A stretch of DNA of 64,000 bases from Brevibacterium sp. CS2 (GTDB lineage Bacteria > Actinomycetota > Actinomycetes > Actinomycetales > Brevibacteriaceae), in NCBI RefSeq assembly GCF_005280295.1, contig NZ_CP040020.1:2356001-2420000 (forward strand). Direction: 5' to 3'. The notes under the pieces are model-generated. The model did not search any database and had not been told where the DNA came from. It was given only the letters and a program-made list of their open reading frames with translations. Of this stretch, positions 1 to 64,000 are shown one piece after another (the stretch's first letter is position 1; every line of letters begins with the position of its first letter). The position numbers were made by a program, and so were the translations under genes.

Positions 1-167
1 GCGAGAAGGAGCGCGGCAAGGCCGGCACACGAAGAGCTTCCGGCCGGCTCGTCGAGGGCCAAGTCACGACGAACTGGAAACAAGCCCTGGCCCAGCTGGC
101 CGTGGCCTACCCCGACCGAATCAACCGATACCTGTAAAACCCCGCACACAATTCACTTGACAAGCCC
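1..167 (+). mobile_element. Right end of an IS256-family element (truncated by the window edge)
   Basis: Only the transposase C-terminus and the right terminal repeat are inside the window. The end reads TTGACAAGCCC at 157-167, and its reverse complement matches the start of the complete IS256 element at 4107. The encoded tail is related to, but clearly different from, that of the complete copy, so these are two distinct IS256 elements. The base after the element begins the direct repeat that is also found after the complete copy. Confidence 0.8.
3..137 (+). CDS. IS256-family transposase, C-terminal fragment
   Basis: The open frame entering from the left edge encodes a tail containing RLVEGQVTTNWKQALAQLA and ends in RYL-stop. 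This matches the C-terminus of the transposase at 4146-5513 (RLIEGSVTTNWKAALGQLA, ending PYL), with several substitutions. The catalytic DDE residues lie outside the window, so whether the gene is intact cannot be judged. Confidence 0.85.
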   Translation, partial: EKERGKAGTRRASGRLVEGQVTTNWKQALAQLAVAYPDRINRYL

Positions 168-259
168 CCCGGCCGAGGTCGAAGCTAAGCATTTTGAAAC
201 CGTGGCAAGACAAGTCGATACTTTAACTGCCGTCTAGGAATGAAACCCAGGACGGTTCA
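168..259. repeat. Direct repeat copy 1 (about 92 bp)
   Basis: This stretch starts CCCGGCCGAGGTCGAAGC directly after an IS256 right end and finishes near CCCAGGACGGTTCA. A nearly identical copy in the same orientation lies at 5572-5662; the only visible differences are a few bases after GTCTAGGAA. Both copies begin immediately beside an IS256 terminus. It may be the terminal remnant of another mobile element, but I do not recognise the family. Confidence 0.85.
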
Positions 260-316
260 GTCCCGCGACAACTCTGCAGCCCGAACCCCAAGGCACGACC
301 CCGCACCCGGCCCGGC

Positions 317-2494
317 CTACAGCTGCAGGCTCGGGTGGAGCTGAGTGAGAGTGACCATACGCTTGCGACTGCAGACCACGGTTGTGGCGACCAGGGGGAT
401 TGCAGTCATCAGCAGCAGCACCACTGCCGCCTGCGCGGCGATGAACATGTCGCCGCCGGCGACCAGGGTCCGCAGGCCCTTGACCGCGTGCGTCATCGGC
501 AGGAACGGCGAGATGATCTGGAAGATCTTCGGTGCCGTCTCCACCGGATAGGTTCCGCCTGCCGAAGCGATCTGCAGCATCAGCAGGACCAGGGCGATCA
601 GTCTGCCGACACCGCCCAAGGCCGCGACACACAACTGGTGCACGGAGTGGAAACACGCCGCCGCGAGCATCGAGAACAGCAGCGTCCACAGCCACGCTCC
701 GGCCGAGAAGTCCAAGGTGAATGCGAGGATCGCATAGAGAACTGCGACTTGAGCGATACCGAAGAGCAGCCCGGGAACGTAGCCGGCCCAGGCGATGCGC
801 GACGAAGTCGCCGATGAGAACAGCGCCCGATATGGAATGGCGTTGATGACCATATAGGTGATCATTCCGCCGATCCACAGGGCCAAGGAGACGAAGAACG
901 CGGACAGTCCCTCGCCATAGGCGTCGACCGCGTTGTCCTTGACTTTGTCTGCATCGACGGGAACAGCCACGACATCCGAACGGTTCTCCCGGTCCTTCTT
1001 GTCATAGGTCGGGATCTGCTCAAGTCCCTTCTGCAGACCATCGGCGAGTTCGCCGGAGCCGTCATCGAGTTTGCCCGCGCCCTTGTCGAGTTCGGTCGAC
1101 CCGTCAACGAGCTGTTCCGAACCGTCCTTGAGATCACCGGCTCCGTCCTTGGCCTTCGCCGTGCCGTCCTTGAGCTGGACGGCACCGTCATGGAGGTCCC
1201 CGACACCTTTGGCGAGCTTTCCCGCACCTGCGTCGAGCTTGATCAGCCCGGAGTGGAGGTCGTCGGCACCGGTCGCGACCTTCTGCGCTCCGTCGTCGAG
1301 CTGACCGATCTTCTTATCCGCCGTGCGGATCTCGTCCATCACCCCGTCGACCGCGTCGGTCAGCTTGTCCTCGAGGTTCTTGGCCTTATCCTTGGCATCG
1401 GAGGCGCGCTGGTGCGCGGAATCGAGGTCCTCGCCGAGGCCGTCGGCCTCCTCGGCGAGTTTCTTGACGTTCGGGTCGTCCGGATAGTCCTCCTGCAGCT
1501 GCTTGATCCGGTCGTCCATATCCCCTCGCACGGTGGTTCGAGCATCGTCGAAGTCCCCTTCGGCGCGCTCGAGCTTGGGGCGGGCCCCATCGACGACGTC
1601 ATCGGCCTTTCGTTTGACGTCCTCGGCCTTCCTCGTGGCCTCGTCGGCGGTATCACGCAGCTCCGAGGTGCCGTCGGCGACCTGTCCTGCGCCGTCGGCG
1701 AGTTTCTTCGAACCGTTCTTCGCCTCTGTGGTGGATTTCGCCAGGGTGTCGGCACCGTCGGCAAGGTCGCCGCTGCCTTTCTTCAGTTCACCTGCGCCCT
1801 TATCGAGGTCGTTGAGCCCGGTCTGCAGGGTTCCGATGCCCTTGTCGAGCTTCGTCGTCCCACCGACGAGTTCGCTGGTACCGTCGTGGAGTTGGTCTGC
1901 TCCGTCGTGCAGTTCGGCCGCACCGTCTGCAGCCTTCTCCGTCTCGGAGTGGATATCGTTGAATCCGAGATACACCTGGTTGACGTACTCGGCGGTCGTC
2001 GTCTTACTCAGTCCGTCCTTGATCTCGGAGAGGATGGTCCCGGCCATCTGCCCGACGATGAAGTTGTGGGCGTCGTCGGTGCGCAGCCGCAGCCCTGCCT
2101 GCTCCGGATGGTCACCGCCGGTCGACACGAGCATCTCGGAGAAGTCCGAGGGGATCTCGAGGACCGCGAAGTACTTCCCTTCAGCCAGCCCCTCGTCGGC
2201 TTCTTTCTGGCTGGTCTCCTGCCAGTCGAATCCGCCTTCGCCCTTCCGCGTGATCTCGTCAACGAGTTCCTGACCGGCGTCGAGCTTCTCTCCGTCCGAC
2301 TCGGGCTTCTCGGCGCCGGTATCCTCGTTGACGATCGCTGCCTGCAGCTTGTCGAGGTGCCCGGCCGGGTCCCAATTCGAGGCCAGGTAGAGCCCACCGT
2401 AGATCGACGGGATGACGATGATGACGATCATCGCCAAGCGCGTGATCGTGTGGCGTTTGAATCGTGAGAGTTCTAACCAGGGCAGGGAGAACAT
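317..2494 (-). CDS. YhgE/Pip-type membrane protein (ABC-2-like exporter permease)
   Basis: A 725-residue protein with one N-terminal membrane helix (about residues 20-40) and a large predicted extracytoplasmic middle region. About five C-terminal helices follow from about residue 540. The middle is rich in heptad-like units such as LHDGADQL, LDKGAGEL and LKDGSEQL, plus a charged coiled-coil stretch around residues 290-400. This is the layout of the YhgE/Pip family, whose members include the Lactococcus phage infection protein; the natural substrate is generally unknown. The ABC-type ATPase encoded just upstream on the same strand is the likely partner. GC content looks lower than in the backbone, consistent with acquisition. 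Confidence 0.85.
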   Translation of the reverse strand: MFSLPWLELSRFKRHTITRLAMIVIIVIPSIYGGLYLASNWDPAGHLDKLQAAIVNEDTGAEKPESDGEKLDAGQELVDEITRKGEGGFDWQETSQKEADEGLAEGKYFAVLEIPSDFSEMLVSTGGDHPEQAGLRLRTDDAHNFIVGQMAGTILSEIKDGLSKTTTAEYVNQVYLGFNDIHSETEKAADGAAELHDGADQLHDGTSELVGGTTKLDKGIGTLQTGLNDLDKGAGELKKGSGDLADGADTLAKSTTEAKNGSKKLADGAGQVADGTSELRDTADEATRKAEDVKRKADDVVDGARPKLERAEGDFDDARTTVRGDMDDRIKQLQEDYPDDPNVKKLAEEADGLGEDLDSAHQRASDAKDKAKNLEDKLTDAVDGVMDEIRTADKKIGQLDDGAQKVATGADDLHSGLIKLDAGAGKLAKGVGDLHDGAVQLKDGTAKAKDGAGDLKDGSEQLVDGSTELDKGAGKLDDGSGELADGLQKGLEQIPTYDKKDRENRSDVVAVPVDADKVKDNAVDAYGEGLSAFFVSLALWIGGMITYMVINAIPYRALFSSATSSRIAWAGYVPGLLFGIAQVAVLYAILAFTLDFSAGAWLWTLLFSMLAAACFHSVHQLCVAALGGVGRLIALVLLMLQIASAGGTYPVETAPKIFQIISPFLPMTHAVKGLRTLVAGGDMFIAAQAAVVLLLMTAIPLVATTVVCSRKRMVTLTQLHPSLQL

Positions 2495-2533
2495 TCGGGA
2501 ATCTCCTCGGATTCGTATACGTGGGCAGGAAGT

Positions 2534-3397
2534 TCAGTGTTTGGACCCGCGATGAGCGGGAGGGTGGGGCGGCAGTTCGAGTTCGACAATCGACGGCTCC
2601 GCGCGGGAGTCGAGCGACCTGGTGGCGATGTCGAGTTCGCTCGAGTCCTCGCAGGAGACGATGACCGTGAGCAGGTCCTCGGGATCCCGTGATCTGCGCA
2701 GCTGCTGGTAGATGAGGATCCCGGCCCAAGCACGGGCTCGGTCGGCGGATTCGCGCAGGTAGTCGATGTTGTCGATGACGACGACGGGTTGGCGGCTGAG
2801 ACTCGCCAGCCCGAGTTCGAGGAAGAATTTCTGCAGCTCACTCAGCTCAGAGACGAATACCTCTCCGTCATCGTCGATGAGGAAGTCCGCGCGCTGGGCG
2901 TCCTGCTTCGAGAACGTCCCCGGCGGGAGTTCGTCAATGATCTCCGTGGCCGTGGTGAAGGTGTCCCGAATGAGACCGATGACCTCACGCAGGGTCGATT
3001 TCGACGCCCACGGCTTGTACCAGGGCTGGAGCATGATCTGTCGTTCTGCGACGTGCTGTGCAACCGTGAAATCGTCCTCAAGGTCCGTCAGCCCGCCGAT
3101 ATGTCCGACCGCAACCTGCCCGCGCACGGTGCGGGCCTGCTTGCGGATATCGATATCGCCGAGGCGGCCCTCCCCCTCGGAGACCCGCATCCTTCCTGCC
3201 AAGGACAGGAGGAGAGAGGTCTTCCCGCTGCCAGCGGGACCACGTACGACAGCGATGGCACCGGTCGGCACCTCGAGGTCGATATCGGTGAACACATCGC
3301 CCTGTTTGCCGGACAGCGACCAACCGCGCACCGCGACCGCTGGCGCGTCGATGTCGGTGTCCTCGGCGAGAGTGTTCATCGTGCTCTCCATAGCCAT
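2534..3397 (-). CDS. Atypical ABC-type ATPase partner of the YhgE protein
   Basis: About 287 residues. A Walker A motif GPAGSGKTS lies near residue 50 after a strand typical of ABC nucleotide-binding domains. The signature region reads SELSELQKFF instead of LSGGQ, and the Walker B strand reads VVVIDN, with Asn where ABC ATPases normally carry the catalytic Glu. ATP binding is likely but hydrolysis may be weak or use other residues. The gene ends 39 bp before the YhgE gene on the same strand, so an operon is likely. The ATG at 3397 was chosen because GGGAG precedes it; ATGs at 3391 and 3379 are alternatives. Confidence 0.75.
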   Translation of the reverse strand: MAMESTMNTLAEDTDIDAPAVAVRGWSLSGKQGDVFTDIDLEVPTGAIAVVRGPAGSGKTSLLLSLAGRMRVSEGEGRLGDIDIRKQARTVRGQVAVGHIGGLTDLEDDFTVAQHVAERQIMLQPWYKPWASKSTLREVIGLIRDTFTTATEIIDELPPGTFSKQDAQRADFLIDDDGEVFVSELSELQKFFLELGLASLSRQPVVVIDNIDYLRESADRARAWAGILIYQQLRRSRDPEDLLTVIVSCEDSSELDIATRSLDSRAEPSIVELELPPHPPAHRGSKH

Positions 3398-3433
3398 CGC
3401 TCCCAATCGTCTGTGCCTTCGTCGCTCCGGTCA

Positions 3434-3488
3434 GTGCCGAAGAATTCTGCACCGCGCAGGTGACTGCAGAATACGCCACTACCGGCAC
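3434..3488. promoter_or_regulatory. Nested dyads upstream of the ABC/YhgE operon
   Basis: TTCTGCA (3445-3451) and TGCAGAA (3465-3471) form a perfect 7-bp inverted repeat with a 13-bp spacer. An outer GTGCCG/CGGCAC pair (3434-3439, 3483-3488) surrounds it. The site lies 48-91 bp upstream of the ATPase start. Operators of this form suit TetR-type regulators, but no regulator gene is visible nearby. The rest of 3398-3758 shows no gene; it contains a run of ten G at about 3490-3500. Confidence 0.45.
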
Positions 3489-3758
3489 GTGGGGGGGGGG
3501 TGCGCAACGGGCGACTCCATGCGAAATTACCCATTGGTAACTCCAATGAATTCTCTCATGAAAATAGTGGGAGAGTGACCCGAGAAGACCCAGTTGTCAC
3601 GAATTGCACATCGGTTTCCTGCACAGAGTCCGTGCGGTCTTTCGATGGGACCGCGGCGCCCTCTAGATGGCCGGGACCGTAAGGCGATTTCAGGGGTAGG
3701 GTCGCACTACCGAAGACGTCGATGTCCCTTGACACACGGCGACGAGAATGAGAAGCGA

Positions 3759-4101
3759 ATGAGCACGGCCGATCGCAATCCCACCGGAATGCACAGACGG
3801 TGGGGGCTGAGCCCGTCGACGCTGGGCCTCGGTGATGGCGACCGGCGTCATGTCGATCGGCGCCGAGGGAATCTGGCGACATGCCGTCCACACGCTGCCG
3901 ATGACCTTTTCGGCCGGACTGTGGAGCATGGTCTTCCTGCTGGGCATGCGAACGGCGGCGAGCATGCATCTGGGCCGCCCGGGTCGTGTGCCGGCGATCG
4001 AACTGGTCGGCCAGCACTGGTTCTGGATCGGACCAGCGGTCTGGGCGATGGTCTTCGACACCATGGTCACCTCATTCGTCAGAGCCCTCCGCAGTCGCTG
4101 A
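3759..4101 (+). pseudogene. Remnant of a TDT-family (tellurite resistance/C4-dicarboxylate) transporter
   Basis: From the ATG at 3759 the frame encodes a soluble start leading to RRWGLSPSTLGL. The next frame continues with VMATGVMSIGAEG, the usual first-helix motif of TDT transporters, so a one-base shift near 3830 is inferred. The sequence then jumps to features of the family's last helices (LWSMVFLLGMRTAAS, HWFWIGPAVWAMVF). The total is about 115 residues instead of about 330. It reads as an N-terminal stub joined to a C-terminal stub by an internal deletion. The family call is from memory of motifs only. Confidence 0.55.
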
Positions 4102-4106
4102 TCGGT

Positions 4107-5571
4107 GGGCTTGTCAATCCCTGTGTGTAAGGGGTGTGACGGGGGTTACAAGTAGGGTTCGATTCGTTCGGGGTAGACGAGGGCGAGTTGGCCGAGGGCG
4201 GCCTTCCAGTTCGTGGTTACCGATCCTTCGATGAGGCGTCCGGGGGCTCGGCGTTCAGCGGCGGGTAGGCCGCGTTCCTTCTCGCGCTCCCGGGCTCGCT
4301 TGTCCTCGATGTTGCAGATCGCCAGCCACAGCAGCTTGACCACGGCGGCGTCGTTGAGGAAGTGGCCGCGGTTCTTGGTGACCTTGCGCAGCTGGTAGTT
4401 CAGCGACTCAATCGCGTTCGTCGTGTAGATGACGCGGCGTAGCTCGGGCGGGAGGGCCAGGAACGGGATGAACCGCTCCCAGGCCGCCCGGAACGTCCGC
4501 GCCGCGGCGGGGTACTTCGTGCCCCAGGGGCCGGCCTCGAATGCCTCCAGCGCCTCCAGAGCCGCGTCCTCGCTGGCGGCGGTGTAGATCGGCTTCAGCG
4601 CCGTGGCGACGGCCTTGCGGTCCCCGTAGGACACGAACCGCATCGCGGCGCGGATCAGGTGGACCACGCAGGTCTGCACGGTGGCCAGCGGCCAGGTCGC
4701 CTCGATCGCCTCGGGGAAGCCGGTCAGCCCGTCGCAGCACACGATCAGCACGTCGCGCACCCCGCGGTTGGCGAGGTCCGTGCAGACCTGGGCCCAGAAC
4801 TTCGCGCCCTCGTGGGTCTGGACCCAGATCCCCAGGACGTGCTTGATGCCGTCCATGTCCACGCCGACGGCGATGTGGGCGGCCTTGTTGACCACGTGAG
4901 AGCCGTCCTTGACCTTGACCATGATCGCGTCGAGGTAGATCACCGGGTACAGCGACTCCAGCGGACGGCGCTGCCACGCGAGGACCTCCTCGGCGATGGA
5001 GTCCACGACCTTGCCGATCGTCTCGTGACTCACGTCCACCCCGACCGTGGAGGCTAGGTGGTGGGAGATGTCGCGCAGCGTCATCCCGCCGGCGTACAGC
5101 GAGATGATCATCCCGTCGACCCCGTCCAGGCGGCGCTGACCCTTGCCTACCAGCATCGGGGTGAAGGTCCCGGCCCGATCGCGCGGGATCGCGAGCTCGA
5201 TGTCCCCGACCTCGCTCGTCACGGTCTTGGCGTAGTGCCCGTTACGGGAGTTCGGGTGGTCGGCGGCGTCGACCGCGCCCTTCTCATAGCCCACGTGCTC
5301 ACTCAGCTCGGCCTCCAGGCCCCGCTCCAGGGCGGCCTTGAGCATCCCGCCCAGCACCCCGCCGTCTCCGGTCAGCGGTTCACCGGCATCGATCCGGGCG
5401 AAGACCTCATCCAGGGCTCCGGTGGTCTTGAGCTCGGCCGCGAGCTCGGCCTGCTTTCTACGACGCTCAGCGCGCTCCTCGGCGCTCATCTTCGGCATGG
5501 CGTCAATCGTCACAGTGTGTCTCCTTCAGGGGGTGGTGCCACACCCCTTACACACACCATTTGACAGGCCC
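4107..5571 (-). mobile_element. Complete IS256-family insertion sequence
   Basis: The ends GGGCTTGTCAA (from 4107) and TTGACAGGCCC (to 5571) are imperfect inverted repeats of about 34 bp that share an internal TGTGTGTAAGGGGTGTG block. The transposase gene fills the element. No 8-9 bp target duplication is visible: the left flank reads GATCGGT and the right flank CCCGGCCGA. This suggests the flanks were rearranged after insertion. Confidence 0.85.
4146..5513 (-). CDS. IS256-family transposase
   Basis: A full-length protein of 455 residues. The DDE catalytic triad is recognisable: Asp in YLDAIMVKV, Asp in VCCDGLTGF and Glu in NAIESLNYQLRK. The N-terminus is the usual helical DNA-binding part, and the C-terminus ends PYL like other family members. 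Nothing suggests inactivation, so the element may still move. Confidence 0.93.
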   Translation of the reverse strand: MTIDAMPKMSAEERAERRRKQAELAAELKTTGALDEVFARIDAGEPLTGDGGVLGGMLKAALERGLEAELSEHVGYEKGAVDAADHPNSRNGHYAKTVTSEVGDIELAIPRDRAGTFTPMLVGKGQRRLDGVDGMIISLYAGGMTLRDISHHLASTVGVDVSHETIGKVVDSIAEEVLAWQRRPLESLYPVIYLDAIMVKVKDGSHVVNKAAHIAVGVDMDGIKHVLGIWVQTHEGAKFWAQVCTDLANRGVRDVLIVCCDGLTGFPEAIEATWPLATVQTCVVHLIRAAMRFVSYGDRKAVATALKPIYTAASEDAALEALEAFEAGPWGTKYPAAARTFRAAWERFIPFLALPPELRRVIYTTNAIESLNYQLRKVTKNRGHFLNDAAVVKLLWLAICNIEDKRAREREKERGLPAAERRAPGRLIEGSVTTNWKAALGQLALVYPERIEPYL

Positions 5572-5662
5572 CCCGGCCGAGGTCGAAGCTAAGCATTTTG
5601 AAACCGTGGCAAGACAAGTCGATACTTTAACTGCCGTCTAGGAACTAACCCAGGACGGTTCA
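5572..5662. repeat. Direct repeat copy 2 (about 91 bp)
   Basis: Second copy of the 168-259 repeat, same orientation, again starting at the base after an IS256 terminus. Its right boundary falls where serine recombinase coding sequence begins. Together the two copies bracket the YhgE/ABC/TDT block plus the IS256 element (about 5.4 kb). Recombination between them would remove that block. Confidence 0.85.
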
Positions 5663-5899
5663 CAGCGCCTCCGGGGAGAAGACCCAGACCCATGATCACT
5701 ACCTCAAAGGCAGCCTGTACTGCGGGCAGTGCGGGTCACGGCTGACGCTGACCAACGCCAAGAGCCGCCGCGGCGTGATCTACCCCTACTTCATGTGCAC
5801 CGGATGGCACGCCCGCCGCACCAATTGCGAACGAAAGTCCATGTTCGTGCCCGACATCGAAGCCGCGGTCGAGGACTACTACCGCCACGTCCAGATACC
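5649..5899 (+). pseudogene. Large serine recombinase, zinc-ribbon fragment (part 1 of 2)
   Basis: The open frame contains HDHYLKGSLYCGQCGSRL, then a second cysteine cluster around CTGWHARRTNC, typical of the zinc-ribbon domain of large serine integrases. The catalytic N-terminal resolvase domain and recombinase domain are missing, replaced on the left by the repeat at 5572-5662. The frame stops being recombinase at 5899, where IS3-A begins. Joining 5899 to 14357 restores one continuous frame (HVQIPEHVVTAL). Confidence 0.85.
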
Positions 5900-5953
5900 T
5901 GAAGCGCCCTGAGTTTGTTGGAGGCTCCTGACCTTGGAAACGAGGATGGAGTT

Positions 5954-6298
5954 ATGCCGAAGGAACTGGCGAATGGGAAGCCGACGACGCGTCGCTACTC
6001 GGACGAGGAGAAGGCCGCCGCGGTGCGGATGGTGAGGACGCTGCGGTCCGAGCTCGGGGTCACGCAAGGAACCGTGCAGCGAGTCGCGACGCAGCTCGGG
6101 TACGGGGTCGAATCCGTGCGGATGTGGGTGAAGCAGGCCGACATCGACGAGGGTGTCACCTCCGGCGTGAGCTCGGCGGAGGCGCAGCGGGTGAAAGAGC
6201 TCGAGCAAGAAGTCCGCGAGCTTCGCCGGGCCAACGAGGTGCTGAAGCGGGCTGCGTCTTTCTTCGGGGCGGAGCTCGACCGCCACTACCGGAAGTAG
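5954..6298 (+). CDS. IS3-A OrfA (transposase helix-turn-helix subunit)
   Basis: About 114 residues starting MPKELANGKP after a purine-rich GAGGATGGA. It has an N-terminal helix-turn-helix (YSDEEKAAAVRMV ... ESVRMWVKQ) and a C-terminal leucine-zipper-like helix (RVKELEQEVRELRRANEVL), the layout of IS3 OrfA proteins. The orfB frame overlaps in the -1 register, as expected for programmed frameshifting in this family. An in-frame upstream ATG at 5915 is less likely. Confidence 0.88.
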   Translation: MPKELANGKPTTRRYSDEEKAAAVRMVRTLRSELGVTQGTVQRVATQLGYGVESVRMWVKQADIDEGVTSGVSSAEAQRVKELEQEVRELRRANEVLKRAASFFGAELDRHYRK

Positions 6299-6706
6299 TC
6301 GCGTTCATCGACGCGAACAAGGACGACCTCGTCGACGGTCGCCGGCTCGGAGTCGAGCTCATCTGCAGACAGTTGCAGGTGGCTCCGAGCAGCTACTACG
6401 CCGCTAAGACCCGCACCCCGTCCGCCCGTGCCCAGCGGGACGAGGAGCTGATCCCGCGGCTCGTCGAGCTGTGGGAGGCGAACTACCGGGTCTACGGGGT
6501 CCGCAAGCTCTGGAAGGCGGCCCGGCGGGCGGGGATCGCGATCGGCCGCGACCAGACCGCGAGGTTGATGAAGGTGGCAGGGATCGAGGGCGCGAGGCGC
6601 TCGAAACGGGTGAAGACGACCAGGCCGGATCCGGCGTCCGCGCGACACCCGGATCTGGTGCAGCGGGAGTTCACCGCGACCGCTCCGAACCGGCTCTGGG
6701 TGACGG
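6289..6706 (+). pseudogene. IS3-A OrfB transposase, part 1 of 3
   Basis: Encodes the N-terminal part of an rve-type transposase (FIDANKDDLVDGRRLGVE ... QREFTATAPNRLWVT). The frame is cut exactly before the first catalytic Asp by the transposon at 6707. Joining 6706 to 12532 restores LWVTDLTF. The left boundary is approximate because OrfB is normally made by frameshift from OrfA. Confidence 0.88.
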
Positions 6707-6762
6707 TGTGACTTCTGCGTTTAAATGGCGGGGTTCTTCCGACGTTCCGTGGCGGGCCGGGG

Positions 6763-7581
6763 TCAGGTGACGCCGATGACCAGGGTGCTTTGGGCGGCTT
6801 CGATGACGTCGTTGGTGATGGTGTCGAGTTCGTTGATCTTCAGCACGCGCTGGATCTGGGGGATGAGGCGTTCGAGCAGCCGGAAGTTGCCGCGGGTGAC
6901 CCGCGCGATGGCGGCGATGGCTTGGGCGTCGGTGAAGTCTTCGGGGTCGAGGGTCTTGCCGAGGGAGCGCCAGTGTCGTTGCAGGACGAACAACAGTTCG
7001 TCCTGACCCAGGGGTCGGTATTGATGGGCGAACCCGACCCGGCTGTAGAACTGGGGGTAGTGGCTGAACTGCTTCTCCAGTCCGGGCATGCCGATCAGGA
7101 TCAGTGCGATGTCGTCTCGGTCGTAGCGGTCGCGCAGCAGTTCCAGGGCGGCGGGGCGGAGCCGTTCGGCCTCGTCGACGATGATCAGCTCGACGTAGTT
7201 CCTGCTGCGGCGCCATCCCCAGGTCTCGGGCGTGACGTCGCCGTGCGGCGCGAGGTGCTGTTCGATGCAGATGTTGGTGCGGGTGATGGCCTGATTGAGC
7301 TCATCCTTCAGGGTCCGCGGGGTGGTCAGCACGCTGGGGGTGTAGAGCACGGTGCGGCTCCGGTTCAGGGCGGCGTAGATCTTGGCGTCATCGTCGGAGC
7401 GCGGCCCCCAGTAGGTCAGCAGATCGTGGGCCTTGTCCCAGTGCGCGTAGCGGCGCGCCGAGAGCGTCTTGCCCACTCCGGCCGGCCCGAAGCACAGGCC
7501 GATGGTGTGGCCGCGGCGCACGGCGTCGGCGAACTCGGTGAAGCGGCGGTGTTCTTTGGTGACGATGAAGCGCTGGCTCAC
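6763..7581 (-). CDS. Transposition ATPase (TniB/TnsC-like AAA protein)
   Basis: 272 residues from a GTG at 7581 that overlaps the stop of the transposase gene by 4 bp. Walker A is GPAGVGKTLS (near residue 35) and Walker B is LIIVDEAERL (near residue 135). A sensor/arginine region follows (LILIGMPGLEKQFSHYPQFYSRVGF). Such ATPases select target DNA and stimulate the partner Mu-type transposase. The family includes TniB, Tn552 p271 and IS21 IstB. Confidence 0.9.
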   Translation of the reverse strand: MSQRFIVTKEHRRFTEFADAVRRGHTIGLCFGPAGVGKTLSARRYAHWDKAHDLLTYWGPRSDDDAKIYAALNRSRTVLYTPSVLTTPRTLKDELNQAITRTNICIEQHLAPHGDVTPETWGWRRSRNYVELIIVDEAERLRPAALELLRDRYDRDDIALILIGMPGLEKQFSHYPQFYSRVGFAHQYRPLGQDELLFVLQRHWRSLGKTLDPEDFTDAQAIAAIARVTRGNFRLLERLIPQIQRVLKINELDTITNDVIEAAQSTLVIGVT

Positions 7582-8984
7582 CTCAGGTCCTCCTTGTAGA
7601 CCTTCAACTTCCGTTTCGGCGTCTGCGCCGCCGCTGGTTCCTCCGCGGGAGGTGGTGTCTCGGTGGTGTGTGCGGCCACGACAGCGATGCGTTCGTTGAT
7701 GCCGGCCCGTAGTGCCCGGCGTCTCGCGTTGCGAGCGGCCTGGATCTCTTTGAGGCTGACCTTCTGGTCGTGGTGCTCCTGGTTGACGGCCTTGCAGAGG
7801 AACTCGTCGTGGTCGAAGACGCGGATCTCGGTGATGTCGCGAGGGTCGTAACGGATCACGACCGACTGTCCGACGTAGCCGGCCAGGGTCGGGGAGACGT
7901 AGCGCAGGCCCTGGAATCGGATGCCATCGCGGCGCACGACGCGGGTCTTGGCCACGGTCAGCAACAGTCCGTCGAGAGCTTCCAGGCTCTCGGGCATGCG
8001 GGGCAGCCAGCCCTCGGCGATCCACGCGCTGCGCGGGGAGGTGCCGATCTCGCTGTGCGTGCGGTCGTTGTAGGTGGCCACGAACCTTTCGACGGCGGTA
8101 TCGAGCTCGGCCAGGGACAGTGTCGGTGTTGGCCAGGGCTGGCCTTCGCCGATGTATCCGGGCAGGTCGGCCAGCAACTCGGTGTTGACGGTGCCGAAGA
8201 ACCGCTCGATCTTGCCCCGGCCCTGGGGGCGGGCGACGGTGGAATGGATCAGCCGGATGTGGAGGTCGACGGCGGTGCCGGCGAGCTGGTGGCTGATGAA
8301 GTCACTGCCGTGATCGACGTAGAGCACGTCCGGTAGGCCGCACATCGGCCAGGCCGGGTCGGCCTTGTGCCAGATCGCCTGCCGCAGCGCCAGCGCGGTG
8401 TTCATCGCCGACGGTGCGCCCAGGACGACGGTATAGCCGCAGATCGCTCGGGAGCAGTCATCGAGGATGGTCGTCAACCACGGCCGGGCAGGCTTGCCAT
8501 CGGTGCCGACTACCAGGATGTCGAGCAACGTGTGATCGGACTGCCACATCGCGTTGGGCCACTCCGCCTGCCGGCGCAGCACCAGCTCGTGCTTGTCGCG
8601 ATAGGACGCCGCGCCTTCCAGGGCGAGGGTGACCATGCCCAGGTCCAGGGCGCGCACGATCTCCCACACCACCGAATAGGACGGGACCGGCCACCCGTGG
8701 ATGCCGCAGATGCCGGTGACCTTGCGATGGATCGTGGCGATAGCCGGCCGCGGCTTGCTCAGCGCCAGACCCTCGATCACGTGGACGAGATCGGTCGGCA
8801 AGCGGTGGGTGCCGGCGTCCATTCGCGAGGCCGTCTCCAGGCCCGCGTAGCCGTCGGTCCGGTAGCGGGCGTGCCAGCGCTCCAGGGTCCGCAGCCCGAC
8901 GCCGGACTCGCGGGCCAGACGCGCGAGCGGAACCTCGTCCTCCACATGGAGCCGGAGAATGCGCCACCGCGCCGCAGCGTCCAT
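7578..8984 (-). CDS. Mu-type DDE transposase (TniA-like)
   Basis: 468 residues from ATG 8984 (MDAAARWRILRLHVEDE). The N-terminal part contains helix-turn-helix elements. The rve catalytic core has Asp in MWQSDHTLLDI, Asp in LYVDHGSDF and Glu in GRGKIERFFGTVN. A C-terminal Mu-transposase beta-barrel-like region follows (GIRFQGLRYVSPTLAGYVG). It would cut and join the 48-bp transposon ends. The frame is open upstream of 8984, but that extension is low-complexity and runs into the resolvase gene on another frame. Confidence 0.9.
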   Translation of the reverse strand: MDAAARWRILRLHVEDEVPLARLARESGVGLRTLERWHARYRTDGYAGLETASRMDAGTHRLPTDLVHVIEGLALSKPRPAIATIHRKVTGICGIHGWPVPSYSVVWEIVRALDLGMVTLALEGAASYRDKHELVLRRQAEWPNAMWQSDHTLLDILVVGTDGKPARPWLTTILDDCSRAICGYTVVLGAPSAMNTALALRQAIWHKADPAWPMCGLPDVLYVDHGSDFISHQLAGTAVDLHIRLIHSTVARPQGRGKIERFFGTVNTELLADLPGYIGEGQPWPTPTLSLAELDTAVERFVATYNDRTHSEIGTSPRSAWIAEGWLPRMPESLEALDGLLLTVAKTRVVRRDGIRFQGLRYVSPTLAGYVGQSVVIRYDPRDITEIRVFDHDEFLCKAVNQEHHDQKVSLKEIQAARNARRRALRAGINERIAVVAAHTTETPPPAEEPAAAQTPKRKLKVYKEDLR

Positions 8985-8994
8985 CGCCGCGCAC

Positions 8995-9591
8995 CTACTG
9001 CACGACGCTCTCGCGGCCACGCTGCGCGCGCTCCAGGGCACGGTAGACCGTGGAGCGGCCGACGCTGAACAGCTCGGCCAGCTCGCCCACGGTGTGCTCC
9101 TTGGCGGCATGCAGTTGGACGAGGTGAGCCTCCTGGCGTGGGGTGAGCTTCGGAGACTTCCCGCGCAGCCGGCCCTTGGCCTTGGCGACCTTCATCCCCT
9201 CGCGGGTGCGGGCGCGAATGAGGTCGGCTTCGAACTCGGCGACCATCGCCAGCACGTTGAACAGCAGTTTGCCCATCGGGTCCGTCGGGTCATACACCGA
9301 TCCGGCGATGCTGAGTTTCACCTCGCGGGCCGCGAGGTCATCGGCAATCTCGTGAGCATCGCGCACCGAACGTGCCAACCGGTCGAGCTTGGTGACCACG
9401 AACGTGTCACCGGCCCGGCATGCCGCCAGCGCCTGCCGCAGCCCGGCGCGATCCGCATTGCGGCCGGTCAGTCCGTGATCGACGTATATGCGCATCGCGT
9501 CGACACCGAGAGCGCTGAGGCCATCGCGCTGGGCGGTGAGGTCCTGTTCATCGGTGGAGACCCGGGCGTACCCGACCTTCAAAGCGGACAT
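8995..9591 (-). CDS. Transposon resolvase (small serine recombinase)
   Basis: 198 residues. The catalytic motif GYARVSTDEQDLTAQ carries the nucleophilic Ser near residue 12, KLDRLARSV carries the conserved Arg pair, and a C-terminal Hin-like helix-turn-helix is present (TVGELAELFSVGRSTVYRAL). It should resolve cointegrates at a res site. The AT-richer stretch just upstream (9592-9750), with short inverted repeats, is the natural place for res, but I could not delimit subsites. Confidence 0.93.
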   Translation of the reverse strand: MSALKVGYARVSTDEQDLTAQRDGLSALGVDAMRIYVDHGLTGRNADRAGLRQALAACRAGDTFVVTKLDRLARSVRDAHEIADDLAAREVKLSIAGSVYDPTDPMGKLLFNVLAMVAEFEADLIRARTREGMKVAKAKGRLRGKSPKLTPRQEAHLVQLHAAKEHTVGELAELFSVGRSTVYRALERAQRGRESVVQ

Positions 9592-9756
9592 GCTTCTAAG
9601 TGTGTCATATAAGGCCCCGTCACCGAACAGTTCACCGGACGGGTCTTACGGGACACCTCGTCAGGCATGCTATCGGACTCCCATGTCGGGAGTGGGTGTG
9701 TCCGGTCGAGGTTCCCCTTACGGGCATGCGATCTGGGCTGACGCCTGTGACCGAGT

Positions 9757-9782
9757 GTTCAGTGCGCGCTGTATAGTTCAGT
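9757..9782 (+). promoter_or_regulatory. Candidate CmtR operator/promoter of cmtR-cadD
   Basis: GTTCAGT occurs twice (9757-9763 and 9776-9782), 19 bp apart, with a GTATAG -10-like element between them. The second copy ends 2 bp before the cmtR start codon, so a repressor bound here would block transcription or initiation. The assignment is by position; no characterised operator was available to compare. Confidence 0.45.
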
Positions 9783-9784
9783 CC

Positions 9785-10144
9785 ATGCTGACTATTGCTT
9801 CGCGTCTCGACGTGATGAACCGCCTGGGTCGTGCACTGGCCGACCCCACTCGATCCCGGATCATCTTGACCCTGCTCGACCATCCCGCTTACCCGGCGGA
9901 ACTGGCCCGAGATCTGGACCTGACACGCCCGAACGTGTCCAACCACCTGGCATGCCTGCGCGATTGCGGGATCGTCGTCTCCGAGCCCGAGGGTCGTCGG
10001 ACACGATATGAGATCGCCGATTCGCACCTGGCGCAGGCGCTGACGGCACTGGTCGATGCCACCCTGGCAGTGGACGAAGACGCCCCGTGCATCGATCCCG
10101 CCTGCTCGCTTCCCGGATGCGACGCAGCTGGGGAGGGCGCATGA
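9785..10144 (+). CDS. cmtR: CmtR-type cadmium/lead-sensing ArsR-family repressor
   Basis: 119 residues with a winged helix-turn-helix (LGRALADPTRSRI, TRPNVSNHLACLRDCG). Cys57, Cys61 and Cys102 fall at exactly the positions known as the Cd/Pb ligands of mycobacterial CmtR. It should repress its own operon until metal binds. The stop codon overlaps the start of cadD (ATGA), so the two are translationally coupled. Both are cargo of the transposon. Confidence 0.88.
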   Translation: MLTIASRLDVMNRLGRALADPTRSRIILTLLDHPAYPAELARDLDLTRPNVSNHLACLRDCGIVVSEPEGRRTRYEIADSHLAQALTALVDATLAVDEDAPCIDPACSLPGCDAAGEGA

Positions 10145-10743
10145 TCCTCACCTCGGTCTTGCAGGCGATGGGCCTGTTCGCAGCGACCAACATCGACGAC
10201 ATCATCGTGCTCTCCCTCTTCTTCGCGCGAGGGGCAGGCCAGCGCGGCACTACCGCCCGCATTCTGGCCGGCCAGTACCTCGGATTCGCCGGCATCCTCG
10301 GTGCCGCGGTCCTGGTGACCATCGGTGCCGGAGCATTCCTGCCCTCGGCAGCCATCCCGTACTTCGGTCTCATCCCTCTGGGCCTCGGCCTCTGGGCCGC
10401 ATGGCAGGCCTGGCGCGGAGACGATGACGACGATGACGACGAGGCCAAGGTTGCCGGCAAGAAGGTCGGCGTGTGGACAGTCGCAGGCGTCACCCTTGCC
10501 AACGGCGGCGACAACATCGGCGTCTACACCCCTGTCTTCCTCAGCGTGGAACCTCTCGCAGTAGTCGCCTACTGCATCGTCTTCCTCGCGCTCGTCGCGG
10601 TCCTGGTGGCCCTGGCAAAGTTCGTCGCCACCCGCCCCCCGATCGCCGAAGTGCTCGAACGCTGGGAGCACATCCTCTTCCCCATCGTTCTCATCGGCCT
10701 CGGCATCGTGATCCTCGTCAGCGGCGGAGCCTTCGGACTCTGA
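10141..10743 (+). CDS. cadD: CadD-family cadmium resistance transporter
   Basis: 200 residues with about five to six membrane helices. The first helix begins with ATNIDDIIVLSLFF, and a repeated related motif NGGDNIGVYTPVF opens the second half. These two acidic motifs are typical of the CadD/LysE-like family. An Asp-rich loop (DDDDDDDE near residue 100) separates the halves and could interact with metal. The gene follows cmtR with a 4-bp overlap, so expression is probably metal-inducible. Confidence 0.85.
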   Translation: MILTSVLQAMGLFAATNIDDIIVLSLFFARGAGQRGTTARILAGQYLGFAGILGAAVLVTIGAGAFLPSAAIPYFGLIPLGLGLWAAWQAWRGDDDDDDDEAKVAGKKVGVWTVAGVTLANGGDNIGVYTPVFLSVEPLAVVAYCIVFLALVAVLVALAKFVATRPPIAEVLERWEHILFPIVLIGLGIVILVSGGAFGL

Positions 10744-10845
10744 CGTAGCGGCAGCGATCCAAACGGCCCCGACCGGGCGCACCCCTCTCGGTTCAGACCG
10801 CGACACCTACCTGCAGCCAGTCCTGCGTGATCGCGGCAACAAGAC

Positions 10846-10893
10846 CGCCACGGAGCGCTGCAAAAACCCCGCCACCAAGCGAACGAAGCCACA
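10846..10893. repeat. Internal degenerate copy of the transposon end
   Basis: An ungapped alignment with the right end (12476-12523) matches at 36 of 48 positions, including AACCCCGCCA, AGCG and a terminal CACA. It has the same orientation as the right end. It sits directly after the cadD module and before the SRPBCC/ArsR module, so it could be an older right terminus. The stretch 10744-10940 holds no gene. Confidence 0.7.
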
Positions 10894-10940
10894 CGCTGGT
10901 GTCGGAGTCGGGTCCGACGGAACCCCTCGACCGACGTTTG

Positions 10941-11444
10941 TCAGCGGTCGGAGTACTCCGCATCGGGGAACTTGTCGTACATCAGGTCACCCTCGATGCC
11001 GTGCTCAAGCCACGCCTTCAGCGACGCGAGTACGAGAGTGAAACCGGACATCGATTCGATGGCGTTGGCTGCCGGCGTGTCGCCCCCGAAGTCGGTCTCG
11101 CGGATGTGCACCAGTGTGGCGTCGCCGCGGTCCTCGAAGTCGATCCTCAGCGGCCGCCCATCGTCCCAGCGAAGGTCGAGCAGCCGGTTGGGGAGGGCCT
11201 CGACGACCTCTACCTTGGCGACGGCGCCAGCGATCTTGAACGTCCAGGTGACCCGCGCGCCGGTGCGTAGGGGCCCTGAAGATTCGGCCAGCCAGAACCG
11301 GCAGATTCGCTCAGGGTCGGCGAAGGTTCGGTACACCTCACCGGGTGCCTTGCGGATCAGCATGTCGACGTCGACGACGGGTTGATAGCTCACGGATTCT
11401 CCTGACGGGTGCAATGGTGTCGGCATTTGGGATGAGTCAGTCAA
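10941..11444 (-). CDS. SRPBCC (AHSA1-like) domain protein 2
   Basis: 167 residues with the START/AHSA1 pattern: an opening strand VDVDMLIRKAPGEVYRTFADPERICRFW, middle beta strands (GARVTWTFKIAGAVAKVEV, RIDFEDRGDATLVHI) and a long C-terminal helix (SGFTLVLASLKAWLEHGIEG). Such folds bind hydrophobic ligands, and the specific role is unknown. It overlaps the upstream ArsR gene by 4 bp, so it is the last gene of a three-gene operon. Confidence 0.82.
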   Translation of the reverse strand: MTDSSQMPTPLHPSGESVSYQPVVDVDMLIRKAPGEVYRTFADPERICRFWLAESSGPLRTGARVTWTFKIAGAVAKVEVVEALPNRLLDLRWDDGRPLRIDFEDRGDATLVHIRETDFGGDTPAANAIESMSGFTLVLASLKAWLEHGIEGDLMYDKFPDAEYSDR

Positions 11445-11827
11445 TCGTCGGCCGTCGTCTCAGCCGCGCGTTTGAGCGACTTGAGCCTCGTGTCCCATGT
11501 GGCGGAGAGATCGGCCAGCCATCGGGCGGAAGCGTCTAGGGGATCGGGGCGCGCGAAGTACAGAACCTCTCGGCCGGCTCGAACCCGCTCGACCAGTCCT
11601 GCCGTCTCAAGGACGTGCAGATGCTTCACGACCGCCTGGCGGGAAACCGGCAGGCGACCAGCGAGGAGCGTCGCGCTGGCCTGACCTATATCGACGAGGG
11701 CACTCAGAAGTTGCCGACGTGTCGGATCGGCCAGCGCCGCTAAGACGGCCTCGACGCTCTGATCGCCTCCATTGCTCGCGGCGGCGTTAGCACCGAGGGG
11801 CTGTCCCGTGTCAGCGGAGTTGGTCAT
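11441..11827 (-). CDS. ArsR-family transcriptional regulator
   Basis: 128 residues with a winged helix-turn-helix (ALADPTRRQLLSALVD ... PVSRQAVVKHLHVLE). There are no metal-binding Cys motifs, so a metal sensor is unlikely. Members of this type are often encoded beside AHSA1 proteins. It is sandwiched between two SRPBCC genes with 4-bp overlaps on both sides. The dyad at 12313-12330 is its likely operator. Confidence 0.87.
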   Translation of the reverse strand: MTNSADTGQPLGANAAASNGGDQSVEAVLAALADPTRRQLLSALVDIGQASATLLAGRLPVSRQAVVKHLHVLETAGLVERVRAGREVLYFARPDPLDASARWLADLSATWDTRLKSLKRAAETTADD

Positions 11828-12282
11828 GCCTGCATTTGCTCGGCGTCCCGCTTGGCGACGTCGAGCTGCATCTCCCAGCCTCCGACGTTGTCCTCCACGG
11901 CCGTGGCGCGGGCGTCGGCCGAGGGATACAGGGAGGTGAAGCCGCTCTCGACCACCCGCAACAGCGTGCCGCCGCCCTGTTCGGTCAAGAAGAACTCCAC
12001 TAGCGTGGAAGTGCCCTCGACGAGCTGCTGGCCGGGGTCCTCTCCGCCGCGGTAGGAGACGTAGCGAGGAGCATCGCTGGAGATGGGTAATACCGGGAAC
12101 CGACCGTACGGCGGATAATCCACGACGACGAGGTCACCTTCCTGGGTGACGGATCGATGAGAGGGGTCGCCGTCCCCGACCCACCAGCCCGGTTCACTCA
12201 CCAGCGCCCACACCCGCTCGATGGGCGCATCGATCAGGATTTCGCGCTCGATGCGGTCCATGTTTTCACCTGCACTGCTCAT
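11824..12282 (-). CDS. SRPBCC (AHSA1-like) domain protein 1
   Basis: 152 residues from ATG 12282 (ATG 12261 possible). The opening IEREILIDAPIERVWALVSEP is the characteristic first strand and helix of AHSA1/SRPBCC proteins. GTSTLVEFFLTEQGGGTLLRV gives the middle strands, and a C-terminal amphipathic helix follows. First gene of the operon with the ArsR regulator and a second SRPBCC protein. The ligand is unknown. Confidence 0.82.
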   Translation of the reverse strand: MSSAGENMDRIEREILIDAPIERVWALVSEPGWWVGDGDPSHRSVTQEGDLVVVDYPPYGRFPVLPISSDAPRYVSYRGGEDPGQQLVEGTSTLVEFFLTEQGGGTLLRVVESGFTSLYPSADARATAVEDNVGGWEMQLDVAKRDAEQMQA

Positions 12283-12312
12283 TTCGACCGTCCTTCGTTT
12301 GATCCACATGCT

Positions 12313-12330
12313 TGCAACCCTATAGTTGCA
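12313..12330. promoter_or_regulatory. Candidate operator of the SRPBCC-ArsR operon
   Basis: TGCAAC (12313-12318) and GTTGCA (12325-12330) form a perfect dyad around CCTATA. The site lies 31 bp upstream of the first gene of the operon. GTGCAACGG just beyond it is a further partial half-site. A dyad of this size fits an ArsR dimer. Confidence 0.5.
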
Positions 12331-12531
12331 CGTTGACGAACCACGTGCAACGGTTGGGTTGCGTCTTGAAGCGTTATCGAGCCGCCGGCGCCCGGACGCT
12401 GGCTTCCCGTAAGCCCATGGTCTTACGGAACGCCGGAGCATCACTGCTACCCATCGCGCGCGAGGGAGCGGAGGCCGCCACTGAACGTCTGAAGAACCCC
12501 GCCATTTAGCGGACGAAGTCACAGGTGACGG

Positions 12532-12944
12532 ATCTGACGTTCGTGGCGACCTGGGCCGGTGTCGCGTTCGTGTGCTTCATCATCGACGCGTTCTCCCGCA
12601 TGATCGTCGGGTGGCGGGTCGCGTCGCACATGCGCACCGTGATGATCCTCGACGCCATCGAGATGGCCCGCTGGTCCAGAGGTCACCGCCACGCGGACCT
12701 GCGGTGTCACAGCGACGCGGGGTCTCAATTCACGTCCATTCGCTACGGCGAACGCCTCGCGGAGATCGGCGCGACGCCGTCGATCGGGACCGTCGGTGAC
12801 AGCTATGACAATGCCCTGGCCGAGACGGTGAACGGGTACTACAAGGCCGAACTCGTCCGCGGGCCGGCCCGGTCCGGGCCGTGGAAGACGGTCGAGAATC
12901 TCGAGCTCGCCACCCTCGGTTGGGTGCACTGGCACAACACGCAG
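12532..12944 (+). pseudogene. IS3-A OrfB transposase, part 2 of 3
   Basis: Continues the orfB frame after the transposon. The first catalytic Asp (in DLTFVATWAG), the second (CHSDAGSQF) and the Glu (NALAETVNGYYKAEL) are all here. The frame is cut after HWHNTQ by IS3-B. Only insertion, not point decay, has destroyed the gene. A GTG at 12525 makes this look like a separate ORF, but its first bases belong to the target duplication. Confidence 0.88.
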
Positions 12945-13004
12945 GGGACTGCTGAGGGTTTAGTTGACTTCACGACTGGATAAGTTCCAGGAAGGATGGA
13001 AGTC

Positions 13005-13307
13005 ATGCCAAAGATCTACACCGATGAGTTCAAGCAATCAGCTCTCGAGCTCCTGGGCGAGGGGATGACCCAGAAGCAGGTCTGCGCCGACCTCGGCATC
13101 TCGAAGTCAGCTCTCCAGGCCTGGGTGCGTGACTCACGCCTGCGTGAGCACGGACTCGAGCCCTCTCGTGATGTCGAGGAGTCTCGCGCCCAGGCAGCAG
13201 CACTGAAGCGGATCAGGGAACTCGAGCGGGAGAACAAGATCCTCCGCGAGGCTGCAGCGTATCTCTCGCAAGCGAACTTGAAGCTCGGTGGTCATCACCC
13301 AAAATGA
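13005..13307 (+). CDS. IS3-B OrfA
   Basis: 100 residues from MPKIYTDEF, preceded by AGGAAGG at a suitable distance. It has a helix-turn-helix (LGEGMTQKQVCADLGISKSALQAWV) and a C-terminal zipper-like helix (RIRELERENKILREAAAYL). Its stop overlaps the orfB start (ATGA) in the -1 frame, consistent with frameshifting to an OrfAB fusion. An ATG at 12996 is an alternative start. Confidence 0.9.
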   Translation: MPKIYTDEFKQSALELLGEGMTQKQVCADLGISKSALQAWVRDSRLREHGLEPSRDVEESRAQAAALKRIRELERENKILREAAAYLSQANLKLGGHHPK

Positions 13308-14188
13308 TGTACCCGCTGGTCCTCGACCTTGCTGCCGCCGGGGTGCCGGTGGCAGTGGCCTGCCGGGTACTCGGCTTTACCAAGCAGGGTTTCTACAAGT
13401 GGTGCGCGAAACCTGTCTCTGACCGGGAACTCGAGGAGGCGCACTTGATCAATGCCGCCTACGACGTTCATACGGACGATCCTGAGTTCGGGCACCGGTT
13501 CATCGCTGATGAGCTCCAGGCGTGCGGATACAGCGCCTCTGAACGTCGTGTGTGGCGGCTGTGCTCGCAGCAGGAGCTGTTCTCCCACACGATCAAACGA
13601 GCCCGGAAGCACGGTAAGAAGCCCGGCCCGCCAGTGTGTGATGACCTCGTCGAACGCGACTTCACAGCAAAGGCAGTCAACGAGTTGTGGCTGACCGATA
13701 TCACCGAGCATCACACCAGTGAGGGCAAGCTGTATATGTGCGCGGTCAAGGATGTGTTCAGCAACAGAATCGTCGGTTATGCCATCGATTCGAGGATGAA
13801 ATCTCGTCTGGCTGTGGCGGCGATTGATGACGCTGTGGCTCGTCGTGGCGGACCGCGAGCCGTGGCAGGGTGTGTCGTTCACTCGGATCGCGGGTCGCAA
13901 TTTCGCTCTCGTAAGTTCCAGCAGGTTCTACGGCGTTACGGGCTAGTCGGATCGATGGGTCGGGTCGGCGCTGCTGGTGATAATGCGGCGATGGAATCGT
14001 TCTTCGCTGTGTTGCAGAAGAACGTCCTCGACCGGGGCCGTTGGGACACGCGAGCGAGGTTGCGGACATCGATCGTCCACTGGGTCGAGCGGACCTACCA
14101 CCGGAAGCGTCGGCAACGGCGTTTGGGTAAACTGACTCCGGTTGAATACGAGCTTGTTCACCACAAGGCCGTCACTCTGGCGGCATAA
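13304..14188 (+). CDS. IS3-B OrfB transposase
   Basis: 294 residues with a complete rve core: Asp in LTDITEHHTSEGKLY, Asp in VHSDRGSQF and Glu in NAAMESFFAVLQKNVL. The N-terminal HTH_21-like region (YDVHTDDPEFGHRFIADEL) is typical of IS3 family OrfB. The C-terminal tail with the YHRKRRQRRLGKLTPVEYE motif is complete. The element appears competent to transpose. Confidence 0.93.
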   Translation: MMYPLVLDLAAAGVPVAVACRVLGFTKQGFYKWCAKPVSDRELEEAHLINAAYDVHTDDPEFGHRFIADELQACGYSASERRVWRLCSQQELFSHTIKRARKHGKKPGPPVCDDLVERDFTAKAVNELWLTDITEHHTSEGKLYMCAVKDVFSNRIVGYAIDSRMKSRLAVAAIDDAVARRGGPRAVAGCVVHSDRGSQFRSRKFQQVLRRYGLVGSMGRVGAAGDNAAMESFFAVLQKNVLDRGRWDTRARLRTSIVHWVERTYHRKRRQRRLGKLTPVEYELVHHKAVTLAA

Positions 14189-14223
14189 ACCCCGGAGTCA
14201 ACTAAACCGTCAGCAGTCCCCAG

Positions 14224-14322
14224 CGCCTCCACGGCTACCTCGGCGACGTCCCGCCCGCCGAGTTCGAGAACGCGTTCTATGCTGTCCAAGCCGACCGCGA
14301 ACACCTGGTCGGAATCAAATAG
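14224..14322 (+). pseudogene. IS3-A OrfB transposase, part 3 of 3
   Basis: Restores the C-terminus RLHGYLGDVPPAEFENAFYA ... GIK-stop. Joined to parts 1 and 2 after removing the duplications, the frame runs without interruption for about 310 codons. The right inverted repeat of IS3-A follows. Confidence 0.85.
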
Positions 14323-14356
14323 CGCGAGTCTCCATCAGACCCAGGGCGCTTCAACC

Positions 14357-14924
14357 CGAACACGTCGTTACCGCGCTGCGCGAGCTGGTCACCAGCGAGT
14401 TCGACCGCCTGCACCAGGTCGCCAAGCACGAGGCCCAGGGGTACAAAGCCGAACGCGACGCGCTCCGTGACGAGCGCACCAAGCTCATGCAAGCTCACTA
14501 CGCCGGAGCCGTGCCCCTCGACCTGCTCGGCTCGGAGCAGGACCGCATCGCCCGTCGGCTCGCGTTCCTCGACGCCCAGATCAACGCCGGCGACATCGAG
14601 TACGAACAAGCCAAAGCACACCTGGACGACTGCCTCGCCCTCGCTGGGGACATGCACGCCATCTACATGAGCATCGACGACTCGCTACGCCGGATCGCCA
14701 ACCAAGCCTTCTTCGACAAGCTCATCGTCACCGATGACGACACCATCCACGGCGAACCCGGCGTCCCGTTCAACGTGTTCCTCGACCGCGACGTCCAGAC
14801 CCTCGCCGTCCGCCAACAGGGACGGACGGCGGAATCTGGAACTCAAACCGGTGATGTCGTCCGTTTGAACAACGACCTTCTGGTGGGCCCAGAGGGACTC
14901 GAACCCCCGACCCTCTCGGTGTAA
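14357..14924 (+). pseudogene. Large serine recombinase, coiled-coil C-terminal fragment (part 2 of 2)
   Basis: The frame continues part 1 and encodes the long charged helical region of large serine integrases (HVVTALRELVTSEFDRLHQV ... AHYAGAVPLDLLGSEQDRIA) and the end domain (RIANQAFFDKLIV). The last residues (GPEGLEPPTLSV) are the complement of the tRNA-Val gene, so the frame terminates inside the tRNA. Without an N-terminal catalytic domain it cannot be active. Confidence 0.82.
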
Positions 14925-14957
14925 ACGAGATGCTCTAGCCAACTGAGCTATAGGCCC
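14881..14957 (-). tRNA. tRNA-Val (anticodon UAC)
   Basis: The reverse strand folds as a complete tRNA: acceptor stem GGGCCTA/TGGGCCC, D arm with AGCTCAGTTGGCTAGAGC, anticodon stem TCTCG/CGAGA with loop TTTACAC (anticodon TAC), T arm GGTTCGAGTC, and an encoded CCA end at 14883-14881. It marks the right boundary of the accessory region. Its 3' end abuts the recombinase fragment, as at a tRNA integration site. Confidence 0.95.
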
Positions 14958-15018
14958 CGACCGCCGTTCCTGTCGTCCCGGTTCGGACGACGGTGACAGC
15001 GGAATCAGTATGGCACAC

Positions 15019-16401
15019 TCACCCGTCCGTCCGGCGTCCGTCCTCGAGCTCGGTTCCGCCCGGGACCGAGGCGGGGCTCGCCGCTTCGAGGCTCGTGCCC
15101 CGCCAGCGGGAGATCCCGCGCATGAGGTGGTAGATGCCGATCGCGCACGCGCTGCCGATCGCGATGCCTTCGAAGGTGAGGTCCCCGGCCATGATCGTGT
15201 AGTTCGCGATCGCGACGATGAGGGCGACGGCGGCGGTGTTGAGGTTGACCGGGTCGGAGAAGTCGACGCGGTTCTGCACCCAGATCCGGATGCCGAGGAG
15301 GCCGATCATCCCGTACAGCACGGTCGCCGCGCCGCCGAGGACGCCGGGCGGGATCGTCGCGATCGCCTCGCCGAACTTCGGGAGCATGCTGAGCACGAGC
15401 GCCATGAGGGCTGCGAGGACATAGGCCGCCGTCGAGTACACGCGGGTCGCCGCCATGACGCCGATGTTCTCGGCATAGGTCGTCGTGCCCGACCCGCCGC
15501 CGGAGCCCGCGAGCGTCGTCGCGAGGCCGTCGGCGAGCAGCGCCCGGCCGGTGATCGGGTCGAGGTTCTGCCCGGTCATCGCGGACACCGACTTGACGTG
15601 GCCGATGTTCTCCGCGACGAGGACGAGGACCACGGGGAGGAAAAGGCCGAGGAGCGCGAGGTCGAACGCGGGCGCGTGGAACTCCGGCAGGCCGACCCAC
15701 CCCGCCTCTCCGATGGCCGCGAAGTCGACCTGGCCCTGGAGCGCGGCGGCGGCATACCCGACGAGCACGCCCACGAGGATCGACAGCCGGCCGATGATGC
15801 CCTTGAAGAGCACCGTGGTGAGGAGGATCGCGGCGATCGTGATGACCGCGGTGAGCGGCGCCATCTGCACCCAGTTCCATGCCGCGGGGGCGAGGTTGAA
15901 GCCGATGAGCGCGACGATCGTCCCGGTGACGATCGGCGGCATGGTGACCTCGATCCAGCGGGTGCCGGCGAAATGGACGACGACGCCGATGAGCGCGAGG
16001 AGGATGCCGACGGAGACGATCCCGCCCTGGGCGAGGGCCATCTTCGCCGGGTCGACCGCGGTGCCCGACTCCGGGTCGAATCCGGTGACCGCGGCGAGCG
16101 GGGCGAGGAGGGCGAACGACGAGCCGAGGTAGGACGGCATCTTCCCGGCGGTGACGAGGAGGAAGAGCAGGGTGCCGACCGCGGTGAAGAACAGGGTGGT
16201 CGCCGGCGGGAACCCGCTCAGCAGCGGCACGAGGAACGTCGCGCCGAACATCGCGACGACGTGCTGGGCGCCGATCCCGGCGGTGCGCGGCCAGGAGAGC
16301 CGTTCGCCGGGCAGCACCACGGCTCCGGGCTCGATCCGCCTCCCGTCGCCGTGGAGCGTCCAGAACGGGGTGCGGGAGCGCGGGGAGGAGGTGCTGCTCA
16401 T
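15019..16401 (-). CDS. uraA: Uracil/xanthine permease (NCS2 family)
   Basis: 460 residues with about 14 membrane helices. NCS2 hallmarks are present: QHVVAMFGATFLVPLL in the first helix region, the SxGGxGTTTYAENIG motif (GSGGGSGTTTYAENIGVMA) in helix 10, and VAENIGHVKSVSAMTGQNLD containing the substrate-binding Glu. It imports uracil by proton symport in characterised relatives. First backbone gene after the tRNA; it has no obvious operon partner. Confidence 0.9.
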   Translation of the reverse strand: MSSTSSPRSRTPFWTLHGDGRRIEPGAVVLPGERLSWPRTAGIGAQHVVAMFGATFLVPLLSGFPPATTLFFTAVGTLLFLLVTAGKMPSYLGSSFALLAPLAAVTGFDPESGTAVDPAKMALAQGGIVSVGILLALIGVVVHFAGTRWIEVTMPPIVTGTIVALIGFNLAPAAWNWVQMAPLTAVITIAAILLTTVLFKGIIGRLSILVGVLVGYAAAALQGQVDFAAIGEAGWVGLPEFHAPAFDLALLGLFLPVVLVLVAENIGHVKSVSAMTGQNLDPITGRALLADGLATTLAGSGGGSGTTTYAENIGVMAATRVYSTAAYVLAALMALVLSMLPKFGEAIATIPPGVLGGAATVLYGMIGLLGIRIWVQNRVDFSDPVNLNTAAVALIVAIANYTIMAGDLTFEGIAIGSACAIGIYHLMRGISRWRGTSLEAASPASVPGGTELEDGRRTDG

Positions 16402-16487
16402 CGATGTGTCCTCGGGGTTGGGGTGAACGGGCCACCGAGTATCCTACGGACTCCCGGTCCGGTGCCGCGCACCGGAGGTAGCCCCGC

Positions 16488-18002
16488 TCAGCGCGAGCGC
16501 AGCGTGCGCTTGAGGATCTTCCCCGAGGAGTTCTTCGGCAGCTCGTCGACGAAGTGGACCGCCTTGGGCACCTTGAAGCCGGCGAGCCGACCCTTGACGT
16601 GCTCGATGACCTGCTCCGCGGTGAGGCTGTCGTCCTTGCGGACGACATAGGCGGTGATCGCCTCGATCCACTTCTCGTCCGGCATGCCGATGACCGCGAC
16701 CTCGGCGACGGAGTCGAGCTCGAAGATCGCGTCCTCGACCTGGCGGCTCGCGACGAGCACGCCGCCGGTGTTGATGACGTCCTTGACCCGGTCGATGACC
16801 TCGACGTAGCCCTCGGCGTCCTGGATGACGAGGTCGCCGGAGTGGAACCAGCCGTCGCGGAACGCCTCCTCGGTCGCCTCGGGCTTGTTCCAGTAGCCCT
16901 CGCACAGCTGCGGGGAGCGGTAGAGGATCTCGCCCTGGGTGCCGGGCTCGACGTCGACGCCCGAGGGGTCGACGACCCGGGTCTCGACGAACAGGCACGC
17001 GCGGCCGGCCGAGCCGAGCCGGTCTTTGTGCTCCTCGGGCCGGAGCACGGTGCACAGGGGGCCCATCTCCGACTGCCCGAAGCAGTTGTAGAACCCGAGC
17101 TCGGGGAGGTGTGCGACGAGCTTGTGGAGCACCGGTCCGGGCATGATCGAGGCGCCGTAGTACGCCTTGCGCAGGCTCGTGAGGTCCCGGGTGGCGAAGT
17201 CCGGGTGGTTGACGAGCGCGACCCACACGGTGGGCGCGGCGAAGAAGGTGTTGATCCCCTCGGACTCGATGAGGGCGAGGAGGTCGCCGGGCACCGGGAC
17301 GGGGACGATGATGTTGTACGCGCCCTTGATGAGCGCCGGGATGAGGAACACGTGCATCTGCGCGGAGTGGTAGAGCGGGAGCGCGTGGACCTGTCGGTCG
17401 CCCTCGTCGAAGTCGAGGACATCGAGGCAGCTGAGGTAGTGGTGGAGGAGGGCGCGGTGCGTCATCACCGCGCCCTTGGGCAGCGAGGTCGTGCCCGAGG
17501 TGTAGAGCAGCTGGGCGACGTCGGTGTCGGTGACGTCGAACTCGCCCATCGCCTCCGGGGCGATGTCCGCGGCCCGGGCGGTGTCGAGGAGGTCCTCGAA
17601 GTCGACCCGCAGCGCGGCGCGGCCGGCCTCGGTGGCGTCGACGTCGGCGGCCATCGTGGCGTCCGAGATCACAAGGCGAGCGCCGGAGTCGTCGAGGATG
17701 TACTCGAGCTCGTCGTTCTTGAGCTGATAATTCACCGGCACGTGGATGAGGCCCGCGCGCACCGTGGCGAGGAACACGAGGGCGTAGAGGTCGGAGTTCT
17801 TCCCATAGGCGGCCACCCGGTCGCCGTGGTCGAGGCCCTGGGACACGAGGTGCCGGGCGAGCGCCGTGACCCCGGCGTCGAGCTCGGCGTAGGTCCACGT
17901 CCGGTCGCCGAAGACGATGGCGGTCCGGTCGGGAGAGCGCCGTGCGGTGCGGCGGAGGACGTCGGCGATGGTGCTGGATCGCAGCGCTGGGATCGAGTTC
18001 AT
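16488..18002 (-). CDS. Fatty-acyl-CoA synthetase (AMP-binding enzyme)
   Basis: 504 residues of the ANL superfamily. The P-loop-like motif LLYTSGTTSLPKGAVMTHRAL lies near residue 170, FYNCFGQSEMGPL (A5 motif) near 300, the hinge YVEVIDRVKDVI near 395 and the catalytic Lys in ELPKNSSGKILKRTL at the C-terminus. It should activate a fatty or carboxylic acid with ATP and CoA. The chain length cannot be read from the sequence. It lies upstream of uraA on the same strand with an 86-bp gap. Confidence 0.88.
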   Translation of the reverse strand: MNSIPALRSSTIADVLRRTARRSPDRTAIVFGDRTWTYAELDAGVTALARHLVSQGLDHGDRVAAYGKNSDLYALVFLATVRAGLIHVPVNYQLKNDELEYILDDSGARLVISDATMAADVDATEAGRAALRVDFEDLLDTARAADIAPEAMGEFDVTDTDVAQLLYTSGTTSLPKGAVMTHRALLHHYLSCLDVLDFDEGDRQVHALPLYHSAQMHVFLIPALIKGAYNIIVPVPVPGDLLALIESEGINTFFAAPTVWVALVNHPDFATRDLTSLRKAYYGASIMPGPVLHKLVAHLPELGFYNCFGQSEMGPLCTVLRPEEHKDRLGSAGRACLFVETRVVDPSGVDVEPGTQGEILYRSPQLCEGYWNKPEATEEAFRDGWFHSGDLVIQDAEGYVEVIDRVKDVINTGGVLVASRQVEDAIFELDSVAEVAVIGMPDEKWIEAITAYVVRKDDSLTAEQVIEHVKGRLAGFKVPKAVHFVDELPKNSSGKILKRTLRSR

Positions 18003-18111
18003 GGGTCCACCCTAATGTGCTCCGGGACACACTCCCAGCCGTGTCCGCTCCGTGAACCGCACGGCCGCGCAGCACTGCGGGCGCGGGACCGCGGTGTACT
18101 ACGGTGGCCCC

Positions 18112-19026
18112 ATGAGCACCGCGACAGTGACGACGATCATGGACCTGTGCGAGGAGCTGTGGCCGGCCTCCTACGCCGAGAGCTGGGACACCGTCGGCCT
18201 CGCGGTCGGTGACCCCGCGGCTCCGGTGCGCAGACTCCTCCTCGCCCTCGACCCGGTCGACTCCGTCGTCGCCGAGGCGGTCGACGGCGGGTACGACATG
18301 CTCGTCACCCACCACCCGCTCCTCCTGCGCGGGATCACCTCGGTCAACGCCGGCACCCTCAAGGGCGGAGCGGTCCACGCCCTCATCCGGGCCGGCGTGG
18401 CGCAGTTCAACGCCCACACGAACGCCGACTCCGCCCGCGGCGGGGTGACCGACGTCCTCGCCGAGGTGCTCGGCCTCACCGGGACGACGCCGCTCGCCCC
18501 CACCGCCGAGGCGCCCGCCGGGGTGGGCATCGGCCGGGTCGGCGACCTGTCCGGGCCGCAGACCGTCGAATCGCTCGCCCGCCGCCTCGCCGCGGTGCTC
18601 GATGCCACGGTGACCGGTGTGCGCATTGCCGGCGATCCGGACGCCGAGGTCACCCGGGTGGCCGTGCTCGGCGGAGCGGGGGATTCGATGTTCGATGCCG
18701 TGCGCGGCTCCGGCGCCGGGGTGTACATCACCTCGGACCTGCGCCACCACCCCGCGACCGAGGCCCGCGACACCGCGAACCGGACCGACGGCACGCCCCA
18801 TCTCATCGACATCTCCCACTGGGCCGCCGAGGCGCTGTGGCTCGACCGGGCAGCCGATCAGCTCGCGACCGCCGCGGAATCCGCCGGCCATGAGATCGAC
18901 ATCGCCGTGTCCCGGATCCGCACCGATCCGTGGACCGTGCGGATCGACCAGCCGCTCGACTCCCACTCCGGACCCGCGCCCGCCGGCCCGGTCTTCACCG
19001 ACCCGTCCGCACCGACCGAGGACTGA
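18112..19026 (+). CDS. Nif3-like dinuclear metal centre protein
   Basis: 304 residues. Typical motifs: PASYAESWDTVGLAVGD at the N-terminus, VTHHPLLLRG with two metal-binding His, AHTNADSARGGV, and a C-terminal HLIDISHWAAEALWL supplying further ligands. It is YbgI-like; these proteins form toroidal hexamers with a di-metal site, and relatives have proposed GTP cyclohydrolase-like activity. It is followed 2 bp later by the zinc-ribbon protein gene, an association conserved in actinobacteria. Confidence 0.9.
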   Translation: MSTATVTTIMDLCEELWPASYAESWDTVGLAVGDPAAPVRRLLLALDPVDSVVAEAVDGGYDMLVTHHPLLLRGITSVNAGTLKGGAVHALIRAGVAQFNAHTNADSARGGVTDVLAEVLGLTGTTPLAPTAEAPAGVGIGRVGDLSGPQTVESLARRLAAVLDATVTGVRIAGDPDAEVTRVAVLGGAGDSMFDAVRGSGAGVYITSDLRHHPATEARDTANRTDGTPHLIDISHWAAEALWLDRAADQLATAAESAGHEIDIAVSRIRTDPWTVRIDQPLDSHSGPAPAGPVFTDPSAPTED

Positions 19027-19028
19027 GC

Positions 19029-19760
19029 ATGCACCTCACCGACACCGCACACCGCGCCCTCCTCGACTGGATCGACCTCTCCGCCCGGCTGCGGAAGAAC
19101 ACCCACGCCGCCAAGCAGACCGAGCTCCTCGAGCAGCTGCGCGGACTCGCCGCCGAGCACCAGGCCAACGCCGAACGCATCGCCGCCCTCGAGGCCACCC
19201 GTGCTGCGGAGTCCGAGCGCGCCACCGCGCTCGAGACCGATGTCGCCGCCCGCGGGGCGACGATCGAGCGGATGGAGTCCCGGCTGGCCTCCGGCGAGGG
19301 GCTGACCTCCCGGGACCTCGTGGCGCTCCAGGGCGACATCGAGACCGCGAAGACCGCGCGGGAGAAGGTCGAGGAGGACCAGCTCACCAGCCTCGGCGCG
19401 GTCGAGGAGCAGGATGCGGAGATCCGGGACCTGCGGCAGGAGGGCGCGGCGATCGCCGCCCGCGGCAAGGACCTCCAGACCGAGCGCAAGGCACGCGCCG
19501 AGGAGCTCGCCGCCGAGGCCGCGGAGCTCGAAGCCGCGCGCGCCGGCACGGCGGAGAAGCTCCCGACCGACATCCGGCAGCGGCTGAGCGCGAAGGAGAC
19601 CGCGGGCCAGATCGGTGCCGCAGTGCTCGCTCACGGCACCTGCGGCGCCTGCGGCGACGAGCTCAGCGGCGTCGCCCGCGATGCGCTCTCCGGTTCCGAG
19701 CCCGGCACGGTCGTCGAATGCGACTCCTGCGAGACGCTCCTCGTCACGCCGCTGGGCTGA
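19029..19760 (+). CDS. Coiled-coil protein with C-terminal zinc ribbon (CT398/C4-type)
   Basis: 243 residues. The first about 175 residues form a long antiparallel coiled coil rich in Ala, Glu and Arg. The C-terminus carries a four-cysteine zinc ribbon (CGACGDEL ... CDSC). Family members probably bind nucleic acid or bridge proteins, but the function is not established. It is translated with the Nif3-like gene just upstream. Confidence 0.87.
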   Translation: MHLTDTAHRALLDWIDLSARLRKNTHAAKQTELLEQLRGLAAEHQANAERIAALEATRAAESERATALETDVAARGATIERMESRLASGEGLTSRDLVALQGDIETAKTAREKVEEDQLTSLGAVEEQDAEIRDLRQEGAAIAARGKDLQTERKARAEELAAEAAELEAARAGTAEKLPTDIRQRLSAKETAGQIGAAVLAHGTCGACGDELSGVARDALSGSEPGTVVECDSCETLLVTPLG

Positions 19761-19926
19761 CGGCACGGACCAGCTGGACGGCCGCGGTGCGAAGCGCCGG
19801 TTCCGGAGCCACCTCAGTGCGGTTCTGGCACTCAACAGCCACTGCAGTGCGGTTACTCGCTGGTATCCGCACCGGACTGCACCCGGAACCCCGCTGGCGA
19901 CTGGAACCCGGACCCGCTCCGGCGCC

Positions 19927-20679
19927 TCAGCCGGGCAGGATGATGTCGAGCCGGGCCGGCTGCCGGCCCTGCGGGGGAGTGAACTCGACCGCGTGGTACC
20001 GCTTCGCCGCCGTGACGAGGCCGCGGAAGTCCTCCGGCAGCGTGGCCCGGGAGCGCAGCAGGCGGCCGACGAGCTCTCCGCGCGTGTGCTTGGCGTTGTG
20101 CGAGACCACGGTGCGCCGGCCCCGGGACTCGGTGTACACGTCGACGACGGCGGTGCGCTCCGGCGGGCCCGGCCACGACTTCCGGTACTCCGTCGATCGG
20201 CAGTCGAGGACGAGCTGCCCGGCGAACTCGTCATCCAACACCGGCGTGAGGCGGGTGCGCCACCAGGTGGAGAGCACCTGGCCGGAGAGCCGGGTCTTCA
20301 TCGACAGGCGGTAGGCGGGGATCGGGTCGAGTGCGGCGACGATCCCGAACAGCGCCGAGGACACCCAGACGTGCTCGAGCCGGGCACGCGCCGTCGGGGT
20401 GAGCCGGCCGAGCGCCGAGTAGAGCACTCCGGAGTAGGTGTCGAGCGCCGGCGCGCAGGGGATCTCGGTGAGCCGCGTGTTGCGGGCGACGTCCTCGGCG
20501 ATGCCCGCCCCGACGCCCAGCCGGTCGAGCGCATCCGGGGCGGCGGACACCTCGGCGAGTGCATCGAGCACCTCGGCGCGGGCGCCGGTGAGCTCCGGCA
20601 GGCTGAGCGCGTCGAGGTCGAGGCGCGGTCCGGTCGCGGCGGGCGTCTTGCCCTCGGAGGGTGGGAGGAGGATGATCAC
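19927..20679 (-). CDS. yaaA: Peroxide stress protein YaaA (UPF0246)
   Basis: 250 residues beginning MIILLPPSEGKT, the hallmark of the family. Later motifs are LDTYSGVLYSALG, WVSSALFGIVAALDPIPAYRLSM and SHNAKHTRGEL. E. coli YaaA lowers free iron during hydrogen peroxide stress and binds DNA. It is convergent with the zinc-ribbon gene; the 166-bp gap carries two short TCAGTGCGGTT/GCAGTGCGGTT repeats. Confidence 0.9.
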   Translation of the reverse strand: MIILLPPSEGKTPAATGPRLDLDALSLPELTGARAEVLDALAEVSAAPDALDRLGVGAGIAEDVARNTRLTEIPCAPALDTYSGVLYSALGRLTPTARARLEHVWVSSALFGIVAALDPIPAYRLSMKTRLSGQVLSTWWRTRLTPVLDDEFAGQLVLDCRSTEYRKSWPGPPERTAVVDVYTESRGRRTVVSHNAKHTRGELVGRLLRSRATLPEDFRGLVTAAKRYHAVEFTPPQGRQPARLDIILPG

Positions 20680-20784
20680 GGTCCACCATCCTAGAGGCCG
20701 CCCAACCGCCCCCTGACCCGGGGTTATGCTCAGCGAGGACGGCGTGGCCCGGGCTCGGGCGGCCTGCGACTACACTGGGTGATC

Positions 20785-21166
20785 GAGGACAGGTCGCCGG
20801 ACGGTCGCGGCAGCGGGAACGCTGACGAGGAACGTCCGGGCTCCGCAGAGCACAGCGGTGGGTAACACCCACCCGGGGCGACCCGCGGGCACGTGCAACA
20901 GAGAGCAGACCGCCTGCCTGCCTGGTGCAGGCCGGTAAGGGTGAAACGGTGGTGTAAGAGACCACCAGGGTTCCGGGTGACCGGAATCGCTGGGTAAACC
21001 CCGCTGGGAGCAAGATCAGACAGACAGCGTCCGAGGGCTGCTCGCCCGAGCTGTCGGGTGGATCGCTCGAGGCCGTCGGTGACGGCGGCCCTAGACAGAT
21101 GACCGTCGAACGGTGTCCGGGCAACCGGCCCGTGGACAGAACCCGGCGTACAGGCGGCCTGTCCTC
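20785..21166 (+). ncRNA. rnpB: RNase P RNA (bacterial type A)
   Basis: Conserved blocks are in order: GAGGAACGTCCGGGCTCC with CAGAGCAC, GGGTGAAACGGTGGTGTAAG, and CAGAACCCGGCGTACAGG near the 3' end. Helix P1 pairs 20785-20796 with 21155-21166 (one wobble). It forms the catalytic core that processes tRNA 5' ends. The 3' end overlaps the last bases of ppgK on the other strand. Confidence 0.95.
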
Positions 21167-22004
21167 ACCCCTTGTGCTTGCGCACCTTCGCCCGGCCCCC
21201 GTTGGCCGCGAGATACGCCGCACCCACCGTGCCGGCGTCGTTGCGGAGCTCGGCCGGCACGATCTCCGCGCGCAGCCGAAGCAGCGGCAGGAACTGCTCG
21301 TGGCTCTTCGAGATCCCACCGCCGACGATGAACAGGTCCGGGGTGAAGAGCATCTCGAGCATCGAGTAGTACTGCTGCAGACGCTGCGCCCACTCGGCGT
21401 ACTCGAGCCCCTCGCGGACCTTGACGGATTCCGCCGCCTGCGTCTCCGCATCCGCCCCGTTCATCTCGAGGTGACCGAGCTCGGTGAACGGCACGAGCAC
21501 CGCATCGTGGAACAGCGCGGTGCCGATCCCCGTGCCGAGCGTCGTCATGATCACCGTCTGCTTGCGGTGGCCCCGCCCGGCGCCGAAGGTCATCTCAGCC
21601 AATCCGGCGGCATCGGCGTCGTTCATGACGAAGCAGCTGCGGCCGGTGGCCCGGGTGATCGCCTCGGGCAGGTGCTCGCCGATCCAGCTCTGGTCGAGGT
21701 TCGGGCAGAACAGCACCGTGCCCTCCTTGACGACGCCGGGGAAGGCGACGCCGAGCGGCAGCCGGGCGAGCGCCGCGGCGTCGGGCACGACCTTCTTGCG
21801 CACGGCCTTGTCGACCACCTGGTCGACGGCATCGGCCACCGCACCCACGACCGCCTCCGGGGTGGCGGGCTTGGGGGTGAGCACGCGCACGCGCTTGAAC
21901 GGCAGGGTGCCGTCGACGAGGGACACGAGGCCGACCTTGATCCCGGTGCCGCCGATGTCGATGCCGATGCCGTAGGGGGTGTCGGAGTGGAGGAAGTCGG
22001 TCAT
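21165..22004 (-). CDS. ppgK: Polyphosphate glucokinase
   Basis: 279 residues of the ROK family. It begins with the phosphate-binding motif GIGIDIGGTGIKVGLV and contains TLGTGIGTALF and FVMNDADAAGLAEM around the catalytic Asp. ELGHLEMNG and the C-terminal LFIVGGGISK follow. Such enzymes phosphorylate glucose with polyphosphate or ATP and are typical of actinobacteria. The frame is open far upstream, but homology starts at the ATG at 22004, preceded by GAAAGGCGG. Confidence 0.93.
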   Translation of the reverse strand: MTDFLHSDTPYGIGIDIGGTGIKVGLVSLVDGTLPFKRVRVLTPKPATPEAVVGAVADAVDQVVDKAVRKKVVPDAAALARLPLGVAFPGVVKEGTVLFCPNLDQSWIGEHLPEAITRATGRSCFVMNDADAAGLAEMTFGAGRGHRKQTVIMTTLGTGIGTALFHDAVLVPFTELGHLEMNGADAETQAAESVKVREGLEYAEWAQRLQQYYSMLEMLFTPDLFIVGGGISKSHEQFLPLLRLRAEIVPAELRNDAGTVGAAYLAANGGRAKVRKHKG

Positions 22005-22045
22005 GATCCGCCTTTCGGGGAACGGGTCGGGCTCGTGGGGCGGCG

Positions 22046-22951
22046 TCAGGCCGCCGGGCCGTGGAAGATCCCGGTGGACTCGTCGGGCAGGGTGAGGATG
22101 TCGGCACCGGATTCGGTGACGACGAGGGTGTGCTCGAACTGTGCGGAGCGCTTCCGGTCGGCGGTGACGATGGTCCAGTCGTCGTCCCAGGACTCCCACT
22201 TCTCGGTGCCGAGATTGAGCATCGGCTCGATGGTGAACACCATGCCCGGCTCCATGACCTCGTTGTGGGCCGGCGCGGCGTCGTAGTGGGGGACGATGAG
22301 GCCGGAGTGGAACTCGCGGCCCACCCCGTGCCCGGTGTAGTCGCGCACGACGCCGTATCCGAACCGTCCGGCGTACTTCTCGATGACGCGGCCGATGACG
22401 TTGATCTCGCGTCCCGGCTTCACCGCCTTGATCCCGCGCATCGTGGCCTCGTACGTGCGCTCGACGAGCAGCCGGGACTCCTCGTCGACCTCGCCGACGC
22501 AGAAGGTGTAGTTCGTGTCCCCGTGCATCCCGTCCTTGTACGCGGTGATGTCGAGATTGATGATGTCCCCGTCCTGCAGGACGGTGGAATCCGGGATGCC
22601 GTGGCAGATCACCTCGTTGATCGAGGTGCAGATCGACTTGGGGAAGCCGCGGTAGTCGAGGCAGGACGGGTAGGCGCCGTGGTCGCAGAGGTACTCGTGG
22701 GCGATCCGGTCGAGCTCGTCGGTGGTGACGCCGGGGACGATGGCGCGACCGGCTTCGGCGAGCGCGTTGCCGGCGATCCGGCCGGCCGCCCGGATGCGCT
22801 CGATCTCCTCCGGCGTGTAGTGGTCCCCGCCGCGTCCCTCGTCCGGCACCGCACGGCCCACGTACTCCGGACGCGGGATGTCGGCGGGGACGCTGCGGAC
22901 GGGGGAGACGGTTCCTGGTGTGAGGGTGCCCAGCGGCGCGTGTGATGTCAT
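22046..22951 (-). CDS. map: Methionine aminopeptidase, type I
   Basis: 301 residues. The metal ligands are all visible: Asp in [21 protein letters not shown] (two), His in GHGVGREFH, Glu in FTIEPML and Glu in QFEHTLVV. The approximately 40-residue N-terminal extension with a proline-rich start is seen in actinobacterial type Ic enzymes. It removes the initiator Met from nascent proteins. It is followed 42 bp later by ppgK on the same strand. Confidence 0.93.
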
Positions 22952-23032
22952 GATGCGGCCAGTCTAATCGGCGTCCGGCCCGGTCCGCAGTCCGCGGTGC
23001 GGGACTAGGATGGAGGTTCCCGAGGAGGTCGC

Positions 23033-23746
23033 ATGAGCACACCGCTGTCCGGTCTGGGCGACGGTCTGGGGGACGTCGTCGTGATGACGAGCGCGCCCCA
23101 GCAGATCGCCGACCACATCATGTCCTCGATCGCCGTCGGCGCCCTCCCGGTGGGTTCGGCGCTGCCGCCGGAGCGTGAGCTCGCCGCGGCGATGCAGGTG
23201 TCACGGTCCTCCGTCCGCGCGGCCCTCGACCGGCTCGAGCGCGGCGGCTTCATCGTGCGCCGGCGCGGGCGGGGCGGCGGCACCTTCGTCGCGGAATGGG
23301 ACTCCCGGGCACTGGCCGGGATCGAGGACCGCCTGCAGGAGTTCCACCGCACCCGCATCGACCTGCTCGATGCGCGCGCCGTGGTCCAGAACCGGGCCGC
23401 GCTGCTCGCCGCGCAGCGGCGCACCGCGGCCGAGGCCGAGGAGATCGCCGGGCTCGCCGAGGCCTACGCCGCCCAGGCCGATGCCGCCGGGGCCCGGCTC
23501 GCCGACGCCCGCTTCCACCACGCCGTGGCCCTCGCCGGGCACAACCCGGAGATCGTGCGGATCGTCACCGATCTCGACCGGCGGATCAACACCGGCTTCC
23601 GCCACGATCCGTTCTCGCCGGAGCTCTTCGCCCGCGCCTGCGCCGACCACTCGGCGATCGTCGAGGCGATCCGCGACGGCGACGGCCCTGCCGCCGGCCG
23701 GCTGTGCGAGGAGCACTTCCGGGCGACGACGATGATGGCCGGCTGA
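23033..23746 (+). CDS. FadR-subfamily GntR transcriptional regulator
   Basis: 237 residues. It has an N-terminal winged helix (QIADHIMSSIAVGALPVGSALPPERELAAAM, SRSSVRAALDRLERGG) and an all-helical FCD ligand domain with Asp/His metal-site residues (RFHHAVALAGHNP, ACADHSAIVEAI). The target and ligand are unknown. GAGGAGG precedes the ATG. It is convergent with ald, so regulation of ald is possible but not implied by position. Confidence 0.87.
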   Translation: MSTPLSGLGDGLGDVVVMTSAPQQIADHIMSSIAVGALPVGSALPPERELAAAMQVSRSSVRAALDRLERGGFIVRRRGRGGGTFVAEWDSRALAGIEDRLQEFHRTRIDLLDARAVVQNRAALLAAQRRTAAEAEEIAGLAEAYAAQADAAGARLADARFHHAVALAGHNPEIVRIVTDLDRRINTGFRHDPFSPELFARACADHSAIVEAIRDGDGPAAGRLCEEHFRATTMMAG

Positions 23747-23818
23747 CGGCCCGCTCCCGCGCGAGCACGCCGGCGGCCCGCCCGCTCCCGGCTGCTCACA
23801 GGGGACGCCCGCGCACGC

Positions 23819-23855
23819 CGGCGGCCCGGGAGCCGAAGCTCTCCGGGCCGCCGCT
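23819..23855. terminator. Bidirectional terminator between the GntR gene and ald
   Basis: CGGCGGCCCGGGA pairs with TCTCCGGGCCGCCG around a short loop, with a single mismatch. It lies between two convergent stop codons. No long T-run follows, as is common in GC-rich actinobacteria. Confidence 0.6.
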
Positions 23856-23877
23856 GGGCGCAGCCAGAGGGCCGTGC

Positions 23878-24996
23878 TCAGGCGTCGATCGCCTCGGCCG
23901 GCGTGATGTGCTCGAGACCGAACGCCTCGGCGACGTTCTCGTTCGTCACCTTCCCGGCCTGGACGTTGAGGCCGCGGGCGAGCGCCGGGTCGGCCACCAG
24001 CGCCTCGCGCCAGCCGGACCTCGCGATCCGGGCGGCGTAGGGCATGACCGCGTTCGTCAGGGCCTTGGTCGCGGTGTTCGGCACCGCGCCGGGCATGTTC
24101 GCCACGCAGTAGTAGACCGAGTCGTGCACCGGGAACGTCGGATCGTCGTGGGTCGTGGGCTTCGAGTTCTCGAAGCAGCCGCCCTGGTCGATCGCGATGT
24201 CGACGAGCACGGAACCGCGCCGCATGCCCTGCACCATCTCATCGGTGACGAGCTTGGGGGCGCGCTTGCCGGGGATGAGCACGGAGCCGATGACGAGGTC
24301 GGAGGTCTCGAGGGCACGGGCGATCTCGTAGGGGTTCGACACCGTGGTCTGCAGGCTCGCACCGTAGATCTCGTCGAGGTGACGCAGCCGCTGGGCGTTG
24401 ATGTCGATGATCTCGACCTCGGCGCCCATCCCCATGGCGATGCGGGCGGCGTTCGTGCCGGCGACTCCGGCGCCGATCACGGTGACGCGGCCGCGGCGGA
24501 CCCCGGGCACGCCGGCGAGCAGGATGCCGCGACCGCCGTTGGCCTTGAGGAGCGTGTGGGCTCCGACCTGGGTCGACAGCCGGCCGGCGATCTCCGACAT
24601 CGGGGCGAGCAGCGGCAGACCGCCGCCCTCGGGCTGCACCGTCTCATAGGCGATCGCCGTGGTGCCGGCCTCGCGCAGAGCAGTGGTGAGCGGCTCGTCG
24701 GCGGCGAGGTGGAGGTAGGTGAAGAGGATGAGGTCCTCGCGCAGGCGGCCGTACTCCTCGGCGATGGGCTCCTTGACCTTGAGCACCATCTCACCGGCCT
24801 GCCAGACCTCGGCGGGATCCTCGATGATCTCCGCGCCGGCCTCCCGGTACTCCTCGTCGCTGATCGAGGAGCCGATGCCGGCGCCGGCCTGGACGACGAC
24901 GGTGTTGCCGCCCTCGACGAGCGTGTGGACGCCTGCGGGGGTGATGGCCACGCGGTTCTCGTTGTTCTTGATCTCTGTCGGGACGGCGATCTTCAT
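23878..24996 (-). CDS. ald: Alanine dehydrogenase
   Basis: 372 residues starting [20 protein letters not shown], the family signature with the pyruvate-binding Arg. It continues with [16 protein letters not shown], the catalytic His in [10 protein letters not shown], the Rossmann motif [18 protein letters not shown], and [16 protein letters not shown] near the end. It interconverts alanine and pyruvate plus ammonia with NAD. A strong palindrome lies 66 bp upstream of the start. Confidence 0.95.
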
Positions 24997-25061
24997 CGAT
25001 TCTCTCCCTCGGGGGTGGCGGCGTACGCCGCCGGGGTATCGGGTCACCACACTGTACGCCC

Positions 25062-25088
25062 CTAAAGGTCGGCCGAGCAAACCTTTAG
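25062..25088. promoter_or_regulatory. Palindrome upstream of ald
   Basis: CTAAAGGT (25062-25069) and ACCTTTAG (25081-25088) are perfect inverted 8-mers with an 11-bp spacer. The site is AT-rich against a GC-rich background and lies just upstream of ald. In mycobacteria ald is controlled by the Lrp-type AldR. No such regulator is encoded here, so the binding protein is unknown. Confidence 0.5.
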
Positions 25089-25206
25089 ACGGTGGGACGG
25101 GGACGCGGCCCGGCACGGCGGTAAGGTGGGAGCGGAACTCGCCAACCGCGTGCGGACCGGGGGCGCAGCCGCCCCACCGCACCCCCGCAGCTGAAGGAGA
25201 CCCGAG

Positions 25207-25407
25207 ATGTCGGACGCGAACACCGATGCCGGTGCAGAGAAGTTCTGGTACAACACCAAGACGAACCAGGTGGAGAAGGGGCGCGCGAGCGCGTGGGAGA
25301 ACCGGATGGGCCCCTACGACACCGCCGAGGAGGCGCAGAACGCGCTGTCCCGGGCCGCGGAGAACACCGCGGACTGGGAGTCCGAGGACCGGGACTGGAA
25401 GTCCTGA
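25207..25407 (+). CDS. Small SPOR-like hypothetical protein upstream of glnA2
   Basis: 66 residues, strongly charged, with the pattern [19 protein letters not shown] followed by [16 protein letters not shown]. This resembles small actinobacterial proteins annotated as SPOR domain-like or methionine aminopeptidase-associated. AGCTGAAGGAGACC provides a good ribosome binding site. Its stop overlaps the glnA2 start (TGATG), so it is co-translated with glnA2. No function is known. Confidence 0.75.
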
Positions 25408-26753
25408 TGGGATCCATGAACCGCCAGCAGGAGTTCGTGCTCCGCACCGTCGAGGACCGCGACGTCCGGTTCATCCGGCTGTGGTTCTCCGACGTGCTCG
25501 GCCAGCTCAAGTCCGTCGCCATCGTCCCGGCGGAGCTCGAGGGCGCATTCGGCGAGGGCATCGGGTTCGACGGCAGCTCCGTCGAGGGCTTCTCCCGGGT
25601 GTTCGAGTCCGACATGGTCCTGCGCCCCGACCCCTCGACCTTCTCGCTCCTGCCGTGGCGCGGGGAGTCGGAGCCCACCGGCCGCATGTTCTGCGACATC
25701 TACTCGCCCGACGGCCATCCCGCGGCATCCGATGCCCGCAACGTGCTGCGCCGGACCATGGATCGGGCGGGTGAGCGCGGCTTCACCTTCTACGTCCACC
25801 CTGAGATCGAGTTCTACCTCTTCGAATCCGGGGAGCTCGGCGGCCGCCCGCCGGTGCCCGTCGACACCGCCGGCTACTTCGACCACGTCAACGGCGGGAC
25901 CGCCAACGACTTCCGCCGGACCGCCGTGCAGACGCTCGAGGCGATGGGGATCTCCGTCGAGTTCTCCCACCACGAGGCCGGCCCCGGCCAGAACGAGATC
26001 GATCTGCGCTATGCCGACGGCCTCACCATGGCCGACAACGTCATGACCTTCCGGGCCCTCGTCAAGGAGGTGGCGCTGCAGCAGGGCGTCTACGCATCCT
26101 TCATGCCCAAGCCGCTCGCCGACCGGCCCGGCAACGGCATGCACACGCACATGTCGCTGTTCGAGGGGGAGAGCAACGCCTTCTACGAGCCGGCAGGGGA
26201 GTACCAGCTCTCGCAGACCGGCCGCCGGTTCGTCGCCGGCCTGCTCCGCCACGCCGCGGAGATCAGTGCCGTGACCAACCAGTACGTCAACTCCTACAAG
26301 CGGATCTGGACCGGCCACGAGGCGCCGAGCTACATCTGCTGGGGCCACCGGAACCGCTCTGCGCTGATCCGGGTGCCGCAGTACAAGTCCGGGAAGTCCT
26401 CGTCGGCGCGCATCGAGTATCGCGGCATCGACTCCTCCGCCAACCCGTACCTCGCCTACTCCGTCATGCTCGCCGCCGGGCTCAAGGGGATCGAGGAGGG
26501 CTACGAGCTCCCCGAGGAGGCGGAGGACAACGTGTGGACGCTCAGCGACAACGAGCGCCGCGCCATGGGCATCGAGGCGCTGCCGGCGAGCCTCGACGAG
26601 GCGCTGGCACGGATGGAGGACAGCGAACTCGTCGCCGAGACCCTGGGCGAGGAGGTGTTCGACTTCTTCCTCCGCAACAAGCGCGAGGAGTGGAACGACT
26701 ACCGTGCGCAGGTCACCGAGTACGAGCTCGGCCGGCACTTCACCGCACCCTGA
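25407..26753 (+). CDS. glnA2: Glutamine synthetase, GlnA2 type
   Basis: 448 residues. Family motifs are [46 protein letters not shown] and [19 protein letters not shown]. At the position where adenylylated enzymes carry Tyr in a LYDLPPEE loop, this protein has [12 protein letters not shown], so it should not be controlled by the GlnE encoded directly downstream. It starts at the ATG overlapping the previous stop; MNRQQEF four codons in is an alternative. The glnA2-glnE order is common in actinobacteria. Confidence 0.9.
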
Positions 26754-29700
26754 TGCGCACGCGACGCGGCGACCCGGCGCGCTCGGGCGGGGCGGGGACG
26801 TCCGCCCGGGCCCAGCGGTTCATGGGCGAGGCGGACGAGCTCCTCGGGGCCGAGGTGCTCGCCGGCCCCGCCGTCGCCGGCCTGCTCAGTGCGGCGGCGG
26901 ATCCCGACGCCGCCGCGCTCGGCGTCCTCCGGGTCGTCGAGGCGGTGGCCCGCGAGGGGGAGGGGGATCGGCTGCGTGCCGCCCTCGCGGGGTCCCCGGC
27001 CTTCCTGTCCCGTCTCATCCTGCTCGCCGGCGCCTCGGAGGCGAGCATCGATCACCTCGTGCGCTGGCCGGACTCGGTGTTCGTGCTCAACGGCGAGGAC
27101 ACCCACCTCATCGTCGGCTCCGAGGACGCCGCACCGGACGCGCTGCGGCGGACGCTGTTCACCGCCGTCGGCGCTGATCCGGATGCCGAGCTCCCGACCG
27201 CGACGATGACGGGGGAGGAGGCCGTGGCCGCGCTGCGCCGCCGCTACCGCGACCTGCTCGTCCAGGTCACTGTCGACGACCTCGCCGCCCTCGAGCCGAC
27301 ATCGATCGTCGAATCCGTCACGGCGCTGCTGAGCGACCTCGCCGCCGGGGTGATCGACGCCGGTCTGACGATCGCCCGCGCGGAGACCGAGGACGCCGAC
27401 ACCGCCTCGCTCGCCGTCATCGGGATGGGCAAGTGCGGGGCGCGCGAGCTCAACTACGTCAGCGACGTCGACGTCGTGTTCTGCTACGCCGCGCGCGGCG
27501 AGGCCCCCGACGACACCGCAGCCCGGGCCGCGACCCGCCTGGCGCTGCGGCTCGTCGAGATCATCAGCGGCTCCGCGGCCGAGCCCGCGCTGTGGGAGCT
27601 CGATGCCGCGCTCCGCCCGGAGGGCAAGGCCGGACCGCTCGTGCGCAAGCTCGAGGAGTTCGACCACTACTACGCCGAGGTCGCCCACAACTGGGAGTTC
27701 CAGGCCCTGCTCAAGGCCCGCCCGATCGCCGGCGACGCCTCACTCGGCGCCGCCTGGTACGACACCCTCAACCCCTACGTGTGGACCGCCTCCGGCCGCG
27801 ATGGGTTCATCGAACAGGTCCGCGCGATGCGGGTGCGGGTCGTCGACCTCATCCCCAAGAAGGAGACCGAGCGGCAGATCAAGCTCGGCCCCGGCGGGCT
27901 GCGCGATGTCGAGTTCTCCGCCCAGCTCCTCCAGCTCGTCCACGGTCTCGCCGACGACCGGATCCGCGTCCCCACCACCCTGCGGGTGCTCGCCGCGCTC
28001 GGCGAGACCGGGTACATCGCCTCCGCCGATGCCGCCGATCTCGCCGAGGCCTACCGCTTCATGCGGGTCGTCGAGCACCGGCTGCAGATCCCCCGCATGC
28101 AGCGCACCGCCCTGCTGCCCGACCAGGAGTCGAAGCTGCGCACGCTCGCGCGCAGCGTGTACGCGCTCGGCGACCGCTCGGAGGGGCGTCTGGCCGACGA
28201 CCGCACCGCCCACAGCAAGCGGGTGCGCGGCCTGCACGAACAGATCTTCTACCGCCCGATCCTCGAGGCCGCCGCGGGGCAGGACGCGCTCACCGCGATG
28301 TCCGCCGAGGCCGCTCGAGCCCGCCTGGCCGCGTTCGGGTACCGGGGCACGAAGGCCGCGATGGGCCACATCGCCGCCCTGACCTCCGGGGTGAGCCGCG
28401 CCGCCGTCGTGCACCGCCAGGTGCTGCCCGCGCTCCTCGACTGGTTCTCCGAGGGCGTCGACCCCGATGCCGGCCTGCTCGCGTTCCGGCGGCTCTCGGA
28501 GTCCCTGTCCGGGTCGAACTGGTACCTCAAGCTGCTCCGCGACTCCGGGGTCGCCGCGCGGTCCATGGCACAGGTGCTCTCCCTGTCGGAGTTCGCCACC
28601 GGCCTCCTGCTCCACAATCCCGCGGCCGCCGCCTGGCTCGACGATCAGGAGCGCCTGCAGCCGCGCAGCGTGGACTCGCTGCGCCAGGAGGCCGCCGGTC
28701 TCCTCGAGCGGCACGGCGCCGAGGCGGTCGAGCCGATCCGTGCGCTCTACAGCCGCGAGGTGCTCCGCACGGCGCTGGGCGACGTGCTCGACGCCGTCGA
28801 GCTCCCCGCGATCCCCGGCATCCTCTCCCAGCTCATGGAGATCACGATCGACGCCGCGCTGTCCGCCGTGCGCGCCGGGCTCGACGCCGAGGCCGATGTC
28901 CCCGACTACGAGTTCGCGGTGATCGCGATGGGCCGGCTCGGCGGGGCGGAGATCGGCTACTTCTCCGATGCCGACGTGATGTTCGTCCACCGTCCGCTGG
29001 TGGACGACCTCGACTCCGAGGCCTCGGGGCGTCTGACGGCGCACGTGAAGAAGGTGGCGCTGGCGCTGACCTCCGCGCTCGGCGGCACCGGATCCGCGAG
29101 CCTCGAGATCGACATCGACGCCGACCTCCGGCCCGAGGGCAAGTCCGGCCCGCTCGTCCGCGGACTCGAGTCGTACCGCCGCTACTATGCCAAGTGGTCG
29201 GAGCCCTGGGAGGCGCAGGCGCTCCTGCGCGCCCGCCCGATCGCCGGTTCGGGAGAGCTGCGCGAGGCGTTCGACGCGCTCATCGACCCCCTGCGCTATC
29301 CCGGCGAGGTCCCGGTCTCATCGCTGCGGCAGATGCGCCGGCTCAAGGCCCGGATGGAGAGCGAGCGGCTGCCGCGCGGGGCGGACCCCAAGCGGCACAT
29401 CAAGCTCGGCCGCGGCGGGCTGTCCGACGTCGAATGGACGGTGCAGCTCCTGCAGCTCCGCCATGCGGCGGATCATCCCGGCCTGCGGACCACCTCGACG
29501 CTCGGGGCGCTCCACGCCGCGGTGGAGGCCGGGCTCGCGGGGGAGGACGATGCGCGGACGCTCGAGACCGCCTGGTCGATGGCGACCGCGCTGCGGTCGG
29601 CGGTGATGCTGTTCCGCGGCCGCACCGCCGCTGCGCTGCCCGCCGACCACACCGAGCTCGAGGCCGCCGCCCGACTCATGGGCTACCGGCCGGGCAGCGC

Positions 29701-29782
29701 GCAGCGGCTCGCGGAGGAGTACCTCGGGGCGACCCGGCGTGCGCGCAAGGTCATGGAGCGGCTGTTCTACGAGTTCGACTGA
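26753..29782 (+). CDS. glnE: Glutamine synthetase adenylyltransferase/adenylyl-removing enzyme
   Basis: 1009 residues, with the duplicated nucleotidyltransferase layout: GKCGARELNYVSDVDVVF in the first half and GRLGGAEIGYFSDADVMF in the second. Each is followed by an all-helical PII-uridylyltransferase-like domain. It modifies GlnA1 (encoded at 36754) at Tyr in response to nitrogen status. The start overlaps the glnA2 stop (TGATG). Very long antisense frames over this gene are compositional artefacts. Confidence 0.95.
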   Translation: MRTRRGDPARSGGAGTSARAQRFMGEADELLGAEVLAGPAVAGLLSAAADPDAAALGVLRVVEAVAREGEGDRLRAALAGSPAFLSRLILLAGASEASIDHLVRWPDSVFVLNGEDTHLIVGSEDAAPDALRRTLFTAVGADPDAELPTATMTGEEAVAALRRRYRDLLVQVTVDDLAALEPTSIVESVTALLSDLAAGVIDAGLTIARAETEDADTASLAVIGMGKCGARELNYVSDVDVVFCYAARGEAPDDTAARAATRLALRLVEIISGSAAEPALWELDAALRPEGKAGPLVRKLEEFDHYYAEVAHNWEFQALLKARPIAGDASLGAAWYDTLNPYVWTASGRDGFIEQVRAMRVRVVDLIPKKETERQIKLGPGGLRDVEFSAQLLQLVHGLADDRIRVPTTLRVLAALGETGYIASADAADLAEAYRFMRVVEHRLQIPRMQRTALLPDQESKLRTLARSVYALGDRSEGRLADDRTAHSKRVRGLHEQIFYRPILEAAAGQDALTAMSAEAARARLAAFGYRGTKAAMGHIAALTSGVSRAAVVHRQVLPALLDWFSEGVDPDAGLLAFRRLSESLSGSNWYLKLLRDSGVAARSMAQVLSLSEFATGLLLHNPAAAAWLDDQERLQPRSVDSLRQEAAGLLERHGAEAVEPIRALYSREVLRTALGDVLDAVELPAIPGILSQLMEITIDAALSAVRAGLDAEADVPDYEFAVIAMGRLGGAEIGYFSDADVMFVHRPLVDDLDSEASGRLTAHVKKVALALTSALGGTGSASLEIDIDADLRPEGKSGPLVRGLESYRRYYAKWSEPWEAQALLRARPIAGSGELREAFDALIDPLRYPGEVPVSSLRQMRRLKARMESERLPRGADPKRHIKLGRGGLSDVEWTVQLLQLRHAADHPGLRTTSTLGALHAAVEAGLAGEDDARTLETAWSMATALRSAVMLFRGRTAAALPADHTELEAAARLMGYRPGSAQRLAEEYLGATRRARKVMERLFYEFD

Positions 29783-29837
29783 GCCGCACTCAGGGGTGGG
29801 GCCGCACCACACTCAGGGGAAGGGCCGCACTCAGGGA
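29783..29837. repeat. Three short imperfect repeats after glnE
   Basis: GCCGCACTCAGGG occurs at 29783 and 29825, with a longer variant (GCCGCACCACACTCAGGGG) at 29801. The array fills the 48-bp gap between the convergent glnE and glgC and overlaps the glgC stop. It forms no clear hairpin. Confidence 0.6.
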
Positions 29838-31105
29838 TGGAGTCGCGGGGCGTCGTCGAACGGGTCGTCGTTGACGGTGTGGTTCTTCGGCACGACCGTG
29901 AGCCCGCTGTCGGTGACGGTGAAGCCGCGTCGCCGGTCGACCTCGGGGAACAGCCCCACGGTCTCGCCGGGCGGCACCACCGAGTTCTTGTCGAGGATCG
30001 CCCGGTGCACCCGCGCGCCGCGGTCGATCCGCACATTGTCCATGGCGACCGAGGCGGACACCGCCGCGAGCGAGTCGACGGTCACCCCCTGGGAGATCAC
30101 CGAACCCTCGACGTAGCCGCCGGAGATCACGACGCCGGGGGAGACGATCGAATCGACGGCGCGACCGGGCTGGTGGTCGATGTCGTGGACGAACTTCGCC
30201 GGCGGCAGCACCGTGTGGCGGGTGTAGATCGGCCAGCGCATGTTGTACAGGTCGAACGACGGGACCGGGGCGATGAGGTCCATGTGGGCGTCGTAGAACG
30301 AGTCGATCGTCCCGACGTCCCGCCAGTAGCCGTGATCCTTGCTCCCGGACCCGGGGATGACGTTGTTCGCGAAGTCGTACACGCCGGCCTCGCCGCGGGA
30401 CACGAACGAGGGGATGATGTCCCCGCCCATGTCGTGGGAGGAGGAGTCGTCCTTGGAATCGGAGACGACCGCGTCGATGAGCGCCTGCGCATCGAACACG
30501 TAGTTGCCCATCGAGGCGAGGAACTCGCCGGGGGAGTCGGGCAGGCCGGGGGTCGAGGCCGGCTTCTCGACGAAGGCGGAGATCCGGCTCGGGTCGTCCT
30601 CGACGGTCTCGATGACCCCGAACTGCTTGGACAGGGCCACCGGCTGCCGGACGCCGGCGACGGTCGCGGGCAGGCCGGATTCCAGGTGGGCGTCGATCAT
30701 CTGCCGGAAGTCCATCCGGTACACGTGGTCAGCGCCGAGCACCGCGACGATGTCGGGCTTGGCGTCGAAGATCAGGTTGAGGCTCTGGAAGATCGCGTCG
30801 GCGCTGCCCTGGAACCAGCGCTTGCCCACCCGCTGCTGGGCGGGCACGGAGGCGATGTAGTTGCCGAGCAGGGAGGAGAACCGCCAGGTCTCGGAGATGT
30901 GCCGGTCGAGCGAGTGCGACTTGTACTGCGTGAGCACGACGACCTCGCGCAGGCCGGAGTTCACGAGGTTCGACAGGACGAAGTCGATGAGCCGGTAGCT
31001 GCCGGCGAACGGGACTGCGGGCTTGGCGCGGTCATAGGTCAGCGGCTGCAGTCGCTTGCCCTCGCCACCGGCGAGGACGATGGACAGTACGCGGGGATCC
31101 GACAT
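29831..31105 (-). CDS. glgC: Glucose-1-phosphate adenylyltransferase
   Basis: 424 residues from ATG 31105. The N-terminal nucleotide-binding motif is [20 protein letters not shown], followed by [14 protein letters not shown] and [12 protein letters not shown]-terminal left-handed beta helix ([20 protein letters not shown]) completes the family layout. It makes ADP-glucose for glycogen and is divergent from glgA across a 172-bp promoter region. Confidence 0.95.
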
Positions 31106-31277
31106 TCGCAGTCCTTCTCCGATGGAGGTCGAGGGGGCACTTCTCACTCTATTCGCTCGCCCCACCCACGCCAACACTCCCTGTGACCTGCGGTTCGCCC
31201 GCAAGCGCACCCGACAGCGAACGCCCTGCGCTCCGGCGCCGCTCACGCCCGCAGGGGGTCCGTGATTAGATTGGGGC

Positions 31278-32462
31278 GTGCGTACAGACATCGTGTCCAA
31301 GGAATTCCCGCCCGAGGTCTACGGCGGTGCCGGCGTCCACGTCGCCGAGCTCAGCGCCGTCCTCGCGAAGCTCATCGACGTGCGCGTCCACGCCTTCGGC
31401 GACCGTCGCGACATCCCTTATGCCACCGGCTACCCAGAGCTGTCGGCGCTGGCCGACCAGAATGCCGCGATCCGCACGCTCGGCGTCGACCTGTCGATGA
31501 TCGCCGGGATCGCCGGGGCCGACCTCGTGCACTCCCACACCTGGTACGCGAACATGGCCGGCCACCTCGCCTCCCTCATGTACGACATCCCGCACGTGCT
31601 GTCCGCGCACTCCCTCGAGCCCCTGCGGCCGTGGAAGGCCGAGCAGCTCGGCGGCGGCTACGCGATCTCCTCGTGGGCCGAGCGCACCGCCTACGAGCAC
31701 TCCGCCGGCGTCATCGCCGTGTCCGAGGGCATGAAGCGCGACATCCTGCGCGTCTACCCGCAGATCGACCCCGGGAAGGTGCGCGTCGTCTACAACGGCA
31801 TCGACTCGAGCGCCTGGCAGCCGAACGAGGACACCGCGGTGCTCGACGAGTACGGCATCGACCCGCGGCGTCCGAGCGTCGTGTTCGTCGGCCGGGTGAC
31901 CCGGCAGAAGGGTCTGCCCTACCTGCTGCGCGCCGTCGCCCTGCTGCCCGAGGACGTCCAGGTGGTGCTCTGCGCAGGCGCACCGGACACCCCGGAGATC
32001 GCACAGGAGGTGGCCGGGCTCGTCGCCGAGCTGCAGGAGACCCGCTCCGGCGTCGTCCTCATCGACACCGTGCTGCCGCGGGAGAAGCTCACCCAGCTCC
32101 TCACCCACGCGACGACCTTCGTGTGCCCGAGCGTCTACGAGCCGCTCGGCATCGTCAACCTCGAGGCGATGGCCTGCGGCGCGCCGGTCGTCGGCACCGC
32201 GACCGGAGGGATCCCCGAGGTCGTGCTCGACGGCGACACCGGGATCATCGTGCCCATCGATCAGCTCGACGACGGGACCGGCACCCCGAAGGATCCCGAG
32301 GCGTTCGTCCGGGACCTCGCCGAGGGCCTCACCCGCATGGTCTCCGACCCCGACCGCGCCCGCGAGATGGGCAGGCGGGGTCGGCAGCGTGCCGTCGACA
32401 CCTTCTCCTGGGAGCAGATCGGCCGTGAGACCGTGCAGGTGTACGAGTCCCTGCTGCGCTGA
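31278..32462 (+). CDS. glgA: Glycogen synthase (GT4 family, actinobacterial GlgA/GlgM)
   Basis: 394 residues starting at GTG ([21 protein letters not shown]), which carries the nucleotide-sugar-binding glycine motif. [13 protein letters not shown] and [15 protein letters not shown] follow, and the C-terminal EX7E motif appears in [12 protein letters not shown]. It builds glucan or maltose-1-phosphate from ADP-glucose in related actinobacteria. A TAGATT element 8-13 bp upstream suggests a nearly leaderless transcript. Confidence 0.92.
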
Positions 32463-32464
32463 CG

Positions 32465-33940
32465 ATGCGGGCGCGGCTGCGGGAATCGGCGAGCTCGTTC
32501 CGGGGCCGCACCCTCCTCGTCGTGCTCTCCACGATCTTCGCCGGCCTGCTCATCGCCGGCGGCCTGAGCTTCGCGTTCCAGGCCAAGAGCGCCTCCGACC
32601 GGGCGAACAACGAGCTCGACGACGAGATCGCCGACCTCCGCACCCTCTCCGCGGCCGGCGACGCCGAGGGCGTGCCCTTCGAATCGCTCACCGAGCTGCT
32701 CTACGCCGCGATGACCGCCGACGTGCCGGGCGCGCACGAATCCTTCGCCGCGATGATCGACGGCGAGATCGTGTACGTGCCGGCCGGCGAACGCACCGTC
32801 GACATCACCCATCCGGCGCTGCTGGCAGAGATCGAGAGCCGCAGGACCCCTGACCGGACCGTCACCACCGACGTGTCCTACGAGTCCGAGCTCATGCGGG
32901 TGGCGATCGTCCCGGTCACCGTGCCCGGCGACGAGTCGCAGGGCTACTTCATCATCGCCTACGACCTCGGACGGTTCTACGACGAGGTCGCACAGGGCGC
33001 CTGGATCTACGCCGGGGTCAGTCTGTTCACGCTCGTCCTCGTCGGGGTGCTCGGCGCCGGGGTGATGGCGCGGATGCTGCGTCCGGTGCACGAGATCAAC
33101 GAGGTCGCCGGGAGGGCCGACGCGAACGATCTCAGCGCGCGCGTCGCGGTGACCGGCACCGGCGACGAGATCGACCGGCTCGGCGCGAGCTTCAACTCCA
33201 TGCTCGACCGGGTCCAGGACGGGGTGGAGGAGCAGCGCCGCTTCCTCTCCGATGCCGGGCACGAGCTCAAGACGCCGCTGACGATCATCCGCGGCAACCT
33301 CGAGGTCGTCGACGAGACCGATCCGGCCGACGTCGTCGAGACCCGTGACCTCGTGCTCGACGAGGTCGACCGGATGAGCCGCATCGTCGCCGACCTCTCG
33401 CTCCTCGCCGCAGCCGGGCACGCCGACTTCATCCGGATCGGCCCGGAGTCCGCGGCATCGATCGTCAGCGAGGTCGCCGCGAAGGCCTCGAGCCTGGGCC
33501 CGCAGCGATTCACCGTCGCCACCTCCGTCGATCAGGAGATGGTCATCGACCGGCAGCGGATCGCGCAGGCCCTGCTCCAGCTGTGCCGCAACGCGGTGAA
33601 CCACACCCCGCCGGAATCGAGCGTGGTGATCTCGGCTGCGGCCACCTCGTCCCCGGCCACCCACCCCGAGGCCGGGCCGGCGGTGCTGTTCCGCGTGGCC
33701 GACGACGGCCCCGGCATCCCGTACGAGGAGCAGCCGCACATCTTCGACCGGTTCCGCCGCGGATCCGGCAGCGGCGGCACCGAAGGCTCCGGCCTCGGGC
33801 TCGCGATCGTCGCCGCGATCGCCCACGCGCACGGCGGCTGGGTCGACCTCGAGTCCCGGCCCGGACACGGCGCCGCATTCACCATCGTCGTCCCCCGCAC
33901 CCCCTGGAGAACGGAGCCGGCACCATGGCACACATCCTGA
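32465..33940 (+). CDS. Sensor histidine kinase (two-component system)
   Basis: 491 residues. It has an N-terminal membrane helix (TLLVVLSTIFAGLLIAGGLS), an extracytoplasmic sensor domain of about 130 residues, a second helix (WIYAGVSLFTLVLVGVLGAG), HAMP, then HisKA with the phospho-acceptor His in DAGHELKTPLTIIRGN. The HATPase domain contains RNAVNHTP, DDGPGIP and GSGLGLAIV. It overlaps the response regulator gene by 16 bp and follows glgA by 2 bp. The signal is unknown. Confidence 0.92.
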   Translation: MRARLRESASSFRGRTLLVVLSTIFAGLLIAGGLSFAFQAKSASDRANNELDDEIADLRTLSAAGDAEGVPFESLTELLYAAMTADVPGAHESFAAMIDGEIVYVPAGERTVDITHPALLAEIESRRTPDRTVTTDVSYESELMRVAIVPVTVPGDESQGYFIIAYDLGRFYDEVAQGAWIYAGVSLFTLVLVGVLGAGVMARMLRPVHEINEVAGRADANDLSARVAVTGTGDEIDRLGASFNSMLDRVQDGVEEQRRFLSDAGHELKTPLTIIRGNLEVVDETDPADVVETRDLVLDEVDRMSRIVADLSLLAAAGHADFIRIGPESAASIVSEVAAKASSLGPQRFTVATSVDQEMVIDRQRIAQALLQLCRNAVNHTPPESSVVISAAATSSPATHPEAGPAVLFRVADDGPGIPYEEQPHIFDRFRRGSGSGGTEGSGLGLAIVAAIAHAHGGWVDLESRPGHGAAFTIVVPRTPWRTEPAPWHTS

Positions 33941-34623
33941 TCGCCGAGGACGAGGCGAACATCGCCCGCTTCATCGCCAAGGGCCTGACGAAGGCCGGGC
34001 ACACCTCCGACGTCGCCGCAGACGGCATGTTCGCCCTCCAGTCCGCGCTCCACGGGGCGTACGATCTCATCGTGCTCGACGTCGGGCTGCCGACGATCGA
34101 TGGCTTCGCGATCCTCGCCGCGCTGCGGGAGTCGAAGAACACCACGCCGGTCATCATGTGCACCGCACGGACCTCGAGCGAGGACACCGTGCACGGTCTC
34201 ACCGGGGGAGCCGACGACTACCTGGCGAAGCCGTTCCAGGTCTCCGAGCTCGTCGCACGGGTGGAGCTCCGCCTGCGCGACCACCAGCAGCACCGGGCGG
34301 AGGCGGCGCCGGCGACGGAGGCGCTCCCCCTGCGTGCCGGGGCGATCGAGCTCGATGCGCACGCCCGCACCGCAATGGTCGGGGATCGACGGGTGGACCT
34401 GTCGGCCCGGGAGTTCATGCTCGCGGAGCTCTTCGTCACCCATGCCGGCACGGTGCTCTCGCGCGACCAGATCCTCGAGCGGGTGTGGGGGCTCGACTCC
34501 GACGGCCGGTCGAACGTCGTCGAGGTCTACGTGCGGTACCTGCGCCAGAAGTTCGGCGCGGAATCGATCGAGACGGTGCGCGGCCTGGGCTACCGGATGC
34601 TTCAGGATCCGCCGGTCGGCTGA
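33925..34623 (+). CDS. OmpR/PhoB-type response regulator
   Basis: 232 residues. The receiver domain has the acidic pair in ILIAEDEANI, the phospho-acceptor Asp in YDLIVLDVGLP, and Thr and Lys in CTARTSSED and YLAKPFQ. The C-terminal winged helix shows VDLSAREFMLAELFV and SRDQILERVWG ... VVEVYVRYLRQKFG. It is the partner of the overlapping kinase. Its likely target site is the triple CTCAT repeat at 34681-34707. Confidence 0.95.
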   Translation: MAHILIAEDEANIARFIAKGLTKAGHTSDVAADGMFALQSALHGAYDLIVLDVGLPTIDGFAILAALRESKNTTPVIMCTARTSSEDTVHGLTGGADDYLAKPFQVSELVARVELRLRDHQQHRAEAAPATEALPLRAGAIELDAHARTAMVGDRRVDLSAREFMLAELFVTHAGTVLSRDQILERVWGLDSDGRSNVVEVYVRYLRQKFGAESIETVRGLGYRMLQDPPVG

Positions 34624-34680
34624 GGAGCCCGCGTGACCCGGACACCGGCCCCGGGCCGCACCGGGGCGGATGAGAGATTT

Positions 34681-34707
34681 CTCATACGCGACTCATCCGC
34701 GGCTCAT
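34681..34707 (+). promoter_or_regulatory. Three 11-bp-spaced CTCAT repeats
   Basis: CTCAT occurs at 34681, 34692 and 34703, exactly 11 bp apart, one helical turn each. It sits between the response regulator gene and the poly-Asp protein gene, starting 73 bp upstream of the latter's start codon. Direct repeats at this spacing are the usual binding form for OmpR-family regulators. Confidence 0.6.
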
Positions 34708-34753
34708 CCCCGGCCGGGACCATGGAGACATTCGTAGGAGGAAGGCGGAACCC

Positions 34754-35224
34754 GTGCGCACCCTGATCACCATCGGCGCCCTGATGCTCGCCCTCATGGC
34801 CGGGATCGGGCTGTGGGTGACGGATTCGATGTCCCCGACGGATTCCCAGAGCGAACCGATCGTCGGCAACTCGCAGGACGCCGGTGCAGGGGAGACCGAG
34901 GCCGCCGAGGGCGCGGAGGGGGAGGCCGGTCTCGACCCCTCGGAATCCGCGGCACCCCCGGCGGGCGAGGCCGAGCGGCCGGAGTTCCAGGTCGAGCGCA
35001 GGCAGCCCGCACCCGAGCGCGAGAGCTCCGGGGGCGGAGGTTCCGGCAGCGGCGGCTCCGGCGGGGGATCGAGCAGCGGCGGCGGAGGCGGATCCGCCCC
35101 GCAGGAGGTCGCTCCGCCCCCGCGCGCGCCCGGCGGCGGAGGGGATGACGATGACGACGACTGGGACGATGACGACTGGGACGACAACGATGACGACGAC
35201 GATGACGATGATGACGACGACTGA
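34754..35224 (+). CDS. Membrane-anchored, Gly/Ser-rich protein with poly-Asp tail
   Basis: About 156 residues from GTG 34754, preceded by AGGAGGAAGG. It has an N-terminal signal-anchor helix (LITIGALMLALMAGIGLWV), then an acidic/proline stretch. A Gly/Ser linker (about residues 95-120) leads to a C-terminal tail that is almost pure Asp with two Trp (DDDDDWDDDDWDDN ...). No known domain is recognised. The tail could bind Ca2+ or other cations, by analogy only. It lies just downstream of the two-component genes. Confidence 0.75.
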   Translation: MRTLITIGALMLALMAGIGLWVTDSMSPTDSQSEPIVGNSQDAGAGETEAAEGAEGEAGLDPSESAAPPAGEAERPEFQVERRQPAPERESSGGGGSGSGGSGGGSSSGGGGGSAPQEVAPPPRAPGGGGDDDDDDWDDDDWDDNDDDDDDDDDDD

Positions 35225-35229
35225 GCCCG

Positions 35230-36690
35230 TCAGTCGGTGAACTCGAGGCCGAGCAGGGCGTTCTCCACCGCCTCCGGCAGGGCGGGGTGGATCCAGTACT
35301 GCTCCCGGGCCATCCGGTCCGCCGGCAGGCCGAAGGCCATCGCCTGGATGAGCGGCTGCACGATCATCGACGCCTCATCGCCCATGAGGTGCGCGCCGAG
35401 GATCTGTCGGGTGCTGCGGTCGGCGATGATCTTGACGAACCCGGTGGTGTCCTCGAGCGCCCAGCCGTAGGCGACGTCGGCGTACTCCTGGATCTTCACC
35501 GTGTACTCCGCACCCGAGGCCCGGACGGCATCCTCGGTCGCGCCCACGGAGGCGACCTGCGGGCGGGAGAACACCGCGGCGGGCACCGCGCGGTGGCTGG
35601 TCGTCTCCAGCGCGGAATCCGGCGCTGCGCCCGGAGCCCCGGCGGCGAGGTCGGCGAGGAGGTTCGCCTGCACGATTCGCGCCTCGTGGTTGGCGACGTG
35701 TTTGAGCAGGTGCGGGGAGCTGATGTCCCCGAGTGCGAACACGCCGGGCAGGGGAGTGCCGCCGGAGAGGACGCGCTGGTGCCCGTCGACGGCCACGCGT
35801 CCGGCGACGACGTCGATGCCGGCCGCATCGAGGCCGAGGCCGTCGATGTTCGGCACCCGGCCGGTGGCGAGCAGCACGACATCCGTGGTGAGGTCGTCGG
35901 GGACGGGGGAGCCGGCCACCCAGCCCGAGGCCTCGAGGCGCAGGCGGACCCCGTCCGCGGTGACCTCGGCCTCCCGGATCTGGGTCCCGAGGTGCACGCG
36001 GTGGTGAGCGGAGAAGGCGCGGGTGAAGCGTTCGGAGACGGTGGCGTCGGCGGCGGTGAGCAGACCCTCGCCGCGCACGAGCACGGTGACCTCGACCCCG
36101 AGGGCCGCGAAGACATGGGCGAACTCGGCGGCGATGAACCCGCCGCCGACGATCGTCATCGATCCCGGGAGCTGGGGCATCCGCATGACGGTGTCGTTCG
36201 TCATGACGGGGAATCCCGGCGTGTCGACGCGCTTCGCGTCGATGCCCGGTAGCGCCGGGATCTGGGCGCGGGAGCCGGCGGCGAGGACCACCCGGTCGGC
36301 GGTGAACTCCGTGCCGGACGCCGTGGTGAAGGACTTCGGGCCGGTGAACCGGACGTGTTCGGGGTAGACGGTGACGTTCGGCTGCCGGTTGGTCCGGTAC
36401 TCCCGGCCGCCGGCCTCGATCGGGTCGATCCGGCCGAAGACGCGGTCGCGGATCGCCGGCCAGTCGGCACCGTCGAAGGAGGTGCGGATCCCGAAGGCCG
36501 AGGAGTCCGCGGCGGCCGCGGCGAGGTCGGCGGTGTGGACGAACATCTTCGTCGGGATGCAGCCGACGTTGAGGCAGGTGCCGCCGAACAGGCCGGCCTC
36601 TGCGATCGCCACCCGGAGGCCGTCGAAGCGCTCGTCGACGATCGAGCTCCCGGAGCCGGTGCCGATGATGAGGAGGTCGTAGTGGGTCAT
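35230..36690 (-). CDS. mtr: Mycothione reductase
   Basis: 486 residues of the pyridine nucleotide-disulfide oxidoreductase family. FAD motif LIIGTGSGSSIVDERF, redox disulfide GGTCLNVGCIPTKM, NAD(P) motif IVGGGFIAAEFAHVF, and the C-terminal His-Glu pair in YWIHPALPEAVENALL. The GTGSGN/S-type start and RIDPIEAGGREYR distinguish mycothione reductases from glutathione reductase. It keeps mycothiol reduced, which supports an actinobacterial host. Confidence 0.92.
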   Translation of the reverse strand: MTHYDLLIIGTGSGSSIVDERFDGLRVAIAEAGLFGGTCLNVGCIPTKMFVHTADLAAAAADSSAFGIRTSFDGADWPAIRDRVFGRIDPIEAGGREYRTNRQPNVTVYPEHVRFTGPKSFTTASGTEFTADRVVLAAGSRAQIPALPGIDAKRVDTPGFPVMTNDTVMRMPQLPGSMTIVGGGFIAAEFAHVFAALGVEVTVLVRGEGLLTAADATVSERFTRAFSAHHRVHLGTQIREAEVTADGVRLRLEASGWVAGSPVPDDLTTDVVLLATGRVPNIDGLGLDAAGIDVVAGRVAVDGHQRVLSGGTPLPGVFALGDISSPHLLKHVANHEARIVQANLLADLAAGAPGAAPDSALETTSHRAVPAAVFSRPQVASVGATEDAVRASGAEYTVKIQEYADVAYGWALEDTTGFVKIIADRSTRQILGAHLMGDEASMIVQPLIQAMAFGLPADRMAREQYWIHPALPEAVENALLGLEFTD

Positions 36691-36705
36691 GGCCCCAGTC
36701 TAGGA

Positions 36706-36748
36706 CGCACCGAGGGGAGCATCCGTGCGGATGCTCCCCCTCGGTGCG
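36706..36748 (-). terminator. Intrinsic terminator of glnA1
   Basis: CGCACCGAGGGGAGCATCC pairs with GGATGCTCCCCCTCGGTGCG around the loop GTGC, with one bulged base. It lies 5 bp beyond the glnA1 stop codon and before mtr on the same strand, so it separates the two transcripts. Confidence 0.75.
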
Positions 36749-36753
36749 GTCGA

Positions 36754-38184
36754 TCAGATCGAGTAGTAGAGCTCGAACTCGGTCGGGGTCGGACGGAGGC
36801 GGGCGACCTCGATCTCCTCCTCGCGCTTGATCCGGATCCAGGTCTCGATGAGGTCATCGGTGAAGACGTCCCCGGCGGTGAGGAAGTCGTGATCGGCCTC
36901 GAGCTCGTCGAGCGCCTCGTCGAGCGAGTTCGGCACGAGCTTGATGTCGCCGAGCTCCTCCGGCGGCAGCTCGTAGAGGTCCTTGTCGATCGGCTCCGGC
37001 GGCTCGATCCGGTTCTTGATCCCGTCGAGTCCGGCCATGAGCTGGGCGGAGAAGGCGAGGTACGGGTTGCACGACGGGTCCGGCACGCGGAACTCGAGGC
37101 GCTTGGCCTTGGGCGAGGAGCCGGTGACCGGGATGCGGATCGCGGCCGAGCGGTTGCGGGCCGAGTACACGAGGTTGACGGGCGCCTCGTAGCCGGGGAC
37201 CAGGCGGCGGTAGGAGTTGATCGTCGGGTTGGTGAACGCGAGGACCGCACCGGCGTGCTCGATCAGACCGCCGATGTACCAGCGGGCGAGGTCGGACAGA
37301 CCCGCGTAGCCGTTCTCGTCGTAGAACAGCGGCTCGCCGTCCTTCCACAGCGACTGGTGGCAGTGCATGCCCGAGCCGTTGTCGCCGAACAGCGGCTTCG
37401 GCATGAAGGTCGCCGACTTGCCGAACTCCCAGGCGGTGTTCTTCACGACGTACTTGAAGTCGAGCAGCTGGTCGCCGGCCTTCTTGAGGGAGTCGAACTT
37501 GTAGTTGATCTCCTGCTGGCCCGCGGTGCCGACCTCATGGTGGGCGCGCTCGACCTCGAAGCCGAGCTCCTGCAGGGTGAGCGAGATGGCGTCGCGCACA
37601 TCGGCGAAGTGGTCGGAGGGGGACACCGGGAAGTAGCCGCCCTTGTAGGGGGTCTTGTAGCCGAGGTTGCCCCCGAGCTCCTCGCGACCGGTGTTCCAGG
37701 CCGCCTCCTCGGAGTCGATCTTGAAGAAGCCGTGACCCGGGTCGTTCTGGTACTGGATGCTGTCGAAGAGGTAGAACTCCGCTTCGGCGCCGACGTTGAC
37801 GGTGTCGGCGATGCCGGTGCTCTTGAGGTAGGCCTCGGCCTTGGCGGCGACCTGGCGCGGATCGCGCGAGTACGGCTCATCGGTGAACGGGTCGACGATG
37901 GAGTGGTTGACTACGAGGGTCTTCGCATCGCGGTACGGATCGATGAAGGCCGAGGAGACGTCGGCGAGGAGCTTCATGTCCGACTCGTGGATCCCCTGGA
38001 ATCCGGTGATCGACGAACCGTCGAACAGCAGGCCGTCGTTGATCTCGTCCTCGCCGTAGGCGGAGGCCGGGAGGTTGAAGTGCTGGACCACTCCGGGGAG
38101 ATCGCAGAACCGGATGTCGACGAACTGGACGTCGTTGTCCTTGAGATAGGACACGAGTTCGGAAGATGTGGAGAACAAGCTCAC
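36754..38184 (-). CDS. glnA: Glutamine synthetase type I (adenylylated form)
   Basis: 476 residues. Motifs are [53 protein letters not shown], and the ATP-binding [19 protein letters not shown]. The adenylylation Tyr lies in [13 protein letters not shown], so the activity can be switched by GlnE. It is the main ammonia-assimilating enzyme. A GlnR-type box lies about 94 bp upstream. Confidence 0.96.
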
Positions 38185-38277
38185 TCCTGGTGTCGGGCTG
38201 GGAGGACGCTGCGGCAGGATTGCCGCGACGTCATACCCTCAGTCTAGTGGGCGGCGTGAATCCGCGGTATCGCCCGT

Positions 38278-38293
38278 GTTTCGGGCGTGTTAC
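38278..38293 (-). promoter_or_regulatory. GlnR-type box upstream of glnA1
   Basis: On the minus strand the sequence reads GTAAC-ACGCCC-GAAAC, matching the actinobacterial GlnR consensus GTnAC-N6-GAAAC. After another 6 bp, GATAC forms a partial third half-site. It is located 94-109 bp upstream of glnA1, as in Streptomyces. It also lies just upstream of the divergent RDD gene. Confidence 0.65.
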
Positions 38294-38320
38294 ACGCCGT
38301 GGGCCGGTACCCTGGTAGGT

Positions 38321-38761
38321 GTGATCGATCGCGACGACCTCGGCTCCTGGCTCGACGGCCCCCAGTTCAGTGCCCCCGCCGACTACTGGCCGGGGAAGAA
38401 TCTCGGCCTGCCGGAAGCGGGCCCGGGCTCCATCGCCCCGCTCGGCCGACGCCTCCTCGGAGTCCTCCTCGACTGGGCGATGTGCTACGCGATCGCCGCG
38501 TTCCTCTTCGACGCGCACCCGCTGGCGATCCTCGCGATCTTCGCGGTCGAGAACCTCGTCCTCGTCTCCACCCTCGGCATGACGGTGGGGCACTGGGCGT
38601 TCGGCGTGCGCGTGATGAATCTCGCCGGCCGCGCACCTGGACTGCTCGCCGGTCTCATCCGGACCGCGCTGCTGCTGCCCGTCGTCCCCGCACTCATCAG
38701 CAACGTCGACAACCGCGGCTTCCACGACGTCGCGGCGCGCACGGTGATCGTCCGCCGCTGA
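38321..38761 (+). CDS. RDD family membrane protein
   Basis: 146 residues from GTG 38321. The first RDD helix contains PLGRRLLGVLLDWAMCYAIAAFLF with the conserved Arg and Asp. LGMTVGHWAFGVRVM follows, and the last segment has NVDNRGFHDVAARTVIV, which gives the second Asp. It is divergent from glnA1 and paired with the DUF4191 gene; this trio is conserved in many actinobacteria. The function is unknown. Confidence 0.85.
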   Translation: MIDRDDLGSWLDGPQFSAPADYWPGKNLGLPEAGPGSIAPLGRRLLGVLLDWAMCYAIAAFLFDAHPLAILAIFAVENLVLVSTLGMTVGHWAFGVRVMNLAGRAPGLLAGLIRTALLLPVVPALISNVDNRGFHDVAARTVIVRR

Positions 38762-38923
38762 GCCGTGGCACCGGCGACCACCGGCGGCCGGTGCGATCGA
38801 TCCGGGTGCTGATCCGTGGCCCCGCGGCTCACCCTCACCTGCAGCATCCACGCCGGAGGCCGGGGCCGACGTCCCCGTCGTACCCCGGCCTCCGTTGCGC
38901 GGGTGGGCGCCTGCGGCCCGGCC

Positions 38924-39658
38924 TCAGCGGCCGCGCAGCGCCTTGCGGTCCGGCCGGGCCCGCATCGGGTCGATGCCCTTGGGGATCGGCGGGCGCGTGG
39001 TCATCGAGCCGAGTGCGGTGAGCCGCTTGCGCACGGCGAGCACCTCGGCCTTGTTGAGCGGCCGCGGCACCTGGTGGACGGTCTTGACGATGCGGCTCAT
39101 CGGGATCTGCTCATCGCCCTCGCCGCCCTGGAAGGTATGGATCGGCACATTGGGCAGCACGCGCTCGTGGCGCTTCTTCTCCTTGGCGAGCATCTTGGCC
39201 GAGCGGTTCTTCGGGCCCTCGCTGAACAGGATCACTCCGCCCTTGCCGGTCGAGCGGTAGACGAGGTCCCGGGTCCGCGGGTCGACAGCGATCGGCTGCT
39301 CGTCCATGAGCCAGCCGCGCCGGGCGGTGTTGAGGACCGCGCCGATCGAACCCGGCTGGCCGCGCATCTCCTCGAACGCGGCGGTCTCCGCGAAGCGACC
39401 GAGCATGAACAGGGCGAGGAACACGCCGAGGAGCAGACCGAAGATCACCCACAGCCACATCGCACCGAACACGAACCCGGCGATGACGCCGAGGCCGATG
39501 CAGCCGACGATCGCCGCAGCCATGAGCCACACGGACGCCGGGTTGTGGCGTCGGGCGAGCTGCACGACCTGCTTCATCTGGGCCAGGCGGCCGGTCTTGT
39601 TGGGATCCTTGGGCCTGCGCTTGAACAGCCCGCGGCGCTTCTCTGAGTCTGTTGACAT
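38924..39658 (-). CDS. DUF4191 membrane protein
   Basis: 244 residues with a basic N-terminus (KRRGLFKRRPKDPNKTGRL) and two adjacent membrane helices (SVWLMAAAIVGCIGLGVIAG, FGAMWLWVIFGLLLGVFLAL). A conserved soluble C-terminal part follows, with RGWLMDEQPIAVDPRTRDLVYR and KKRHERVLPNVPIHTFQGG. Actinobacteria-specific family of unknown function. The upstream in-frame extension was not used, since the homologous start is MSTDSEKRRG. Confidence 0.85.
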   Translation of the reverse strand: MSTDSEKRRGLFKRRPKDPNKTGRLAQMKQVVQLARRHNPASVWLMAAAIVGCIGLGVIAGFVFGAMWLWVIFGLLLGVFLALFMLGRFAETAAFEEMRGQPGSIGAVLNTARRGWLMDEQPIAVDPRTRDLVYRSTGKGGVILFSEGPKNRSAKMLAKEKKRHERVLPNVPIHTFQGGEGDEQIPMSRIVKTVHQVPRPLNKAEVLAVRKRLTALGSMTTRPPIPKGIDPMRARPDRKALRGR

Positions 39659-39897
39659 TCTCTCGCTCGATCGATGGCGGATGATTCCTCGCTCAGCAAG
39701 TTTACCCTCTCCCGCGCGGCGCCGTGGGACGCCGTCGTCCACAGGGCCGACAACGCTCTTGTGCTCCGCGTCGACACCTGGTGAAATGATGCGAACGACC
39801 GCAAAGGACATCAAACGACACTGAGCTAGATCAACAGAGTGATACTGACGGGCGCCGGATCGGTGCTCCACCATCACCGCGAGCGAAGGAGCCGAGC

Positions 39898-41652
39898 GTG
39901 GACCGGCAATGGCACGTCGAGGCCGAGGTGGCACCGGGGATCGCCCGGATCCGTGCGGGGGAGGACACCGCGTGGTTCCTCCCAGGCGAACCGGCGGCAA
40001 CCGAGGCGATTCTGCAGGAAGCACGAGGGGGCGCCACCGGGATCCGGCACATCACGGTCCTCGGGCCGGGCGGCGACGAGGCCACCGGGGTCCGGGTCCC
40101 GCGGTTCGCCGGCGGGCTGCTCGTCGATGTCCTGCGCTCCTGCGGCGGCTTGTCGAGCGCACAGACGATCGGTGTCCTGCAGGAGTGCTTGACCGCCCTG
40201 GCGGAGACCCCTGCAGCGCCGCCGGGCCGGACCCGCCTGCACCGGCACGTGTTCGCCCTCGATGCCGAGGGGGCGATCCGGACCGTCCCGTGCCACACGG
40301 CGGCGGCCGGTGCGGTGGAGCCGCAGGTCGAGCTCGGGGAGATCGGGTACCTGTGCCTGACCGGACGGACCTGGACCGAGGCCGCGATCCCGGTGCGATC
40401 GCTGCGCCACGCGCCGGCGGAGCCGCTCGCGGTCATCGTCATCGAACTGCTCGAAGCCGCCGCGGAGCTCGACCTCGACATCCACGGGCTGCCGAGATCG
40501 CTCTCCGCTCGACTCACCGCCGCCGGCGACGCTGAGCCGTTCCCGTTCCTCCCCGCGGAGGCCGCAGTTCCGGTCGCCGATGCGGTGACCGCTCAGATCC
40601 GGATCGATGCCGGGTACGCGGAGCGGCTCGCGGCTGCGGCGAACGGACGGGGCGCACGCGGCCGCACCGGTCCCGCAGACGGCGGCGTCGCTGATGACCC
40701 CGGAGCCGCTGAGGACACCGGGACCGCGGAGCCGACCCGCGGAGGTGCCGGGAGCGCAAGGAGAGCGCGCAGCGCCGCGGGATGCGGGGGAGTCGGCAGT
40801 GCGGGGACCGTGCAGGCACCGGCCCCGTCCGGGGTGGGTCGACTCCGTCGGGCGGCCGGTCGGCGCGGAGCAACGGGTCGAGACGGGAATGCGGGGCGAG
40901 ACGGGAGCACACGTCGGAGGAGGGCTCGGCACCGGAGCACGGCGGGGAACCGGAGGAGCGGGAGGCCTCGCCGGTGGCCGGGGCACTTCGGTGCCCTCGC
41001 CCCGGGGGAGCGCCTCGCGCGGGTCGCGGCCCGGTTGCGTCGGCTCGGACTGCGCCCGCTCGCGGCGGTCGGTGCGATGCTCGCCGTCGTCATCGGGGTC
41101 CTCGTTCTCCTGCCCGCTCTCCAGACCGAGCAGCGGACGACCGCGGGGCCGAGCGCTGTGCCCGGGCCGACCGCATCCGGACCGTCCGGCAGCGCCGGTG
41201 CGGAGGCAGCGACGCCGGAGTCCTCTCCGCCGGCGGCCTCCGCCCCGCCCGGGCCCGCGACGACGGCCGCTCCGGAGCTGTTCGACCGGGACGACCCGTT
41301 CACGGCGTTCCGGGTCCTCACCGAGGCCCGGGCCGCAGCCTATGAAGCCGGTGACGCCGAAGCCCTGTCCACCCTCACGGTGCCCGGTTCGCCGGCGGCC
41401 CGGGCGGACGCCCGTGCGCCCGTCGAGGAGAACAGCGGTACGACGGTGACCATCATGCTCGAGCTGCTCGGGGAGCCCGAGGCCGACGGGGATTCGGCAC
41501 GGCTCGCGGTGCGCATGCACACGACGACCAGCGCGCCCGACGGCACAGCCGAGGACCACGGCCGGGTGAGCATCCGGGTGGAGCTGCGCTACGGCGCGGA
41601 CGGCTGGCGCGTCTACCGGATCACGGACGGACACGCCGCAGGGGCGGGATGA
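39898..41652 (+). CDS. Pseudokinase-like single-pass membrane protein
   Basis: 584 residues from GTG 39898. The N-terminal about 210 residues resemble a degraded Ser/Thr-kinase lobe: GGLLVDVLRSCGGLSSAQTI, then LHRHVFALDAEG and LGEIGYLCLTGRTW where a kinase would have its catalytic and DFG segments, but without HRD or DFG residues. A low-complexity Arg/Gly-rich linker (about 240-370), one membrane helix (AVGAMLAVVIGVLVLLPAL) and an external Pro/Ser/Ala stalk follow. The C-terminal domain (ELRYGADGWRVYRITDG) resembles NTF2-like folds. The kinase relationship is an inference. Confidence 0.65.
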   Translation: MDRQWHVEAEVAPGIARIRAGEDTAWFLPGEPAATEAILQEARGGATGIRHITVLGPGGDEATGVRVPRFAGGLLVDVLRSCGGLSSAQTIGVLQECLTALAETPAAPPGRTRLHRHVFALDAEGAIRTVPCHTAAAGAVEPQVELGEIGYLCLTGRTWTEAAIPVRSLRHAPAEPLAVIVIELLEAAAELDLDIHGLPRSLSARLTAAGDAEPFPFLPAEAAVPVADAVTAQIRIDAGYAERLAAAANGRGARGRTGPADGGVADDPGAAEDTGTAEPTRGGAGSARRARSAAGCGGVGSAGTVQAPAPSGVGRLRRAAGRRGATGRDGNAGRDGSTRRRRARHRSTAGNRRSGRPRRWPGHFGALAPGERLARVAARLRRLGLRPLAAVGAMLAVVIGVLVLLPALQTEQRTTAGPSAVPGPTASGPSGSAGAEAATPESSPPAASAPPGPATTAAPELFDRDDPFTAFRVLTEARAAAYEAGDAEALSTLTVPGSPAARADARAPVEENSGTTVTIMLELLGEPEADGDSARLAVRMHTTTSAPDGTAEDHGRVSIRVELRYGADGWRVYRITDGHAAGAG

Positions 41653-41676
41653 GCACAGTGCTCATCCCGCCCCTGC
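41638..41676. terminator. Bidirectional terminator with perfect 19-bp arms
   Basis: GCAGGGGCGGGATGAGCAC and its exact complement are separated by a single A. The hairpin lies between the convergent pseudokinase-like gene and sucB, and the stop codon of the former (41650-41652) is inside the left arm. Confidence 0.85.
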
Positions 41677-41694
41677 AGCGAGGAGACCCGTGGA

Positions 41695-43677
41695 TCAGAG
41701 GTCGAGGTCCGCCTCGAAGTTGCCGTCCTCCAGGCGCGCCTTGATGGTCTGCAGGAAGCGTCCCGCATCCGCACCGTCGACGAGCTGGTGGTTGTAGGTC
41801 AGCGGCAGGTAGACCATGTCGCGGATCGCGATGCTGTCCTCCCCATCGGCCGTCTTGACGACGACCGGACGCTTGGTGATGACACCGGTGCCGATGATCC
41901 CGACCTGCGGGGTGTTGATGATCGGGGTGTCGAAGAGCGCTCCGACGCTGCCGATGTTCGTCACCGTGAAGGTGCCGCCGGTGAGCTCATCGGGCCCGAT
42001 CTTCTTCTCACGGGTCCGTGCGGCGAGGTCGTCGACGGCCTTCGCGAGGCCGGCGATGCTGAGCTCGCCGGCGTCCTTGATCACCGGGACGAGCAGACCG
42101 CGCTCGGTGTCGACGGCGACCGCGAGGTTCTCGTGATCGAAGTACGTGATCTCCTTGGCCTCGACGTCGTACACCGCGTTGACCTTCGGGTGGACCTGCA
42201 GAGCCTCGACGATCGCCTTGGCGAAGAACGGCAGGAAGCTGAGCTTCACCCCGTGCTTCTGCGCGAAGGCGTCCTTGTGCGCGGCCCGCAGCTTGGCCAC
42301 CCGGGTCATGTCGACCTCGATGACCTGTGTGAGCTGCGCGGTCGTCTGCACGGACTCGTGCATGCGCGACGCGATCGTCTGGCGGATGCGCGAGGCCTTC
42401 TCGGTGGTGCCGCGGAGCTTCTGCGCCTCCTCCGGGATCTCGTGCGTGTACGCCTCGCGCTGCTCGCCCGCACCGCCGGCGACGGGGGCCGCCGCCTGCG
42501 AGGCCGCGGCGTTCTGCGCCGCGGAGAGCACGTCCTGCTTGCGGATCCGGCCTCCCACACCGGTGCCGGACACCGTCGACAGGTCCACGCCCTTGGCCTT
42601 CGCGAGCTTGCGGACCAGCGGGGTGACGTAGGCGGCGTTCTCGGCGCTCACCGTGGCGGAGATGTCGCGCCCGGCGCCGGCCGCGGACTTCTCCGCAGGA
42701 GCGGATTCCGCGGACTTCTCGGCGGGCCCGGACTTCGTGGACTCCTGCCCGGAATCCGTGTCCGGCTCGGGGTCCACATCGGTCTCCGCATCGACCTTCT
42801 CCGCGGCCTTCTCGCCCTCGGCGTCGGTCTCCGCGGCCTCGTCCGCCTTGTCCTCGGGTTCGGCGTCGGCCTGGTCCTCGGCATCGGCGACCTCGTCGTC
42901 GGAGGAGTCGTCCGAAGAGTCGTCGGCGGTGTCGTCCGCGCCGGACTCGCCATCCGAGCTGTCCTCGGTGGGAGCTCCGGAGCCGATGAGCGCGAGCGGC
43001 TCGCCGACCTCGACGGTGTCGTCCTCCTCGGCGAGGAGCTTCTGCACGACGCCGGCGACAGGCGAGGGGACCTCGGTGTCGACCTTGTCGGTGGAGACCT
43101 CGAGCAGCGGCTCGTCGACCTCGATCTCGTCGCCGACCTCCTTGAGCCAGCGGGTGACGGTGCCCTCGGTCACCGACTCGCCGAGCGCCGGCATGGTGAC
43201 CTCGGTGGCCTCGCCGGAGCCGGACGAATCCGACTTCGGGGCGGAATCCTCGTCCGCTGAGTCATCAGCAGAGTCGTCGTCCTCGTCAACGGCGTCGTCC
43301 TCATCCTCGTCGGCTGCGGACTCGTCGTCGGCCGGGGCGTCGTCGGAGGAATCTTCAGCATCGGAATCCGCCTCGGCATCGGCGGAATCCTCGGACTCGT
43401 CCGCGTCGGCGGAGTCGTCGTCGGAGCCGGAGTCGTCGGAGCCGTCGCCGATGACCGCGAGGTCACCGCCGACCTCGACGACGTCGTCCTCGTCGGCGAG
43501 GATCTTCTCGAGCACGCCCGCGTAGGGGCTGGGGATCTCGGTGTCGACCTTGTCGGTCGACACCTCGAGCAGGGGTTCGTCGACCTCGATCTCGTCACCG
43601 ACTTCCTTGAGCCAGCGGGTGACGGTGCCTTCGGTGACCGACTCGCCGAGAGCCGGCATCTGCACGGAGTTGGACAT
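41695..43677 (-). CDS. sucB: 2-oxoacid dehydrogenase E2 (dihydrolipoamide succinyltransferase)
   Basis: 660 residues. Two lipoyl domains each carry the lipoyl-Lys in [10 protein letters not shown] (Lys43 in the first), each followed by a highly acidic Asp/Glu/Ser linker. A peripheral subunit-binding domain ([19 protein letters not shown]) follows, then the catalytic acyltransferase ending with the His motif [14 protein letters not shown]. It follows lpdA by 21 bp on the same strand, so E3 and E2 are co-expressed. The E1 gene is not in the window. Confidence 0.93.
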
Positions 43678-43698
43678 AATGGTGTGTCTCCCTCGGGA

Positions 43699-45090
43699 TC
43701 AGTTGTGGAAGTGAAGAGGTTTGCCGGCGAGCGCCAGGTGCGCTTCGCCGATCGCTTCGTTCTGCGTGGGGTGCGCGTGGATGAGTTGGGCGACCTCTTC
43801 GGGGAACGCCTCCCAGTTGACGATGAGCTGCGCCTCGCCGGCCTGCTCGCTCAGGCGCGCGCCGATGCCGTGGATGCCGAGCACCGGGCCGTCCTTCTCG
43901 CGCACGACCTTGATGAACCCGTTGGTCTTGAGGATCGCCGACTTGGCGTTGCCACCGAGCGGGTACTCGACCTTCTCGATGCTGTCCTCGCCGTACTCCT
44001 CGGCGGCCTTCTTCTCGGTCAGGCCGACGGAGAAGATCTCCGGCTCGCTGTAGGTCACCCGCGGGATCCCGGACTCGATGATCGGGGCCGGGGACAGCCC
44101 GGCGATCTCCTCGGCGACGAAGATGCCCTGCGCGAAAGAGCGGTGGGCCAGCTGCAACCCGGGCACGATGTCGCCCACGGCGTAGATGTTCCCGACCCCG
44201 GTGCGCTGGCGCTCATCGACGATGACGAATCCGCGATCGAGCGTGATGCCCTGGTCCTCGAAACCGAATCCCTCGGTCACCGGACCGCGGCCGACGGCGA
44301 CGAGGAGCACCTGGGCGTCGATGACGGAGCCGTCCTCGAGCTTCACGTGGACCCCGGAGTCGTCCTGCTCGACGCTGTCGAACTTCACGCCCACCTGGAA
44401 GCCGATCTTGCGCTTCTTGAACGCCTTCTCCAGGGCCTTGGAGATCGACTCGTCCTCGTTCGCGACGAGGTGGGGCAGGCCTTCGACGATGGTCACCTGC
44501 GAGCCGAACGAGGCCCAGACGCTGGCGAACTCGACGCCGATCACGCCGCCGCCGAGCACGACGGCCGATTCCGGCACCTCGTCGTACGTCAGCGCCTGCT
44601 CGCTCGTCATCACGCGATCACGGATGTCGATGCCGATGGTCTTCGAGGTCGACCCGGTGGCGAGCACCATGTGGGTGCCGGTGACCTCCATGGTCCCCTC
44701 GTCGTTGGTGACCTCGACGGTGTCCTCGGAGACGAGCTTGCCCTCGCCGGCGATGTAGTCGATGCCGCGGGCCTTGACGAGGCCCTGCAGGCCCTTGTAG
44801 TTCCGGTCGATGATGCCCTGCTTGAAGTCGAGGACCTTGGGCATGTCGATACCCTGGAACTCGACCTCGATGCCGAAGCCGCCGGCCTCGCGCGCGGAGT
44901 CGGCGACCTCGGCCGCGTGGAGGAGGGCCTTCGTGGGGACGCAGCCCCGGTGCAGGCACGTGCCGCCGAGCTTGTCGCGCTCGATGAGCGCGACCTTCAT
45001 GTCGAGTTGGGCGGCGCGCAGGGCGGCGGCGTATCCTCCGGTGCCACCGCCGAGGACGACGAGATCGTACGTGTTGTCCGGATCGCTCAC
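43699..45090 (-). CDS. lpdA: Dihydrolipoyl dehydrogenase (E3)
   Basis: 463 residues. FAD motif LVVLGGGTGGYAAALRAAQL, redox disulfide GGTCLHRGCVPTKA, NAD motif VVLGGGVIGVEFASVWASFG, and the C-terminal His-Glu pair in HAHPTQNEAIGEAH. It reoxidises the lipoyl groups of the E2 encoded immediately downstream. A tandem 12-bp repeat lies about 50 bp upstream of the start. Confidence 0.95.
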   Translation of the reverse strand: MSDPDNTYDLVVLGGGTGGYAAALRAAQLDMKVALIERDKLGGTCLHRGCVPTKALLHAAEVADSAREAGGFGIEVEFQGIDMPKVLDFKQGIIDRNYKGLQGLVKARGIDYIAGEGKLVSEDTVEVTNDEGTMEVTGTHMVLATGSTSKTIGIDIRDRVMTSEQALTYDEVPESAVVLGGGVIGVEFASVWASFGSQVTIVEGLPHLVANEDESISKALEKAFKKRKIGFQVGVKFDSVEQDDSGVHVKLEDGSVIDAQVLLVAVGRGPVTEGFGFEDQGITLDRGFVIVDERQRTGVGNIYAVGDIVPGLQLAHRSFAQGIFVAEEIAGLSPAPIIESGIPRVTYSEPEIFSVGLTEKKAAEEYGEDSIEKVEYPLGGNAKSAILKTNGFIKVVREKDGPVLGIHGIGARLSEQAGEAQLIVNWEAFPEEVAQLIHAHPTQNEAIGEAHLALAGKPLHFHN

Positions 45091-45138
45091 GGATCGCTCC
45101 TCGCAGTACTGAAGGGGTGTGCCGAGGGTGACGGCACG

Positions 45139-45162
45139 TTTCCACTCATCTTTCCACTAATC
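45139..45162. promoter_or_regulatory. Tandem 12-mer upstream of lpdA-sucB
   Basis: TTTCCACTCATC (45139-45150) is followed immediately by TTTCCACTAATC (45151-45162), 11 of 12 identical. GGAAA a few bases later adds a partial inverted half. It lies 49 bp upstream of the lpdA start and is AT-rich relative to its surroundings. The binding factor is unknown. Confidence 0.4.
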
Positions 45163-45284
45163 GACGGAAATGTCGTGATGAGAGGTGCCGGAATTGCTGT
45201 AAGCCGCCTCACGCCCGAAGCCCGGAGGCCCGCCCGCCAGAGGGCGAGCCGGACTCGGGTGCACGCGCGGGGCCGGGCCGGTGC

Positions 45285-46799
45285 TCAGCGTCCGGAGAGC
45301 TGCGCGGCGACCTCGATGAGGGTGCGGACCGGGACCCCGGTGCCGCCTGCCGGGGTGTAGCCCCACGGGGATTCCGTGTTGTAAGACGGTCCGGCGATGT
45401 CGAGGTGCGCCCACTGCACACCGGGGGCGACGAACTCCGCGAGGAAGATGCCGGCGGCGAGCATGCCGCCGTGGCGCTTGCCGGAGTTCTTGAGATCGGC
45501 GACCGTGGAATCGAACTGGCGGCGGATCTCCTCGGGGAAGGGCATCGGCCACATCTGCTCCCCGGTCGCGCCGGCGGCGAGCACCACCCGGTTGCGCGCG
45601 CCGTTGGTGCCCATGACGCCGGACACCCGGGTGCCGAGAGCGACGATCTGCGCGCCGGTGAGCGTGGCGATGTCGATGACGAGGTCGGGATCCTCCTCCT
45701 GGGCGGCGACGAGTGCATCGGCGAGGACGAGGCGCCCCTCGGCGTCGGTGTTCGTCACCTCCACGGTCTTCCCGCCGTAGATCCGGATCACGTCACTGGG
45801 GCGCTGGGCCTCACCGCTGGGCATGTTCTCGGCGAGCGCGAGCCAGGCGGTGGCGCGCACCGGCAGGCCGAGGTCCGCGATCGCGAACAGCGCCTGGGCC
45901 GCGGCCGCGGCACCGGCCATGTCGGACTTCATGTCCTCCATCGAGGCCGCCGGCTTGAGCGACAGCCCGCCGGAGTCGAAGGTGATGCCTTTGCCGACGA
46001 GAGCCAGATGACGGGCGGCCTTGCGGGGGCTGTACTCGAGCTTGACGAGGCGGGGGCCGCGCGGCGAGCCCTGGCCCACGCCGGTGAGCCCGCCGTAGCC
46101 CTGCGCGGCGAGCTGCGCGGGGTCGAGCACGGTGACCTTGACCTTGCGTCCCTTCGCCTGCGCGGTGACGGTGTCCGCGAAGGTCTCCGGATAGAGGTCG
46201 AGCGGGGGCTGGTTGACGAGATCGCGGGCCCGGTTCGTCGCGGCGACCACCGCAGCGGCCCGGGTTACGCCGTGCGAGCCGTCCTTGTCGGTCGTGAGCA
46301 CGGAGATCGCCGTCGGGCGGCGCTTGGCCTCCGGAGTGCTGCGGTACTCGGTGTACTGGTAGGCGCCGAGCCCGGCACCGGTGGCGATCGCCTCGGCGGC
46401 GGAAGCGGTGTCCGCGGGCAGGGCGAGGGCGACGGACTCGCCCTTCGACAGCGCCCGCACCGCGGTGCCGGCCGCCCGGCGGAGGACTTCATGCGCCTCG
46501 TCGGCGCCTGCCTCGCCGACGATGTCGAGCTCATCGAACTCACCGAGGCCGACGAGCAGCACGGAGCGGGCGGCGACGCCCTTGGGGGCCGGGATGCGCG
46601 CGTGCGAGTCGACCGCGCCGGAGAAGCCGACCGCGGCGGCCGCCGCGCCGAGCTCCGACTGCGCACCCTTGGGCAGATCGATGCCGGCCGGGAGGGCGGC
46701 GGTGCCGTCCTGGGACCGCATGCCGAGGACGAGCACGTCCGCCCGGGCCTTCGCCGGGGCGGTGCCGTCAGCGGTGATGTCGATCGTGGGGGAGGTCAT
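45285..46799 (-). CDS. pepA: Leucyl aminopeptidase (M17)
   Basis: 504 residues from ATG 46799, preceded by AAAGGACCTCC. The C-terminal catalytic domain has KGITFDSGGLSLKPA, with the metal-binding Lys and Asp, and the signature NTDAEGRLVLADAL. The N-terminal macro-like domain is typical. It is a hexameric di-metal peptidase. Upstream of lpdA on the same strand, separated by 194 bp. Confidence 0.93.
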   Translation of the reverse strand: MTSPTIDITADGTAPAKARADVLVLGMRSQDGTAALPAGIDLPKGAQSELGAAAAAVGFSGAVDSHARIPAPKGVAARSVLLVGLGEFDELDIVGEAGADEAHEVLRRAAGTAVRALSKGESVALALPADTASAAEAIATGAGLGAYQYTEYRSTPEAKRRPTAISVLTTDKDGSHGVTRAAAVVAATNRARDLVNQPPLDLYPETFADTVTAQAKGRKVKVTVLDPAQLAAQGYGGLTGVGQGSPRGPRLVKLEYSPRKAARHLALVGKGITFDSGGLSLKPAASMEDMKSDMAGAAAAAQALFAIADLGLPVRATAWLALAENMPSGEAQRPSDVIRIYGGKTVEVTNTDAEGRLVLADALVAAQEEDPDLVIDIATLTGAQIVALGTRVSGVMGTNGARNRVVLAAGATGEQMWPMPFPEEIRRQFDSTVADLKNSGKRHGGMLAAGIFLAEFVAPGVQWAHLDIAGPSYNTESPWGYTPAGGTGVPVRTLIEVAAQLSGR

Positions 46800-46920
46800 G
46801 GAGGTCCTTTCGTCGGGGCTGCTGTCCTGCTCACCGATCGTAGTCCGTCGTCCTGGCATCGCGGTGAGCGCCGGGGCGCGAGGCGCGCCGGGCCCGGTCG
46901 CCCGCCGTTAGGATGGAGGC

Positions 46921-48009
46921 GTGTACCGATTGATACTGCGCACCGTGTTCGTGCCGATGGACGCCGAGCGCGCTCATCGGATCAGCTTCGGCGGCCTGCG
47001 GGCGCTCGACCGGGTCCCCGGTGTGCGCGCCGCACTCGGCGCCCTGTTCAGCGCCGGCACCGGCGATCCCGCCGAGGTGCTGGGCCTGCCCTTCCCCAAT
47101 CGGGTCGGGCTGGCGGCCGGGTTCGACAAGAACGCCGCCGGCGTCCGTGCGCTCGCACTGCTGGGCTTCGGGCACATCGAGGTCGGGACGATCACCGCGC
47201 ACAGCCAGCCGGGTAACGCGCGACCCCGTCTGTTCCGGCTCCTCGACCACGACGCGATCCTCAATCGGATGGGTTTCAACAACGACGGTGCGCGCGCCGC
47301 GTCCTTCAACCTCCGCACCGCCCGCACCCGGGTCGCGCGGATGCCCCTGGGAAGGCAGCCGATCATCGGCGTCAACCTCGGCAAGACCAAGGTCGTCGAC
47401 GCCGTGCGGGCGGCCGAGGACTACCGCGAGTCCGCGCGCATCCTCGCCCCGTTCGCGGACTACCTGGTCATCAATGTGAGCTCGCCGAACACACCGGGGC
47501 TGCGCGACCTCCAGTCCACCGCCGCCCTCGAGCCGATCATCCGTGCCGTCCAGGAGGCCGCCGCGTCCGCCGTGCCGGCGCCCCGTTCGCGCCTGGGCCA
47601 CGTGCCGCTGCTCGTCAAGATCGCTCCCGATCTCGCCGACGCCGATGTCATCGCGGTGGCCGAGCTCGCCCTGCGCACCGGGGTGGACGGGCTCATCACG
47701 ACGAACACGACGATCGACCGGACGGTGCTCGACGGGTCGGACCGGAGATTCGCCCTCGCCGAGGCCGGCGGGATCTCGGGCCGGCCGCTCGCCGGCAGGG
47801 CCTTCGACGTGCTCCGTCTCGTCAAGGCGCACGTCGGCGACCGGCTCGCGGTGATCTCCGTGGGCGGGGTGTCCGACGCCCGCGATGTGCGGGCGCGGCT
47901 CGCCGCCGGCGCCGACCTCGTGCAGGTGTACTCGGGGATGATCTACGGCGGGCCGTTCTGGCCCGGCCGCCTGCTGCGCGCGATCAGGCGGGGAACTCGC
48001 CGCGCTTGA
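46921..48009 (+). CDS. pyrD: Dihydroorotate dehydrogenase, quinone-dependent (class 2)
   Basis: 362 residues from GTG 46921. It has the membrane-associated N-terminal helix (LILRTVFVPMDAERAHRIS), GLAAGFDKNAAGVRAL, the catalytic Ser region NVSSPNTPGLRDLQ, FMN-phosphate motifs (ISVGGVSDARDVRARLAAGA) and YSGMIYGGP. It links pyrimidine synthesis to the quinone pool. Its end overlaps the convergent DUF3043 gene by 26 bp. Confidence 0.94.
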   Translation: MYRLILRTVFVPMDAERAHRISFGGLRALDRVPGVRAALGALFSAGTGDPAEVLGLPFPNRVGLAAGFDKNAAGVRALALLGFGHIEVGTITAHSQPGNARPRLFRLLDHDAILNRMGFNNDGARAASFNLRTARTRVARMPLGRQPIIGVNLGKTKVVDAVRAAEDYRESARILAPFADYLVINVSSPNTPGLRDLQSTAALEPIIRAVQEAAASAVPAPRSRLGHVPLLVKIAPDLADADVIAVAELALRTGVDGLITTNTTIDRTVLDGSDRRFALAEAGGISGRPLAGRAFDVLRLVKAHVGDRLAVISVGGVSDARDVRARLAAGADLVQVYSGMIYGGPFWPGRLLRAIRRGTRRA

Positions 48010-48643
48010 CCTGCGGCTTCGGGATGCGCAGCGGGCGCATCTGGATCGAGCGCATGACGAGGTAGAACGTCAGGCCCTTCTCGAGCCGGTCGCGGCCGCC
48101 GAACTTGTCGGCCATCCGGGCCTTGACGCGGTAGTTGAGGACCACGCTGTCGAGGATGACGAGCGCGAGGATGCCGTAGACGATGATGTTCGCGATGACT
48201 TGGAAGTCCGGGCCGCCGAACATGCCGACGACGAGCACGATGAGCGCGAGCGGGATGAAGAACTCGCTGATCGACCAGCGCGCGTCGACGAAATCGCGGA
48301 CGTAGCGGCGCTGCGGTCCGCGGTCACGCGCGGTGAGGTACTTCTCGTCCCCCTGCATGACGCCGATCCGCGCCTGGTCGCGCTGCTTGCGCATCTCGTC
48401 GCGGGCGCGCCGGTTGGCCACCTTGCGGTCCTGCGGCACGAGCGGCTGCTTGCGGGCGGCCTGCTGCGCGCTCCGCTTGGGGGTCGGACGGTTCTTCTTC
48501 GCCTCTGCCGGATTCACCGCCGCGGGTGCCTCGGGGTGCCCGGGTGCAGGCGAGCCGGCCCCGCCGTCGGGCGTCGTCGCAGGGTCGGCGGCGGAGGAGC
48601 CGCTCGCACTCGGGGTCTCGGGGTTCTTGTTCCGTCCAAACAC
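47984..48643 (-). CDS. DUF3043 membrane protein
   Basis: 219 residues from a GTG at 48643 (MFGRNKNPE). A disordered Pro/Ala N-terminus is followed by a basic stretch (KKNRPTPKRSAQQAARKQPL), the conserved RGPQRRYVRDFVDARWSISEFF, and two membrane helices (IPLALIVLVVGMFG, VIANIIVYGILALVILDSVV). Actinobacteria-specific family of unknown function. It is divergent from the M20 peptidase gene. Confidence 0.85.
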   Translation of the reverse strand: MFGRNKNPETPSASGSSAADPATTPDGGAGSPAPGHPEAPAAVNPAEAKKNRPTPKRSAQQAARKQPLVPQDRKVANRRARDEMRKQRDQARIGVMQGDEKYLTARDRGPQRRYVRDFVDARWSISEFFIPLALIVLVVGMFGGPDFQVIANIIVYGILALVILDSVVLNYRVKARMADKFGGRDRLEKGLTFYLVMRSIQMRPLRIPKPQVKRGEFPA

Positions 48644-48664
48644 GCATTCAATAGTATCGGACGC

Positions 48665-50068
48665 ATGACCGATTCGAATCCAGCATCCACCGCACCCCTC
48701 ACCGCCGCCGCCCTCCGCACCGAGCTCGAGGCGATCATGCCCCGCGTGCTCGACTCGCTCGGCTCGCTCGTCGCGATCCCGTCGATCGCCTGGCCGACGC
48801 TGGACCCCGCTCCGGTTCGCGCCAGTGCCGAGGCGGTGGCCGATCTCGCGCGGGCCGCCGGGTTCGACCGCGTCGACATCCTCACCGCGCATACCCCCGA
48901 CGGCACCCCGGGCTACCCTGCGGTCGTCGCCTCGATCCCGGCGCCCCCCGGTCGGCCCACGGTCGTGCTCTACGCCCACCACGACGTCCAGCCCACCGGT
49001 GACGAATCGCTGTGGGACACCCCGCCATTCACCGCGACCCGGGTGGGGGACCGGCTGTTCGGCCGGGGCGCCGCCGACGACAAGGCCGGGATCATGGTCC
49101 ACCTCACCGCGCTCGAACTCCTGGGCGAGCGGCTCGGGGTGGGCGTGACGCTGTTCGTCGAGGGCGAGGAGGAGGCCGGCTCGCCGAGCTTCCGGGATTT
49201 CCTCGAGCGCTACCGGGAACGGCTCACCGGGGACGTCATCGTCGTCGCCGACTCCGGAAACTGGGCGGCCGGCGTCCCCGCGCTGACCTCGAGCCTGCGG
49301 GGGATGGCCGCACTCGAGTTCACCGTGCGCACCCTGGATCACGCCGTCCACTCCGGGATGTACGGCGGCCTCGTGCCGGATGCGATGCTCGCCATGACCC
49401 GGCTGCTCGCCACGCTCCACGACGACGCCGGAGCGGTCGCAGTGCCCGGCCTCGTGCGGCGGGAGACCGCCGACGTCGAGTATGAGGAGGGGGAGCTGCG
49501 CCGCGATTCGGGGGTGCTGCCGGACATTGCGCTCATCGGCTCCGGCTCGCTGGCCTCCCGCCTGTGGGCGCAGCCGTCGATCACCGTGATCGGTCTCGAC
49601 AACCCGCACGTCGACGACTCCTCGAACACCCTGCAGGCCTCGCTCCGGGCCAAGCTCTCGATCCGGCTCGCGCCGGGCGACTCGCCGGAATCGGCACTCG
49701 CCGCGGTCAAGCAGCACCTGGCCGAGGCGGTCCCGTTCGGCGCGCAGATCGAGTTCGGCCCCGAGGAGAGCGGCAGCCCGTGGCAGGCCGATGCGGACGA
49801 CCCGGTCACCGCGCTCGCCCAGCAGGCGCTCAGCAATGGCTTCGGTGTCGAGTGCGTGCGCATGGGGCTCGGGGGCTCGATCCCCTTCATCGCCGATCTC
49901 ACCGCGGTGTTCCCGGCGGCCTCGATCCTCGTCACCGGGGTGGAGGATCCCGACGCCCGGGCGCACAGCGCGAACGAATCGCTCTATCTGCCCGACTTCG
50001 CCTCCGCGATCGTGTCCGAGGCGCTGCTGCTCGACCGCCTCGCACACGGCGCGGAGTCGGCGGAATAA
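48665..50068 (+). CDS. M20-family metallopeptidase (dipeptidase)
   Basis: 467 residues. The metal-site motif is VVLYAHHDVQPTGD with His and Asp, followed by GRGAADDKAGIMVHL with the bridging Asp and by VEGEEEAGSPSF with the catalytic Glu. The dimerisation domain spans about 200-350. The terminal His ligand lies in ARAHSANESLYL. A cytosolic dipeptidase is likely. The precise substrate is not readable. Confidence 0.9.
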   Translation: MTDSNPASTAPLTAAALRTELEAIMPRVLDSLGSLVAIPSIAWPTLDPAPVRASAEAVADLARAAGFDRVDILTAHTPDGTPGYPAVVASIPAPPGRPTVVLYAHHDVQPTGDESLWDTPPFTATRVGDRLFGRGAADDKAGIMVHLTALELLGERLGVGVTLFVEGEEEAGSPSFRDFLERYRERLTGDVIVVADSGNWAAGVPALTSSLRGMAALEFTVRTLDHAVHSGMYGGLVPDAMLAMTRLLATLHDDAGAVAVPGLVRRETADVEYEEGELRRDSGVLPDIALIGSGSLASRLWAQPSITVIGLDNPHVDDSSNTLQASLRAKLSIRLAPGDSPESALAAVKQHLAEAVPFGAQIEFGPEESGSPWQADADDPVTALAQQALSNGFGVECVRMGLGGSIPFIADLTAVFPAASILVTGVEDPDARAHSANESLYLPDFASAIVSEALLLDRLAHGAESAE

Positions 50069-50135
50069 TGCACCCGGGACGGGCGTTCGTTCATGTAGCC
50101 TGTGTCCGAACCACATGTCTGCGAAGGAGTCCCCG

Positions 50136-50486
50136 ATGACAGTCACGAACGAAGCCCCGGTGCACGAGATCGATCTCTCCACCGCGGCCGCGGACAAGGT
50201 CCGCAGCCTCCTCCAGCAGGAGGGCCGGGACGATCTCCGGCTCCGGGTGGCGGTGCAGCCGGGCGGCTGCTCGGGCCTGATCTACCAGCTCTACTTCGAC
50301 GAGCGGTTCCTCGACGGCGATGCCGTGCGGAACTTCGGCGGCGTCGAAGTCATCGTCGACCGGATGAGCGTGCCGTATCTGAACGGCTCGACCATCGACT
50401 TCTCGGACACCATCGAGAAGCAGGGCTTCACGATCGACAACCCGAATGCGGGCGGTTCGTGCGCCTGCGGTGACTCCTTCCACTGA
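50136..50486 (+). CDS. erpA: Iron-sulfur cluster insertion protein (HesB/IscA family)
   Basis: 116 residues. The family Cys triad is present: PGGCSGLIYQL and the C-terminal GGSCACGDSF. ErpA-like carriers deliver Fe-S clusters to targets such as the Rieske protein, and the bcc complex is encoded a few kilobases away. The ATG at 50136 with GCGAAGGAG upstream was preferred over 50115. Confidence 0.92.
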   Translation: MTVTNEAPVHEIDLSTAAADKVRSLLQQEGRDDLRLRVAVQPGGCSGLIYQLYFDERFLDGDAVRNFGGVEVIVDRMSVPYLNGSTIDFSDTIEKQGFTIDNPNAGGSCACGDSFH

Positions 50487-51180
50487 GGCCGCGGCGGCGG
50501 ATCCCGATCCGCACCGCGAACCGCCTCCGCCGGAGTCCGGAGACGACATGGACCTGGGTGATCTGCGCGCCGTCGGCGAGCTGCGCAGCATCACCCAGGT
50601 CCTCTCTGCGTATCGAGCCGGACTGTTCCCCATGGGGCTGGGGGAGGGCGGCTCCGGGCCGATCGGCTGGTGGGCACCGCGCCGCCGTGGCGTGCTGCGG
50701 CCCGGTGAGCTGCACGTCTCCACCAGCCTGCGGCGGTCCATGCGAAGGTTCTCCGTGACGGTCGACACGGATTTCGCCGCGGTCGTACGGGCGTGCGCCG
50801 ACCCGGCCCGGCCCGGGGCCTGGATCACCGAGGAGTTCATCGAGCTCTACCTCGTGCTCCACCGGGCGGGGTATGCGCATTCGGTCGAGGTCCGGGCCGA
50901 CGAAGAGCTCGTCGGCGGCCTCTACGGGGTCGCACTCGGGGGAGTGTTCGCCGGGGAATCGATGTTCCACACCCGCACCGACGCCTCGAAGGCGGCACTC
51001 GCGCACCTCGTCGGGATCCTCGACGGCGCAGACGATCCCGCCCCCTGGCTCATCGACACGCAATGGCGGACTCCGCACCTCGCGCGCCTCGGCGTGTCGG
51101 AGATCAGCGCCTTCGAGTACCTGTCCGCCCTGCGAAGCGCGCTCGAGCGGAATCATTCGCAGGCTTTTCTCACCGATTGA
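50470..51180 (+). CDS. aat: Leucyl/phenylalanyl-tRNA-protein transferase
   Basis: About 236 residues from GTG 50470, overlapping the end of erpA. An ATG at 50548 would also leave the core intact. Motifs are VLSAYRAGLFPMG (normally GIFPW), WWAPRRRGVL, GAWITEEFIELYLVLHRAGYAHSVE and GGVFAGESMFH, with the C-terminal WLIDTQ. It transfers Leu or Phe to N-terminal Arg/Lys for the N-degron pathway. The Met in place of Trp after GLFP is a small deviation. Confidence 0.87.
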   Translation: MTPSTEAAAADPDPHREPPPPESGDDMDLGDLRAVGELRSITQVLSAYRAGLFPMGLGEGGSGPIGWWAPRRRGVLRPGELHVSTSLRRSMRRFSVTVDTDFAAVVRACADPARPGAWITEEFIELYLVLHRAGYAHSVEVRADEELVGGLYGVALGGVFAGESMFHTRTDASKAALAHLVGILDGADDPAPWLIDTQWRTPHLARLGVSEISAFEYLSALRSALERNHSQAFLTD

Positions 51181-51193
51181 GCAGTTGAGTGTG

Positions 51194-51214
51194 ATTTTCT
51201 ACCGTGCGTAGCGG
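51194..51214 (+). promoter_or_regulatory. ATTTTCTAC-N5-GTAGCGG motif upstream of ctaC
   Basis: The palindromic core CTAC-N5-GTAG is embedded in ATTTTCTAC...GTAGCGG. The same 16 fixed bases with the same spacer length occur at 59588-59608, upstream of ctaE-qcrCAB. It lies 133 bp upstream of the ctaC start, next to a TAAGGT element that could serve as -10. Confidence 0.6.
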
Positions 51215-51346
51215 TAAGGTATGTGGAGACAGAATCAGAATTCGGTGATCCGCCCCGCCGGCGGCGGCCAGCACGGCGCGCAGGAGTGCGCGCGGGCGGG
51301 CCCACCAGGGCGGACGGTCATCGACGGAAGTTGTGAAAGGCTGCAC

Positions 51347-52243
51347 GTGGATTCTCCGAATCAGCCAGTGCGCGGCAAGCGACGGATCTGGCCCAGACGG
51401 CTCGTGGCCGTCGGCGCAGTTGCCATGACAGCCCTCCTCGCCGGGTGCTCCCGCGAGGTCTGGGAGGTCGGGTTCTTCCCGGTGGAGTCCAAGGGAGCGA
51501 CCTCCCACACGGACGCCTACACCGCGCTGTGGAACGGCGGCTGGATCGCCGCCCTGCTCGTCGGCCTCGTCACCTGGGGACTCATCCTCTGGTGCGTCAT
51601 CGCCTTCCGGCGCAAGAAGTCGGACCGGGGCCTGCCAGTGCAGCTGGCCTACAACATGCCGATCGAGATCCTCTACACGGTCATCCCGATCATCCTCGTC
51701 GTGGGCTTCTTCTTCCACAACGTCAGCGCCCTCGAGAAGACCATCGACGACGAGACGCCGGGAGAGCAGGTCATCGAGGTCGTCGGCAAGCAGTGGGCCT
51801 GGGACTTCAACTATGTGACCGAGGACGTCCACTACGCCGGCGTCCAGGTCAACCTCGACGGCACCGAGCAGCCGGGCTACGACGCACCGACGCTCTACCT
51901 GCCGGCCGACACCGACATCGAACTCGTCATGCGCTCGCGCGACGTCATCCACTCCTTCTGGGTCCCCGCCTTCCTCGAGAAGCGCGACATGATCCCGGGA
52001 CGCGAGTCGTCGATCCACCTTCGTCCCCTCAAGGAGGGCACCTACGTGGGCAAGTGCGCCGAGCTCTGCGGTGAGTTCCACGCAGAGATGCTCTTCAACG
52101 TCGAGGTCGTTCCGGAGAACGAGTTCATCGAATACACGGACAGCCTGCGCGAGCAGGGCAACACCGGCATCCTCGGCCCGGATTACGACCGCACCGAGTG
52201 GTACCAGAATCCCTATGAGCAGGAAGAGGGGGCTGAACAATGA
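51347..52243 (+). CDS. ctaC: Cytochrome c oxidase subunit II
   Basis: 298 residues from GTG 51347 with GAAAGG upstream. It has a lipoprotein signal ([10 protein letters not shown]) and two membrane helices (about 60-80 and 105-125). The cupredoxin domain carries the CuA ligands in [14 protein letters not shown] and [19 protein letters not shown] is the aromatic electron-entry motif. Part of the actinobacterial aa3 oxidase; it overlaps ctaD by 4 bp. Confidence 0.95.
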
Positions 52244-53946
52244 CAGCCGTCGCTGAGAACCGGTCCACGACCGCGGTGACCCGGGATCCGCTCCCCAGGA
52301 GCAAGGGTCGGATCGTCGTCGACTGGATCACCTCCACCGACCACAAGACCATCGGGTACATGTACCTGATCGCCTCCTTCATCTTCTTCTGCATCGGCGG
52401 CGTCATGGCGCTGCTCATCCGGCTCGAGCTGTTCGAGCCCGGGATGCAGATCATCGAGACGAAGGAGCAGTACAACCAGCTGTTCACCATGCACGGCACG
52501 ATCATGCTGCTGATGTTCGCGACCCCGCTGTTCTCCGGGTTCGCCAATGTCATCATGCCGCTGCAGATCGGCGCGCCGGACGTCGCGTTCCCGCGTCTCA
52601 ACGCCTTCGCGTTCTGGCTCTTCCTGTTCGGCAGCCTCATCGCGCTCGCCGGCTTCCTCACCCCGCAGGGTTCTGCCTCGTTCGGCTGGACCGCCTACGC
52701 CCCGCTGTCGAACACGACCTTCACTCCGGGGGTCGGCGGACACCTGTGGGTCATGGGCCTGGCGTTCCAGGGCTTCGGCACGATCCTCGGCTCGGTGAAC
52801 TTCATCACCACGATCATCACCATGCGTGCGCCGGGCATGACGATGTTCCGGATGCCGATCTTCACCTGGAACGTCCTCATCACCGGCATCCTCGTGATGA
52901 TGGCCTTCCCGCCGCTGGCCGCCGCGCTGCTCGCGCTCGGTGCGGACCGCATCCTCGGTGCCCACGTGTTCAGCCCGGAGAACGGTGGGCCGATCCTCTG
53001 GCAGCACCTGTTCTGGTTCTTCGGCCACCCCGAGGTGTACGTCATCGCACTGCCGTTCTTCGGCATCGTGTCGGAGATCTTCCCGGCCTTCAGCCGCAAG
53101 CCGATCTTCGGATACAAGGGCCTCGTCTACGCGACGATCGCGATCGCCGCGCTGTCCGTCACCGTGTGGGCCCACCACATGTACGTCACCGGTGCGGTCC
53201 TCCTCCCGTTCTTCGCGTTCATGACGATGCTCATCGCGGTGCCGACGGGTGTGAAGATCTACAACTGGATCGGCACGATGTGGCGCGGTTCCCTGACCTT
53301 CGAGACTCCGATGCTCTGGTCCCTCGGGTTCCTCGTGTCGTTCGTGTTCGGCGGGCTGACCGGGGTCATCCTCGCCAGCCCGGTCCTCGATCAGCAGGTG
53401 TCCGATTCGTACTTCGTCGTCGCCCACTTCCACTACGTCATCTTCGGCACGGTCGTGTTCGCGATGTTCGCCGGGTTCTACTTCTGGTGGCCGAAGTGGA
53501 CGGGGCGGATGCTCAACGAGTCGCTCGGCAAGATCCACTTCTGGCTGCTGTTCATCGGCTTCCACATGACGTTCCTCATCCAGCACTGGATGGGTGCCGA
53601 TGGCATGCCGCGCCGGTACGCGGATTTCCTGCCGCAGGACGGCTGGACGTGGATGAACCAGATCTCCACCGTGGGTTCGCTGATCCTGGGTCTGTCGATG
53701 ATCCCGTTCTTCTGGAACGTCTGGGTCACCGCCCGCAGGGCACCGAAGGTCACGGTGAACGACCCGTGGGGCTACGGCTCCTCCCTCGAGTGGGCGACCT
53801 CGTGCCCGCCGCCGCGCCACAACTTCACCTCGCTGCCCCGGATCCGCTCCGAGCGCCCTGCGTTCGACGCGAACCACCCGGAGCTGCTCGAGCTGGCCGG
53901 CTACGATCGTGACGCGTACGCAGTGGTGGAGAGGACGAAGAAGTGA
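52240..53946 (+). CDS. ctaD: Cytochrome c oxidase subunit I
   Basis: 568 residues with 12 membrane helices. Heme a ligand His lies in [12 protein letters not shown]. The CuB ligands and crosslinked Tyr lie in [12 protein letters not shown], and further CuB His in [10 protein letters not shown]. The heme a3/heme a His pair lies in [12 protein letters not shown]- and K-channel regions are present. It is the catalytic subunit reducing oxygen to water. It overlaps both neighbours by 4 bp. Confidence 0.97.
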
Positions 53947-54344
53947 AGACATCAGCCATCATCTTCAGCTCGGGCATCCTGTTCTTCCTCCCGATCGCCT
54001 TCATCTACGGGTTCCTCACCGACTTCCAGGAGCTCGTCGGATTCCCGGCGATCCTCCTCGTCGGGCTCATGTCCCTGATGATCGGCGGGTACCTCTTCCT
54101 CCACGACAGGAGCATCGGACGGATCGCCGCCGACGACCTCGACGGCGAGATCTCCGATGAAGCCTATGAGTACGGCTTCTACAGCCCGTGGAGCTGGTGG
54201 CCGATCACCGTCGCCACCGGTGCCGGGATCTGCTTCGTCGGCGTGGCCGTCGGATGGTGGATCGTTCCGTTCGGAGGACTCATCGCCCTGGTCGGACTCG
54301 TCGGACTCGTCTACGAATACGATCGCGGCAACCACGCGCACTGA
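53943..54344 (+). CDS. ctaF: Cytochrome c oxidase subunit IV (actinobacterial CtaF)
   Basis: 133 residues with four membrane helices in two pairs ([78 protein letters not shown]). The [24 protein letters not shown] motif between the pairs is typical of the actinobacterial subunit. It is the last gene of ctaC-ctaD-ctaF, followed by a strong hairpin. Confidence 0.93.
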
Positions 54345-54373
54345 GCGCAGGCGCATAGCGCAGGCACGCTGAG

Positions 54374-54408
54374 GCGGGGCCGGGACTCATGTCCCGGCCC
54401 CGCTTCTC
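54374..54408 (+). terminator. Terminator of the ctaCDF operon
   Basis: GCGGGGCCGGGAC pairs perfectly with GTCCCGGCCCCGC around TCAT, followed by TTCTCT. It lies 30 bp after the ctaF stop. Confidence 0.85.
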
Positions 54409-55258
54409 TGCGTGTGCCTTCAGGCGACCCGGGGGCGCCTCCCGTGATTGCTTGTTCCGGGGGAATTGGAACCGAGCGAGTGCGTGATCCGCGGTAGGAT
54501 ACTCGATCCTCTGGGCGCACGGGCGACGAACTGCGGTGATCGGGCGTGCAGGAGAGTTCGACGGGTTCAGGCGAACACTGCTGCGGCCAGGAAGAAGGCC
54601 CAGGCGGTACACGTGCGCAGCGGTGAAGGGTGCGGCGAAGGTATCAGCACGACCAGCTGAAATCGGCGATCCTGCGACCGCCGGTGCCCCGTTCCCGAGG
54701 AGTACAGCTTCACTGCGCTCCAGGAAGCGATGGTGTCCAGCAACTCCCCGACGATCGGTTCGTTCCTCCGAGACCGCACTGCATCGGACTCCAACGGATG
54801 CTCGATCTGGCGTGGGGGCTACGCCACGACCACCGACTATCCGCAGCGGCGAACCTCATGAGGCCCGGATCGCTGCAGTCGCGGCGGCGCTGTCCGAGGC
54901 GGCGCCGAACCCCCCTGCTCTCGCTCAGAAACCCAGCACCGCGGCCGACTTCGATACGTGTCTGCAACAACGCAGACTGCTGTGGCGGTCGTGGACTCGT
55001 GGAATGCGCAGTCTGCGACTGCGGCAGCAGTTTCCGTTGCGATCTCTCTGGGGTGTGAGACGAGGGCGAACCAGCGCTGAACTCAGTGAGCCGGAGTCGG
55101 CGAGTGATGGGCTGCGATTGACGGTCGAGCGCGAAGGCCAGCCGTGACGTGCCGGACGCCTCGTCCGCTCGGACGGAGCCTCGGGGGAGGGGACTGGGGG
55201 CCTGCATGTGATCGGACGAGCAGTCCGGCGAGCAGCCGTTCGCAGGACCGGGTGAACG
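54409..55258. other. 850-bp interval without a recognisable gene
   Basis: It lies between the terminators of two convergent respiratory operons. The open frames here have poor codon structure and products with no recognisable motif. Local composition appears less GC-rich than in the neighbouring genes. It could be a decayed gene, an RNA or spacer; the sequence alone does not decide. Confidence 0.5.
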
Positions 55259-55297
55259 GCCGAGGGCCGGACTGTCGGTGACAGTCCGGCCCTCGGC
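55259..55297 (-). terminator. Terminator of the ctaE-qcrCAB operon
   Basis: GCCGAGGGCCGGACTGTC and its exact complement (18-bp arms) flank the loop GGT. It is positioned 22 bp beyond the qcrB stop codon. Confidence 0.85.
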
Positions 55298-55318
55298 CTC
55301 GTGCGAGCGGATCTCCGC

Positions 55319-56962
55319 TCAGTGTCCGCGCGGGAGCTCTCCACCGGAGTGCGATCCGGCGTCGACGCCGTGGTCACCATGATCGTGGTGAGCGGCATCG
55401 AGCTCGTCCTTGGTCACCGGGGCGACGCGATCCTCGTAGAAGAACTTCGAGATCGCTGCTCGGCGACGCTCCCACTTCGAGATCTTCCCATCGGGGTCCG
55501 GCTCGGCGGGGACGTACTCGGGGGACTCGAAGGAGCTCAGCGCCCACACCTCGTGATCGGTGTGCACCTTGTGGCGCTCCTGGTACTCGCCGTGGGGCAG
55601 GCGGATGATCTCGCCGCTCTCGTAGCCGTGCAGGATGATCTCGCGGTCCTTCCGCTGCAGTCCGAGGCAGATCCGCTTCGTCACGATGTACGCGATGATC
55701 GGGCCGGCGAAGAACAGGAAGCGGAAGATGTAGATCATGTCGTTGAGCGACATGTGGAAGAACACCGCCATGAGGTCACCGGAGGCAGCTGCCCACATCA
55801 CGGCGTACCAGACGACCGCCGCCATGCCGAAGGCGGTGCGCGTGGGGTTGTTGCGCGGGCGGTCGAGGATGTGGTGCTCGCGGTGGTCCTTGGTGACCCA
55901 CGCCTCGACGAACGGCCAGGCGGCCATCGCACCGAACAGCAGCGCGGCGATGAGCAGCGCGGAGAAGATGTTGAAGCTGATCGGCCATCCGAAGATGTAG
56001 AACTCGGTCCAGCCCGGGATGATGCGGAGGAAGCCGTCCATCCAGCCGATGTACCAGTCCGGCTGCGTGCCGGCGGAGACGGGGGAGGGATCGTACGGCC
56101 CGTAGTTCCACACCGGGTTGATGGTGAAGAAGCCGGAGATCAGCGCCAGCAGGCCGAAGATCATGAAGAAGAACCCGCCGCCCTTGGCCGCGAAGGTCGG
56201 GAGCACCGGCTCGCCGACGACGTTCTTCTCGGTGTGCCCGGCGCCCGGCCACTGCGTGTGCTTGTGGATGACGACGAACATCAGGTGGACGCCGATGGCA
56301 GCGATGAGCAGCGCCGGGACGATCATGATGTGGAGCGAGTAGAGGCGCGACACGATGTCGATGCCGGGGAACTCGCCGCCGAACAGGAAGAACGACACAT
56401 AGGTGCCGACGAGCGGGATGCCCTTGAGCAGGCCGTCGATGATCCGCAGGCCGTTGCCGGAGAGCAGGTCGTCGGGCAGCGAGTAGCCGGTGAAGCCGGC
56501 ACCCATGCCGAGCGCGATGAGAGCGATGCCGATGAGCCAGTTGATCTCGCGCGGGCGGCGGAACGCACCGGTGAAGAAGATGCGCAGCGCGTGGATGCTC
56601 ACCGCGGCCATGAACAGCAGAGCCGCCCAGTGGTGCATCTGGCGGATGAACAGGCCGCCGCGGATCTCGAAGGAGATCGCCAGCGTCGAGGCGTAAGCCT
56701 CGGACATCTCGACGCCCTTGAGCGGGATGTACGGACCCTCGTAGTGGAGCTCGCCCATCGCCGGCTTGAACCAGAACGTGAGGAAGGTGCCCGTGAGGAT
56801 GAGGATGATGAAGGTGTAGAGGGCCACCTCACCGAGCATGAAGGACCAGTGGGAAGGGAAGATCTTGCGACCGAACTCCTTCACCATCTTCGAGGCGCCT
56901 ACGCGGCTCTCGGTGAACTGTGCCGCTTTTCCGACAGCGGTCGTCGCGGGTGCTGTGCTCAT
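55319..56962 (-). CDS. qcrB: Cytochrome bc complex cytochrome b subunit
   Basis: 547 residues. The N-terminal half has four heme-ligand His positions, seen in RQMHHWAALLFMAAVSIHALR and in YSLHIMIVPALLIAAIGVHLMF. The quinol-oxidation motif appears as the actinobacterial PDWYIGW in place of PEWY. A soluble C-terminal extension rich in His/Asp is typical of actinobacterial QcrB. Last gene of ctaE-qcrC-qcrA-qcrB; it overlaps qcrA by 4 bp. Confidence 0.95.
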   Translation of the reverse strand: MSTAPATTAVGKAAQFTESRVGASKMVKEFGRKIFPSHWSFMLGEVALYTFIILILTGTFLTFWFKPAMGELHYEGPYIPLKGVEMSEAYASTLAISFEIRGGLFIRQMHHWAALLFMAAVSIHALRIFFTGAFRRPREINWLIGIALIALGMGAGFTGYSLPDDLLSGNGLRIIDGLLKGIPLVGTYVSFFLFGGEFPGIDIVSRLYSLHIMIVPALLIAAIGVHLMFVVIHKHTQWPGAGHTEKNVVGEPVLPTFAAKGGGFFFMIFGLLALISGFFTINPVWNYGPYDPSPVSAGTQPDWYIGWMDGFLRIIPGWTEFYIFGWPISFNIFSALLIAALLFGAMAAWPFVEAWVTKDHREHHILDRPRNNPTRTAFGMAAVVWYAVMWAAASGDLMAVFFHMSLNDMIYIFRFLFFAGPIIAYIVTKRICLGLQRKDREIILHGYESGEIIRLPHGEYQERHKVHTDHEVWALSSFESPEYVPAEPDPDGKISKWERRRAAISKFFYEDRVAPVTKDELDAAHHDHGDHGVDAGSHSGGELPRGH

Positions 56963-58008
56963 TGCTCGGAGGTCTCCCTGGTGTTGATCTCCCAGAACGT
57001 CGGGCCGACGGGATCCACGAAGTCGCGCTGGGCGACCAGGTAGCCCTCGTCATCGACGGCGATGGGAAGCTGCGGAAGCGGACGCTTGGCCGGGCCGAAG
57101 ATGACCGCGCAGTGGTTGGTCACGTCGAAGGTCGACTGGTGGCACGGGCACAGGAGGTGGTGGGTCTGGTGCTCGTAGAGGGCGACCGGGCAGCCGACGT
57201 GGGTGCAGATCTTGGAGTAGGCGACGATGCCGTCGACACCCCAGTCCTCCTTCGCCGGATCCGTGTTGAGCTCCTGCGGATCGATCCGCATGAGGAGCAC
57301 GGCGGCCTTGGCCTTCTCGTTGAGCGGGTGCTCGGACTCGTACATCTTCTCCGGGATCACGTGGAACGCGGAGCCGATGGTGACGTCCTCGGCACGGATG
57401 TAGCGGTCCTCGTGGGGCACCATGCCCGGGTCCTGGACGAGGCGCACGCCGGGACCCCAGAGGGTCTTGAAGAGCGAGTCGCCCGGGAGCGGACCGAGAT
57501 CGCGGAACACGAGCAGCGCCGGCAGGGGAGCGATCGCGACGGCTGCGATGAGGGTGTTGCGCAGCAGCGGGCGACGGGCGATGCCCGACTCCTCCTTGGC
57601 CTGGTTGATGATCTCGAGCGCGATCGCCTGGTCCTCCTCGGACCCGGCGATGTCGTGACGGGACTCGACGACCTCGACGTCGGTGATGAGGGTCTTGGCC
57701 CACAGGACGATGCCGACTCCGATGGAGAACAGCGCGAGCGTCGCGCCGAGCCCGAGCATCGCGTTCTGCAGTCGGATCGACCCCATCGAGCCGTCCTCGA
57801 TCGGGAAGAGGAAGTACGACACGATGAACCACAGGGTTCCGATCATCGAGAGGATGAACCATCCCGCGATCTGCCGTTCGGCCATGCGCTCAGCAGCGGG
57901 GCTGCTGTCGGTGACTCGGGGCTTGTGCTCGGGAATACCAGGATTGGTGAACCCGTTCACCTGCTCGAGCTGGCTGCCGTGCTCGGCAGTGTGCTGTTTC
58001 GAGGTCAT
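56959..58008 (-). CDS. qcrA: Rieske iron-sulfur subunit of the bcc complex
   Basis: 349 residues. Three N-terminal membrane helices (around 50-70, 85-110 and 165-185) are the actinobacterial form. The [2Fe-2S] ligands are in CTHVGCPVALYEH and CPCHQSTFDV. It transfers electrons from menaquinol to the QcrC hemes. It overlaps qcrB and follows qcrC by 43 bp. Confidence 0.95.
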   Translation of the reverse strand: MTSKQHTAEHGSQLEQVNGFTNPGIPEHKPRVTDSSPAAERMAERQIAGWFILSMIGTLWFIVSYFLFPIEDGSMGSIRLQNAMLGLGATLALFSIGVGIVLWAKTLITDVEVVESRHDIAGSEEDQAIALEIINQAKEESGIARRPLLRNTLIAAVAIAPLPALLVFRDLGPLPGDSLFKTLWGPGVRLVQDPGMVPHEDRYIRAEDVTIGSAFHVIPEKMYESEHPLNEKAKAAVLLMRIDPQELNTDPAKEDWGVDGIVAYSKICTHVGCPVALYEHQTHHLLCPCHQSTFDVTNHCAVIFGPAKRPLPQLPIAVDDEGYLVAQRDFVDPVGPTFWEINTRETSEQ

Positions 58009-58051
58009 TCGCTTCCTCGTCCTTTACTCGATACGGATGAGAACGTGGTGG

Positions 58052-58837
58052 TCACTTGGACCGCGCCGAGAGCCATACGGTAATGCCGATGACTGCAGCG
58101 AGACCGAAGAACCAGATGAACAGGCCCTCGGCGACCGGGCCGAGCGAACCGAGCTTGGCTCCACCGGCGGACGGCTGCTCCGAGACCTCGCGGACGTAGG
58201 CGATGACGTCGCGCTTCTGCTCGGGGGTGAGGTTGGCATCGTTGAAGATCGGCATGTTCTGCGGACCGGTCTGCATGGCCTCGTAGAGGTGCTTCTCGGA
58301 GACCTCGGAGAGGTTCGGGGCATACTTGCCGCGGGTCAGGGCGCCGCCCGAGCCGACGACGTTGTGGCACATCGCGCAGTTGGTGCGGAAGAGTCCGCCG
58401 CCTGCGGCGGGGTCGCCCTGCGAGGCGTCGAGGTACTCGTCCTCCGGAACTGCCGGTCCGGGGCCGAGCGAGGCGACGTACGCCGACATCTGCGAGATCT
58501 GCTCCTCGCTGAACTGCGGAGTCTTGACCTGTGCCTGCGGGCCGCTCATCTGCAGCGGCATGCGGCCGGTACCGACCTGGAAGTCCACGGCTGCCGCGCC
58601 GACTCCGACGAGGCCGGGCCCGTTCTCGGTGCCCTCGGCGTTCATCCCGTGGCAGGTCGCGCAGTTGGTGACGAAGAGCTTCTCGCCCTCCTCCACGTCC
58701 TGAGCCGTGTACTCCTCGGCGGACGCGGTGCTGTTCGTGGTGAACACTGCGTAGGCGCCGCCGGTCATCAACAGACCGACGAGCAGCAGGACCACGAGGG
58801 CCATCGGGTGCCGGCGTCGTGCGGCTAGAAGCTTCAC
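58052..58837 (-). CDS. qcrC: Diheme cytochrome c subunit of the bcc complex
   Basis: 261 residues. An N-terminal signal-anchor (HPMALVVLLLVGLLMTGGAYA), two heme c motifs (CATCH and CAMCH) with distal Met candidates, and a C-terminal membrane helix (EGLFIWFFGLAAVIGITVWL). The diheme form replaces soluble cytochrome c, passing electrons directly to the aa3 oxidase in a supercomplex. Confidence 0.95.
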   Translation of the reverse strand: MKLLAARRRHPMALVVLLLVGLLMTGGAYAVFTTNSTASAEEYTAQDVEEGEKLFVTNCATCHGMNAEGTENGPGLVGVGAAAVDFQVGTGRMPLQMSGPQAQVKTPQFSEEQISQMSAYVASLGPGPAVPEDEYLDASQGDPAAGGGLFRTNCAMCHNVVGSGGALTRGKYAPNLSEVSEKHLYEAMQTGPQNMPIFNDANLTPEQKRDVIAYVREVSEQPSAGGAKLGSLGPVAEGLFIWFFGLAAVIGITVWLSARSK

Positions 58838-58888
58838 AGATTTGTCCTTTTCTTGCTGGAGTCTGGCAGGGCGGGTCTCAGACCGCGA

Positions 58889-59527
58889 TCACTGGAGGAT
58901 GTAGATCACGGCGAAGAGGCCGACCCACACGACGTCGACGAAGTGCCAGTAGTACGACACGCAGATCGCGAACACGGCTTCCCGGTGACCGAACCGCCTG
59001 GCGGCGTAGGTGCGGCCGATGACCAGCAGGAACGCGATCAGGCCGCCGAGCACGTGGAGGCCGTGGAACCCGGTGGTGAGGTAGAAGACCGAGCCGTAGG
59101 CGTTCGAGTTGATCGCAACGCCCTCGGAGACGAGGGTGGCGTACTCGTAGACCTGGCCGCCGATGAAGATCGAGCCGAGGAAGAAGGAGGCGTAGTACCA
59201 CTCGACGAGGCCCCAGCGGCCGACGTTGAGCAGACCGCCGGTGCGGCGCGGCTGGAAGTGCTCGGCCTTGAACACGCCGAGCTGGCAGGTCACCGACGAC
59301 AGCACCAGGATCGAGGTGTTGCCGAGGGCGAACCAGAACGCGAGCTTCTGCGTTTCCTCGGCCCACATTTCCGGGACGACCGAACGGATCGTGAAGTACA
59401 TGGCGAAGAGCGCGGCGAAGAACATCAGCTCGCTCGACAGCCACACGATGAACCCTACGGTTGTCGTGTTCGGCCTGTTGACGACTGGATGAACCGGCGC
59501 TGTTTGAGATGCAGTGGCAGTGGACAC
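58889..59527 (-). CDS. ctaE: Cytochrome c oxidase subunit III
   Basis: 212 residues from GTG 59527, with GGG-rich sequence upstream. Five membrane helices. Motifs are [17 protein letters not shown], with the conserved Glu, and [15 protein letters not shown], plus the C-terminal [20 protein letters not shown]. It stabilises the aa3 core. First gene of the operon, with the shared CTAC-N5-GTAG motif about 60 bp upstream. Confidence 0.95.
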
Positions 59528-59587
59528 GCCCCCATTATTACCCAGTCCCAAGAATAAATTCACCTTTTGCTCAGGTTCGCCGGGGAC

Positions 59588-59608
59588 ATTTTCTACGGCG
59601 TGTAGCGG
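59588..59608. promoter_or_regulatory. ATTTTCTAC-N5-GTAGCGG motif upstream of ctaE
   Basis: Second copy of the motif found upstream of ctaC, identical at all fixed positions and with the same 5-bp spacer. It lies 61 bp upstream of ctaE and 180 bp upstream of the divergent trpD. The surrounding interval (59528-59600) is AT-rich for this genome, consistent with a promoter. Confidence 0.6.
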
Positions 59609-59787
59609 AAAGCCCGAGAACTCGCGGATCCGTGTGACGTGCGGGAACACGCTCCCTCGCGTGTCGGTTCCGCCGATCGGACCGCGGACGCGCCGGCACG
59701 GGCGGCGTAGCATGATGGAGCCGTCCCCTTCCCGGGGTGAGACCCGGAGTCCCATCGAACACCGCAGCCCAGAGAGAGGTCCCCCGA

Positions 59788-60888
59788 ATGAGCGCACAGT
59801 CCCGACCCGCGAACGCGTCTGCCGTCGTCTCGGATGTGCGCAACTGGCCCGACCTGCTCGTCGCCCTCATGTCGCGGCAGGATCTCGACGCCGGGACCGC
59901 GGCGTGGGCGATGGACGAGATCATGTCCGGCAACGTCCCCGACGTCACCATGGCCGCTTTCCTGGTGGCCCACCACGGGAAAGGGGAGACGGTCGAGGAG
60001 ATCAGCGGTCTCGTCGAAGCGATGATGGCTCATGCGGTGACGCTCGACGGGCTCTCCGACGCCGTCGACATCGTCGGCACCGGCGGCGACCGGGCGAAGA
60101 CGGTGAACATCTCCTCGACCGCCTCGTTCATCATCGCCGCCTCCGGGCAGCGTCTCGTCAAGCACGGCAACCGGGCCACGTCCTCGGCCTCGGGGTCCGC
60201 CGACGTCCTCGAGGCGCTCGGACTCACCCTCGACCTCACGCCCGCGCAGACCGTCGGGCTCGCCCGCGAGGTGGGGATGGCGTTCTGCTTCGCGAACGTC
60301 TACCACCCGGCGATGCGATTCATCGCCCCGGTGCGGAAGGCCATCAAGGTGCCCTCGGCCTTCAACATCCTGGGCCCCCTCACCAATCCGGCCCGCACCC
60401 GTGCCACCGCGATCGGTGTCGCCGATCCCGCGATGGCACCGCTCGTCGCCGGGGTGCTCGCCCGACGCGGCGACACGGCGCTCGTGTTCCGGTCCGGCGA
60501 CGGCCTCGACGAGCTCAGCACCACCGCGGTCAACGACGTCTGGGAGGTCCGTGACGGCTCGGTCGTCCATTCGACCTTCGACGCGACCGCCCTCGACCTC
60601 CCGCGGGTCTCCAAGGACGATCTGCGTGGCGGTGACCCGGAGTTCAACGCCTGGGTGATGACCCGGGTGCTTGAGGGCGAGCGGTCCCCGGTGCGCGATG
60701 TCGTCATCCTCAATGCGGCGGCCGCGCTCGTCGCAGCCGATCGGGAGGCCGAGGGTGCTCTGACCGATCGGCTCGCCGCGAAGTCCGGGATCGCCGCCGA
60801 GGCGCTCGATTCCGGGGCCGCCCGCCGCAAGCTCGGTGAGCTGATCGAGGCGTCACACCGCTGGGGTGCCGCCGAGCGGACCGAATGA
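59788..60888 (+). CDS. trpD: Anthranilate phosphoribosyltransferase
   Basis: 366 residues. The PRPP motif [17 protein letters not shown], the [21 protein letters not shown] segment, and NVYHPAMRF with ILGPLTNPA are all present. It performs the second step of tryptophan synthesis. It stands alone beside ctaE with no other trp gene in view. Its end overlaps the convergent nuclease gene by 36 bp. Confidence 0.94.
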
Positions 60889-62598
60889 CCCGAGGACGCG
60901 CCCGAAGCCGGTGAGCGGCTCGCTCCAGCCGCCGGTGGTGCGCACCAGCCGCGTGCTCCCGTCGGCCAGCCGCCGATGGATCAGCGCGGTCTCCTGGGCG
61001 AGCGCCGCCGGCGCATCCACGGACGGCTGCTCGACGTGCTCGGCGGTGAGCCGCAGCGACTCGATCGCCGGATAGGGATTGACGCCCCCCGGCACGCGGG
61101 CGCTCCCGGCGAGCCGGCCCCAGCGGACGAGGGCGAGGTCCCAGCCGCCCCCCGGCGTCGGCACGGCGGCGACGCACTCCTCGATCGCAGCGAGCCCGGC
61201 CTGCCGCTCCTGGGCGGCGAGCGAGGAGAGCAGCCCGGTCATCGCGTCGCGCACCTCGGCGGCGGTCTCGAAGCGCTCGCCCGCGGTGAGGGCGGCCATG
61301 CGCTCCCGGCAGCGCCGGACGAACTCCGCCGGGTCGCCGACGAGGAGATCGTGGACGCCGGTGATGCCGGCCCGGTAGGCCTCGGCGTCCCAGTTCCCGG
61401 CGCACGGTCCGCCGCAGCGACCGAGCTCCCCGGAGGCGCACGGGGCGAAGGCGGCGTGGTGCGGCTTCTGCGTGCACTGCTTGAGCGGGAAGAGGCGGTC
61501 CAGGGCGCGCTTGGCCTCCTGGGCGCGGCGGTGGGTCCGGAACGGCCCGAGCCGGCGCGCGGCGTCGTCCGCCGAGGCCGGTGCTGTCCGCACGACCGAG
61601 AGGCGCGGGAACTCCTCGTCGGTGAGCCGGAGCCAGGTGCGGCGTTCCGGATGCTTGGACCGTCGGTTGTAGGGCGGGGCGAGCTCGCCGATGAGCCTGA
61701 CCTCCCTGACCTCCGCCTCGAGGTGCGTGTCGCAGGGGACCGTGCTGACCTCCTGGGCGGCGGTGATCATCTCCGCCATGCGACCGCGGGTCTCCCCGGC
61801 CGTGAAGTAGTTGCGCACGCGGGCCCGCATGTTCCGGCTCACCCCGATGTAGAGCACCCGCCGGGAGCCGTCGAGGAACATGTACACACCGGGTCCTTCC
61901 GGGACCCCCGTGGCGAGGTGGGCCTTGGTGCGGCGCTTCTGCCATCCGGCCGGCTTGAGGCGCTGGAGGTCTTCGAGGGTGGTGATGCCGAAGGTGCCGA
62001 AGCGGTCGAACAGCCGGTGGAGGATCTCCCCGGTCGCCCGCGCATCCGCCAGTGCCCGGTGGTCCGGGGCCACCGCGGTGCCGAAATGCGCGGCGAGTGT
62101 GCCGAGCTTGTGGTTGACGACCTCTCCGCGGGGCACGACCTGGCGGGCGAGCTTGACGGTGTCGAGCACGGGCGGGTCCGGCCAGGCGTAGTCGAGCGAG
62201 CTGCAGGCGGCCTTGAGGTAGCCGATGTCGAAGCCTGCGTTGTGGGCGACGAGGACGGATCCCCGCGCGAACTCGAGGAACGCGGGGAGCACCGAATCGA
62301 GTTCCGGGGCGCCGGCGACCATGCCGTTGGTGATCCCGGTCAGTCGTTCGACGAACGGGGAGATCGTGCTCGTGCGCGGCCGGACCAGGGTGGAGAACTC
62401 GCCGAGCACCTCGCCGCTGCGGAGCTTGACCGCGCCGATCTCGGTGATGTCGGTCGAGCCGGTCGTCTCGAGGTCGACGACGACGAAGGTCACCTCTTCC
62501 AGCGGGGTGCCGAGATCGCTGAGGTCGAGCTGCCCGGAGCGCGGCCGCTCGTCCCGGTCGAAAGCCCTCGGGGCGCGGTGGATGGACATGGCTGACAT
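60853..62598 (-). CDS. DEDD exonuclease/GIY-YIG endonuclease fusion (UvrC/Cho-like)
   Basis: About 581 residues. N-terminal DnaQ-type exonuclease: Asp and Glu in FVVVDLETTGSTDITEIG, then HNAGFDIGYL, and HRALADARATGEIL. A GIY-YIG domain follows (GVYMFLDGSRRVLYIGVS, with Arg/Glu further on). Then comes a UvrC-like region with four Cys (QCTQKPHHAAFAPCASGELG, then RCGGPC) matching the Fe-S cluster positions of UvrC. Probably a DNA repair nuclease. The start is 62598 or 62589. Confidence 0.87.
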   Translation of the reverse strand: MSAMSIHRAPRAFDRDERPRSGQLDLSDLGTPLEEVTFVVVDLETTGSTDITEIGAVKLRSGEVLGEFSTLVRPRTSTISPFVERLTGITNGMVAGAPELDSVLPAFLEFARGSVLVAHNAGFDIGYLKAACSSLDYAWPDPPVLDTVKLARQVVPRGEVVNHKLGTLAAHFGTAVAPDHRALADARATGEILHRLFDRFGTFGITTLEDLQRLKPAGWQKRRTKAHLATGVPEGPGVYMFLDGSRRVLYIGVSRNMRARVRNYFTAGETRGRMAEMITAAQEVSTVPCDTHLEAEVREVRLIGELAPPYNRRSKHPERRTWLRLTDEEFPRLSVVRTAPASADDAARRLGPFRTHRRAQEAKRALDRLFPLKQCTQKPHHAAFAPCASGELGRCGGPCAGNWDAEAYRAGITGVHDLLVGDPAEFVRRCRERMAALTAGERFETAAEVRDAMTGLLSSLAAQERQAGLAAIEECVAAVPTPGGGWDLALVRWGRLAGSARVPGGVNPYPAIESLRLTAEHVEQPSVDAPAALAQETALIHRRLADGSTRLVRTTGGWSEPLTGFGRVLGSFGPLGGTPAV

Positions 62599-62742
62599 CC
62601 TGCCACGCGGGACGGACACGGGGGTCGGGGATGCGGGCAGGGCGGCCGCCGGCGGGGCCGTGTCCGCACCTCCGTCTAGGGTCTGGAACGTGCACCTGAC
62701 ACCGTGCGTCGCAGCCGCGGCGCACCGATCGAGGAGGACCTC

Positions 62743-63042
62743 ATGATCATCGAATGCACCGATCCCGGCCACGGCACGGACGAGCGCACGGGCGCGGTCG
62801 TGTGCCCGGACCCCGACTGCCTGGTCGCCGCCGTCCACTCCGGTCCGGATCCGATGGACCGACTGCCCGCCGTGCGCCCCGACTGGATCCTCGAGAGTCC
62901 GGATCACCTCGATCGTCTCGAGGTCGAGGCGCTCGCGGTGCTCGGCGACTGCGGCCTCGTGCCGCAGGTCGTGGCGCCGGGGGAGGACGACCGGGAGGCC
63001 GACTACGTGCCCTTCGCTCCGGCGATCCGCCGGGTCGGCTGA
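62743..63042 (+). CDS. Small hypothetical protein
   Basis: 99 residues, acidic, with an excellent GAGGAGGA ribosome binding site. It opens MIIECTDPGHGTDERTGAVV with two nearby Cys (VCPDPDCLV), perhaps a small metal site together with Cys5. No domain is recognised. It is convergent with the membrane protein gene that follows; the two stops are adjacent. Confidence 0.7.
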   Translation: MIIECTDPGHGTDERTGAVVCPDPDCLVAAVHSGPDPMDRLPAVRPDWILESPDHLDRLEVEALAVLGDCGLVPQVVAPGEDDREADYVPFAPAIRRVG

Positions 63043-63465
63043 TCAGACCTGCGCCCCGCCGCCGGGATCGCTGCGGTGCTCGGCCGGCAGGTTGAGGAAG
63101 AGCATGAGGCCCGAGGCCATGCTGATGCCGAGGAGCACGAGCACCGCGATGCCCGGCACGGGCCGGAAGAAGATCGCCATGACGAGGAGAGCGCCGACCC
63201 CGCCGACGAGCCCGACGACGGAGAGCACGAAGAGCGGGGGCGCACTGCGCCAGCCGATCCGCTCCGGGGCCGGTGGGACCCAGTCCTCGTCCTCCTCGAG
63301 CCGCTCGCGGATCTCGTCGGTGGACATCTCCGGGACGAAGCCCGACTGCGCCTCGATCCCGGACACCATGGACTCCCAGTCCGCATCCGGGATGCGCTCG
63401 GCGTCGGGCAGGCGTTCGCGATCCGGGTCACCGGAGGATCCCGGGAGGCCGCCGGAGCCGGTCAT
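63043..63465 (-). CDS. Small membrane protein, hypothetical
   Basis: 140 residues. An acidic N-terminal half (VPEMSTDEIRERLEEDEDWVPPAPE) is followed by two membrane helices (PPLFVLSVVGLVGGVGALLVMAIFF, GIAVLVLLGISMASGLMLFL). The pattern is common in actinobacterial proteins encoded next to alpha/beta hydrolases. It overlaps the hydrolase stop by 4 bp (ATGA), so it is co-translated. Confidence 0.75.
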   Translation of the reverse strand: MTGSGGLPGSSGDPDRERLPDAERIPDADWESMVSGIEAQSGFVPEMSTDEIRERLEEDEDWVPPAPERIGWRSAPPLFVLSVVGLVGGVGALLVMAIFFRPVPGIAVLVLLGISMASGLMLFLNLPAEHRSDPGGGAQV

Positions 63466-64000
63466 GGCCGAGACCTCGGGGAGTCCGCGGCGGCGTCGCG
63501 CATGCGGCGGATCTCGGTGAGGACGAGGGACGCGTCGTAGTCGAGTGTGGCGACGTGGCGACTGCGGCGCAGGGAGACCGTGCGCACCGGCCCGGCGAGC
63601 CGGGCGCGCAGCTGTCGCGCCGACCACGGTCCCACGACGTTGTCGGTGCCCGACTGGCAGATGACCGTGGGCACGGTGATCCGCCACAGGCGCTGCAGCA
63701 GTGAGCGCTGGCCGCGCTGCATCGAAGCGATGGCGCGCAGCGGGGTGCGCGGGTAGGCGACCTCGTCCTGGTCGGGCAGCTCGATGTCGTTGCCGATCGC
63801 CGCGACGCTCGGCACGAGGTGCTGAAGGAGGGGGAGCGCGGTCCGCAGCGGGGAATCGACCCGCAGGGCAGGATTGACGAGGACGAGGCCGAAGATCTCA
63901 CCGAGCGCGCCCTCCCGGTCGCCTGCCGGAGCGGCTGCGGCGAGTTCGAGGGCGAGTGCCCCGCCCATCGAGAGGCCCGCCACGACGACTGCGGAGTGGC
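63462..64000 (-). CDS. Alpha/beta hydrolase (carboxylesterase-like), truncated at the window edge
   Basis: The C-terminal about 180 residues are present. The nucleophile elbow is VAGLSMGGALALELA, the acid probably lies in VICQSGTDNVVGPWSA, and the His in SLRRSRHVATLDYDAS. This resembles monoacylglycerol lipase or Est30-type esterases. The N-terminus, with the oxyanion motif, lies beyond position 64000. Confidence 0.87.
   Translation of the reverse strand, partial: HSAVVVAGLSMGGALALELAAAAPAGDREGALGEIFGLVLVNPALRVDSPLRTALPLLQHLVPSVAAIGNDIELPDQDEVAYPRTPLRAIASMQRGQRSLLQRLWRITVPTVICQSGTDNVVGPWSARQLRARLAGPVRTVSLRRSRHVATLDYDASLVLTEIRRMRDAAADSPRSRP

Follow-up and report, generated by a model that had tools for sequence, protein, structure and literature searches.

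A mosaic cadmium transposon nested in an IS3 element within a recombinase remnant of Brevibacterium sp. CS2, from a family with target duplications of 6–10 bp

The window, the 64,000 nucleotides at positions 2,356,001 to 2,420,000 of contig NZ_CP040020.1 of Brevibacterium sp. CS2, carries a stack of mobile elements inside what is left of a large serine recombinase gene (coordinates below are those of the window). Two recombinase pieces lie on the forward strand: a zinc-ribbon piece (5663–5899; PF13408), homologous from 5668 to the uninterrupted relative L123 at 88.8% identity, and a C-terminal piece (14354–14880), 90.7% identical to L123 and collinear with the first. The 3′ end of the gene adjoins tRNA-Val (tac; 14881–14957, reverse strand, found by ARAGORN). 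Between the pieces sits IS3-A (5900–14353, forward), whose orfB houses two further insertions, a TnsB/TniA-type cadmium transposon of 5.8 kb (6707–12523, forward) and IS3-B (12945–14220, forward).

On the left, the truncation point of the recombinase is occupied by a remnant of another element, IS3-C (5572–5662, forward; an orfB tail plus an inverted end, recognized by sequence, with a copy at 168–259), followed by an IS256-family element (4107–5571, reverse; ends placed by eye to ±2) with a Mutator-type transposase (PF00872, E 1e-113; NF033543, 386 bits against 150). IS256 elements leave a target copy of 8–9 bp at both ends; the flanks of this one, ...CTGATCGGT and CCCGGCCGA..., are unlike each other and hold no target copy, so one flank is rearranged or deleted. 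A general preference of IS256 for one site in IS3 orfB was considered and rejected: IS256′, which is 75% identical, has two other copies, and these lie at unlike targets. Nor is there support for a composite transposon in the recombinase with IS3-C at its borders, since the left flank of IS3-C′ gives no recombinase match. The outer flanks of this putative unit have CAG in common.

IS3-A is framed by direct copies of ACC (5897–5899 and 14354–14356) and by terminal inverted repeats of 28 nt (5900–5927/14326–14353, 86%). All its open frames are on the forward strand: orfA (5915–6298, start approximate; PF01527) overlaps an ALIL frameshift pseudoknot (6253–6387, forward; RF01497, 52.1 bits against 50), and orfB comes in three open pieces, the first (6286–6706) with HTH_21 in frame, the second (12524–12944) with rve at 12525–12943, and the last (14221–14322) open up to the stop; the second and the last each start with the duplication left by the preceding insertion. 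The first of these insertions, the transposon, lies between two copies of an 8-bp target duplication, GGTGACGG (6699–6706 and 12524–12531, read directly). The other, IS3-B, is intact between CAG at 12942–12944 and CAG at 14221–14223: it has orfA (12996–13307, forward; PF01527), orfB (13304–14188, forward; NF033516, 256 bits against a cut-off of 160) and terminal inverted repeats 93% identical at 12940–12969/14196–14225, a span that counts in a few flank letters. The genome holds four copies of IS3-B, two of the others being identical over 1276 bp and the third longer by one base; one identical copy, L058, is flanked by CAC and another, L060, by unlike sequences.

Do the interrupted frames belong together? 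The preliminary description had placed IS3-A in the recombinase, and the transposon and IS3-B in orfB of IS3-A, each between exact duplications, with both frames continuing across the junctions, and had named the absence of continuous homologs as the finding that would count against it. The coordinates are exact, and uninterrupted relatives span every junction, the pieces being searched apart and unjoined. The recombinase pieces fall on L123 at 4844–4613 and then 4615–4012, gapless and with an overlap of 3 bp; the three IS3-A pieces fall on L125 at 3001–3787, 3780–4200 and 4198–4328, and on L126 at 1475–2281, 2274–2694 and 2692–2824, with overlaps of 8 and 3 bp in both. These overlaps of 3, 8 and 3 bp match ACC, GGTGACGG and CAG in length, and the nest thereby supplies clean empty-site controls. 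The relative order of events that had been claimed stands in part: IS3-A preceded both the transposon and IS3-B, and the nesting is silent on which of these two came first. The insertions also look recent, as proposed, in view of the identical IS3-B copies in the genome, a transposition half of the transposon 99.1% identical to a Dermacoccus copy, and dN/dS values of 0.10 and 0.15 for the recombinase remnant against an intact homolog. A search of the genus, with one genome per species (41 genomes, including the strain's own), returned no strain with partial occupancy. The nesting of three elements in one broken integrase gene is confirmed, real but ordinary; what the earlier picture had missed is that the recombinase lacks its catalytic half, that the transposon is compound, and that further elements lie to the left.

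The uninterrupted frame of L123 has Resolvase, Recombinase and zinc-ribbon domains; the pieces in the window retain PF13408 only, and the N-terminal catalytic domain is absent. When the missing N-terminal half was sought in the whole genome with the corresponding part of L123, the search returned only two diverged paralogs (72% and 68%; at 889.5 and 13.3 kb of the genome) and one 25-base match (at 2626 kb), and the half is also absent from the 30 kb left of the window. The gene is a 3′ remnant without its catalytic half. In L123 a tRNA-Val gene also stands beside the 3′ end of the recombinase, and two paralogs in the genome of strain CS2 adjoin tRNA-His and tRNA-Ala; judging only by these relatives, the recombinase was most likely once part of an integrative element.

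The transposon begins with a left end (6707–6755, forward) that forms an inverted repeat, 86% identical, with the outer right end, R2 (12475–12523, reverse). Three genes on the reverse strand make up its transposition half: an AAA_22 ATPase of TniB/TnsC-like type (6763–7626, start approximate; PF13401, TnsC at E 0.017), a TnsB/TniA-like transposase (open frame 7578–9110, the true start probably inside; Mu-transpos_C and rve domains), and a serine resolvase (8995–9591; PF00239, PF02796). A cadmium module on the forward strand follows, with a cmtR-like Cd/Pb regulator (9785–10144; NF047906, 172 bits against 150) and a cadD-like cadmium transporter (open frame 10087–10743; PF03596), and closes with a complete internal right end, R1 (10845–10893, reverse), identical at 49/49 positions to the outer right end of L030. 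Beyond R1, and again on the reverse strand, lie an AHSA1/SRPBCC-like gene (10941–11444; PF08327), an ArsR-like regulator (11441–11827; PF12840, PF01022) and an open frame with a weak AHSA1/polyketide-cyclase-like part (11824–12522; PF08327, 21.1 bits against 22.1). Four plasmid records give partial matches to this ArsR/SRPBCC module.

The two halves of the transposon have different relatives. The backbone (6707–9706) is 99.1, 98.8 and 97.6% identical to L010, L036 and L009, but 86.6 and 86.9% to the usual cadmium transposons L030 and L040, to both of which the cadmium half (9737–10893) is 99.5% identical; the switch falls at about 9718–9736, between the resolvase gene and cmtR, in a presumed res neighborhood. 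The transposon is thus compound, a mosaic. Its cadmium module (9719–10893) recurs at 97–100% identity in 16 of the 20 other elements flanked by duplications, where it is joined to backbone DNA of 99%, of 85–90% or of 68% identity (the last in the resolvase part only), or to no backbone at all. R2 is identical at 45 of 49 positions to one end of L009, an element with the same backbone type as the window's transposon. A second layout of this kind occurs in L019, where a mer-like module lies past an internal end and an 8-bp duplication flanks the outer ends only.

How might such an element have arisen? A large serine recombinase gene beside tRNA-Val in Brevibacterium would have been cut down to its 3′ part and then have gathered insertions: IS3-A into the recombinase with a 3-bp copy and later, into orfB of IS3-A, the cadmium transposon and IS3-B with copies of 8 and 3 bp. 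One type would have supplied the backbone (left end, ATPase, transposase and resolvase), now fused to the cmtR-cadD module of the other type, whose right end stayed complete; past that inner end follow the ArsR gene, the two SRPBCC-like genes and the second right end. For this, a cadmium transposon may have inserted into a related element, downstream of that element's res site; a crossover between the two res sites may then have deleted the inner backbone, making the inner right end a fossil within the outer element. We only infer resolvase action at the switch, because the res site is presumed and the relatives collected include no cad-free donor with the window's backbone and SRPBCC genes. 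Formation of the compound may have preceded or followed its arrival in IS3-A. The whole account, from the remnant and the nested insertions to res recombination and a variable stagger, is in our judgment highly probable, and it builds on a partial order, boundaries, duplications and empty sites in relatives that can be read directly.

The layout of the right ends can also be explained by bypass, in which the left end paired with a stray, distant right-end-like sequence, skipped its own right end and carried off the ArsR/SRPBCC genes. The 8-bp duplication does flank the left end and R2 while R1 is without a partner, and L019 repeats this layout with its mer-like module; yet bypass alone cannot yield differing backbone and cad types that switch next to the resolvase gene, and the resemblance of R2 to an end of L009 fits an origin of both outer ends from one element, so that we consider bypass improbable. 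We think it just as unlikely that RecA-dependent homologous recombination of two related transposons, instead of resolvase, built the mosaic. The two backbone types, about 87% identical, are similar enough for it, and it could produce one such joint, but homologous recombination should scatter switch points over the shared backbone, whereas the same module start stands beside 99%, 85–87% and 68% backbones. An assembly error that wrongly joined repeats into this stack is hardly credible. IS3-B is present four times, but an exact duplication of its own flanks each element, uninterrupted relatives preserve the order of the pieces, only one site in the genome matches the first 801 bases of IS3-A at high identity, and the assembly consists of a single contig with a completeness of 99.99%.

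In the family of this transposon, 21 elements have target duplications of 6 bp (five), 7 bp (four), 8 bp (five), 9 bp (five) or 10 bp (two), and none has one of 5 bp. Even nine elements with transposases 97.2–99.4% identical have 6, 6, 7, 9, 10, 6, 7, 8 and 8 bp. The family transposase would accordingly join its ends with staggers of variable width, 6–10 bp. Could the lengths have been misjudged, a fixed short copy being extended by chance matches? Some members with two recognizable ends show no or only 3–4 bp of flush match (L012, L023, L027 (= L129), L028, L037, L128, L134, L147 and the inner element of L089), as a short copy might suggest; but 5 bp occurs in none of the 21, and their flanked ends share the pattern TGTG.../...CACA (one end of L014 has CACG instead). 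Were the copy fixed in length, only a periodic target could give a flush match of any other length, which leaves no room for lengthening by chance, and this explanation is very unlikely. One 5-bp match, at 4031/9951 of L041, was rejected because the two ends there, with scores of just 21 and 20 of 38, do not belong to the family.

We lean, with some reserve, toward a broader picture: an actinobacterial TnsB-type family, apparently without TniQ, whose stagger ranges over 6–10 bp with a near-same transposase rather than being locked at 5, and which forms metal-resistance compounds by res-region cargo exchange that includes the right end, leaving complete ends enclosed within larger mobile units. 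Cargo exchange would be a route by which one near-unchanged cadmium module reached several backbone types across actinobacterial genera, and comparison of near-identical enzymes with a variable stagger, if true, could test its structural cause. No paper on the actinobacterial cadmium transposon or its variable duplications was found in an open-access library.

Among known systems, the IS3 family, with target copies of 3–5 bp, accommodates both insertion sequences. IS3-A has the HTH orfA and rve-core orfB, the ALIL frameshift signal, inverted ends, the 3-bp ACC copy and matches to IS3 models, and differs by its two interruptions; IS3-B, with a transposase above cut-off, inverted ends and a 3-bp copy, is intact. 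The remnant resembles the integrative elements of actinobacteria that carry serine integrases and sit at tRNA genes, the 3′ end of the recombinase lying next to a tRNA gene. Such integration is rare according to PMC3218068, which names tRNA-Leu and tRNA-Ser, as against Val, His and Ala here, where the window holds a remnant only.

With Tn7-like elements and CASTs the transposon shares a TnsB-homologous transposase and the ends TGTG.../...CACA: residues 64–469 of 510 match TnsB 7svw (E 3.3e-43), the best match being a CAST TnsB, from a system (molecule ShTnsC partner set) that we take to be type V-K. It differs in its weak TnsC match, in lacking a 5-bp duplication, and in the absence of TnsA domains from the transposon frames examined and of TniQ from the five coding frames of 6763–10743 and seven other frames of 6671–10806. 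With Tn5053/Tn402, the res-site hunters, it shares a TniA-type transposase (rve plus Mu C-terminal), an AAA ATPase, a serine resolvase and metal-resistance cargo beside the resolvase gene; it differs in that no TniQ was found, its ends are alike over about 49 bp, its genes lead to the left end in the order resolvase, transposase, ATPase, and the relatives collected are mostly actinobacterial. Tn5053/Tn402 elements prefer res sites as targets; the target of the copy in the window is an IS3 orfB. Its family's duplications of 6–10 bp also depart from the 5 bp given for Tn5053/Tn402 in PMC7765201. The unusual part of the locus is this mosaic cadmium transposon, from a family with target copies of 6–10 bp, set against transposase relatives described at five.

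The preliminary description had proposed three nested insertions, with exact duplications, in one serine recombinase gene. The three-element nest is correct as reported, but ordinary; the noteworthy part is the transposon family, which shows variable duplication length together with an apparent cargo exchange that leaves a complete end behind. All three duplications and the element ends match the description: IS3-A (5900-14353, ACC duplication) splits the recombinase, and its orfB is interrupted by the transposon (6707-12523, 8-bp duplication) and by IS3-B (12945-14220, CAG duplication). The broken genes were searched piece by piece, and the predicted joined frames do have uninterrupted counterparts (empty sites) in relatives. 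On L123, from another genome of the genus, the recombinase pieces match without gaps at 4844-4613 (88.8%) and 4615-4012 (90.7%), overlapping by the 3-bp ACC, and the match continues into the same tRNA-Val; two paralogous recombinases of the CS2 genome are collinear with both pieces at the protein level. The three pieces of IS3-A align to plasmids of Kocuria rhizophila (L125; 92.7, 91.6, and 94.1% identity, with numerous small gaps) and Arthrobacter agilis (L126; 76.9, 85.3, and 83.5%), with overlaps of 8 and 3 bp on both. The order of events holds from the recombinase through IS3-A to the two inner elements; which of these came first is unreadable. IS3-B has two further identical copies in the genome, one with a 3-bp duplication (CAC; L058) and one without (L060), and a third copy one base longer. 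The first 801 bases of IS3-A occur at 100% in one genomic place, remaining matches being short stretches at 68-84%. The genome itself, of which the window (2356001-2420000) is part, is a single contig of 3,239,740 bases, 99.99% complete.

What became of the rest of the recombinase? The visible part (5663-5899 and 14354-14880), whose homology to L123 begins at 5668, covers the C-terminal region plus the zinc ribbon (PF13408); in L123, the frame also has catalytic and recombinase domains. The missing half is absent from the 30 kb left of the window, and a whole-genome search with the matching L123 part returned nothing beyond two paralogues, one 72% identical (889.5 kb) and the other 68% (13.3 kb), and a 25-base match. 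Against L123, the remnant gives dN/dS of 0.10 and 0.15 (at dS of 0.45 and 0.36), and thus the recombinase diverged mostly while still under selection. Because SSB-like and TraG-like frames (the names are our own reading) adjoin the L123 recombinase, its neighborhood suggests an integrative conjugative element. In the CS2 genome, three recombinases have a tRNA gene as neighbor, no more than about 150 bp from where the recombinase match ends: Val (14881-14957), His near 14.4 kb (L087 8360-8435), and Ala near 891 kb (L088 7088-7161); the L123 tRNA-Val lies at 4012-4088. A passage of PMC3218068 describes tRNA genes as rare integration sites for serine recombinases. A tRNA-Pro found between tRNA-Val and a permease gene in 12 of 24 same-genus loci (L095-L118) is missing at 14957-15019, and DNA corresponding to the L123 side beyond tRNA-Val is found some 10 kb outside the left window edge (L154 19228-19690), hinting at a rearrangement.

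Directly upstream of the recombinase, we read 5572-5662 as an IS3 orfB tail with its inverted end (IS3-C remnant), preceded by an IS256-family element (4107-5571) whose flanks are unlike each other. The two IS3-C copies (window 168-259 and 5572-5662; L086 7526-10101) have nearly the same terminal 90 bases; two distinct IS256-family elements, 75% alike, cut them at the same base, one in each copy, and CAG flanks one copy on the left and the other on the right. The sequence just ahead of the IS256 element (3832-4101) is a C-terminal fragment of a gene for a SLAC1-type channel (PF03595, below the family cut-off).

The transposon carries cadmium/lead-type cargo. Its leftward genes encode a resolvase, a transposase (HTH, rve, and Mu C-terminal domains), and an AAA_22 ATPase; cmtR (NF047906, 172 bits vs 150) and cadD (PF03596) run in the opposite direction. 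Among solved structures, the top match of the transposase is TnsB (7svw, E 3.3e-43), and the ATPase reaches TnsC at E 0.017 only; domain searches found no TniQ in the coding frames or in seven other frames of 6671-10806. The usual cadmium transposons (here, L030 and L040) measure 4170 bp. In the window copy, an internal right end (10845-10893) matches the outer one of L030 in 49/49 bases. Past it come two AHSA1/SRPBCC-like frames, of which one is weak, and an ArsR-like gene, then the outer right end, which alone shares a duplication with the left end. Compared with L030 and L040, the first 3000 bases (6707-9706) reach 86.6 and 86.9% identity, and the last 1157 up to the internal right end (9737-10893) reach 99.5%; the first 3000 match L010, L036, and L009 at 99.1, 98.8, and 97.6%, an identity that ends at about base 3018. 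The switch thus falls at about 9718-9736, in the stretch separating the resolvase gene from cmtR. The cad module (9719-10893) recurs at 97-100% identity in 16 of 20 other duplication-flanked elements; L034 has it at 79%, and L031, L032, and L033 show no match above 150 bases. Next to the module, the backbone match is anywhere between 99% and absent. The same layout occurs in L019 (Actinomyces provencensis), where the segment between the two right ends is a merR/merA-like module (our naming of the frames) and an 8-bp duplication flanks the outer ends. The simplest reading of these sequence comparisons would be module exchange at res.

Elsewhere in the genome, a 15.7-kb element between ATCATGGG copies (L089 253-15954; genome 1822252-1837953) encloses a further cadmium transposon, with backbone DNA of another family member immediately next to its left end. 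Among the scanned loci, short elements of 1382 bp (L090 5887-7268; L144 437-1818) and 1934 bp (L127 2910-4843; L141 441-2374) contain the cad module but match the transposition genes little or not at all; flanked by 7-10 bp duplications, they probably moved in trans.

The scan for end pairs covered the window, 37 loci, L089 and L090 from the CS2 genome, and loci L125-L148 (24 more); L139, which repeats L032, was left out of the duplication count. Flush duplications of at least 6 bp flank 21 distinct elements: five with 6 bp (L010, L014, L030, L034, L040), four with 7 bp (L029, L130, L132, L144), five with 8 bp (the window, L019, L133, L090, and L089, the last with weaker ends scoring 26 and 27 of 38), five with 9 bp (L031, L032, L033, L041, L127), and two with 10 bp (L039, L141). 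The 16 other end-pair rows, some of them mispairings within one element, have duplications of 0 (14 rows), 3, or 4. Two recognizable ends with no flush duplication of at least 5 bp were found in L012, L023, L027 (= L129), L028, L037, L128, L134, L147, and the L089 inner element; a single 5-bp match, in L041 (4031/9951), connects sequences other than family ends. Within one backbone type, nine elements with transposases 97.2-99.4% identical have duplications of 6, 6, 7, 9, 10, 6, 7, 8, and 8 bp; in three, the one best aligned stretch is short (L029 436, L039 346, and L041 214 of 465 residues), which may reflect frame breaks. Searches of the open-access literature turned up neither a description of this family nor one of variable duplication lengths in it. 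Tn5053-type elements are described, in a passage of PMC7765201, with a 5-bp duplication, whereas the 21 elements of the cadmium transposon family have 6-10 bp.
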